Shown here piece by piece: positions 1 through 51,910 of a stretch of 51,910 nucleotides of DNA (position 1 is its first letter; each line of letters begins with the position of its first letter). The DNA comes from Pseudomonadota bacterium (lineage in GTDB: Bacteria > Pseudomonadota > Gammaproteobacteria > Steroidobacterales > Steroidobacteraceae): positions 1-51,910 of the forward strand of contig JAJYFU010000009.1 in NCBI GenBank assembly GCA_021790795.1. The letters are read 5' to 3'. The position numbers were made by a program, and so were the translations under genes. The notes below the pieces were generated by a model. That model had not been told where the DNA came from. It did no database searches and worked only from the letters and a program-made list of their open reading frames with translations.

Positions 1-14
1 CAAGCTCGCGGCGA

Positions 15-455
15 TCAAAGGGTTGCCGATAGCTCGATCGCGCCAGCGACCCTCTCGACCAGCGTTCTACTTCCGTGCCCAGGATTAGCTACTTTTCGGG
101 TCCGCACGAGATGCTTACTCTCGAGCAGTGCAACATCTCGCCTAACAGCCGAAGGATCGCGCGAGAGGGCGGCGGCGAGCGTGAAGATCGCCACCGTTCT
201 TCCATCTATTTCCTTCAATATCCTGACCCGAGCCGGAGTGATCACTTCCAGGAAGTCGGCCGGATCCTCGAATGATACGGTCAGTCCCGGTTCCAGCTTC
301 TCTTCGCGATCGAGTCGTCGAGCCTGCACTCGCAGGCGGGAGAAAAAGCGATCCATCGACTCGACGCCAACGCGAATCTTGCCGACCGGGCTAGTCCTTG
401 CGGCTTTCGAGGTACTCGCGGACTTCCGTTTCGAAGCGCTTTTCGATGCTTTCAT
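15..455 (-). CDS. TumA-like antitoxin / HVO_A0114-family winged-helix DNA-binding protein
   Basis: ORF 15..545(-); likely start is the internal ATG at 455 (MKASKSASKRKS...). Core GKIRVGVESMDRFF...LEPGLTVSFEDPADFLEVITPARVRILKEI...LSRDPSAVRRDVALLESKHLV matches the HVO_A0114-type helix-turn-helix pattern from memory. Confidence 0.65.
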   Translation of the reverse strand: MKASKSASKRKSASTSKAARTSPVGKIRVGVESMDRFFSRLRVQARRLDREEKLEPGLTVSFEDPADFLEVITPARVRILKEIDGRTVAIFTLAAALSRDPSAVRRDVALLESKHLVRTRKVANPGHGSRTLVERVAGAIELSATL

Positions 456-732
456 ATGATTCGAACTCAACAGTTTCGGCTTTCCCATCAGAATGACGAT
501 GGTGGTGTCCATGCGCGTTGTCGTAGCCGAGAACCCGACCGCCATCGACGCCTATCCTGTGGGTATCAATTAGAGCGAGGGAATATCTCAGCAAGCGCCC
601 GCCGCGCGAGTAGTCCGCCTGGATTCTGACTACCACGCCGCCTTTGCGGCCCTTGGGCTTGGGATAGAACTCGTCGCGGCTCGAGCGTGCAGGATCAAGT
701 TGGTCCTCGGTATCGCGCTTGCGCCGCCCCAT
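391..732 (-). CDS. TumE-family (DUF6516-like) toxin of a toxin-antitoxin pair
   Basis: 113 aa; contains LLRYSLALIDTHRIGVDGGRVLGYDNAHGHHHRHSDGKAE, the YDN-x-HG-x-HHRH signature of TumE/DUF6516 proteins. Directly upstream of and overlapping the HVO_A0114-like antitoxin. Confidence 0.7.
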   Translation of the reverse strand: MGRRKRDTEDQLDPARSSRDEFYPKPKGRKGGVVVRIQADYSRGGRLLRYSLALIDTHRIGVDGGRVLGYDNAHGHHHRHSDGKAETVEFESYESIEKRFETEVREYLESRKD

Positions 733-869
733 AGGGTGTCAGCATATCAGGAAGGACTGAAAATATCCTATCTGACAGCGGCTGCCGTCCGGGCGGTGGC
801 AATCTGATAAATTCGTAGAAATCGCGCAGGAATATACTGATATATTTTTTAAGACAATCTGGTAAGTAA

Positions 870-1907
870 TTGGAAATAAACAGAAAAATAAGTGTCGCGC
901 CGATGATGGACTGGACGGACCGCCACTGCCGGTACTTCCTGCGCGGCTTCTCCCCCGCGACGCTGCTGTACACGGAGATGATCACCGCGGCGGCCGTCAC
1001 CCGCGGGAACACGCAGCGGCTGCTGGCATTCGATCCGGAGGAGCACCCGGTGGCGCTGCAGCTCGGCGGCAGCGATCCGGGCGAGCTGGCCACGGCGGCC
1101 CGCATCGGCGAGGCGTTCGGCTACGACGAGATCAATCTCAACTGCGGCTGCCCCAGCGATCGGGTGGCGAGCGGCGCCTTCGGGGCATGCCTGATGCGTG
1201 AGCCGCAGCGAGTGGCCGAGTGCGTGGCGGCCATGGTGGCCGCGGTGCGCATTCCCGTCACCGTCAAGATGCGCATCGGAGTCGTGAGCGGGGCGCGGCG
1301 CGAGGTGGCCGGCGCGCTGGCGGGGTTCGAGGAGGACGAATTCGCGGCCCTGCAGGCGTTCGTGGCCCTCATGCGGCGGGCCGGCAGCCAGGCGGCCATT
1401 GTGCATGCGCGCGTGGCCGTGCTCGGCGGCCTGTCGCCGAAGGAAAATCGGGAGGTGCCCCCGCTGCGCTACGCCGTGGTGCGCCGTTTGAAGGCGGCGA
1501 TGCCGGACACGCCCATCGTGCTCAACGGCGGCGTGCGCACGGTGCCGAGCGCGCTCGATGCGCTCTCCTGGTGCGACGGTGTCATGCTGGGACGCGAGGT
1601 CTATCACCGCCCGCTGTTCCTCGCGCAACTGGCCCAGGCGCTGACACCGCGGACCGTCACGCCGTCCCGGGAGGCGCTGCTGACGCGCATGGCCGGCTAT
1701 GCCGAGCGCCAGCTCGCCGCGGGCCACTCGCTCCCGGCGATCACCCGCCATATGCTGGGTTTGTATGCCGGAGAAGCCGGCGCCCGCGCGTACCGTCGAC
1801 TGATGAGCGAGGGTGCGCGCGCCCCCGGGGCGGACGCCCAGGTGATTCGTCGGGCCGCCGCATCGGCTCTCGAGGCCCGAGGCGGTGCGCACGAGCGCTC
1901 GCGCTGA
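870..1907 (+). CDS. dusA: tRNA-dihydrouridine(20/20a) synthase DusA
   Basis: SVAPMMDWTDRHCRYFLR, LQLGGSDPGELA, EINLNCGCPSDRVASGAFGACLM, VTVKMRIG motifs. Start shown is TTG at 870; the next in-frame ATG is at 903. Confidence 0.93.
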   Translation: MEINRKISVAPMMDWTDRHCRYFLRGFSPATLLYTEMITAAAVTRGNTQRLLAFDPEEHPVALQLGGSDPGELATAARIGEAFGYDEINLNCGCPSDRVASGAFGACLMREPQRVAECVAAMVAAVRIPVTVKMRIGVVSGARREVAGALAGFEEDEFAALQAFVALMRRAGSQAAIVHARVAVLGGLSPKENREVPPLRYAVVRRLKAAMPDTPIVLNGGVRTVPSALDALSWCDGVMLGREVYHRPLFLAQLAQALTPRTVTPSREALLTRMAGYAERQLAAGHSLPAITRHMLGLYAGEAGARAYRRLMSEGARAPGADAQVIRRAAASALEARGGAHERSR

Positions 1908-1949
1908 GGTATGCGTAGCGAGCACAATGGCAGGCTTGGGCGGCTTGCG

Positions 1950-1955
1950 TATAAT
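1950..1955 (+). promoter_or_regulatory. Possible -10 element (TATAAT) upstream of the cyclase gene
   Basis: Exact TATAAT in the dusA-cyclase intergenic region; no convincing -35 element. Confidence 0.3.
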
Positions 1956-2006
1956 CGGATGATGGAGCTATGTTAAATAGCCGGATCCAACAGCCTGGGA
2001 GGATGG

Positions 2007-2924
2007 GTGGCCCCCCAATCGATGGGTGAGGACGTCGAACTGGCCGTATTGTTTGCGGACGTGGTCGGCTCAACCCGGCTCTACGAGCGCATGGGCGATC
2101 AGCGGGCGCGCGACATGGTTGCGTTGTGCATCGATGTCATGCGTGGCGCCACGGAGCATTGCGGCGGGACGGTGATCAAGACCATGGGTGACGAGGTCAT
2201 GGCCACTTTCCCGAGCGCCGACGCGGCGCTCAATGCCGCCGCCCAGATGCAGAAGCAGATCGCGGCGCACACACAGCTGCGCGTCGACGGCCAGCCGGTC
2301 TCGATCCGCATCGGCTGCCACTACGGCCCGGTGGTGGCGGAGAGTCAGGACATTTTCGGCTCCACGGTGCATACGGCCAACCGCATGACCAGTCAGGCCA
2401 AAGCCGGACAGATCATCACCACGGAGGCCACCGTGGGCCAGCTCACGGCCCCGTGGCGCTCCGCCTGCCGGCTGATCGACAACGCTCCGATCAAGGGCCA
2501 GCGCAACGAGGTCCCCCTGTACGAGGTGCTCTGGCAGGTCGACGACGTGACCAGCATGGTGCGCATGGTGGGGCACGACGTGGACCGCTCGCACTGCACG
2601 CGGCTGCGGCTGTGGTGGCTCGACCGCGAGCTGCTGATCGACGAGCAGCGCCCCATTCTCACCATCGGCCGGGCCGATGAGAACGATCTGGTCGTCAAGG
2701 GCAATCTGGTCTCGCGGCTGCACGCGCGCATCGAGTACGCGCGCCACAAGTTCACGCTCATCGATCACAGTACGAACGGCACGTTCGTGCGCGAGGGCGG
2801 AGGCGAGGAGGCGTTCGTGCGCCGCGATTCTCTGCAGCTCAAGGGCGGAGGGCTGATCAGCCTCGGACGCATGCCCGAGGCGGAATCCGCCCAGACCATC
2901 CGCTACGTCTGCGAGCGCGACTAA
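2007..2924 (+). CDS. Class III adenylate/guanylate cyclase with C-terminal FHA domain
   Basis: VLFADVVGSTRLYERMGD, KTMGDEVMATFPSADAAL, RIGCHYGPVVAESQDIFGSTVHTANRM (cyclase catalytic core); C-terminal ILTIGRADENDLVVKGNLVSRLHARIEY...LIDHSTNGTFV (FHA). GTG start at 2007 follows a GGGAGGA Shine-Dalgarno; ATG 2022 is the alternative. Confidence 0.88.
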   Translation: MAPQSMGEDVELAVLFADVVGSTRLYERMGDQRARDMVALCIDVMRGATEHCGGTVIKTMGDEVMATFPSADAALNAAAQMQKQIAAHTQLRVDGQPVSIRIGCHYGPVVAESQDIFGSTVHTANRMTSQAKAGQIITTEATVGQLTAPWRSACRLIDNAPIKGQRNEVPLYEVLWQVDDVTSMVRMVGHDVDRSHCTRLRLWWLDRELLIDEQRPILTIGRADENDLVVKGNLVSRLHARIEYARHKFTLIDHSTNGTFVREGGGEEAFVRRDSLQLKGGGLISLGRMPEAESAQTIRYVCERD

Positions 2925-4699
2925 CCGCCGGCGAGCGCCGCGGCGCTCTTGCCCAGCTCGACCCGCATCTCACCGGGCAGCCGCTCGCCGTACTGTTCCA
3001 GGTACGCGCGTGTTTCGTCCAGCTCGCGGCGCCAGAGCTGCGAATCCACCGACAGCAGCGCGCGCAGCGTTTCCGGCTCCAGGCTCAGGCCCCGAGTGTC
3101 GATTTCCTCGGGCCGCGGCAGCAGGCCGATACCGCCGTCGCGCACCCCGGCCCGCCCGGCGCAGCGCTCGATCATCCAGGCGAGCACCCGCAGGTTCTCC
3201 CCGTAGCCCGGCCACAGGAACCGTCCCTGCGAGTTCCGCCGGAACCAATTGACGTGAAAGATGCGCGGCGGGCGGCTCAGCCGTGCGCCGACCTCGAGCC
3301 AGTGCCGCCAGTAGTCGGCGAAGTTGTAGCCGCAGAAGGGCTGCATGGCCATCGGGTCGCGCCGTACCACGCCGACCTGGCCGACGGCCGCGGCCGTGGT
3401 TTCCGAGGCCATCGACGCCCCGACCAGGACACCGTGCCGCCAGTCTCGCGCCTCGTAGACCAGCGGCGCGACCTCGCGCCGCCGGCCGCCGAAGACGATG
3501 GCCGAGATCGGCACGCCGCGCAGATCGTTCACGTGGGGCGAGCAGGCCGGATTGCGCCGCGCCGCGACCGTGAAGCGCGAGTTCGGATGCGCCGCGGGGC
3601 CGCGTGCCGGATCGTACGGTCGCCCCTGCCAATCCGTGAGCGGCACGCCCTCCGGCAGGCCTTCCCACCAGGGTTGGTTGTCGGCGGTGAGGGCGACGTT
3701 CGTGAACAGCGTCTCGCGCCGGATCATCTCGTAGGCGTTGCGATTGGTCTGGCGGTTGGTTCCGGGCACCACCCCGAAATATCCGGCCTCGGGGTTGATC
3801 GCCCACAGGCGCCCGTCCGCGCCCGGGTGCAGCCAGGCGATGTCGTCCCCGACCGTGAACACCTCCCAGCCCGGCAGGCTCGCCGGCGGAATCAGCATCG
3901 CGAGATTGGTCTTGCCGCAGGCCGAGGGGAAGGCCGCGGCGATATAATGTGTCTCGCCGCGCCGGTTGCGCAGTCCGACGATCAGCATGTGCTCGGCGAG
4001 CCAGCCTTCGGCTCGCGCCTGCCAGCTCGCGATGCGCAGCGCATGACACTTCTTGCCGAGCAGGGCGTTGCCGCCGTAACCCGAGCCGAAGCTCTCGATC
4101 GACAGCTCCTCCGGAAAATGCATGATGAACCGCCGGTCGGGGTCGAACTCCCCGACCGAGTGCAGGCCGCGCACGAAGGTGCCCTCGTGCCCGATGCGCT
4201 CGAGCGCGTCCCGACCCGCGCGCGTCATGATCAGCATGTTCACGGCGACGTAGGCGCTGTCGGTGATCTCCACGCCGCAGCGCGCGAGCGGCGAATCGAC
4301 CGGCCCCATGCAGTAGGGGATGACATAGAGCCGGCGCCCGCGCATCGCGCCGCGAAACAGCTCGCGCATCTTGGCGTGCGCGGTCTGCGGGTCCATCCAA
4401 TTGTTGTTCGGCCCGGCGTCCGCCTGCGAGCGCGTGCAGATGTAGGTCAGGTGCTCGACCCGGGCGACATCGCCCGGGTGCGAGCGGTAGAGGTGACAGT
4501 CCGGGAACTGCTCGGGGTTCAGCCGTAGCAGCTGCCCGTTGCGCACCAGCTCGGCGATGAGCCTGTGGCGCTCCGAGGCGCTGCCGTCGCACCAGTACAC
4601 GTCGTCCGGCTGGGTGAGCGAGCGCACCGAGTCGACCCATTCCGTTACGGCGCGGCTGAGCTGCGACATCGGCATCGGCAAGGGAGAAGCGGTGGACAT
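2921..4699 (-). CDS. pckG: Phosphoenolpyruvate carboxykinase (GTP)
   Basis: NNNWMDP, GYGGNALLGKKCHALRIAS, AAAFPSACGKTNLAML (P-loop), GDDIAWLHPG, INPEAGYFGVVPGTN, FGGRRREVAPLVYEA, HVNWFRR. Start set at ATG 4699 (MSTASPLPMPMSQL) within the longer ORF. Confidence 0.95.
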   Translation of the reverse strand: MSTASPLPMPMSQLSRAVTEWVDSVRSLTQPDDVYWCDGSASERHRLIAELVRNGQLLRLNPEQFPDCHLYRSHPGDVARVEHLTYICTRSQADAGPNNNWMDPQTAHAKMRELFRGAMRGRRLYVIPYCMGPVDSPLARCGVEITDSAYVAVNMLIMTRAGRDALERIGHEGTFVRGLHSVGEFDPDRRFIMHFPEELSIESFGSGYGGNALLGKKCHALRIASWQARAEGWLAEHMLIVGLRNRRGETHYIAAAFPSACGKTNLAMLIPPASLPGWEVFTVGDDIAWLHPGADGRLWAINPEAGYFGVVPGTNRQTNRNAYEMIRRETLFTNVALTADNQPWWEGLPEGVPLTDWQGRPYDPARGPAAHPNSRFTVAARRNPACSPHVNDLRGVPISAIVFGGRRREVAPLVYEARDWRHGVLVGASMASETTAAAVGQVGVVRRDPMAMQPFCGYNFADYWRHWLEVGARLSRPPRIFHVNWFRRNSQGRFLWPGYGENLRVLAWMIERCAGRAGVRDGGIGLLPRPEEIDTRGLSLEPETLRALLSVDSQLWRRELDETRAYLEQYGERLPGEMRVELGKSAAALAGG

Positions 4700-4916
4700 C
4701 TTTCGATACCTCGTTTGGACGTCTCGGCAGGCCTTCCTCGCGTGTCGCCAGTATAGTCGCGCGTCCCACCGCGCTTGCCATAAAGTACGATAAAAGGAGA
4801 AAATTTGTTCAATAATCGCACACGAAAAAACGACTGAAATTACAGGTTCAGCGGGCCCGGAGGCGGTGGCGCGGGCGGGACGCGTGCGCACAACGCGCGC
4901 GCCGTACAATGCGCCG

Positions 4917-6890
4917 ATGTTGGATCTCGACGATATCTTCGGTGCGCATGGGCCGCTCGAGCGCTCGCTGCCGGACTTCACGGTGCGCGAGCCGCAGCGA
5001 CGCATGGCCGAGCGCGTCGCCGTGGCGATCGCCCGTCGGGAGCCGTTGGTGGTCGAGGCCGGCACCGGAACCGGCAAGACCTTCGCCTACCTGGTGCCGG
5101 CGCTGCTCTCGGGCGCGCGGGTGCTCATCTCGACCGGCACCCGTGCCTTGCAGGATCAGCTCTATGCGAAGGACCTGCCGCTGGTGACGCGGGCGCTCGG
5201 TCGGCCCGCCACCGTCGCGCTGCTGAAGGGCCGCAGCAACTACCTGTGCCGCTATCGGCTCTCGGGAGGCGAGGCAACGCTACCGCTGCCGCTGCCCGCG
5301 GACGCCGCCGGTGCCGACACGCCGCTCGAGCGGATCCGGCGCTGGGCGCACACCACCCGCAGCGGTGATCTCGCGGAGGTGCCCGGGCTCAAGGATGGCG
5401 ATCCCGTCTGGGCAGAGGTGACCTCGACGCGGGACAACTGTCTCGGGCAGCGCTGTCCGCAGTTCTCGCGCTGCCACGTCGGCGCGGCGCGGCGCGCGGC
5501 CCTGGAGGCGGACCTGGTGATCGTCAATCACCACCTGCTGCTGGCGGATCTGGCGCTGAAGGAGGACGGGTTCGGCGATCTGCTCGGCGCCGCCGACGCG
5601 GTCATTCTCGATGAGGCGCACCAGATCCCGGATTTGGCGACCCAGTTGTTCGGCGCCGAGGTGGGGAGCCGGCGCATCGAGACCCTGCTCGCCGAGATCG
5701 AGAGCCGAGTGACGCCGCGGCGCGCCGGGGGGGATGAGGGCGTCGAGCTGCGCCGGCTCGGGGAGACCGCACGCGCGGTGCGCGAGTGCCTCGGCCGCAT
5801 GATTCATGCGCTCGCCGGGCGCAGCGGACGGCTCGAGTGGGAAGAGGCCGAGCCGGTGATCGGCGGCGAGGTCGGACGGCTCGGGCCGCAGCTCGCGCGG
5901 CTCACCGAGCAGCTGCGCCGATTCGAAGCGGACGCGCCGCTCGCGGCGCTCGCCGAACGGGCGGAAGAGCTCGCCGCCGGCCTCGGGCGTATCGCGGCGC
6001 TCGAGGCCCTGGAGGGCGCCCGATCCGTGCAGCCGGGGCGCCGTGGCTTCACGCTCAGCATGATGCCCTTCGACATCGCGCCGCGCTTCCAGGCGATGCT
6101 GAGCGCACGAGCCTGCGCCTGGATCTTCACCTCCGCGACGCTTTCATTCGGGGCGGATTTCAGCCACTTTACCGGCCGCCTGGGGTTGGGTGACTGCGGC
6201 ACTCTCAAGATCGACAGCCCGTTCGACTTCGCTCGCCAGAGCCGCCTGTACCTGCCACAGGATCTGCCGGCGCCGAGCGAGCCCGCGCATCTTCCGGCGG
6301 TGATGGTGCTGGCGCGCACGCTGATCGAGGCGGCCGGCGGCGGGGCGTTCGTGCTGTTCACCAGCCATCGCTCGCTGGCGCAGGCGGCGGCGTTGTGGCG
6401 CAGCGCCGGGGCGCTCCCGCACTTGCGCCTGCTGGTGCAGGGCGAGGCGCCGCGGGAGCGGCTGCTGGAGCAGTTCCGCGCCGACGGCAACGCGGTCCTG
6501 TTCGGCACGGCCAGTTTCTGGGAAGGCGTGGACGTCAAGGGTGCGGCGCTGCGTCTGGTGGTCATCGAGAAGCTGCCGTTCGCCTCTCCGGAGGACCCGT
6601 TGGTGCGCGCGCGCATCCAGTACCTGGAACGTAGCGGCGGCAACGCGTTTCGGGATTATCAGCTGCCGGAGGCGGCGCTGGCGCTGAAGCAGGGCGTGGG
6701 CCGGCTGATCCGCAGCGAGGCGGATTTCGGCGTGGTGGCGCTGTGCGATCCGCGCGTGGGCACGCGCGGCTATGGCAAGGTCTTGCTCTCGGCCCTGCCG
6801 CCCATGACCCGAACGCACCGGCTCGTCGAGGCGGTTGCGTTTTTGAGCGCATGCGCACCGGAAATCGAGACGCGCGAGGCGCTGCCGTGA
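4917..6890 (+). CDS. ATP-dependent helicase, YoaA/DinG (XPD-like Fe-S) family
   Basis: VVEAGTGTGKTFAYLVPAL (Walker A), NYLCRY...DNCLGQRCPQFSRCHVG (Fe-S cysteines), DEAH box in VILDEAHQIPD, GTASFWEGVDVKG, LKQGVGRLIR. Confidence 0.9.
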   Translation: MLDLDDIFGAHGPLERSLPDFTVREPQRRMAERVAVAIARREPLVVEAGTGTGKTFAYLVPALLSGARVLISTGTRALQDQLYAKDLPLVTRALGRPATVALLKGRSNYLCRYRLSGGEATLPLPLPADAAGADTPLERIRRWAHTTRSGDLAEVPGLKDGDPVWAEVTSTRDNCLGQRCPQFSRCHVGAARRAALEADLVIVNHHLLLADLALKEDGFGDLLGAADAVILDEAHQIPDLATQLFGAEVGSRRIETLLAEIESRVTPRRAGGDEGVELRRLGETARAVRECLGRMIHALAGRSGRLEWEEAEPVIGGEVGRLGPQLARLTEQLRRFEADAPLAALAERAEELAAGLGRIAALEALEGARSVQPGRRGFTLSMMPFDIAPRFQAMLSARACAWIFTSATLSFGADFSHFTGRLGLGDCGTLKIDSPFDFARQSRLYLPQDLPAPSEPAHLPAVMVLARTLIEAAGGGAFVLFTSHRSLAQAAALWRSAGALPHLRLLVQGEAPRERLLEQFRADGNAVLFGTASFWEGVDVKGAALRLVVIEKLPFASPEDPLVRARIQYLERSGGNAFRDYQLPEAALALKQGVGRLIRSEADFGVVALCDPRVGTRGYGKVLLSALPPMTRTHRLVEAVAFLSACAPEIETREALP

Positions 6891-7564
6891 AACTGCTGGC
6901 GATCGATACCGCCACGGAGAATTGCTCGGCGGCCCTGCTGATCGACGAGTGCCTGCTGGAGCGGGAGCTCGAGTGTGCCCGGGGTCACGCCGAGCACATC
7001 CTGCCGATGGTCGATGCGCTCCTGGCGGAGGCCGGCGTCGCGCTGACGACCCTCGATGCGATCGCCTTCGGGCGCGGGCCGGGCGCGTTCACGGGGGTGA
7101 GGCTCGCGGCCAGCGTCACCCAGGGGCTGGCGTTCGGTGCGAGCCTCGGGGTGGTCGCGGTCTCGGATCTGCAGGCGCTGGCCCAGCGCAGCCTAGGGCT
7201 GCAGCCGCGGGTCGATCGAATCGCGGTATGTAATGATGCGCGTATGGGCGAGGCGTACTGCGCGTGCTACGAGCGCCGGGGCGAGCGGGCCGAGCCCCTT
7301 GGACCGGAGCGGGTCGGCACGGCGGAAACGCTCGCCGGCACTTGCGTGGCCGTCGCGGGAATTGGGCGAGGATTTGCCGCGTACCCGCAGCTGGCCGACC
7401 GGCTGGGCGTGGCGGTGCCGCCGGGCTGGGAGCGGCTGCTGCCGAGGGCGCGGGAGATCGCGCGGCTGGCCGTTCCCGAGGTACGCCTGGGGCGGCTGCT
7501 CGAGCCCGAGCAGGCTCTGCCGAGCTATGTGCGCAATGAGGTCGCGCGACCGTCATCTGTTTGA
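6887..7564 (+). CDS. tsaB: tRNA N6-threonylcarbamoyladenosine biosynthesis protein TsaB
   Basis: GTG start overlapping the upstream TGA; (V)KLLAIDTATENCSAALL, GHAEHILPMVDALL, DAIAFGRGPGAFTGVRLAASVTQGLAFG. Confidence 0.92.
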   Translation: MKLLAIDTATENCSAALLIDECLLERELECARGHAEHILPMVDALLAEAGVALTTLDAIAFGRGPGAFTGVRLAASVTQGLAFGASLGVVAVSDLQALAQRSLGLQPRVDRIAVCNDARMGEAYCACYERRGERAEPLGPERVGTAETLAGTCVAVAGIGRGFAAYPQLADRLGVAVPPGWERLLPRAREIARLAVPEVRLGRLLEPEQALPSYVRNEVARPSSV

Positions 7565-7595
7565 CATATCGGCCGCATTGTCACGATTCTGCAAT
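7550..7595 (+). promoter_or_regulatory. Two candidate Pho boxes upstream of phoB
   Basis: CCGTCAT-CTGT-TTGACAT (7550-7567) and TTGTCAC-GATT-CTGCAAT (7578-7595): 7-bp half-sites separated by 4 nt, resembling CTGTCAT-N4-CTGTCAT. Confidence 0.45.
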
Positions 7596-7644
7596 GGAAA
7601 ACATCTCAAATAGACACGCAGTCCGGGTTGTTCGGGCGTCCAGC

Positions 7645-8340
7645 ATGTTGGGAAAGCTCATACTGATCGTGGAAGACGAGCCGGCGATTCGCCAGATGAT
7701 CGCCTTCGCCCTGCGCCGCTCGGGCTTCGAGATTCGCGAGGCGGTCGACGCCCGCCAGGCGCGCGAGTCGCTCGCCAATCAGCGACCCGACCTGATCCTG
7801 ATCGATTGGATGCTGCCCGACACCAGCGGGTTGGAGCTGACGCGCATCGTCAAGCGTGACCGCCACACGCGCGAGCTGCCGATCATCATGCTCACCGCGC
7901 GGGCCGAGGAGGGCGACAAGGTCACCGGACTGGAGACCGGCGCGGACGACTACGTCACCAAGCCGTTCTCGCCCCGCGAGCTCGTCGCGCGCATCCATGC
8001 GGTCCTGCGCCGCACCGGCAGCGGAGGGCTGGATCACATCGTGGAATTCGAGGCGCTGAAGCTCGACCAGCAGGGCCAGCGCATCACCGTCAGCGGGCAG
8101 ACCGTGCCGCTCGGTCCGACCGAGTACCGCATGCTCGAGTTCTTCATGACCCACCCCGAGCGGGTCTTCAGCCGCGATCAGCTGCTCGATCGTCTCTGGG
8201 GCGGAAATGTCTACGTCGAGGAGCGCACCATCGACGTGCACGTGCGGCGGCTGCGCAAGTCGCTCGAGAAATTCGGCGTGGACCGCTTCGTGCAGACGGT
8301 GCGCGGCTCGGGCTACCGGTTCTCCGCCAAGGCGGACTGA
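7645..8340 (+). CDS. phoB: Phosphate regulon response regulator PhoB
   Basis: MLGKLILIVEDEPAIRQMIAFALRRSGFE, LILIDWMLPDTSGLEL, TGADDYVTKPFSPREL, OmpR-type winged helix SRDQLLDRLWGGNVYVEERTIDVHVRRLRKSLE. Confidence 0.93.
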   Translation: MLGKLILIVEDEPAIRQMIAFALRRSGFEIREAVDARQARESLANQRPDLILIDWMLPDTSGLELTRIVKRDRHTRELPIIMLTARAEEGDKVTGLETGADDYVTKPFSPRELVARIHAVLRRTGSGGLDHIVEFEALKLDQQGQRITVSGQTVPLGPTEYRMLEFFMTHPERVFSRDQLLDRLWGGNVYVEERTIDVHVRRLRKSLEKFGVDRFVQTVRGSGYRFSAKAD

Positions 8341-9683
8341 TGCAGCCGCTGCGATCGTCGCTTCAGGCGCTCGCGTACGCCTCGGTCAGGGTGCTCGCCG
8401 CGGCGCTCCTCGGGGCGCTGCTCGGGCTGCTGATCTCGCATCCGTGGCTGGGGATGGCCGGGGTGCTGGCCGTCTATCTGGGCTGGCAGCTCGTGATGCT
8501 CTATCGGGTCGAGTGGTGGCTGCAGCATCGCAGTGTCGCCGATCCGCCCGAGACCCGCGGCGTGTGGGGCACCGTCATCGCGCTCATCGCCCGGTTGCAC
8601 CGGCGCAAGCGCTTCCACAAGCTGCGTTTCGTGCAGCTGATGCGCCAACTGCAGCAGTCGACCGCGGCGTTGCCGAACGGCGTGGTGATTCTCAATGATG
8701 AGCGCGAGATCGTCTGGTTCAACCACATGGCGGGGCGGCTGCTCGGCTTGCGGCCGAATATCGATCTGGGGCTGCGCATCGAGAATCTGGTGCGCGAGCC
8801 GCAGTTCGCCCGCTACATCGAGAAGGGCGATTACGCCAATCCGGTGGTGGTGCGCCGCTCGAGCCCCAACGAGATCTTCCTGTCGCTGCAGCTGGTGGCC
8901 TACGGCGACGGCCAGCAGCTGCTGCTCGCGTCCGACGTGTCGCGCCAGATGCGCCTGGAGGCGGTGCGGCGCGACTTCGTGGCCAACGCTTCGCACGAGC
9001 TGCGCTCGCCGCTGACGGTGATCTCGGGTTATCTCGAGACCCTCTCGCACGACCCGGCGCTCGCGGCCGAGTTCGCCGTTCCGATCGTCGAGATGCGCCG
9101 CCAGGCCGAGCGCATGACCGCCATCGTGCGCGATCTGCTCGAGCTGTCGCGCCTGGAGCAGACCGACGAGCGGGTCGGCGGGGAGCCGCTCGATGTGGAG
9201 GCGATGATGGCGCTGCTGCGCAAGGATGTGCTCGCGCGCGCGGTACACCCGCGCGACGTGCGCGTCCGCGTGGAGAGCACGGCGGCGCTGATCGGCCGGG
9301 AGCCCGAGATCCATTCGGCGTTCGCCAACCTGGTCGACAACGCCGCCAAATACACCGCGCCGGAGGGCTCGCTCGAGATGCGCTGGTGGGTCGATGCCGA
9401 TGGCGGGCATTTCGCGGTGACCGATACCGGCATCGGCATTCCGGCCGAGCATCTGCCCCGGCTCACCGAGCGCTTCTACCGCGTCGACCCCGGCCGCTCG
9501 CGGGCCACCGGCGGCTCCGGACTGGGGCTGGCGATCGTGAAACACGTGCTGCAGCGCCATGGCGCGGATCTCGAGGTGCGCAGCACGCCCGCCAAGGGCA
9601 GCACCTTCACGTGCCACTTCCCGCCCGAGCGTGTGCGGCCGGCGCAACGCGCGGCGCTCGCGCCACTCGCCGAGGATGCTTGA
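8340..9683 (+). CDS. phoR: Phosphate regulon sensor histidine kinase PhoR
   Basis: N-terminal TM segments, PAS-like region, H-box FVANASHELRSPLTVISGYLETL, N-box LVDNAAKYTAPEG, G-boxes DTGIGIPAEHL and GSGLGLAIVKHVLQRHGADLEV; directly follows phoB. Confidence 0.93.
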   Translation: MQPLRSSLQALAYASVRVLAAALLGALLGLLISHPWLGMAGVLAVYLGWQLVMLYRVEWWLQHRSVADPPETRGVWGTVIALIARLHRRKRFHKLRFVQLMRQLQQSTAALPNGVVILNDEREIVWFNHMAGRLLGLRPNIDLGLRIENLVREPQFARYIEKGDYANPVVVRRSSPNEIFLSLQLVAYGDGQQLLLASDVSRQMRLEAVRRDFVANASHELRSPLTVISGYLETLSHDPALAAEFAVPIVEMRRQAERMTAIVRDLLELSRLEQTDERVGGEPLDVEAMMALLRKDVLARAVHPRDVRVRVESTAALIGREPEIHSAFANLVDNAAKYTAPEGSLEMRWWVDADGGHFAVTDTGIGIPAEHLPRLTERFYRVDPGRSRATGGSGLGLAIVKHVLQRHGADLEVRSTPAKGSTFTCHFPPERVRPAQRAALAPLAEDA

Positions 9684-9717
9684 GCTATCATGGCCGCACA
9701 CTCCGAGGTGTCCGCCG

Positions 9718-10476
9718 ATGGAAACCGCCGATCTCACTCATCATATTTCCCGCCGCTTCAACGAGGATCTCGAGCGGGTGCGCACCAAGGTGCTCGCCAT
9801 GGGCGGGTTCGTCGAGCAGCAGATCCAAAAGGCCATCACGGCGCTGCTCGAGGGTGACAGCGCGCTCGGCGAGGCGGTCGCGATCGCCGATCAGCAGGTG
9901 AACGACATGGAGGTGTCGATCGACGAGGAGTGCAGCCGCATTCTGGCCACGCGCGCCCCGGCCGCCGGAGATCTGCGCGTCATCGTCGCGATCATCAAGA
10001 CCATCACGGACCTCGAGCGCATGGGCGATGAGGGCGAGAAGATCGGCTACATCGCCTCGCGGCTCGCCACCATGGAGCGACCGGCGGACAAGTACCGCGA
10101 GATCAAGCATCTCGGCCGCATCGTGACCGAGATGGTGCACGAGTCGCTCGACGCGTTCGCGCGCATGGATGCGGATGAGGCCTTGCGGGTGGCCCGCCAG
10201 GACCGGCTGGTCGACGAGGAATACGAGGCGATCCAGCGCCAGAGCATCACCTTCATGATGGAGGATCCGCGCACCATCCGCCGCGCGCTGGACGTGATGT
10301 GGGTCGTGCGCTCGCTCGAACGCATCGGCGATCACGCCAAGAACATCAGCGAATACATCATCTACATGGTCTACGGCAAAGACGTGCGCCATACCTCGCT
10401 CGATGACGTCGAGCGGGCGCTTGGCCAGCGCGGGGCGAGCGGCGCCGGCGAGGCCCACGGCGAGAGCGGATCGTGA
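9718..10476 (+). CDS. phoU: Phosphate signalling complex protein PhoU
   Basis: HHISRRFNEDLERVRTKVLAMGGFVEQQIQKAI, ATRAPAAGDLRVIVAIIKTITDLERMGDEGEKIG, ERIGDHAKNISEYIIYMV. Confidence 0.95.
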   Translation: METADLTHHISRRFNEDLERVRTKVLAMGGFVEQQIQKAITALLEGDSALGEAVAIADQQVNDMEVSIDEECSRILATRAPAAGDLRVIVAIIKTITDLERMGDEGEKIGYIASRLATMERPADKYREIKHLGRIVTEMVHESLDAFARMDADEALRVARQDRLVDEEYEAIQRQSITFMMEDPRTIRRALDVMWVVRSLERIGDHAKNISEYIIYMVYGKDVRHTSLDDVERALGQRGASGAGEAHGESGS

Positions 10477-10973
10477 TCGCCGCATTGCGCCGCATGGGCA
10501 ATGTCATCGGGGCTCTCATCTGCGCGGGGCTGCTCGGCTTTGCCGTCTACGCGCAGTTCGATCTGCATCTGCAGCCCTGTCCGTTGTGCATCTTCCAGCG
10601 CATCGGCATCGCCCTGATCGGTCTGGTGTTTCTGCTCGCGGCGGTGCACCACCCCCGCCGCTGGGGCACGCGGGTGTACGCGGCGCTGGTGGTGATCGCG
10701 GCGCTCGCCACCGCCGGGGTTGCCGTGCGGCAGATCTATCTGCAGCATCTGCCGCCGGGCTCGGTGCCCTCGTGCGGCGCGCCGCTGTCGGTGATGCTGC
10801 AGTACATGCCGGTGACTTCCGTGATCCGCAAGGTGCTCGAGGGCAGCGGCGAGTGCAGCATCGTCAACTGGCGGTTTCTCGGCCTGGCGATGTCCGAGTG
10901 GGTGTTGTTGTGGGCCGTGGCGCTCGGGGCGTTCGGCGTGCTGGTGAACGGGTGGCTCGGCCGGGTCAAGTGA
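10473..10973 (+). CDS. dsbB: Disulfide bond formation protein DsbB
   Basis: GTG start overlapping pho[13 protein letters not shown] (CXXC), [18 protein letters not shown], second Cys pair; four TM segments. Confidence 0.9.
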
Positions 10974-12096
10974 GCAGGTTGACCAGCACGTTGAAGTACA
11001 TGCGGTGCAGCGCCTCGATGTCCGCCACGCGCACGCACTCGTTCAGCTTGTGAATGCTCGCATTGACCACGCCGAGCTCGACCACCTGCGCGCCGAGCGG
11101 CGCGATGAATCGCCCGTCGGAGGTGCCTCCGCCGGTCGAGAGCCGCGGGGGCGCGCCGGTGACGGACTCGATCGCCGCACAGACGGCCGCGGATAGTTTC
11201 CCCGGGGGCGTGTAGAACGGCTCGCCCGAGAGGTGCCACTCGAGCGTGAAGCGCACGCCGTGGGCGCGCAAGATCCCTTCCACCGCGGCCTTCAATCCCT
11301 CGAGCGTCTGGATCGGCGAGTAGCGCAGATTGAGCCGGGCCTTGAGCTCTCCGGGGATGACATTGGGGGCGCCGGTGCCGGCGTTGAGGTTCGAGACCTG
11401 GAAGCTCGTCGGCTCGAAGTGCTCGGTGCCCTGATCCCACACCCGGCGTGTCAGCTCGGCCAGCGCCGGAGCGAATGCGTGCACCGGGTTCTCGGCCAGC
11501 TGGGGGTAGGCGATGTGGCCCTGCACGCCGTGAACGGTGAGTCGCCCGCTGAGGGAGCCGCGCCGGCCAATCTTGATCGTATCGCCGATCTTCTGCTCGC
11601 TCGAGGGCTCGCCGACCACGCACCAGTCGATGCGCTCGCCGCGCTCGGCGAGGAGGGACGCGACGCGCTTGGTGCCGTCGACCGAGGGTCCTTCCTCGTC
11701 GCTGGTAATGAGAAAAGCGATCCGCCCGGGGTGCCGCGGGTGCGCCGTCACGAAGGCTTCGGTGGCGGTGATCATCGCCGCGAGTCCACTTTTCATGTCG
11801 GCCGCGCCGCGGCCGTAGAGCACCCCGTCACGGATCGTCGGCACGAACGGGTCGCTGCGCCATTCCTCGAGCGGTCCGGTGGGCACGACGTCCGTATGGC
11901 CGGCGAAGCACAACTGCGGTCCGGCCGCCTCGCCGTGCACCGCCCAGAAGTTCGAGACGTTCCCGAAGGGCAGGGGCTCGATCCTGAAGCCGAGCGCGCG
12001 CAGCCGCTCGCACATCAGCTCCTGACAGCCCTCGTCGGCGGGCGTCACGGAGCGGCGGGACATCAGGTTCTGGGTCAGCTCGAGGGTGGGTGACAT
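10966..12096 (-). CDS. dapE: Succinyl-diaminopimelate desuccinylase
   Basis: [92 protein letters not shown]. Confidence 0.95.
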
Positions 12097-12289
12097 CTCT
12101 CCGTACCGGGGGGCCGGGCTCGGGTGTGCGGGCGTGGGGCCGGGCGGCTTTATAGCGAGGGGGCGCTCCGGGGGCAAGCCGTTTTTTCGCGCGTGCTCCC
12201 CGGGGCCGACGGCGGCCATCATCGATCCGTCATGATCGCCGCGCGCGGCCCGAACGGGTGCCGCACCGCAGCGCGCGCACGTCCTGAGG

Positions 12290-12338
12290 CGGTCACAAGC
12301 CGCCGCGAAACTGTCACAATGGGTTACGGAACGGTCGC
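12290..12338 (+). repeat. Three CKGTCRC direct repeats with exact 21-bp phasing upstream of the porin (candidate response-regulator site)
   Basis: CGGTCAC at 12290, CTGTCAC at 12311, CGGTCGC at 12332. Confidence 0.5.
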
Positions 12339-12445
12339 ATTCAGGCTGCTCGAGGGGTGCTCGGGGGGGCGCACTGTTTTCCGAAGGACCGGCCGAACAG
12401 ATCCAAGCCTGTCCCGTATCCCCGACGACCCCGACGGAGTTCCGC

Positions 12446-13762
12446 ATGTTCCGGAGATCCCTCGCCGTCGCCTGCGTCGCCGCAACCACGCTTGCGGCCG
12501 CCGCGGCCGTACACGCAGACACCCTGGCCGGCTTCCTGTCGCGCGGGCGGCTGTCCGGACAATTGCGCGCGTATGACTTCAGGCGTGACTACTCGACCTC
12601 CTCGACGGTGAACACCCAGGCGTTTTCGCTCGCCGGTCTGCTCGATTACCGGACTGCGCAGTTCCTGGACGGTTTCAGCCTCGGCGCCAGCTTCTACACG
12701 GCCAATGCCCTGGGCTCGCGGAACAGCAATCCGCAGCGGATCGATACCACGCTCATGGGTCCCGCGAACGCGATCAACGCGCTGGGGCAGGCATTTCTCC
12801 AATACGGGGGACACGCCGTCCTGGTGCGCCTCGGCGATCAGCTGATCACCACACCGTGGGCCGGCTCGAGCGATTCGCGCGTGTTGCCGGCGACCTACCG
12901 GGCCGCCTGCGGCACGTACTCGCCGGTGGCGGGCCTGAGGCTCACGGCGCTGCGCATCCTGCGGTTCAAGGGGCGCACCGCGGATGGATTTTTCCAAGAC
13001 AACAACTACTATCCGGCGACCTGGAACGGAGATGCGAACTACGGCGGGATTGGGAATCTGCCCGCCCGTGCCCGGGCCGCCGGCGGCACGCTCGCCTTCG
13101 GCGCCGCCTACGGGCGCTCGGGACTGAAGGCGAGCGCCTGGTATTACCGTTTCTACGGTTTTGCCCACATGCTCTACGGCCAGGTCGACGACACGCCGCC
13201 GCTCCACTCGCCCTTCGAGCCGTTCGCCGGTGTGCAGGTGGTGCGCGAGTGGGGCCGGCTCAACCGATTCGCCGAGACCGGGACCCGCTTCTTCGGCCAA
13301 CCCGGCACGGCGGTCGACAATCTCACCCTGGGGGCGATCGCGGGCGTGACCGCCTACGGCGCGAGCCTGTCGGTCGCCTACGATCAGCTGCGGCGCGAGG
13401 GCCCAGGCGCGCTCGGCGCCGGGGTGCTCATCTCGCCGTACACCGCCGGCTACGCCACCGATCCTCTGTACACGACTTCGATGATCCGCGGCATGGTCGA
13501 GCTCGGCCCGGGCCACGCGTGGAAACTCAGGGCCACCGAGGCGGCGCTCGACAAGCGCCTGCGGTTGTCAGCCTCGTACGCGGTGTACCGCACGGACTTC
13601 CAAGGGCTCGACTCGGAGATCTACTTCGGTGTCATCTATCGGTCGCGCGGCTGGGTCAAGGGTCTCACGCTGCGCAACCGGCTGGGCATCAGCCACGGCC
13701 CGGCCAATCCGGGCCGCGGCCGCTTCATCTACAATCGGGTGATGGTGACCTACGCATTCTGA
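12446..13762 (+). CDS. OprD-like outer-membrane porin
   Basis: Signal peptide [39 protein letters not shown]..., alternating beta-strand pattern, C-terminal ...[12 protein letters not shown] with terminal Phe. Confidence 0.75.
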
Positions 13763-13965
13763 GCGCTCGAGCGGTCCGCCACCGGCCGCCCGGTCCGTGT
13801 GCGTGCCGGAACGCTCCCCGAAAAGCGTCAGACTGCGGTAACCTTGCCCGGGCAGAATCGCATCCTTCAGCGCGGCAGCCACGGCTCCGGATCGCCGGGC
13901 AATGGCCGCCGTTTCACTCGCGAGATCATGCACAGAAGCGACTCTCATTCGGCTGTAGAGCGGCC

Positions 13966-14778
13966 ATGAGCTCACCGGCGGCGCGGATTGCGGTGCCGGG
14001 CGGCGCGTCGAGCCCCGGGGATATGCCCGCGAAGCTGACGATACGCGGCCTGAATTTCCACTACGGGCGCCATCAGGTCCTCAAGGACATCAACCTCGGG
14101 CTGCCGGACCGCAGCATCACGGCCTTCATTGGTCCGTCCGGCTGCGGCAAATCGACGCTGCTGCGGGTGCTGAACCGGATGTACACGCTCTACCCGGGGC
14201 AGCGCGCCACCGGCGAAGTGCTGCTCGACGGGGAGAATATCCTGTCCCAGACGGTGAACGTGACGCGTCTGCGCCTGCGGGTGGGAATGGTCTTTCAGAA
14301 GCCGACGCCATTCCCGATGTCGATCTTCGAGAACGTGGCCTTCGGGCTGCGCCTCGCGCAGCGCATCAGCCGGGCCGCTCTGCGCGAGCGGGTGCATGCG
14401 GCGCTGATCGATGCGGCGCTGTGGGACGAGGTCAAGGACAAACTGCACGACGATGGCCGCAGCCTGTCCGGGGGACAACAGCAGCGGCTGTGCATCGCGC
14501 GCACGATCGCGCTCGAGCCGGAGGTGATTCTGCTCGATGAGCCCACCGCGGCGCTCGATCCGATCTCGACGCTGAAGGTCGAGGAGACGCTGCAGAGTCT
14601 GCGCGAGCGCTTCTGCATCGCCATCGTGACGCACAACCTGCAGCAGGCCGCGCGCGTCTCGAGCAGCACGGCCTTCATGTACGAGGGGCAAGTGATCGAG
14701 ATGGGACCGACCGGACAGCTGTTCACCGCACCGAAGGACCACAGGACCGATGACTACGTCACCGGACGCTTTGGGTAA
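13966..14778 (+). CDS. pstB: Phosphate ABC transporter ATP-binding protein PstB (copy 1)
   Basis: [77 protein letters not shown]-terminal DDYVTGRFG. Confidence 0.9.
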
Positions 14779-15703
14779 CGAGGGCTCAATCGTGCAGGAC
14801 CCGAGCCGGCCGCGCGGCACAGGCGGCTCCGAGCCCGCGCCGCTGCCGAGCGGGGTGCTCGGCACCAAGCCGAGCGGCCGGGTGCACGCCCCGGAGCTGC
14901 TGAGCGGCGAGCTCTCGGGCAACACCGTCGGGGAGCCGGCGCTCGCCGATCCGATCTTCTCGTGCCGGTCGCTGAGCGTTCACTACGGCGCCATACAGGC
15001 GCTGCGGGACGTGACGCTCGACGTCGGCCGCGCGCAGGTGCTCGCGTGCATCGGTCCTTCCGGATGCGGCAAGTCGACGTTTCTGCGCTGCCTGAATCGC
15101 ATGAACGACACCATCGTCGGCGCGCGGGTCACGGGCACGATCCTGCTCGACGGCCAGAACATCATGGAGAAGCACCAGGACGTGGCGCGCCTGCGTGCAC
15201 GGGTCGGGATGGTGTTCCAGAAGCCCAACCCCTTTCCCAAGTCGATCTACGACAATGTTGCCTACGGTCCGCGGATTCACAAGCTCACGCGCACGCGCGC
15301 CGATCTGGATGAGCTGGTGTGCACGTGTCTGCAGCGCGTCGGGCTCTGGAACGAAGTCAAGGACCGCCTGCACGCCGCGGGCATGGGACTGTCCGGCGGC
15401 CAGCAGCAGCGCCTGTGCATCGCGCGCGCGCTCGCGGTGCAACCGGAGGTGATCCTGATGGACGAGCCCTGCTCGGCACTCGATCCCATCGCCAGCGCGC
15501 ACATCGAGGATCTGATCGAGCAGCTGCGCGCCACGTATGCCATCGTGATCGTCACGCATTCCATGCAGCAGGCCGCGCGCGTCTCGCAGCGCACCGCGTA
15601 CTTCCATCTCGGCCGGCTGATCGAGGTGGGCGAGACCGACCGGGTATTCACCAACCCGCGCCACCGCCTCACCGAGGACTACATCACGGGCCGGTTCGGC
15701 TGA
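14750..15703 (+). CDS. pstB: Phosphate ABC transporter ATP-binding protein PstB (copy 2, with N-terminal extension)
   Basis: [93 protein letters not shown]. About 70-aa N-terminal extension if the ATG at 14750 is used. Confidence 0.9.
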
Positions 15704-15815
15704 GCGCTCCGGCGCGTGGCACTGCAGTCGATAGGGCCGCTCCTGCGGCAGGTGCGCCGGCGTGCACGCGACGCAGCGCTCGCCGGCACGGGTTCACGGC
15801 GACCCTTTTTATCGG

Positions 15816-15834
15816 AGCGATAATTCATTATGCT
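15816..15834. promoter_or_regulatory. AT-rich inverted repeat upstream of the RND efflux operon, possible operator
   Basis: AGCgATAAT-tc-ATTATGCT: perfect ATAAT/ATTAT and AGC/GCT arms with a single bulged G, inside otherwise GC-rich DNA. Confidence 0.4.
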
Positions 15835-15986
15835 TTGAGTGCTAGACACAGTCTCGTTCCGCGCCCCGCGCGGCGCTCGAGGGTGTCGAGCCGGGAAAAT
15901 TGAGCAGTGCTTTTGCAACCGGCGGGTCGGTGCGATGGTCCCGATGTTTCCGGGACGCGGGCCGAGTCTGACGGGAACGGGTCGAG

Positions 15987-17450
15987 ATGAGGACTGGACA
16001 CGGCTGTGAGGTCCCCCGCGGGAATCGGGGACGCGGCGGGACCGAGGCGCGTGGTTCGGCGACGGAGTCTGAGGGCGGTCCGGTCGACGGCCGCGCCGCG
16101 GCGCTGTGGACGCTCGCTTGCGCCGTGTGCATCCTGCTGACGTCGTGCGCCTCGTTCCGGCCCGAGCCCATCAGTCTGCGCGCCAATGCCCGGCGCTTCG
16201 CGGCCAGGACCCTGCACAATCCCAGGCTCGGGGCTTATCTGGCGGCGATGGGTCGGCCGCCCCGGGCCCGCTGGGGGTTTCGCCGTCTGACCTATGTTGC
16301 CGTATTCGAGCGGCCGCAGCTGACGATCGCGAACGCCCGGTACCGGGCCGCCCTGGGAAGACTGCGGATCGCCGAGCAGATCGACAACCCCGTGATCGGC
16401 ATCAGCACCGCATACAACGCATCGGTGCCGCTGCCGACACCGTGGTCGGTGGGACCGCTCTTCAGCTTTCTCATTCAGAACTTCTACAGCAAGGACGCGT
16501 TGATTGGCGCGGCGCGCCAGAATGTCCTGGCGGCCCGCGAGGCCATCGACAGCGTCGCCTGGGAGGAGCGAAAGGCCGTGTACGATGCGCTCCTGGGGCT
16601 GTGGGCGGCCCGGCGCACCACGACGTTGTACCGGCGGCAAGCCGCTCTCGACCGCTCGATCACCCGCGCGGTAGAGGAGCGATATCGGATCGGTACGGCA
16701 TCGGCCACCGCGCTGACCACCGCCGATCTGAATGCCGAGCGGGCCGCGTTCCGCTGGCATCAGGCGCAACTCGCGGCGGCGCTGGCAACGGCTCAATTGG
16801 CCGGCGTCGTCGGATTGCCGTCCGCGGCATTGACCGATGTCAGACTGAGCTTCGCGATATTCCGCCAGCTGCGCGCGCCGGCGGCGCTCGATGCGGACGA
16901 GCAGGTCGCGCTCATCGAGCGGCCCGCGGTGAGGCAGGCGCTCGCGCAATACAATGCCGCGCAATATCGTCTGCAGGCGGCGGTCGACGGTCTGACCAAC
17001 GGCGTGAAAATCGCGCCCGGCTACGTCGACAGCCAGCAGACAGACAACTATCTGCTGGCGCTGAAGGCGCATGCGCCGCTGTTCAATCAGCACCAGGGTC
17101 AGATCGCCGTGGCGCGCGCCGAGCGGCATCGGGCCGCCGCGCAGCTCAAATTCGTCCAGGAAAGCGTCTTCAGCCAGATCGAGCGCGCGGTCGTCTATTG
17201 GCACGAAAGCGGGACGGCCACGGAAGCGTCCCGGCGGGCCCTGCGATCCGCCGAGCGCGAACTTGCGGCCTCCCGAGAGGCGTACCGGGCCGGCGTCATC
17301 GGCGAGGTTCGCCTCTTGGGTGTCCGGCTGCAGGTGCTGAGCGCCCGCATACAGCTCCTCAGTGCCGAGAAGGAGCATTACGCGGCGAGCGGCGATCTTA
17401 TGACGGCCTTGCACCGGAAGCTGTGGAAAATCCGCAATGCGACTGGATAG
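15987..17450 (+). CDS. TolC/NodT-like outer-membrane efflux lipoprotein
   Basis: Hydrophobic segment ending in a lipobox (ACAVCILLTSCASF); OEP-like helices (PQLTIANARYRAALGRLRIAEQIDNPVIG..., YRIGTASATALTTADLNAERAAFRW, AAQLKFVQESVFSQIERAVVYW, SREAYRAGVIGEVRLLGVRLQVLSARIQLLSAEKEHYAAS); upstream of an adaptor and an RND pump. Confidence 0.8.
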   Translation: MRTGHGCEVPRGNRGRGGTEARGSATESEGGPVDGRAAALWTLACAVCILLTSCASFRPEPISLRANARRFAARTLHNPRLGAYLAAMGRPPRARWGFRRLTYVAVFERPQLTIANARYRAALGRLRIAEQIDNPVIGISTAYNASVPLPTPWSVGPLFSFLIQNFYSKDALIGAARQNVLAAREAIDSVAWEERKAVYDALLGLWAARRTTTLYRRQAALDRSITRAVEERYRIGTASATALTTADLNAERAAFRWHQAQLAAALATAQLAGVVGLPSAALTDVRLSFAIFRQLRAPAALDADEQVALIERPAVRQALAQYNAAQYRLQAAVDGLTNGVKIAPGYVDSQQTDNYLLALKAHAPLFNQHQGQIAVARAERHRAAAQLKFVQESVFSQIERAVVYWHESGTATEASRRALRSAERELAASREAYRAGVIGEVRLLGVRLQVLSARIQLLSAEKEHYAASGDLMTALHRKLWKIRNATG

Positions 17451-18366
17451 AGCGTTCAGGGGTGCCGCGGTCCTGACGATCGCCGCGGTTGCCGGCCGCG
17501 CTCACGCCGGAACGGTGACGCTGCGCGCGCAGGCTCTTCAGCGGCGCGCTGTCGTCGTCCGCGACATCACGGCGCATCGGGAGCGTCCCGCTCGGTACGT
17601 CTACGGCCGCGCCGTCTGGCTCGGCCCACTCGTCGCCGCGGTCGGCGCGATCCGCGGCGACCGCGCGGTCGCCAGGCTCGACGCCACGATGCTGACCGAG
17701 ACACGGGCGCTGTATCGGGCGCCGTATCACATATCCGCGCAGAAGCTGGCGCAGGCGCAGGCGAGGGCCGCCGAGGCGCAAGCAAAACTCAACAGCGCGG
17801 TCGGCGTGCTGCATGCGCGCTACGGCGAACGGTTCGCGGCCGCGTTGCTCAGCGACCGGCGGCTGGTCGCGCGCATCGGCGCCGGGACCGTGTCCGTGGT
17901 CGAGGCGATGGTGCCCTATCCGGTGTTGCAGCACCCGCCGCGAATCGCGACGGCGCGCATCGACGGCGGAGCGAATGTCCGCGGCCGCACCGTGACGCTG
18001 AGGTTTCTGGGGGTCGGGGGACAGGTGCCCTCCGGCATGATCGGCCAGTCGCTGTACTATCTCGGCCCCGCGTTGCAGGCGGGCACGATGCTGCGCGTCG
18101 ACCTGCGGCTCGGCGCGCGCCCGACGCGCACATTGCGGCTGCCCGTCTCGGCGCTGATTTTCGACGGCCGCAAAGCCATCGCCTTCCGCAGGATCGCGCC
18201 GCACCGGTTCCGGAGCTTTCCAGTCTCGGAGGCGCGGCCCTTCTACAGCGGCGGGCACGTTGCCGGCTACCAGAGCGCGTGGAGCGGGCGCGCGCGCGTG
18301 CCGATCGTGGTCGAGGGCGCGGGCCTGTTGTGGTCGCTGCTCGCGAGAGCCGTCGGGAGGCGGTGA
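17437..18366 (+). CDS. Divergent RND efflux periplasmic adaptor (membrane fusion protein-like)
   Basis: Signal peptide; coiled-coil AQKLAQAQARAAEAQAKLNSAV; C-terminal ...RTLRLPVSALIFDGRKAIAFRRIAPHRFRSFPVSEARPF...VPIVVEGAGLLWSLL typical of CusB/HlyD-type adaptors; between OEP and RND genes. Confidence 0.7.
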   Translation: MRLDRAFRGAAVLTIAAVAGRAHAGTVTLRAQALQRRAVVVRDITAHRERPARYVYGRAVWLGPLVAAVGAIRGDRAVARLDATMLTETRALYRAPYHISAQKLAQAQARAAEAQAKLNSAVGVLHARYGERFAAALLSDRRLVARIGAGTVSVVEAMVPYPVLQHPPRIATARIDGGANVRGRTVTLRFLGVGGQVPSGMIGQSLYYLGPALQAGTMLRVDLRLGARPTRTLRLPVSALIFDGRKAIAFRRIAPHRFRSFPVSEARPFYSGGHVAGYQSAWSGRARVPIVVEGAGLLWSLLARAVGRR

Positions 18367-21300
18367 GTGGCCGCCTTGCGGACGCTGGTTCGGTTCTGCC
18401 TGCGGTATCGCTACGCCGTCGTCCTGGTCGCCGCCGGATTGTGCATCCTGGCGTTCTTCGATGTCAGGAACACCGCCGTCCGGGTGTTTCCCTCGTTCGA
18501 GCCGCCGGTCGTCAAGGTCATCACGCGCGTTCCCGGTCTCTCGCCGCGGGGCATCGAGCTGTCCGTCACCGACATGCTGGAGCAGGGGCTCACGGGCCTG
18601 TCCGGCCTGCGGGCCACGGTGTCGCGGTCGCAACCGGGGGTGTCGATCATCACCCTGATCTTCCGCAGTCATACCCGTGTCGCGCTGGATCGCAAAGCGG
18701 TCGCCGCGCGCCTGTCGGAACTGACTCCGACTCTGCCTCCCGAGGCCGTTCCGCACATCGAGAGGCTCACCTCCATGGTGGGCGTGGCGGCGGAGATTGG
18801 CGTTCTCGGCACAGGAATTTCGCCGTTGACGGTTGGCCGGCTCGTCGAGACGCGGATCGTACCGGAGCTGGAAGCGACCGCGGGCGTGGCGAAGGTGGAC
18901 GTGTACGGCGCGGCCACGCCGGTCATCGCCGTCGAGCCGCACGTGTCGGCGATGCTCGCGACCGGGATCGGCTGGGGGCACCTCGCCAAGGCGGCTCATC
19001 AAGCCAGCGCCGTTTTGGGCCTCGGCGCCGTGACGTCGCCCAATCAGCGCATCCTGGTTGAAGGGCATGGACAGACCCTCACGAGCGCCGCGCTCGCCGA
19101 CAGCGTCATCGGCCAGCACGACGGCCGGCCGCTCACGATGGGGATGGTGGCGCGGGTGGTCACCACCGCGGCGCCGCGCGTCGGCGCCGCGCTGATCGGC
19201 AATCGGCCGGGCGTGGTTCTGGTGGTCTGGGCGCAGCATGGCGCCGCGACATCGGCGGTCGCCGCGCGCGTGCAGCGCAAAGTACGGCGGCTGCGCATGG
19301 AGCTGCGCGGCCGGCACATTCTCATCCGCTCCCATGCCTTCGTCCCCGCGGCGTTCAGCCGGGTGGCCGTCGCGAACGTGCTGCGCCTGGTGCTGCTCGG
19401 GGCGGTGGGGATTCTGCTGATCCTCGCGCTGGCGTTGCGCGACTGGCGGATGATCGCCGTGGCCTACATGCCGATCATCGTGTCCGTTCTCGGGACTCTG
19501 GCGGCACTGCATTTCTCCGGCGTTCCGCTCAATACGCTCGGCCTGTCGGGCCTTGCGATCGCTCTGGCGGAGATCGTCCACGACTCGGTGGCGGACGGCA
19601 TCACCATCCAGCGCAGGCTCCTGCAGGAACCCGGCGCGGACAGCGTGCCGCGCAAGCTGCAGGTCATCGGGGATGCGGCCGTGGCGATACGCTCGAAGGC
19701 CGTGATCTGCGCGCTCGTGACCTCTATTCTGTTCGTGCCGATCGTTCTGTTGCCGGGATTTCCGGGCGAGCTGTTCGGGCCGGTCGCAATCACCTACATC
19801 ATCGCGATCGTGACGTCCGTCGCGGTCAATCTCGCATTCAGCCCCGCTCTGGCCGGAATTCTGCTGGCCGATGTCGGTCCTGGCCGGGCCCCGCCCGACC
19901 CTCCGCGGGCGGTGCGGCGGCTGTATCAGTGGTTGATACAGCCCGCGAAGCTCCTGATGTGGGTGGAGGCGGGCATCGCCGCGGTGTTGTTCGCTGTCAT
20001 TGCCGGCAGTATCCCCTTCCTGCGTGTGGGGTTGCTGCCGACTTTCAGCCAGCGGGCGCTGGTGGTGCACCTGCGAACGGCGCCCGGAACATCCCTCGGC
20101 CAGACGGAGCGGATCGTCGGCGCCTATGTCGCCAGACTGCGTGGCCTGCCCGGCGTTCAGCATGTCATCGCTCTGGTCGGTCGCGGCCGGCCCAGCGACC
20201 ACTCGACGGACGTCAACCGCGCGGCTCTGGATGTCACGACGGCCAGCAACGCGCCGCAGGCGATTCATTCGATGGAAGCGGCGATCATGCGGGCGCTCGC
20301 GTGTCCGCCGGCCCTGGACTGCGCGGTGAGCACGTTCATGGATGAGAGGATGCGCCGGACGCTGCCGGGCTACACGGCTCCGCTGGCGATGTCCCTGACG
20401 GGCGTCGCGGGCGCGGCGATCAGGACGGAGGCGGTGCGGCTCGAGCGGGAGATTCGCCGGATGCCCTCGGTCCGCAAGGCTACCCTGGACCCAACGCTGC
20501 GGCGGCGCACCATCATCCGGATCAGGCCCGAGCGCTCGGCGATGGCGCAGTACGGCGTAACGTCACGCGCCGTGCTGAGCACGGTCGCCGCGGCTTATCC
20601 GGGTCGGCGGGTCGCGAGCGTGTACGTGCGCGACTATCGCGAGCCGGTGGAGCTGCTCGCGACGCGCCGCGAGCGAGGCGACGCCATGGCGCTGGAGCGC
20701 ACGCCGATTCGGGCCGACGACGGGCGCCTGGTGCCCCTGGAGCTCGTCGCCCGTGTCGGCTTCAGACGCGCGGTGGGGACGATCGCCCAGAAGGACGGGG
20801 AGCGGGTTCAGCGTCTGTTGGTCTGGCCGCGCCGAGGGTACACGGTGCCGGGCGTCAGGCGGCGGATCGCGGGGCTGGCGGGCGCGCGCGGGTCGGCGAT
20901 GGCGCCGACGGTGAGTTTCACGGGGATCTCCCAGGTCGTTTCCCGGGCGGCGCGCGCGGTCATCGTGCGCGCGGCCATCGCCCTGATGGTCGTGGTCTTC
21001 TTGCTGTGGGTGCTGCTCACCGAGGCGCGGGCGGTGGCGATGTTGTCGCTGGGGCTGCCGGTCGCGGTTTCCGGCGGCATCGCGATGATCTGGCTGTTTC
21101 TGCACGGCACGGCCAATTTCGCGGTATTGATCGGACTGGTTGCGCTGTTCGGCATCGCGTTGCGCAACGGCCTGCTGTTGGTTTTTTATTATCGCACCCT
21201 GTCCCCCGGCGGCGAGTCGGGAATAACCGTGGAGAAGGCGCGCGCGATCGCGGTGGAGATGCTGCCGGTGGTCCTGGTCACCGCGTCGGTCGCGATCATG

Positions 21301-21477
21301 GGCCTGTTGCCTTTGGCGGTGTACGGCGGCACGGCGGGCGACGAGATCGCCGGACCGCTGGCCGTCGTCATCATCGGCGGCCTGGGCACGGGCGCCATCC
21401 TCACCGCGCTGGCGTTGCCGCGGATGTTACCGCGGATCCTGCACGTGGGCCGCATGCGGCGGCGCGAGGATGTCTAG
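18367..21477 (+). CDS. RND efflux pump, heavy-metal efflux (CusA/CzcA)-like
   Basis: 1036 aa; VRVFPSFEPPVVKVITRVPGLSPRGIELSVTDMLEQGLTGLSGL, large periplasmic loops, TM block NTLGLSGLAIALAEIVHDSVADGI, IGLVALFGIALRNGLLLVFYYRTL. Confidence 0.87.
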   Translation: MAALRTLVRFCLRYRYAVVLVAAGLCILAFFDVRNTAVRVFPSFEPPVVKVITRVPGLSPRGIELSVTDMLEQGLTGLSGLRATVSRSQPGVSIITLIFRSHTRVALDRKAVAARLSELTPTLPPEAVPHIERLTSMVGVAAEIGVLGTGISPLTVGRLVETRIVPELEATAGVAKVDVYGAATPVIAVEPHVSAMLATGIGWGHLAKAAHQASAVLGLGAVTSPNQRILVEGHGQTLTSAALADSVIGQHDGRPLTMGMVARVVTTAAPRVGAALIGNRPGVVLVVWAQHGAATSAVAARVQRKVRRLRMELRGRHILIRSHAFVPAAFSRVAVANVLRLVLLGAVGILLILALALRDWRMIAVAYMPIIVSVLGTLAALHFSGVPLNTLGLSGLAIALAEIVHDSVADGITIQRRLLQEPGADSVPRKLQVIGDAAVAIRSKAVICALVTSILFVPIVLLPGFPGELFGPVAITYIIAIVTSVAVNLAFSPALAGILLADVGPGRAPPDPPRAVRRLYQWLIQPAKLLMWVEAGIAAVLFAVIAGSIPFLRVGLLPTFSQRALVVHLRTAPGTSLGQTERIVGAYVARLRGLPGVQHVIALVGRGRPSDHSTDVNRAALDVTTASNAPQAIHSMEAAIMRALACPPALDCAVSTFMDERMRRTLPGYTAPLAMSLTGVAGAAIRTEAVRLEREIRRMPSVRKATLDPTLRRRTIIRIRPERSAMAQYGVTSRAVLSTVAAAYPGRRVASVYVRDYREPVELLATRRERGDAMALERTPIRADDGRLVPLELVARVGFRRAVGTIAQKDGERVQRLLVWPRRGYTVPGVRRRIAGLAGARGSAMAPTVSFTGISQVVSRAARAVIVRAAIALMVVVFLLWVLLTEARAVAMLSLGLPVAVSGGIAMIWLFLHGTANFAVLIGLVALFGIALRNGLLLVFYYRTLSPGGESGITVEKARAIAVEMLPVVLVTASVAIMGLLPLAVYGGTAGDEIAGPLAVVIIGGLGTGAILTALALPRMLPRILHVGRMRRREDV

Positions 21478-21504
21478 GGCCGCGACGGGTGTTGTCCGCG
21501 GCCC
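21477..21504. terminator. GC-rich stem-loop after the RND gene, possible terminator
   Basis: GGGCCGCG (21477-21484) / CGCGGCCC (21497-21504), perfect 8-bp stem, 12-nt loop; no T-tract. Confidence 0.35.
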
Positions 21505-21656
21505 GGTTCGCGCCGGCGGGCCGAGGGCCCGAAGTGTTGACGAATCGCGACATGTCGGGCGCGCGGCGGCGGGAATCGTGACGTATCCCTCGCGCTCGTT
21601 CTAAAGTATGCCCCAGAACGGAGGTCGAGCCCGCCGTCACCGCGCAGGAGGAAGTC

Positions 21657-23618
21657 ATGTCGCAGGTCCATGCAGCCACCCAGCCGGGGACGCTCGGTTC
21701 GTATGATCTGAGCGAGCGCCTCGGAATCGGCGGCCTGGGCGAAGTCTGGCGGGCCTACGATCGGGCGCGGGGCGTCGAAGTGGCCGTGAAGATACTCGCC
21801 GGGGATCGGGCCGCGTCGGCGGCGGCTTGGGCGGCGCTCGAGCGCGAGCATGCCGTCGCCGGGATGCTGCACCACCCGGGGATTCTGCAGGTGCAGCCGC
21901 CCGAGCGCATCGAGGGGCGCGCGGTGCTGCCGATGGAGCTCGCCGATGGCGGGGATCTCGCCGAGCTGCGCGGCCGAGGATATCTGCACATCGTTCCGGT
22001 GCTGCTCGAGGTCGCCGCGGCGCTTCAGTACGCGCACGAGCGCGGGGTGGTGCACAGGGATCTGAAGCCGGGCAACATCCTGTTCGACCGCCGCGGGCGG
22101 GTGAAGCTCGCCGATTTCGGGAGCGCCGCCGTGCTGTCGCACGGCCGCGCGGATCCGGCCGGTGCGGCCGGCGGCGAGATGTCGCCCTTCAGTGCCAGTC
22201 CCGAGCAACTGCGCGGCGAGCCGGCGCGTCCCGCCGACGACATCTACGGTCTGGGCGCCGTGGCCTACGATCTGCTGGCGGGCCGGCCGCCGTACTTTCC
22301 TCACTTCGATGCCGCGCGGATCCAAGCCGGACCGGTGCCCCGGCTGGTGCCGCTGCAGCCGGCCCCGGTACGCCTGATCAATCTGATCCTGTGGATGCTC
22401 GCGGCGCGCGCCGAGAACCGGCCCACCCTGCCGCAGGTGACCGATGAGCTCGAGGCGAGCCTGAACACCACGTCGGCGCTCGATCCCGCGAAAGACTTCG
22501 CTCGCCGGCCGACGCAACGAGTCCCGGTCGAGCGACCGGTGGATGTCGAGCCCGAGCCGTCCATCGCGGTCGAGCCCGAGCCGTCCCTGGCGGCCGAGCC
22601 CGCCCCGATGTCCGTGGACGACGACTTGAGCCTGACCCTCGATGAATTCCCGCAGGACCGCGGGCTGTCCGTTGCGCGGTATGGCGAACCGCCGAGACCC
22701 CGTCGTCTGCGCTACCTGCTGGTCGGTCTGGTGTGCGGCGCGGCGCTCGGGGTGGGCGCGCTGCAATGGCTGTCGCGTCAAGGCTTGACCGGCAGCCCGC
22801 TGCACGTGCTGTCGGCGACGCTGTTCGGCGCTCCCATCGAGCGGCCGCCCGTGGATCCTGTGCGGCGGGCGGGCCCACGGCCGATCGTGCGGCCGGCTCC
22901 GTCTCCTCCATCCGGTTTGGCCGCATTGGGCCGCCTGGTGGCGCAGCGCGCCGGATTCAACCAGCAGTTGAGCTTCCTCGCGGCGCGTGGGGCGTCGACC
23001 TGGGATGCGGCCGATTTCGCGGCGGCCAGGGCCGAGGCGCTCGATACCAGCCGCGCCGAGGAAGTGGGCGACATCGCGGCGACGCGCCGGCATTGGCGGC
23101 TCGCCGAGCGTTCGCTCGCGGAGCTGGAACGCGAGGCACCGCGCGCGCTGGCGGCGGAGTTGGCGGCGGGCCGCAGCGCGCTGGCGGCCGGACACCGCGG
23201 CGCGGCTGCCCGAGCGTTTGCGCTCGCCCGGCGTATCGATCCGGCGAACCGGCGCGCCGTCGCGGGTGAGCGGCAGGTTCGGTTGCTGGCGGCCCTCGCG
23301 CCGCTGATGAGCGACGCTCGGCGCGCGGAACAAGCCCACGACTATGCGCGCGCCGCACGCGATGTCAGGCAGGTGCTGGCGCGCGACCCGGGGTACGCTG
23401 CGGCGAAAGCCGCTCTGGCCCAAGTCCACGCCGCGTTTGCGCGCGCCGGCTACGCGAAGGCGGAGCGCGCGGGCGTCGCGGCATTTGCGGGCGGCCGGCT
23501 GTTTCAGGCGCAGGCCGACTTCCAGCAGGCGCTGGTCTTCCGCTCCCACGGCATCGAGGCGACCAAGGGGCTCGAAGAGGTGAACGCCGCTCTGCGCGAG
23601 CGGGCGGCCTTGCCGTAG
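21657..23618 (+). CDS. Hanks-type serine/threonine protein kinase, membrane-anchored, with C-terminal helical repeats
   Basis: LGIGGLGEVWRAYDRARGVEVAVKIL, VVHRDLKPGNILFDRRGRVKLADFGSAAVL, SPEQLRGEPARPADDIYGLGAVAYDLLAGRPP; TM segment LRYLLVGLVCGAALGVGALQWL; C-terminal TPR-like alpha-helical region. Confidence 0.88.
   Translation: MSQVHAATQPGTLGSYDLSERLGIGGLGEVWRAYDRARGVEVAVKILAGDRAASAAAWAALEREHAVAGMLHHPGILQVQPPERIEGRAVLPMELADGGDLAELRGRGYLHIVPVLLEVAAALQYAHERGVVHRDLKPGNILFDRRGRVKLADFGSAAVLSHGRADPAGAAGGEMSPFSASPEQLRGEPARPADDIYGLGAVAYDLLAGRPPYFPHFDAARIQAGPVPRLVPLQPAPVRLINLILWMLAARAENRPTLPQVTDELEASLNTTSALDPAKDFARRPTQRVPVERPVDVEPEPSIAVEPEPSLAAEPAPMSVDDDLSLTLDEFPQDRGLSVARYGEPPRPRRLRYLLVGLVCGAALGVGALQWLSRQGLTGSPLHVLSATLFGAPIERPPVDPVRRAGPRPIVRPAPSPPSGLAALGRLVAQRAGFNQQLSFLAARGASTWDAADFAAARAEALDTSRAEEVGDIAATRRHWRLAERSLAELEREAPRALAAELAAGRSALAAGHRGAAARAFALARRIDPANRRAVAGERQVRLLAALAPLMSDARRAEQAHDYARAARDVRQVLARDPGYAAAKAALAQVHAAFARAGYAKAERAGVAAFAGGRLFQAQADFQQALVFRSHGIEATKGLEEVNAALRERAALP
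22545..22613 (+). repeat. 24-bp tandem repeat (about 2.5 copies) encoding VEPEPS(I/L)A in the kinase linker
   Basis: GTCGAGCCCGAGCCGTCCATCGCG / GTCGAGCCCGAGCCGTCCCTGGCG / partial GCCGAGCCCGCCCCG. Confidence 0.8.
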
Positions 23619-23622
23619 TGGA

Positions 23623-24453
23623 CTACTCCGCTCTCAACAGCTCGTTGATTGACGTCTTGGCGCGCGTCCTGGCGTCGACGCGCTTGACGATCACCGCGCA
23701 GGCGAGGGCGTAGCGACCGTCGGGCGAGGGCAGCGTACCGGGAACGACCACCGAGCCGGCCGGAACGCGCCCGTAGAGGATCTGACCGCTGGCGCGGTCG
23801 TAGATGCGCGTGCTCTGTCCGATGAACACACCCATGGAGATCACCGAGCCGGTCTCGACGACCACGCCCTCGACGATCTCGGAGCGCGCGCCGATGAAGC
23901 ACTCGTCCTCGACGATGGTGGGGCTCGCCTGCAGCGGCTCGAGCACCCCGCCGATACCGACCCCGCCGGACAGATGCACGTTGCGGCCGATCTGCGCGCA
24001 CGAGCCCACGGTGGCCCAGGTGTCGACCATGGCGCCGGAATCGATGTAGGCGCCGATGTTGACATAGCTCGGCATCAGCACGGTGTTCGGCGCAACGTAG
24101 GCGCCCTTGCGCACCACGGCGTGTGGCACGATGCGCGTTGCCCCCGAGCGCAGTTGCTCGGCGGTGGCCTGCGCGTACTTCAACGGCACTTTGTCGTAGA
24201 AGCGGGTGAAGCCGGCGTCGACCACGCTGTTCTCGCGCGTGCGGAAGTAAAGCAGCACCGCCTTCTTCAGCCACTCGTTGACCACCCAGTGCCCGTCGCG
24301 GCGTTCCGCGACTCGGGCGCGCCCGCAATCGAGCGCCCCGATGCACTCATCGAGCTGGGCCGCGAGGCCCGCGGGCATCTTGTCCGGGCCGAGCTCGGCG
24401 CGGCGCTCGAAGGCCGCCTCGATAGCGGCCTGGAGTGTGGTGATCCGGGTCAT
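23623..24453 (-). CDS. dapD: 2,3,4,5-tetrahydropyridine-2,6-dicarboxylate N-succinyltransferase
   Basis: [15 protein letters not shown], left-handed beta-helix hexapeptides [80 protein letters not shown]. Confidence 0.96.
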
Positions 24454-25655
24454 TTTTCTCGACTTTCAACATAGCGGCGGATGCGCTCCGCGGCTTCGAC
24501 GCATTGGGCGACGCTCGGCACGAGCGAGATGCGTACGCGCCCGGCTCCCGGGTTGCCGTGAGCTCCGTCGCGGGCCAGATAGCTGCCGGGCAGCACCAGC
24601 ACCGCCTCGGTCGCATAGAGCTCGCGGGTGAATCTCTCGTCGTCCTCACCCACGGCGGTCCATAGATAGAACGCGCCGTCGGGCTTCTCGACCGGCAGCA
24701 CCGGCGAGAGGATCTCCATCACCCGCGCGAATTTCTCCTGATACAGGCGGCGGTTCTGCGCCGCATGCGCATCGTCGCGCCAGGCGCCGATGCTGGCCAG
24801 TTGGGTCGGCACCGGCATGGCGCAGCCGTGGTAGGTGCGATAGAGCAGGAAACGGGCCATGATGCCCGGATCGCCGCACACGAATCCCGAGCGCAGGCCG
24901 GGCACGCTCGAGCGCTTGGAGAGGCTGTGAAAGACGATGCACCGCTCGAAGCGCTCGCGCCCGGCGGCGGCCGCGGTCGCGAGCAGCCCGGGCGGCGGGT
25001 TGCGCTCCTCGAGATAGATGTCCGCGTAGCACTCGTCGGCGGCGACGATGAAATCATGCTGCTCGGCGAGCCTGAGCGCGCGCTCGAGGAAGGCGCGATC
25101 GAGCACCTTGCCTGTGGGATTGCCCGGACTGCACAGTATCAACACCTGACAGTGCCGCCAGACACTGTCCGGCACCGCCTCGAGCTCCGGCGTGTAACCG
25201 TTGGCGGCCGTGGTGTCGAGCAGGTAGGGGCGGGCGCCGGCCAGCAGCGCCGCGCCCTCGTAGATCTGGTAGAACGGATTGGGCATCGCCACCAGCGCCT
25301 CGCCGCCGCTGGCGTCGACGGCGGCCTGGACGAACGCGAACAGCGCCTCGCGGGTGCCGTTGACGGGCAGCACCATGGTGTCCGGATCGATGCGCCCGGC
25401 GGCCAAGCCGTTGCGGCGCTCGAGCCACGCGGCGCACGCGGCGCGCAGCTCGGCCAGCCCGGCGGTGGTCGGATAGGTGTCCAGGCGGTGCGCGTTGGCG
25501 CGCAGCGCCTCGAGCACCATCGGCGGGGGCGCGTGGCGGGGCTCGCCGATCGACATCGCGATCCGCTCGAGGCGCGCGGGCGGGGCGACACCGGCGTTCA
25601 GGCGCGCGAGGCGCTCGAAGGGATAAGCGTGCAGACGCTCCAGCCGCGGGTTCAT
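24450..25655 (-). CDS. dapC: Succinyldiaminopimelate transaminase (DapC)
   Basis: PLP aminotransferase fold: [59 protein letters not shown]; adjacent to dapD. Confidence 0.92.
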
Positions 25656-25671
25656 GTGTGGCTCCTGGTGC

Positions 25672-28422
25672 TCAGGCGGCGGCGCGCTGGGCGAGCGTGT
25701 GGTACAGCATGTCGCTCAGGCGCGCCGCGCGCGCTTCCTCTAGCGGACGGCCGTCGAGGTCGGTGACGTAGAAGATGTCCTCGGCCCGCTCGCCGACGGT
25801 CACGATCTTGGCCGCCTGCAGCACGATGCCCTCGCTCGTGAGCACCTTGCCGACATCGTACAGCAGCCCGGGCCGGTCTCCGGCGATCAGCTCGATCACC
25901 GAGCGCGCGTTGCGCTCGTCGACACTGATGGCGATCTGAGTCGGTGTGTGAAACATGCGCGCCTGGCGGGGCACGCGCCGGTGCACGGCCACGCTCTCCC
26001 GCGGATGGTTCAGCGAGCGCCACAGCGCCTCCTCGATCTCCTCGCGCCGCTCGCCGTCGGCGATCGGCGCGCCGTCGTCTTCGAGCACATGGTACAGGTC
26101 GAGGCTGAAGCCATCGCCCGTGGGCGTGATGCGCGCATCCACGACGTTCAGGCCAAGCTGATCGAGGACCGCGGTGGTGCGTCCAAAGCCATGCTGCAGC
26201 ACGCGAGTGAAGATCAACACGGCGGTTGTGCCGTGCACGCTGCGCGGGTCGAGCGCCACCAGCGGCTCGTCGGAGCTCGGGTCGCGGTCGGTGAGCAGGC
26301 GCATGTGCCAGGCGGCTTCCTCCGGAGAGTGCTGCAGAAAGTAGCTGTCCGAGAAGCGCCGCCAGACCCGCTCGATGCTCTCCGAGGAGATTCCGCGCGC
26401 CAGCATCAGCTTGCGTGCCGCTTCCCGCGTCTCGCTCACGAGCTGCTCCGGATCGATCGGGGACTCCAGGCCGCGGCGCAGCGCCCGGCGCACGCGGTGG
26501 TAGAAGTCGTGGAACAGCGAGGCTTTCCACGAGTTCCACAGCTTCGGGTTGGTGGCGCGCACGTCCGCGCAGGTGAGCACATAGAGATAATCGAGGTGCG
26601 CCTGATCGCCGACATGGCGGGCAAAGGTGTTGATGACTTCGGGATCGGAGATGTCCTGCTTCTGCGCCGTGAGCGAGAACCCCAGGTGGTTGCGCACCAG
26701 CCAGGCGACCATGCGCGCGTCGTAGGGCGAGAGGCCCTGCTCGAGGCAGAATGCCTCGGCATCGGTCGCGCCGAGCTCGGAATGATCGCCGCCGCGTCCC
26801 TTGGCGATGTCGTGAAACAGCGCCGCCAGATAGGCCACCTCGGGCCGCGGCAGCTGCTGCATGATGCGCGAAGCCTCCGGCAGCTCCTGGTCGTAACGCG
26901 CGATGGCGAAGCGCCGCAGGTTGCTGACCACGAACAGCGTGTGCGCATCGACGGTGTAGGCGTGGAACAGGTCGTACTGCATGCGCCCGACGATGCGCCC
27001 GAAGGCCGGTATGTAGCGCCCGAGCACCCCGTAGGTGTTCATCCGGCGCAGCTCGTGCGTGACGCCGACGGGGGAGCGCACGATCTCCAGGAACAGACGG
27101 TGGTGGCGCGGATTCTGGCGAAACTCCTCGTCGATCAGCCACAGGCTTCTCGCCACGGCGCGCATGGTCGAGGCGCGCACGCCGTCGATGTCCGGATGCT
27201 GCTGCAGCAGCACGAACAGCTCGAGCAGCGCCGCAGGGGCGCGCGCGAACACGGTGTCGCTGACCGCCTCGAGCGATCCGCACCGCACCTGGAAGCGGGC
27301 ATTGAGCGGGCGGGGGGGCTCGCTTTCGGTGAGGATGGCCTCGCGGAACAGCTGCAACAGCAGCTCGTTGAGCAGGCTCACGTCCTTGACGGTGCGATAG
27401 TAGCGCTGCATCAGCTGCTCGACCGCCAGGGTGTAGGAGGCGTCCTCGTAACCGAATATCTCCGCCAGGCGGATCTGGTGGTCGAACAGCAGCCGATCCT
27501 CGCGCCGTCCGGTGAGCACGTGCAGGCCGAAGCGCACCTTCCAGAGAAACGACTGCGCCTGTTGCAGCCGGCGCAGCTCGGCGACGGAGAGAAATCCGTG
27601 ACGCGCCAGCTCATCGAGCGTCTCGGCGCCGAAATGGCGTTTGGCGACCCAGGCGATGGTCTGGATGTCGCGCAGCCCGCCCGGACCGCTCTTGACGTTC
27701 GGCTCGAGGTTGTAGGCGGTGTCGTTGGCCTTCAGGTGCCGCTCGGTCTGCTCGTGCACCTTGGCGTCGAAGAACGCGCGGACCGGCCAGAGGTGCTCCG
27801 GCGCGAGCCGCTCGCGCAGGCGGGCCAGCAGCTCGGGGCTGCCGGCGAGCAGTCTCGCCTCGATCAGCGTGGTCATCACCGAGACGTCGGCCTTGCTTTG
27901 CTCGATGCACTCCTCGACGGTGCGCACGCTGTGTCCGACCTCCAGGCCGATGTCCCAGAGGAACGCGAGGAGCCGCTCGAGCGCGGTACGCTCGGCGCCT
28001 TGCGGCGGGCGGTCCACGAGCACCAGGATGTCGACGTCGGAGCACGGCTGCAGCTCGCCGCGGCCGTAGCCGCCGACGGCCACCAGCGCCGCGCCGCGCA
28101 TCGGCGCCCCGCAATGGGCGCCCCAGAGTTCCTGCAGGAGACGATCGATCAGTTGCGCGCGCGCATGCACCAGCGTCTCGATCGGCTCATCGGCGAAGAA
28201 GCGGGCCTTGAGCTGCTCGCGCGCCTCGGCCAGCAGCTCGCGCAGCGCCGCGGGCGAGTCGTGCGCCGCGCCGATCAGTCCCGGCAGGCGCGCCAGCAGC
28301 GGCCAGTCCGGCGGGCCGGCGCCGGGCGCGGGGACGGGAGGGCTAGGGGCCGGCTCGCCCGCCTCATCCGGCTCGGTCTCTCCGGCGGCCACGGCGTCAA
28401 TGTGCGCGGCGGTCGGCCGCAC
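25672..28422 (-). CDS. glnD: Bifunctional uridylyltransferase/uridylyl-removing enzyme GlnD
   Basis: ALVAVGGYGRGELQPCSDVDILVLV (NT domain), AALFHDIAKGRGGDHSELGATDAEAFC (HD), two ACT domains near the C-terminus. ORF extends to 28518; GTG at 28422 is a plausible start limiting overlap with map. Confidence 0.95.
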   Translation of the reverse strand: MRPTAAHIDAVAAGETEPDEAGEPAPSPPVPAPGAGPPDWPLLARLPGLIGAAHDSPAALRELLAEAREQLKARFFADEPIETLVHARAQLIDRLLQELWGAHCGAPMRGAALVAVGGYGRGELQPCSDVDILVLVDRPPQGAERTALERLLAFLWDIGLEVGHSVRTVEECIEQSKADVSVMTTLIEARLLAGSPELLARLRERLAPEHLWPVRAFFDAKVHEQTERHLKANDTAYNLEPNVKSGPGGLRDIQTIAWVAKRHFGAETLDELARHGFLSVAELRRLQQAQSFLWKVRFGLHVLTGRREDRLLFDHQIRLAEIFGYEDASYTLAVEQLMQRYYRTVKDVSLLNELLLQLFREAILTESEPPRPLNARFQVRCGSLEAVSDTVFARAPAALLELFVLLQQHPDIDGVRASTMRAVARSLWLIDEEFRQNPRHHRLFLEIVRSPVGVTHELRRMNTYGVLGRYIPAFGRIVGRMQYDLFHAYTVDAHTLFVVSNLRRFAIARYDQELPEASRIMQQLPRPEVAYLAALFHDIAKGRGGDHSELGATDAEAFCLEQGLSPYDARMVAWLVRNHLGFSLTAQKQDISDPEVINTFARHVGDQAHLDYLYVLTCADVRATNPKLWNSWKASLFHDFYHRVRRALRRGLESPIDPEQLVSETREAARKLMLARGISSESIERVWRRFSDSYFLQHSPEEAAWHMRLLTDRDPSSDEPLVALDPRSVHGTTAVLIFTRVLQHGFGRTTAVLDQLGLNVVDARITPTGDGFSLDLYHVLEDDGAPIADGERREEIEEALWRSLNHPRESVAVHRRVPRQARMFHTPTQIAISVDERNARSVIELIAGDRPGLLYDVGKVLTSEGIVLQAAKIVTVGERAEDIFYVTDLDGRPLEEARAARLSDMLYHTLAQRAAA

Positions 28423-29170
28423 CCAGGGTGAGTACCTCGTGGCCGGTCTCGGTGACCAGAATGGTGTGTTCCCATTGGGCCGAGAGCGAGTGATCCTTGG
28501 TGATGACGGTCCAGCCATCCGGCAGCAGCCGCACGTGGCGCTTGCCGGAGTTGACCATCGGCTCGATCGTGAACGTCATGCCCGTCTCCAGGGTGAGGCC
28601 GGTCCCGGGCTCGCCGTAGTGCAGAACTTGGGGATCCTCGTGGTACACCCGCCCGATGCCGTGACCGCAGTACTCCCGTACCACCGAGTAGTCGTGCTGC
28701 TCGACGAAGGTCTGGATGGCATGACCGATACTCCCGAGCTGTACGCCGGGGCGGACGATCTCGATGCCGCGCCACATCGCCTGGAAGCACGTCTCGCTGA
28801 GGCGCTGGGCATGGGTGGGGGGCTTGCCGACGTAGTACATCCTGCTGGTGTCGCCGTGATAGCCGTCGCGGATCACCGTCACGTCGATGTTGACGATGTC
28901 ACCGGCCTTGAGGCGCTTTTCGTTGGGGATGCCGTGGCAGACCACGTGATTCACCGAGGTGCAGATGGTCTTGGGGAATCCCCGGTAGTTGAGGTTCGCC
29001 GGCACCGAGCGCTGCACCGCGACGATGTAGTCGTGGCAGATGCGATCGAGCTCCTCGGTGGTCACACCGGGAACCACGTGCTCGGCAATCATGTCGAGCA
29101 CGTCGGCGGCCAGCCGGCCGGCGGTGCGCATCTTTTCCTGTTCCTCGGGCGATTTGATCGTCACGGCCAT
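28397..29170 (-). CDS. map: Methionine aminopeptidase type I
   Basis: MAVTIKSPEEQEKMRTAGRLAADVLDMI, INVDVTVIRDGYHGDTSRMYYVG-like metal site, EYCGHGIGRVYHEDPQVLHYG, MTFTIEPMVN. Confidence 0.96.
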   Translation of the reverse strand: MAVTIKSPEEQEKMRTAGRLAADVLDMIAEHVVPGVTTEELDRICHDYIVAVQRSVPANLNYRGFPKTICTSVNHVVCHGIPNEKRLKAGDIVNIDVTVIRDGYHGDTSRMYYVGKPPTHAQRLSETCFQAMWRGIEIVRPGVQLGSIGHAIQTFVEQHDYSVVREYCGHGIGRVYHEDPQVLHYGEPGTGLTLETGMTFTIEPMVNSGKRHVRLLPDGWTVITKDHSLSAQWEHTILVTETGHEVLTLGAADRRAH

Positions 29171-29237
29171 GAGATTTCCAGCTGAGCTCGAACCGGGGCG
29201 CCGGGGCCGGCACAGACCGGCCGCGGCGCGCAACACA

Positions 29238-29266
29238 TTGTTCATGCGAGGGCTTCATGGTATAAA
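29238..29266 (+). promoter_or_regulatory. Sigma70-type promoter for rpsB
   Basis: TTGTTC (29238-29243), 17-bp spacer, TATAAA (29261-29266), divergent from map. Confidence 0.6.
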
Positions 29267-29401
29267 GCGCGGCCTTTTTTGGCAATCAACCCACACGCGC
29301 ATCGCACCATCCGCAGACTGGGTGTCCCCTTGCTGCCCTCACGGGCGCAGGCGGGATGGCTGCGGAGATGCGCGGAGGCTCAACCCAACGAGGAGTTTCC
29401 C

Positions 29402-30394
29402 ATGCCTGGCGTATCCATGCGGCAGATGCTGGAGGCGGGTGTCCACTTCGGGCACCAAACCCGCTTCTGGAACCCGAAGATGGCCCCGTACATTTTCGGC
29501 GAGCGCAACCGGATTCATATCATCAATCTCGAGAAGACCCAGCCCCTGTATGGTCAGGCTGCGGCCTTCGTCAAGGGCGTGGCCGCCGACGGCGGCAAGG
29601 TGCTGTTCGTCGGCACCAAGCGCTCGGCGCGCGAATCCATTCAGAAGGAAGCCGAGCGCGCCGGCCAGCCGTTCGTCAATCAGCGCTGGCTCGGCGGCAT
29701 GCTCACGAACTTCAAGACCATCCGCCAGTCCATCAAGCGCCTGGATGAGATTACCGAACTCGCGATCTCCGGTGCCCTGGAGCGGCGCGGGAAGAAAGAG
29801 GCCACCCAGCTGCGCCGCGAGCAGGAGAAGCTCGAGAGGAGCTTGGGCGGCATCAAGCGCATGGAGTCGCTGCCGGATGCGCTGTTCGTGATCGACGTCG
29901 GGCATGAGAAGCTCGCGGTCGACGAGGCGCGCAAGCTGGGAATTCCGGTGGTGGCCGTGGTCGACACGAATTGCTCGCCGGACGGTATCGACTACGTCAT
30001 ACCGGGCAATGACGATGCGATGCGGGCGATTCAGCTGTATGCGTCGGGCATGTCCGACGCGGTGCTCGAAGGCAAGGAATCCGTGCCCACCGTGGTGGTC
30101 GGCGAGGACGAGTTCGTAGAGCTCGACGAGGCCGGCAATCCGCGCAAGAAGTCCGCGCGGGGCGCGCGCAAGCCCGCGACGGTACGCGCCAAGAAGGCGC
30201 CGCCCCGGCGCCGCGTGGCCCCGATCAAGGTAGCGCCGGTCGCCGATCCCGTTGAGGAAGTGGTGGGCGAGGAAGAGACCGTCGAGGCTGTGCCGGAAGT
30301 GGCCGCATCCGGGGGCTCCGGCGCCGCGGCCGCGACCACGATCAGCCGGCGCCCGAGCGGCGGCGCGCCGCGGCGCAAGGGCCGTGGGGACTGA
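29402..30394 (+). CDS. rpsB: 30S ribosomal protein S2 (with long C-terminal extension)
   Basis: [89 protein letters not shown]. Confidence 0.97.
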
Positions 30395-30410
30395 GCGAGG
30401 ACCGATCACG

Positions 30411-31304
30411 ATGAATGTCACAGCCGATATCGTCAAACAGCTGCGCGAGCGCACCGGCGCCGGCATGATGGAGTGCAAGAAGGCGCTCGTGGAGAGCGGC
30501 GGCGACTTGGACGCGGCTGCCGAGCTGATGCGCAAGCAAGGTCTCGCGAAGGCCGACAAAAAAGCCGCACGGGTGGCGGCCGAGGGCGTCATTGCGATCG
30601 AGCCGGCCGCCGACGGGCGCGCCGCCGCCATGGTCGAGGTCAATTGCGAGACGGATTTCGTGGCCCGCGAGCAGGACTTCCGTGCTTTTGCGCAGGCAGT
30701 GGCCCGCGAGGCCCTGCGGAGCCGTCCGACCAGCCTCGAAGCTCTGCTCGAGACTCGGGTTGGTGGCGAGAGCCTCGAAGAGCGCCGTCGGGCCCTGGTC
30801 GCCAAGATCGGCGAGAACATCGGTGTGCGCCGCTTCACGCTCTTGACGAGCGCGGGGCAGCTGGGCACATATACTCATGGATCACGTATCGGCGCGCTGG
30901 TGGCCGTGAAGAGCGGAACCGCCGAGCTGGCGCATGAGCTTGCCATGCATGTGGCGGCGAGCAACCCCCGGTACCTGTCGGTGCGTGAGGTGCCGCCGGC
31001 GGTTCTCGAGAAGGAGCGCGAGATCCTGACCGAGCAGGCGCGCGGCGAGGGCAAGCCGCCCGAGATCGTCGTCAAGATGGTCGAGGGGCGGCTGCGCAAG
31101 TCGCTGGGTGAGATCACGCTGCTCGGCCAGCCGTTCGTGAAGGATCCCGATGTGACGGTCGAGAAGCTGCTCAAGGGCGCCGGCGCCGAAGTGAGCGCCT
31201 TCGAGCGCTTCGAAGTCGGCGCGGGGATCGAGAAAAAGCAGGAGAATTTCGTTGCCGAGGTCATGGCCCAGGTCAAAGGCGCCACGACCGCGCCCCGGAC
31301 CTGA
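30411..31304 (+). CDS. tsf: Elongation factor Ts
   Basis: [61 protein letters not shown]. Confidence 0.97.
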
Positions 31305-31373
31305 GCCGGCGTTGCCACCGGACCGGCGCCGCGCGGACAGGTTCGGCATCTGAAACGAGTGAAGGTTGGCCCC

Positions 31374-32108
31374 ATGGCGATCGAAAACCCAAAGACTTCG
31401 CGGTTCTCCCGGATCCTGGTGAAGCTCTCGGGGGAGGCGTTGATGGGCCAGGCTGATTACGGGATCGACCCGGCGGTGATCAAGCGCATCGCCGCGGAGC
31501 TCGAGGAGATCAACGGCTTCGGGGTGGAGCTCGCCGTCGTCATCGGCGGCGGCAACATCTTCCGCGGCGCCGGACTGGCCCGCGCCGGGATGGATCGCGT
31601 CACGGCCGATCACATGGGCATGCTGGCCACGGTCATGAATGCCCTGGCCATGCAGGATGCGCTCGAGAGCCGCGGTCTGCACGCGCGCGTGATGTCCGCG
31701 ATTCGCATCAACGAGGTTTGCGAGGACTACATCCGCCGCCGCGCCATCCGTCACCTGGAGAAGGGTCGGGTGGTGATCTGCGCCGCGGGCACCGGTAATC
31801 CGTTCTTCACCACGGACACCGCGGCGGCGCTGCGCGCCATCGAGATCAACGCCGATGTGCTGCTGAAGGCGACCAAGGTCGATGGGGTGTACTCCGACGA
31901 TCCGCTGCGCAACCCGAAGGCCGAGCGCTACCGGCGGCTCACCTTCGATCAGGTGCTTGCTCAGCGGCTCAACGTGATGGACGCCACCGCGATCGTGATG
32001 TGCCGTGACAACCGTTTGCCGCTGCAAGTGTTCAATCTCAATAATCCAGGCGATCTGACCCGCATTGTCCGGGGGGACGAAGTGGGTACGGCCGTGAGCT
32101 GCGAATGA
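31374..32108 (+). CDS. pyrH: UMP kinase
   Basis: [71 protein letters not shown]. Confidence 0.97.
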
Positions 32109-32126
32109 GCCGAACCGGCCCGGAGG

Positions 32127-32690
32127 GTGACCATGCTCGATGACATCAAGAAAGACGCGCGCGAGCGGATGGGCAAGTGCGTGCAGAACTATCAGGCGGA
32201 CATGAAGAAGCTGCGCACCGGGCGGGCGCACCCGAGCCTGGTCGAGCACTTGAAGGTCGAGTATTACGGCTCGGAAGTGCCGTTGCAGCAGGTGGCCAGC
32301 ATCGCCGTCGAAGACGGCCGCACGCTGATCATCTCCCCGTGGGAAAAGGGTGCCGTGCAGGCGGTCGAGAAGGCGATATTCAAGTCCGACCTGGGGCTGA
32401 CGCCGATGACCGCCGGCACCGTGATCCGCATACCGATGCCGCCGCTGACGGAGGAGCGCCGCCGCGAAATCGTCAAGGTGCTCAAAGCCGACGCGGAGAA
32501 CGCCCGTGTCGCGGTCCGCGGAGTGCGCCGCGACGTGATGAACGACGTCAAGGACCTGTTGAAGGAGAAGCTGCTCTCGCAGGACGACGAGCGGCGCGCC
32601 GAAACGGAGATCCAGAAGCTCACCGACAAGCACATTGCCGACATCGAGCAGCTTCTGGCGGCCAAAGAAAAGGAAATCATGCAGGTCTGA
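32127..32690 (+). CDS. frr: Ribosome recycling factor
   Basis: LRTGRAHPSLVEHLKVEYYGSEVPLQQVASI, PPLTEERRREIVK; start could also be ATG 32133. Confidence 0.97.
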   Translation: MTMLDDIKKDARERMGKCVQNYQADMKKLRTGRAHPSLVEHLKVEYYGSEVPLQQVASIAVEDGRTLIISPWEKGAVQAVEKAIFKSDLGLTPMTAGTVIRIPMPPLTEERRREIVKVLKADAENARVAVRGVRRDVMNDVKDLLKEKLLSQDDERRAETEIQKLTDKHIADIEQLLAAKEKEIMQV

Positions 32691-32702
32691 TGGACTCGCG
32701 TA

Positions 32703-33464
32703 GTGTCTCGCACCGCCAACCCCGCCACGCTGCCGCGTCATATCGCGATCACGATGGATGGCAATGGCCGCTGGGCGGCCGAGCGGGGTCTTGCCCGGCC
32801 GGCCGGTCACAAGGCAGGCCTCGAGCCGGTGCGGCTGTGCGTGCGCGAGTGCGCGCGGCTCGGCGTCGAGGCGCTGACGCTGTTCGCCTTTTCGAGCGAG
32901 AACTGGTCGCGTCCGGCCGAGGAGGTCGCCAGCCTGATGGGACTGTTCCTCGAGGCGATCGACCGCGAGGTCAGCGATCTGGACCGCCGGGGTGTGCGCC
33001 TGCGGGTGATCGGCAATCGCCGCGCCCTCTCGGTGCGTCTTCAGGCCCAGATCGCCGCGGCCGAGCAGCGTACCGCGGCCAACACGGGATTGAAGCTGCA
33101 GATCGCCGTGAGCTATGGCGGGCGCTGGGACATCGTACAGGCGGCCCGCACGCTCGCGGCGCGCTGCCTGAGCGGCGAGCTCGACATCGCCTCCCTCGAC
33201 GAGACGCGTTTCGCCTCGGCGCTCGAGCTCAACGGACTGCCCGACCCGGATCTGTTGATTCGCACCGGCGCCGAGCGGCGCATCAGCAACTTTATGCTCT
33301 GGAACCTGGCATACACCGAACTTTATTTCTGCGACTGCCTATGGCCGCAATTCGATGCCGCCGAGCTGGCTCGGGCGCTGGACTTCTTCGCCCACCGCGA
33401 GCGGCGTTTCGGGCTCACCGGTGCACAGCGCCCCGATCGTCCGCCGTCGGCGGCGCAATCGTGA
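32703..33464 (+). CDS. uppS: Isoprenyl (undecaprenyl) diphosphate synthase
   Basis: PRHIAITMDGNGRWAAERGLARPAGHKAG, LTLFAFSSENWSRP, DPDLLIRTGAERRISNFMLWNLAYTELYF. Confidence 0.96.
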   Translation: MSRTANPATLPRHIAITMDGNGRWAAERGLARPAGHKAGLEPVRLCVRECARLGVEALTLFAFSSENWSRPAEEVASLMGLFLEAIDREVSDLDRRGVRLRVIGNRRALSVRLQAQIAAAEQRTAANTGLKLQIAVSYGGRWDIVQAARTLAARCLSGELDIASLDETRFASALELNGLPDPDLLIRTGAERRISNFMLWNLAYTELYFCDCLWPQFDAAELARALDFFAHRERRFGLTGAQRPDRPPSAAQS

Positions 33465-33474
33465 AAGTGCGACC

Positions 33475-34287
33475 GTGAGCGACTCGCTGCGTTCGCGCGT
33501 CATCACCGCCGCCATCCTGATGGCGCTGTTGCTGGCGGTGCTGTTCGGATTGCCCCCGGGCGCCACGGTGATCGTGCTTGCCCTGACGGTCCTGGTCGGG
33601 GCGTGGGAATGGTCGGGGTTCGTCGAGCGGCGCCGCCTCTGGGTGCGGGGCGCGTACGTGCTGCTCATCGCCGCGGCGCTGGCGCTCGCCTGGCGGCTCA
33701 GCGGCACGCGCGCGGGCCTCGAGCTGTTGCTGGGCGGGGCCCTGCTGTGGTGGCTGGTGGCGCTGGCCTGGATCACGCTGGCACCGCAGCGCGTGGGGCG
33801 CGGCTCGGCGGCCGCGGCCGGAATCTGCGCACTGGTGCCGGCCTGGGTGGCGCTCGCGCGCCTGCGCCTCGATGGCGCGCGCGGCGCCGAGTGGGTGCTG
33901 TTCTGCCTGCTTCTGGTATGGGTGGCGGATATCGGCGCGTACTTCACGGGCCGACGCTTCGGACGGGTGCGCCTGGCGCCACGGGTCTCACCCGCCAAGA
34001 CCTGGGAAGGGGCGCTCGGCGGCGTCGTCTCGTGCATTCCGGTGGCGGTGGCCGGCAGTTTCTGGTTCAGTGTGCCCCTGGGGCGCTTCGTGGCGCTGTG
34101 TCTGGCGGCGGTGGGCTTCTCGATCGTGGGCGACCTGACCGAAAGTCTGCTGAAGCGCTTCGCGGGAGTGAAGGACAGCGGCCGGCTCTTTCCGGGGCAC
34201 GGCGGGGTCATGGACCGCATCGACAGCCTGACCGGGGCCGCCCCGGTGCTGTTGCTCGGTCTCACGGTTATGGGAGTCATGTCATGA
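33475..34287 (+). CDS. cdsA: Phosphatidate cytidylyltransferase
   Basis: GTG start; multi-[69 protein letters not shown]. Confidence 0.95.
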
Positions 34288-35501
34288 TTGGGGTGGTGGT
34301 TCTCGGCTCGACCGGCTCGATCGGTGAGAACACCCTGGATGTGCTCGCGCGCCACCCGGACCGCTTCCGCTTGATCGGTATCGGCGCCCACCGCAACACC
34401 GAGAAGCTTGCCGAGCAGGTCCGGCGCTATCGCCCGGCCTATGCGGCGCTCGCCGATGCCGGCGCGGTCGGGGAGCTCGAGAGGCGCCTCGGTGATGCGC
34501 CACGCGCCACGCGCGTGCTGGCCGGGCCCGACAGTCTGCTCGAGCTGGCGACACTGCCCGAGGCCGAGTGCGTCATGGCGGCGATCGTGGGGGCGGCGGG
34601 GCTGCCCTCGACGCTTGCGGCCGCGCGCGCCGGCAAGCGGCTGCTGCTCGCCAACAAGGAATCCCTGGTCATGTCCGGCCCGCTGCTGATGGAGGCGGTA
34701 CGCACGGGCGGCTCGGTGCTCCTGCCGATCGACAGCGAGCACAACGCCATCTTCCAGTGTCTGCCGCACGGGACCCGTGCCGGCGAGGCCCCGAGCGGCG
34801 TGCGCCGCCTGCTGCTGACCTGCTCGGGGGGGCCGTTTCGCGACTCGAGCGCGGAGGCCATCGCCGCGGCGACGCCGGAGGCGGCCGTGGCCCACCCCAA
34901 CTGGGTGATGGGGCGCAAGATTTCGGTTGATTCGGCCACCCTCATGAACAAGGGCCTGGAGTTGATCGAGGCGTGTTTTCTGTTCGGGCTGACACCGGAG
35001 CGGGTCGATATCGTCATTCACCCGCAGAGCATCGTGCACTCGCTGGTCGAGTACATCGACGGCTCGATGCTCGCCCAGCTCGGCTCCCACGACATGCGCA
35101 CGCCGATCGCGCATGCGTTGGCGTGGCCTGAGCGCATGACCTCGGGCGTCCCGTTCCTCGATCTGGTCAAGACGGCGACGTTGGACTTCCGGGCGCCCGA
35201 CCCGGTGCGTTTCCCCAGCCTGCGCCTCGCGCGAGCGGCCGCGCGCGCCGGTGGCCTCACGCCGGTGGCGCTGAATGCGGCCAACGAGGTGGCGGTGCAC
35301 GCCTTCCTCGAGCGGCGGTTGAACTTTCCCGGCATCGCCTCGGTCATTGAGGAGGTGATCACACGCTCTACGGCGGGACCCATCGGCGGTTTGGACGATG
35401 TCACGGCCGCCGATGGCGAGGCGCGGCGGCTCGCGCACGCGTGTATCGAGGAGCGTATGCACGCGAGTGAGAAGGTCTCGGTCGGGGGTGCGGGCGCATG
35501 A
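34284..35501 (+). CDS. dxr: 1-deoxy-D-xylulose 5-phosphate reductoisomerase
   Basis: [84 protein letters not shown]. Confidence 0.97.
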
Positions 35502-36868
35502 CGGCGCTGTGGTATCTGCTGTGGTTCCTGATCGCCGTAAGTCTGCTGGTCACGGTGCACGAATTCGGTCACTATTGGGTGGCCCGCCGCCTCGGCTTCA
35601 AGGTGCTGCGCTTCTCGGTGGGCTTCGGCAAGCCCATCATCTCCTGGCGCGGCAAGCGCGATCAGACCGAGTATTGGATCTGCCCCATTCCGCTCGGGGG
35701 CTACGTCAAGATGCTCGATGAGCGCGAGGGTCCGGTACCGCCGGAGGAGCTCTCCCGCTCGTTCACGCGCCAGCATCCGCTGAAGCGCATTCTGGTGCTG
35801 CTCGCCGGTCCCGGCTTCAACTTCATATTCGCGATCGGGGCGCTCAGCGTCATGCTGTGGGCCGGCGGCATGACCCGCTATCTGCCGGTGATCGGTCATG
35901 TGCAGGCCGGCTCGATCGCCGCGCGCGCCGGGGTGCGCCGGGGCGACCGGATCGTCGCGATCAACGGGGCGCCGGTCGACAGCCAGCGTCAGGTGGTTCT
36001 GCGCCTGCTCGATGTCATGAGCGGCAACGGCGATGCGCGCGTGACCGTGCGCTCCGAGGGCGCCACCCGCGCGCTCAACCTGGATGTGCGTAATCCGGCG
36101 CAGCGCCGCGCGCTCACCGGTCCGAAGGATCCGCTGCACGGCCTGGGGATGCACTTCTGGGAGCCGACGGTTCCGCCGGTACTGGGCCAGGTGCTGCCCG
36201 GCGGACCGGCGGCGCGCGCCGGGCTGCGCGCCGGCGATCGGATCGTGGCGGTCGACGGCCATGCCATGAAGAACTTCCAGGACATCGTGGCGGCCGTGAG
36301 TCCCAATCCGGGCAAGACACTCGCCATCACCTATCGGCGCGGGGTGATCGAGCGGACCGTCGATGTCACGACCAAGAGGGTGACGGTCGATGGGCGCGTC
36401 ATCGGCCGCATCGAGGCGGCGCAGCCGATGACGATCAGCTATCCGCCGGGCATGGTTCAGACCGCGCCGCTCGGGCCGCTCGGCGCGCTCACGCACGCCG
36501 TGCACCGGATCTGGACCCTGACGAGACTGCAGGCGCGCCTGTTGTGGCGGATGGCGCTCGGCCGGGTGTCGATCAAGAACATCGGCGGGCCGCTGACCAT
36601 CGCCGAGGATGCCGGCCAGTCGGCCAGCGCCGGGCTCGGCTCGTTCGTGGGTTTCCTCGTGCTCATCTCCATGGAGCTGGGCTTTCTCAATCTCCTGCCG
36701 ATTCCGGTGCTCGACGGCGGGCAGATCCTGTTTCAGGCCATCGAGTGGGTCAAGGGGGCGCCGCTGTCCGAGCGCGCGCAGATCATCGGTCAGCAAGTGG
36801 GAATCGCGCTGCTGATTCTTCTAATGGGGGTGGCGGTGTTCAACGACATCGCGCGCCAATTTGGCTGA
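35498..36868 (+). CDS. rseP: RIP metalloprotease RseP
   Basis: [19 protein letters not shown] (HExxH), two PDZ regions, [16 protein letters not shown]. Confidence 0.96.
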
Positions 36869-37016
36869 CCCTTGCACAGATTGAAGCCGGGCCCGAATCG
36901 AGGTCCGCCCGGCTCCGCGCCGCTTCGCCGGCCGGGGCGCGGGGGGCAACACACGTGATCGACGCAATACATCGGGGTCAAATGTTCCGCTACGTGACAA
37001 ATCGGGTGTACTCCGT

Positions 37017-39449
37017 ATGAAGGGTCGCTTGGCGCTCGCCGCCGTCGCGCTCGCCGTCCATTCGGCGCTCGCCATGGCGCAGGGCAATATCGCGCCGCGC
37101 GCGGCGGATTTCACCGTGGGCAACATCAAGGTGGAGGGCCTGCAGCGCATCTCCGAAGGGACGGTGTTCAACTACCTGCCGATCAACATCGGCGATGATC
37201 TGACGCCGGCCAAGATACGCCGGGCGATCGAGGCGCTGTACGCCACCGGCTTCTTCCGCGACATCGAGATGCGCCGCCAGGGAAACACCCTGGTGGTGGT
37301 GGTGATGGAGCGGCCGTCGATCGAGAGCTTCCAGGTCACCGGCAACAAGGCGATCAAGACCAAGAACCTGATGAAGTCCCTGCGCAACGTGGGACTCGCG
37401 CCGGGAAAGATCTTCAACCGCTCGGTGCTGAGCGAGGTCACCGGCTATCTGACCCACATGTATTACAGCCGGGGCAAGTACGGGGTGCGGATCAACACCA
37501 AGGTCGTCCCGGAGACCGACAACCGGGTCAAGATCAAGATCAAGATCGACGAGGGCTCGCGCGCCGTCATCCGCTCGATCAACATCGTGGGCAACACCCG
37601 CTTCCCGGAAGCGGAGGTTCTCAAGCGTTTCCACCTGAAGACCCCGGGCTGGCTGTCCTGGTACGAGGACAACGACCGCTACTCGCGCGCGACCTTGAAG
37701 GGCGATCTGGAGCGACTGCGCAATTTCTACATGGATCGGGGCTACGCGAATTTCGCGATCCGCTCCTCGGAGGTGCAGATCAGTCCGGACCGGAAGAACA
37801 TCTTCATCAACATCAACATCAAGCAGGGCGAGGTCTACCGCATCTCCAAGGTCAAGCTGGCCGGAACGTTCGTGGTGCCCAAGCGGCAGCTCGAGCGTCT
37901 GGTGCAGGCGCACCCCGGCGAGGTGTTCGACCGGGCGCTGATCAGCAATACGCAGAAGCTGATCGAGAACCGCCTGGGCGAGTACGGCTACGCGTTCGCC
38001 AAGGTGGACCCGGTGCCGACGCCGAACAACAAGACCCATCAGGTCGAGCTCACTTTCTTCGTCGATCCGGGCGACCGGGTCTATGTGCGCAAGATCACCT
38101 TCTCGGGTGAAACCGCCATCAACGACAAGGTGCTGCGCCGCGAGCTGCATCAGCTCGAGGGCGGTTGGCTTTCCAACGTGTCGCTCGAGCGCGGCAAGCA
38201 GTTCCTCGAGCGTCTGCCGTACGTGAAGGGCGTGACGTATTCCAAGCATCGGGTGGCGGGCTCTCCGGACGAGGTGGACGTCAACTACAAGATCAAGCAG
38301 GGGCCGGCGGCGCAGCTGTCGGGCGGTCTCGGCTATTCGGCCATGTACAAGCTGATGCTGAACGCGAACTTCGGCGACGCCGATTTCCTCGGCACCGGCA
38401 ACGAGCTGAACATCAGTCTGTCCGGCGGCGCGTTCGAGAAGATGTACGACGTCAGCTATACGAATCCGTTCATCACCCAGAACGGCGTGTCGCAGACGCT
38501 CTCCTTGAGCTACAACGACTCCACGCAGTTCGTCTCCTCGTCCTCGCAATTCAACTCCAAGACGATCAATCTGGGGCCGGAGTGGAGCTACCCGATCACC
38601 GAGTTCCAGTATCTGTCGTTCGGCGCGTCCTTCGAGGATGCCCAGCTGCTGACCAGCTCGCTCGGCAGCTCCGAGCAGGCGGTGCAGTGGGTGCAGCAGA
38701 ACGGCAATCCGTACACCGACCTGGTGCACGAGGATTACGCGAACAACGAATACGAGCTCTTCGGCACGAACTATTACGATACGCAGCTGCTGCTCGGCTA
38801 CCAGTTCGATGACCGCAACCGCACCCTGTTCGCGACCCGTGGCCAGCGCTTCGCGGTGAACGGCACCGTCACCATCCCCGGCAGCGGCCCGGTGCAGTAC
38901 TTCGTGGCGAGCCTGGACTACCAGCTGTACGTGCCCCTGTGGCGCCATTTCATCCTGTCGTTCTACGAGCGCACCGATTACGGCAACGGTTTCGACGGCA
39001 CCTCCGGGTTGCCGCCGTACCGGCTGTTCTACGGCGGCGGACCGGATTCGGTGCGTGGCTTCCGCACCGACTGGCTCGGGCCGCGCGACCAGTTCGGCAA
39101 CCCCTACGGGGGCAATTTCGATATCGTCAGCCAGAACGAGCTGCTGCTGCCGATCCCGAAAAAGTGGCGCGAGACGGCTCAAGTGGCCCTGTTCTTCGAT
39201 ATGGGCAATGTCTTCTACACCGGCAATAGCGTGCACTTCTTCGAGCCGAACAATGTCACCCCGGTCTACTATCATTTCCACGGTATCGGGAGCCTGAAGC
39301 GCGCGGTCGGCGTGGCGGTGGAGTGGATGTCGCCCATGGGCCTGTTCCGATTCAGCTATGGTGTGCCGCTCAATGCCACGCGTGCGACCTTCAATACCTG
39401 GGGCGACCAGACCCAGGGCTTCCAGTTCACGGTGGGGCAGGCCTTCTAG
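37017..39449 (+). CDS. bamA: Outer membrane protein assembly factor BamA
   Basis: Signal peptide, five POTRA-like repeats (FTVGNIKVEGLQRISEGTVFNYLPI...), VRGF motif in GGGPDSVRGFRTDWLG, C-terminal FQFTVGQAF. Confidence 0.97.
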   Translation: MKGRLALAAVALAVHSALAMAQGNIAPRAADFTVGNIKVEGLQRISEGTVFNYLPINIGDDLTPAKIRRAIEALYATGFFRDIEMRRQGNTLVVVVMERPSIESFQVTGNKAIKTKNLMKSLRNVGLAPGKIFNRSVLSEVTGYLTHMYYSRGKYGVRINTKVVPETDNRVKIKIKIDEGSRAVIRSINIVGNTRFPEAEVLKRFHLKTPGWLSWYEDNDRYSRATLKGDLERLRNFYMDRGYANFAIRSSEVQISPDRKNIFININIKQGEVYRISKVKLAGTFVVPKRQLERLVQAHPGEVFDRALISNTQKLIENRLGEYGYAFAKVDPVPTPNNKTHQVELTFFVDPGDRVYVRKITFSGETAINDKVLRRELHQLEGGWLSNVSLERGKQFLERLPYVKGVTYSKHRVAGSPDEVDVNYKIKQGPAAQLSGGLGYSAMYKLMLNANFGDADFLGTGNELNISLSGGAFEKMYDVSYTNPFITQNGVSQTLSLSYNDSTQFVSSSSQFNSKTINLGPEWSYPITEFQYLSFGASFEDAQLLTSSLGSSEQAVQWVQQNGNPYTDLVHEDYANNEYELFGTNYYDTQLLLGYQFDDRNRTLFATRGQRFAVNGTVTIPGSGPVQYFVASLDYQLYVPLWRHFILSFYERTDYGNGFDGTSGLPPYRLFYGGGPDSVRGFRTDWLGPRDQFGNPYGGNFDIVSQNELLLPIPKKWRETAQVALFFDMGNVFYTGNSVHFFEPNNVTPVYYHFHGIGSLKRAVGVAVEWMSPMGLFRFSYGVPLNATRATFNTWGDQTQGFQFTVGQAF

Positions 39450-39497
39450 GCCGCATCCGGGCGGCGCGGCGCCGCTGGTGGTAGAATGGGTTAATAA

Positions 39498-39525
39498 TGC
39501 GTCCCCGAAGAGGGGCGCCTACGCA
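39498..39525. other. Imperfect stem-loop in the bamA-skp intergenic region
   Basis: TGCGT-CCCC-GAAGA-GGGG-cgcct-ACGCA; a TTTTT run follows at 39533-39537. Confidence 0.4.
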
Positions 39526-39563
39526 TATACGATTTTTCCGTCAGTTCCACGAGGTGGATTTCC

Positions 39564-40103
39564 GTGAAGTGCTTGAGCAGAAGCCGTTCAGTGGGTTGGA
39601 TAATCGCCGTCGGATTGCTGGTCACGGGACTGGCAGCCGCGCAAGTGCAGGCCGCGACTTTGAAGGTCGGGGTGGTCAATTACGGTGTGCTGGTGCAGTC
39701 CTCGCCGCAGTACAAGGCCGCGCTGACCGCGTTGCGCGCGGAATTCGTGCCTAAACAGAAGCAGCTGCAGGCCGAAGCCAAGACCCTGCGGGCGAAGCAG
39801 GCGAACCTGCAGCGCAACCAGGCGACCATGACCCAGGACCAGGTGGCGCAGGCCGAGCTCGACCTGCGCGAGAAGCTCGAGGCGTTCCGCAAAGAGTCCG
39901 TGCAGACTCAGCAGGCCCTCAGCACGCGCCGGGACGAGCTGTTCACCAAGGTGCAGAAGTCCGTGGCGGCGGTCGTGCAGCGCTATGCCGCGCAGCACGG
40001 CTATAACCTGGTGCTGGCCAATGGGGTGATCTATGCCGATCCGGGCATGGATATCACACCCGCGCTGCTGAAAGTGCTCAAGGCGCCCGCGCCGGCCCAC
40101 TGA
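39564..40103 (+). CDS. skp: OmpH/Skp family periplasmic chaperone
   Basis: GTG start preceded by a GAGGTGGA-like SD; signal peptide; LKVGVVNYGVLVQSSPQYKAAL; long coiled coil; between bamA and lpxD. Confidence 0.88.
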   Translation: MKCLSRSRSVGWIIAVGLLVTGLAAAQVQAATLKVGVVNYGVLVQSSPQYKAALTALRAEFVPKQKQLQAEAKTLRAKQANLQRNQATMTQDQVAQAELDLREKLEAFRKESVQTQQALSTRRDELFTKVQKSVAAVVQRYAAQHGYNLVLANGVIYADPGMDITPALLKVLKAPAPAH

Positions 40104-40119
40104 TCGGTCTCTCCGTGCG

Positions 40120-41166
40120 ATGAGCGTCTCGATCGGCGAGCTCGCAGTCCGCTTTGGCTGCGAGCTTCGCGGAGATCCGAGCCTCACGGTGGAGCGGGTG
40201 GCGACGCTCTCGAGCGCCGATGCGCACGCGGTGGCCTTTCTCGCCAACCCGCGCTACCGGGCCCAGCTCGCGGCGACGCGTGCCGGGGTGGTCGTGCTCG
40301 ATGCGGCAAGCGCCGCGGCCTGTCCGGCCGCGGCGCTCGTTTGCGTCAATCCCCATGCCACCTTCGCGCGCATCTGCGCGCTGCTGCATCCGGAGCCGTT
40401 CGGCCCCAGCGGCATCCATCCCTCGGCGGTGGTGTCTCCCGATGCCCGCATCGACCCCAGCGCGCATATCGGTGCGCTGAGCACGATCGGCGCGGGAACG
40501 GTGGTGGGCCCGCGCGCCTACATCGGCCCGCAGTGTCTGCTGGAGAGCGGGGTGCTCGTCGCCGAGGATGTACGGCTGGTCGGCCGCGTGACGCTGTGCC
40601 ACGGGGTGCAGATCGGGGCGCGCACGGTGGTGCAGCCCGGGGCGGTGATCGGCGGCGACGGCTTCGGGTTCGCACAGGAGGGGGGGCGCTGGCTGAAGGT
40701 GCCCCAGACCGGCACGGTGCGCGTCGGCGCGGACGTGGAGATTGGGTCCAACACCGCCGTCGATCGCGGCGCGATCGAGGACACGGTGATCGAGGAGGGT
40801 GTCAAGCTCGACAACCTCATCCACATTGCCCACAACGTGCGCATCGGGGCGCACAGCGCCCTGGCGGCATGCGTCGGTGTCTCGGGCAGCACGAGCATCG
40901 GCCGCCGCTGCATGATCGGCGGTCAGGTCGGCATCGGAGGCCATCTGACGATCTGCGACGAGGCGGTGATCACCGGCTGCACCATGGTCAGCCATTCGAT
41001 CACCCGGCCGGGGGTATACTCCGGCGGAATTCCATACGAGCAGGCACACCTCTGGCGGCGTCTGGTGGCGCGCTTCAAGCGCATCGAATCGCTCGCCGAG
41101 CGGCTGAGGGCGCTCGAGCGCCGCGTAGCCCCTGCGCAGGACCCGGAAGAAGAGGACGATGACTGA
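40120..41166 (+). CDS. lpxD: UDP-3-O-(3-hydroxymyristoyl)glucosamine N-acyltransferase
   Basis: Hexapeptide repeats, [59 protein letters not shown]. Confidence 0.96.
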
Positions 41167-41611
41167 AGCGCAACTCGACATTCATGCCATCCTGCGGCTG
41201 CTACCGCACCGCTATCCGTTCATGCTGGTCGATCGAGTGCTCGAGTGGCACGCCCGAGAGAGCATCCGCGCCCTGAAGAACGTCACTTACGACGAGCCGT
41301 TCTTTCCCGGCCATTTCCCCGGCCGTCCGGTCATGCCGGGAGTGATCATCATCGAGGCGCTGGCGCAGACCGCGGGGATCCTGACTTTTCTCAGCTCCGA
41401 CACGGTCCCGCACGAGGACAGCAGGTTCTACTTCGTCGGTATCGACAAGGCGCGGTTCCGCAAGCCGGTCGAGCCGGGCGATCAGCTCATACTCGAGGCG
41501 AACTTGGATCGCTGCCTGCGCGGCATCTGGCGTTTCTCCACACGCGCCCGCGTCGGCGACGGCGAAGTCGCGCACGCGGAGATCATGGTGACGCCGGAGG
41601 CCGGTAAGTGA
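41159..41611 (+). CDS. fabZ: 3-hydroxyacyl-[ACP] dehydratase FabZ
   Basis: [54 protein letters not shown]. Confidence 0.97.
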
Positions 41612-42378
41612 TCGACTCGCGTGCCGTGGTCTCGCCGCGGGCTGAGCTCGCACCCGACGTCACGGTGGGTCCCTTCAGCGTCATCGGTCCGGACGTCACC
41701 ATCGGCGCCGGCACCGTGGTCGGTCCCCACGTGGTGATCAATGGCCCGACACGCATCGGCGCGCACAATCGCGTGTTCCAGTTCGCATCGATCGGCGACG
41801 CGCCGCAGGATATGAAGTATCGCGGCGAGCCGACCCGGCTCGAGATCGGCGACCGCAACGTGTTCCGCGAGTTCACCACCGTCAATCGCGGCACGGCGCA
41901 TGACCAGGGCGTCACGCGCATCGGCAATGACAATCTGTTCATGGTGTACTCGCACGTGGCGCACGACTGCACGGTCGGCAGCAACACGGTGTTCGCCAAC
42001 TGCGCCGCGCTGGGCGGCCACGTCGAGATCGGCGACTGGGCGATCCTCGGCGGGCTGGCGGCCGTGCATCAGTTCAGCAAGATCGGCGCGCACGCCTTTC
42101 TCGCCGGCGGGGCCATCGTGACTCGCGATGTGCCTCCGTACGTGATGGTGGCGGGTAATCCCGCGGTGCCGCACGCGATCAATTCGGAGGGCCTGAAGCG
42201 GCGCGGGTTCGGCCCGGCGCAGATCCGCAACATTCGCGAGGCCTACCGGATCGTCTATCGCAGTGGGCTGCGCCTGATCGATGCGCTGGATCGGCTCGAG
42301 CCGGTCGGCGCCGAGCACCCTGAAGTGAAGATGTTCATCGAATTCATCCGCCACAGCGGCCGCAGCGTCGTGCGATGA
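41608..42378 (+). CDS. lpxA: UDP-N-acetylglucosamine acyltransferase
   Basis: Hexapeptide repeats, [66 protein letters not shown]. Confidence 0.97.
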
Positions 42379-43586
42379 GCGATCCGCCGGGCTGCGCGCC
42401 CCTGGCGGCGGTCGCGCGCTCGCAGCTGCGTGTGGGGATCGTGGCCGGCGAGTCCTCCGGGGACCAGCTGGGTGCGGCGCTGATCGCGGCGCTGCGCGAG
42501 CGGGTCGGGCGGCTGCGGTGCTTCGGGGTCGCCGGACCGAAGATGCGGGCCGTCGGCTGCGAGGCTTGGGAGGACGCCGAGACGCTCGCGGTCATGGGCA
42601 TCACGGAAGTGCTGCCGCACCTGCCGCGCCTGATTCGGCTGCGCGCCGCGCTCATGCGGCGCTTCGTCGCGGCACGGCCCGATGTGTTCATCGGCATCGA
42701 CGCGCCCGCATTCAATCTGGGCCTGGCGAAGCGTCTGCGGGCGCGGGGCATTCCCACCGTACAGTACGTGGCTCCGCAGGTCTGGGCCTGGCGGCAGGGC
42801 CGGGTACGCAAGATCGGCCGCGCCTGCGATCTGGTGTTGTGTCTGCTGCCGTTCGAGACCGGCTTCTACAGCCGCCACGGCGTGGAGGCCGAGTTCGTCG
42901 GCCATCCGCTGGCCGACCAGATACCCCTGGAGGTGGACCGTTGCGGGGCGCGCGCCGAGCTCGGCCTCGCGCCGCAGGGGACCGTCGTGGCGCTGCTGCC
43001 GGGCAGCCGCCTGGGGGAGGTCGAGCGCCTCGGGGCGGATTTTGCCGCGGCGGCGGCCTGGATCGCCCGGCGGGTGCCCGACGTCCGGTTCGTCGCCCCC
43101 ATGGCGAGTGCGCGTGCGCGTGAGGCGTTCCTGAGAAAAGTTTCTCAAGTTCCTGATGCTCCAGAGATTATTGTGACCGACGGCCAGGCGCAGCGGGCGC
43201 TGGCCGCCTGTGACGGAGCCCTCGTGGCGTCCGGAACCGCTACACTGGAGACACTGCTGTCGCGCCGGGTGATGGTCGTGGCGTATCGCCTGGGCGCGGT
43301 GACCACGTACGCGCTGCGCAGATTACGGCTGGTGACCGTGCCGTATTTTTCACAACCCAATCTGTTGCTCGGCCGGGCATTCGTGCCCGAGTTCTTTCAA
43401 CAACAGGTCAGCGGCGCGGCCCTGGGCGCCGCGCTGCTCGAACGCCTGGAGGACACCGCCTATCGCCGGACGCTGTCGGTCGAGTTCGATCGGGTCCATC
43501 GCGAGTTGCGCCGCGGCGGGGCGGGACGCGCCGCGGACGCCATTTTGCGTCTGGCGGCGCGCGGCGCGCGGGGTGAGGCCGCATGA
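42375..43586 (+). CDS. lpxB: Lipid-A-disaccharide synthase
   Basis: [86 protein letters not shown]. Confidence 0.96.
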
Positions 43587-44239
43587 GCCCGGCGTTTGCG
43601 GGCGGGCGGCACGAGTCGGTCGCGGGGGTCGATGAGGCCGGCCGCGGGCCGCTTGCCGGACCGGTGGTGGCCGCGGCGGTCATTCTCGATCCGTCCCGTC
43701 CCATCGAAGGACTCGACGACTCCAAGCGCTTGAGCGCGCCGCAGCGCGAGCGTCTCGCGCCGCTCATTCGCGCGCGCGCGCGCGCCTGGGCGATCGGCAG
43801 CGCCGATCACGGGGAAATCGACACGCTGAATATTCTGCAGGCGACGCTGTTGGCGATGCGCCGGGCGTTGCTGGGCCTCGGCGTGCGGCCGGCGTACGTG
43901 TGCATCGACGGCAACCGCGCGCCGCAACTGGCCGACCTCGGCTGCACAGTCGAGACCATCGTCGGCGGTGATGCGCTGGTGCCGGCGATCAGCGCCGCCT
44001 CCATCCTCGCCAAGACACATCGCGACGCGCTGATGCGCGTGCTCGAGCGGAGTCATCCCGGTTATGGCTTCGCGAGACACAAGGGCTATGGCACCGCGGC
44101 GCACCTCGAGGCGCTGCGCAGGCTCGGACCCTCGAGCGAGCATCGGCTGTCGTTTGCGCCGGTGCGCGCGGCGGCGGCGCAGTTCGCGACCGCGGCGCAC
44201 GCCCCGGTTCCCGCGCGGCCGTGCCCGCGCCGGGATTGA
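43583..44239 (+). CDS. rnhB: Ribonuclease HII
   Basis: [81 protein letters not shown]. Confidence 0.96.
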
Positions 44240-44244
44240 GCGCC

Positions 44245-47200
44245 ATGGCCGCCGAGTTCGTCCATCTGCGCCTGCACACCGAGTATTCGCTGCTCGACAG
44301 CGTCGTGCGCGTGCCGCAACTGATCGAGGCGGTGGCCGCCGCGGGCATGCCGGCCGTGGCGGTGACCGACCAGAGCAACCTGTTCGCGATGGTCAAGTTC
44401 TATCGCGCCGCGCTCGCGCGCGGCGTGCAGCCGGTGGTCGGCGTCGATCTGCTGGTGCGCGAGAGCGGCGAGCATCAGGCGCCGAGCCGCCTGACCCTGC
44501 TGTGCCAATCACAGGACGGCTATCGCAACGCGACGCGCCTGGTCAGCCGCGCGTATCTGGAGGGCCAGCAGCGCGGCGTGCCGATGATCGCGCGCGACTG
44601 GCTGACGCCGGAGAATCTCGCCGGACTGATCGGACTGTCCTGCGCCGCCGAGGGAGACGTGGGCCGCGCGCTCGTCAACGGGCGGGAGCGCGATGCGCGA
44701 GCCGCTCTCGAGCACTGGCAGACGCTGCTGCCGGACCGGTACTACCTCGAGCTGCAGCGGCTGGGCCGTCCGGCCGAGGAGGCCTACATCAGCGCGGCGC
44801 TCGATCTGGCCGCGCGCCGCGGCGTGCCCGTGGTGGCCACCAACGACGTGCGTTTCCTCAGGCGCGAGGATTTCGACTCGCACGAAGCCCGCGTCTGCAT
44901 CCACGAGGGCCGGCAGCTGGCCGACACCACCCGTGCGCGCCGCTACACCCCCGAGCAGTTCCTGCGCACCGGCGCGCAGATGGCCGAGCGCTTCGCCGAC
45001 ATTCCCGAAGCGCTCGCGAACGCCGTCGAGATCGCCCGGCGCACCGCGCTGGTGCTCGAGCTCGGTCGGCCGCGTCTGCCGGCTTATCCGGTGCCGGGGG
45101 AGGGCGGCGCGGACGATTTCCTGCGCGGGCAGGCCACCGCCGGTCTCGAGCGGCGGCTCGCAGAGAGCGGGCTCGCGGATCCGCACGCGGCTCGGCCGCA
45201 GGACAGCGCCGACGGGAGCGCGCGCGCCGCGGCGGACTCGCCGCCGGGCGCGCCGGCGCTCGCCCCGCGGGTCGGGACCTCGGCCTATCGCAAGCGCCTG
45301 CAGTCCGAGCTCGACGTCATCTGTCAGATGGGCTTCGCCGGGTACTTCCTGATCGTCGCGGACTTCATCCGCTGGGCGCGGGACCACGGCGTGCCCGTCG
45401 GTCCGGGGCGCGGCTCGGGCGCCGGCTCGCTGGTCGCCTACAGCCTCGGGATCACCGACCTCGATCCGCTGCGCTACGACCTGCTGTTCGAGCGCTTCCT
45501 CAATCCCGAGCGCGTTTCCATGCCCGACTTCGACGTCGATTTCTGCATGGAAGGCCGCGACCGCGTGATCGAGTACGTCGCGCAGCGCTACGGCCGGGAA
45601 CGCGTCTCGCAGATCATCACCTACGGCACCATGGCGGCCAAGGCGGTGGTGCGCGACGCCGGGCGCGTGCTCGGCATGAGCTACGGCTACGTGGACAAGA
45701 TCGCCAAGCTCATACCCTTCGAGCTCGGTATTACGCTCGCTGAGGCCCTCGAGAAGGAGCCGGAGCTCATGCAGCTCTACGAGCGCGAGGAGGAGGTGCG
45801 CGGGCTGATCGACCTGGCGCGCTCGCTCGAGGGCCTGACCCGCAACGCCGGGATGCACGCCGGCGGGGTCGTGATCGCGCCCTCGGTGCTGACCGATTTC
45901 GCGCCCCTGTACTGCGATGCCGAGGGCGGCAGCGTCGTGACGCAGTTCGACAAGGACGATGTCGAGGCCGCGGGACTGGTGAAATTCGACTTTCTCGGCC
46001 TGCGCACGCTCACCATCATCGATTGGGCGGTGAAGTCGATCAATGCGCTGCGCGCGCAGTCGGGCGAGTCGCCGCTCGAGATCGGCAAGATCCCCCTCGA
46101 TGATCCGGCCACCTATGACCAGGTGCTGACGAAGGCGCGGACCGTTGCGGTCTTCCAGTTCGAATCGAGCGGCATGCAGCGCCTGCTCAAGGACGCCAAG
46201 CCCGACCGGTTCGAGGACCTGATCGCCCTGGGCGCGCTGTTCAGACCGGGCCCCATGGAGCTGATCCCGGAGTATGTCGCCTGCAAGCACGGCAAGCCGC
46301 CCGAGTATCTGCATCCGGACATGAAAGAGGTTCTCGGCGTCACGTACGGCGTGTTCGTCTATCAGGAGCAGGTGATGCAGATCGCCCAGCGTCTGGCCGG
46401 CTACACGCTCGGCGGCGCCGATCTGCTGCGGCGCGCCATGGGCAAGAAGAAGCCCGAGGAGATGGCCAAGCAGCGCGGCGTTTTCGTCGCGGGCGCGGCC
46501 GCGCGCGGCATCGACGAGCCCGTCGCCAACGCGATCTTCGACCAGATGGAGAAGTTCGCCGGCTACGGCTTCAACAAGTCGCATGCCGCCGCGTACGCGC
46601 TGCTTTCCTATCAGACCGCCTACCTCAAGGCGCACTATCCGGCGCAGTTCATGGCCGCGATGTTGTCGGCGGACATGGATCACACCGACAAGGTGGTCAT
46701 CCTGATCCGCGAATGCGCCGAGATGGACCTCACGGTGCTGCCGCCCGACGTCAATACCTCGCAGTACCCGTTTACCGCCGAGGGGCGCGCCATCCGCTAC
46801 GGGCTCGGCGCCATCCGCGGTGTTGGGCGGGGCGCGGCCGAGACACTGATCGCCGAGCGCGAGGCGCACGGGCCGTTCGCCTCTTTGGAGGATCTGTGCC
46901 GCCGGCTCGATCTGCAGAAGCTCAACCGGCGGGTGCTCGAGGCGCTGCTGCGATCGGGCAGCCTCGATGCCCTCGGCGCCAGCCGTGCCGCGCTCATGGA
47001 GCGATTGCCCGCGGCGATGCAGCTCGGCGAGCAGAACTCCAAGGCGAGCCGCGCCGGTCAGGATGATCTGTTCGGGCTCGCGCCCGCGCCGCCCGGCGCG
47101 CTGGCCGCGGCGCCCAGCGCGCCGCCGAGCGCCGCCGAGGTGCCGGAGTGGCCGCAGTCCAAGCGTCTGGCCGGGGAGCGCGACACGCTCGGGTTGTACC

Positions 47201-47856
47201 TCACCGGTCACCCGATCGCCGCGCTCGAGGCGGGACTGCAGCATGCGGTGAGCCACCGCATCGGCGCACTGCTTGGCGATCGCTCCGCCGGCGGCATGGA
47301 GGGCGGCCGCGCGCGCGGCGGGCGCGTGGTGACCGTGGCCGGGCTGATCGACGAGGTGCGCAAGCGCGGACCGCGTGTGATCGTGACGCTCGACGACGCC
47401 ACCGGCCGGCTCGAGGCGAGTCTGTTCGAGGAGCAGTACCAGACATACCGCGAGCTGATCGTCAAGGACGCGCTGGTGCTCGCCGAGGGCCAGCTGCGCT
47501 TCGATGAGTTCGCGGACGCGTGGCGGCTCACGGTGCGCCGTTTGAGCGATCTGACCAAGGTGTGCGAGCAGCGGGCGCGGCGCATCGTGCTGCGCTGGCC
47601 GGCCCACGCCGACGCCGCGGCGCTGCAGGACTCGCTGGCGCAACTGCTCGAGCGGTTCCGGCCCGGACCGTGTCCGATCGTCATCGAGTATTCGGGGCGC
47701 CTCGCCCGCGGCCTGCTCGCGCTGGCGCCGCAGTGGAGCGTGCAGCCGTCCGCGGAGCTGATCGCGGCGCTCGAGGAGCTGCTGGGCGCCGCCGCGATCA
47801 AGGTGCTCTACACCGCGAGCCCCGAGGGACCGCAGCGCTCGGCCGACGGGCGCTGA
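44245..47856 (+). CDS. dnaE: DNA polymerase III subunit alpha
   Basis: [19 protein letters not shown] (PHP), [72 protein letters not shown]-fold [14 protein letters not shown]. Confidence 0.97.
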
Positions 47857-47929
47857 GCGTCCGGCGCTTGCGCCTCGCTGCCGGGGCCCGTACGCTCGCG
47901 CCCAGATTCAGACTACCGCGGAACAGCGC

Positions 47930-48895
47930 ATGGCCGTCGCCTTTCTCGATTTCGAACAGCCCATCGCCGAGCTCGAAGCGAAGATCGAGGAGCTCAAACA
48001 CGTCACCTGCGACCCGGAAGTCAACATCGAGGAGGAGATCGGCCGGCTGCAGGCCAAGAGCCGCCAGCTGACCACCAGCATCTTCGCGAGCCTCACCCCC
48101 TGGCAGATCACCCAGCTCGCGCGCCATCCGCAACGGCCGTACACGCTCGATTACATCGGCGCGATCTGCACCGAGTTTCACGAGCTGCACGGTGATCGCA
48201 TGTACGCCGACGACGCGGCGATCGTCGGCGGCGTGGCGCGCATCGACGGGCGACCGATCGTGATCATCGGTCACCAGAAGGGCCGCGACACCAAGGAGCG
48301 TGTGCGGCGCAACTACGGCATGCCGCGGCCGGAGGGCTATCGCAAGGCGCTGCGGCTGATGCACCTCGCCGCGCGATTCGGTCTGCCGCTGGTGACGCTG
48401 ATCGACACCCAGGGGGCGTATCCGGGCGTCGGTGCCGAGGAGCGCGGGCAGAGCGAGGCGATCGCGCGCAACCTGCTCGAGATGTCCGTGCTCAATGTGC
48501 CCATCGTCACGGTGGTCACCGGCGAGGGCGGATCGGGCGGGGCGCTCGCCATCGGGGTCTGCGATCGGCTGTTGATGCTGCAGTACAGCACCTACTCGGT
48601 GATCTCGCCGGAGGGTTGCGCCTCGATCCTGTGGAAGAGTCAGGACAAGCGTGAGGCGGCGGCCGAGGCGCTGAACATGACGGCCGAGCAACTCAAGCGC
48701 CTGGCCCTGGTCGATGAGGTCATCGAGGAGCCCCTGGGGGGCGCGCACCGCGATCCGGCCGCCGCGGCTGCCGCGCTCAAGACCGCGGTTTTGCGCCATC
48801 TCGATGCCCTCGAGGCCCAGCCGCTCGAGGCCTTGCGCAGTGCGCGCGATGCGCGCATCGCCGGCTTCGGCGTCTTCGGGGAGAGCTCGTCTTGA
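47930..48895 (+). CDS. accA: Acetyl-CoA carboxylase carboxyltransferase subunit alpha
   Basis: [113 protein letters not shown]. Confidence 0.97.
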
Positions 48896-48914
48896 GAAGG
48901 GCGGGGCGGGCGCG

Positions 48915-51910
<2,996 letters not shown>

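Follow-up and report, generated by a model that had tools for sequence, protein, structure and literature searches.

The window, i.e. the whole stretch of DNA that was analysed, is one entire contig of 51.9 kb with a mean GC of 0.686, and belongs to a fragmented assembly of 186 contigs (G000). Its first genes are a TumE toxin gene (391..732, minus strand; PF20126, 31.7 bits against a cut-off of 23.4) and a TumA-like antitoxin ORF with a helix-turn-helix domain of the HVO_A0114 family (15..545, minus strand; PF25212, 4.6e-11). The true start of the latter is probably the ATG near 356, directly after the TumE stop. Both Pfam matches are above their cut-offs, and a TumE domain with an adjacent DNA-binding partner identifies the two genes as a predicted toxin-antitoxin (TA) pair. 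They share this layout of toxin domain and adjoining DNA-binding partner with the TumE-TumA superfamily (PMC10584680), but the partner here matches HVO_A0114 and not a TumA model. On the other strand follows dusA, as an ORF of 345 aa at 870..1907 (plus strand; PF01207; PRK11815, 445 bits against a cut-off of 269), and then an adenylate cyclase/FHA-like ORF (2007..2924, plus strand; named by reading). According to tblastn of relatives the latter is conserved downstream of dusA across the genus. A t44 RNA (Rfam RF00127) at 29274-29384 is ordinary.

The earlier note had described the start of dusA and the DNA upstream of it as AT-rich and unlike the rest of the window. The GC profile of the whole 51.9 kb agreed with this, as GC values of 0.40 or lower were found in one cluster only, at 781-930, with the minimum per 100-bp window (0.31) at 801-900. 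Its description of the start codon was also correct: an in-frame TAA (867-869) directly precedes the TTG at 870-872, and the next in-frame ATG is at 903.

To test the junction, 58 genomes belonging to the same genus were compared with it. A candidate att core (gtcgcgccgatgatggactggacgga; 894..919, plus strand) in the 5' part of dusA recurs upstream of dusA in relatives. G012:C563 represents the closest relative whose site is empty. Its dusA past the core is 91.7% identical to the window, and the 150 nt upstream of the core are unrelated (42%). The comparison of dusA 5' ends and upstream synteny that had been suggested for relatives thus showed that homology ends abruptly at the core, and it breaks there against G032 and G006 as well. 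Genus-wide, the order of dusA and the cyclase gene is kept downstream, and the upstream side varies by species. The dusA of G012:C563 starts with GTG, presumed to be the native type, and has a GH9 gene upstream, as do G007, G011, G071 and G076 (for GH9 the Pfam match was tested in G011; the remaining genes are homologues of that copy or were named by reading). This native neighbour was not found in the window's own genome. A second G012 contig (C164) carries an AT-rich-type dusA 5' end adjoining a 397-aa integrase. Empty and occupied versions of the site thus seem to be present together in the G012 assembly.

With blastn, positions 1..924 were found to be shared with two other species, with the left limit near 1-15 and the right limit at 916 (G032) or 924 (G006). 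Window 4-916, which includes the TumE/TumA-like pair, the AT-rich end and the core, is 87.3% identical to G032:C53 123684-124587, and window 1-924 is 89.2% identical to G006:C4, the contig that also holds locus L104. The TumE homologues in these two genomes are 84-88% identical, and each genome also has a homologue of the TumA-like ORF. Elsewhere in the genome contigs searched, TumE was found only on this G006 contig, and it was absent from the viral contigs. Between G000 and G032, dusA is 70.3% and the cyclase gene 75.9% identical. As the unit is 87.3% identical to that of G032 and dusA only 70.3%, the unit has moved horizontally. In G032 the core is followed by a 1167-bp VapBC unit, another core and then dusA, and in G006 by a Gp49-like/HI1420-like TA pair and the contig end. 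Leftward the two genomes diverge at about window position 1-15, where G006 has IS66-like sequence and G032 a GNAT-like gene (names by reading). No core was found on the left side of the unit in either genome, and a search for these left neighbours in the window's own genome gave nothing useful.

The AT-rich right end of the element was placed at 781..902 (plus strand) from the GC profile and alignment with G032, G006 and G026. In relatives with AT-rich ends the start codon column reads ATG (G020, G024, G076), TTG (G026, G030, G071, G023) or CTG (G066, G014). The NRKISVAP that comes next is mostly conserved, and its codons show many synonymous changes. Since the start column is conserved and the peptide is maintained through synonymous changes, translation from 870 is supported and the TTG is a credible predicted start of dusA. 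The start codon and the LEINRKISVAP that it opens (TTG read as Met) fall inside the shared foreign block, so that the element supplies a new 5' end to dusA: codons to about the core come from the element, and the remainder is native. No sigma-70 consensus promoter was found in window 700-940, and the promoter function of the AT-rich end is therefore proposed from the literature. In dusA-specific islands the 5' end of the gene, together with a first beta strand, is replaced by island DNA (PMC4482086), and a dusA'-lacZ fusion of a Vibrio element was expressed from the element in E. coli, more weakly than the native one (PMC8409611). Insertion at the window junction would remove the native dusA promoter and start, and the AT-rich end would provide a new upstream region, the TTG and LEINRKISVAP. 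As all three are supplied, DusA should stay functional, and the rebuilt gene is presumably expressed.

Direct repeats of the core upstream of dusA were detected in nine relatives. The copies are 4567 bp apart in G026, 11215 bp in G027, 1403 bp in G017, 1167 bp in G032, 353 bp in G063, 1020 bp in G067, 2165 bp in G080 and 1399 bp in G060; G062, with two extra copies, has spacings of 1244 and 6261 bp. The repeat in G026 is 57 bp long (86%), and its left core follows a homologue of the gene nearest upstream of dusA in G023. The units of G032, G067, G060 and G017 are bounded by cores and have no integrase in between; the window shows one end only. In its own assembly, where the contig begins at position 1, the window copy was the sole core and all other matches had three mismatches. 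The 353-bp unit of G063 (L154 10012-10365) contains no ORF of at least 45 aa that passes the codon score.

Two short motifs accompany the cores. The window has a TAAGTNNNTGR site (taagtaattgg; 863..873, plus strand) that overlaps the dusA start codon, and the same motif occurs about 40 nt before the core in nine dusA right ends and two internal right ends. It is close to the reverse complement of YCANNNRCTTR, a left-end motif that in most units ends 51 nt after the core start, to the right of internal cores, where a second, looser box lies near +70. CTTR was found at the +51 offset in 7 of 12 cases (p ~4e-13, corrected for offsets and not for relatedness). Both motifs are likely to be integrase-binding arm sites. 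In the right ends of G007, G032, G036, G070, G080, G065 and G069 the full core is preceded, at a distance of about 70 nt, by a TGGACCGAC-like partial core; right ends of another class show a GCCT...AGGC palindrome at that position.

Integrase genes adjoin the core in G012:C164, in G015, in G077 and in the viral contigs L180-L182. The viral relatives of the G012:C164 integrase are 40-43% identical, with the core within ~200 bp of the integrase start, and one of them runs into dusA. The integrase beside dusA in G015 matches phages DC1, BcepIL02 and H66, which have been listed as carriers of dusA-type integrases (PMC4482086). No dusA-type integrase was found in the window's own assembly, which is incomplete, and no relative of the G012:C164 integrase was found there at E 1e-15. 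Because the contig starts at position 1, the integrase and the far end belonging to the window are not visible. Three candidates of the own genome were rejected: the integrase on C21 sits by tRNA-Thr, that on C85 is a partial frame without a link to dusA, and C102 is a triple-recombinase contig. On this 4.3-kb contig three tyrosine recombinase genes lie in a row, an arrangement that we take to resemble a RIT element. The 4567-bp unit of G026 contains a 208-aa tyrosine recombinase with the catalytic domain only (L055 12058-12684, on G026:C18), near a PemK toxin and a putative antitoxin; the H of its HxxR box reads R or T by eye. A viral contig (L179, IMGVR_UViG_3300045996_000815) has the core and TAAGTNNNTGA outside dusA. 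The core is flanked there by the inverted repeats CCCTGTCGG/CCGACAGGGG and is likely a phage attP.

TA loci of different families were found beside dusA or an internal core: TumE in G000 and G032, BrnTA in G007, G001 and G078, VapBC in G032 and G027, HigBA in G067, Gp49/HI1420 in G006, ParE/Phd in G068, and MazE with DUF6036 in G017 and G060. DUF6036, a putative toxin, also occurs at this position in G062 and G063. The short core-to-core units are 353-2165 bp long, and several hold just a TA pair and no integrase. Twelve TA loci were counted in 90.6 kb beside the cores (leaving out those of G006 and G027, which lie outside the counted stretch) as compared to one in 60 kb further upstream, which gives a p of about 0.013, or about 0.07 without the putative DUF6036 loci, for loci that are partly related by descent and ORFs chosen by a simple codon score. 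The enrichment of TA loci beside the cores is suggestive only.

Taken together, we consider it highly probable that a dusA-specific tyrosine integrase inserted a horizontally acquired element at the conserved GTCGCSCCSATGATGGACTGGACCGA core within the dusA 5' end, and that window 1-916 is the portion of this element nearest to dusA. The junction is attR-like, of a dusA-specific element, and as such of a known kind; at the window itself the action of an integrase is inferred. The earlier note had taken the sequence for the end, next to dusA, of a site-specific element whose cargo is the TA pair, and the breakpoint at the core, the horizontally shared unit, the core repeats and the integrases beside cores all argue for that reading. 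The TumE-TumA pair beside the junction would probably stabilise the element, presumably by addiction. The element probably belongs to a pool in which some members are short and have no integrase, such as the units with VapBC in G032 and HigBA in G067. Such units would move in trans by means of a related integrase like that of G012:C164, or would be the remains of larger islands. We also put forward, tentatively and as rather less likely to hold than not to, that dusA in this genus is a docking site for a cassette-like array, in which short non-autonomous units (a left-end box, usually one TA pair, and a right end serving dusA as replacement promoter and start) are inserted serially by integrases acting in trans, with the TumE-TumA block as one such unit.

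AT-rich dusA starts are present in about ten species, and part of the end could be old and vertically inherited. The whole AT-rich start might then be a relic of an old integration, with TumE-TumA arriving later and separately. Similar AT-rich starts do occur in many species with differing cargo, in G023 no cargo was found separating such a start from the upstream gene, and the left remnant in G026 already looks like the AT-rich type. However, over the 150 nt that precede the core, G000 is 86% identical to G006 and 82% to G032, but only 52% to the near relatives G071 and G076, and the TA genes and the AT-rich end form one continuous block that is shared with a species whose dusA is 70% identical. 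We therefore regard this explanation as unlikely. An assembly or binning chimera joining foreign DNA to dusA would be in keeping with the 186 contigs of the own assembly and with the two dusA contigs in G012, but it is very improbable, as two further assemblies show the TumE-TumA unit ending at this core, and dusA is in frame across the junction with a conserved start column. Ordinary divergence of the promoter region with a chance TA insertion and no site-specific element, which fits the lack of an integrase and of a second core in the own assembly, is hardly credible in view of the exact junction at the core, the repeats in nine relatives, the end motif at a fixed offset and the integrases beside the core.

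Elements that integrate at the 5' end of dusA and rebuild its start, which the earlier note had mentioned as known, were described in 2015 and 2021 (PMC4482086, PMC8409611). Farrugia et al. (2015; PMC4482086) reported 94 dusA-specific islands, in which the integrase was the only universal gene. These islands resemble the present element in their target, in 21-bp semiconserved att repeats and in the replacement of the start and first beta strand; in contrast, the present junction has TumE beside it and no integrase in view, and the core-to-core units of several relatives are too short for one. The IMEVchUSA3-type Vibrio elements at dusA (PMC8409611) likewise have TA cargo (sgiAT, higAB), with one tandem insertion, but they carry int, are mobilizable by IncC plasmids and are not TA-only units. 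Cis-mobilizable elements (CIMEs), which arise through decay and accretion (reviewed in PMC5704250), are also att-bounded segments without an integrase that stack in tandem with other elements. They were described from ICE/IME decay, whereas several units here are a TA pair alone and recur with different TA families. The less usual feature is that dusA in this genus is stacked with short core-to-core units, several of them TA-only, and a limited literature search found no description of stacked short TA-only units without an integrase at dusA.

The results add a genus whose dusA has had its 5' end rebuilt time after time by different elements, along with naturally occurring minimal TA units that are att-bounded and have no integrase. 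Such cases make it testable whether a TA pair persists at an att site alone, whether such units move in trans, and how a housekeeping gene copes when its promoter and N terminus are replaced serially.

Traces of dusA and of the core were also seen away from the dusA junctions. A second dusA copy, about 60% identical and with the core changed to ATGATGGGGCGGAC, lies 12-40 kb upstream of another dusA at G032:C53 84718-85758, G065:C201 57944-58987 and G080:C354 323-1357. A degenerate remnant of the dusA N terminus is located 13 kb upstream of dusA in G030 (L066, ~2663-2760 when the locus is read in the orientation of dusA). In G078 a core with the left-end motif was found away from dusA (L162, G078:C242 20643-20693), and it is possibly another integration site or an attP.
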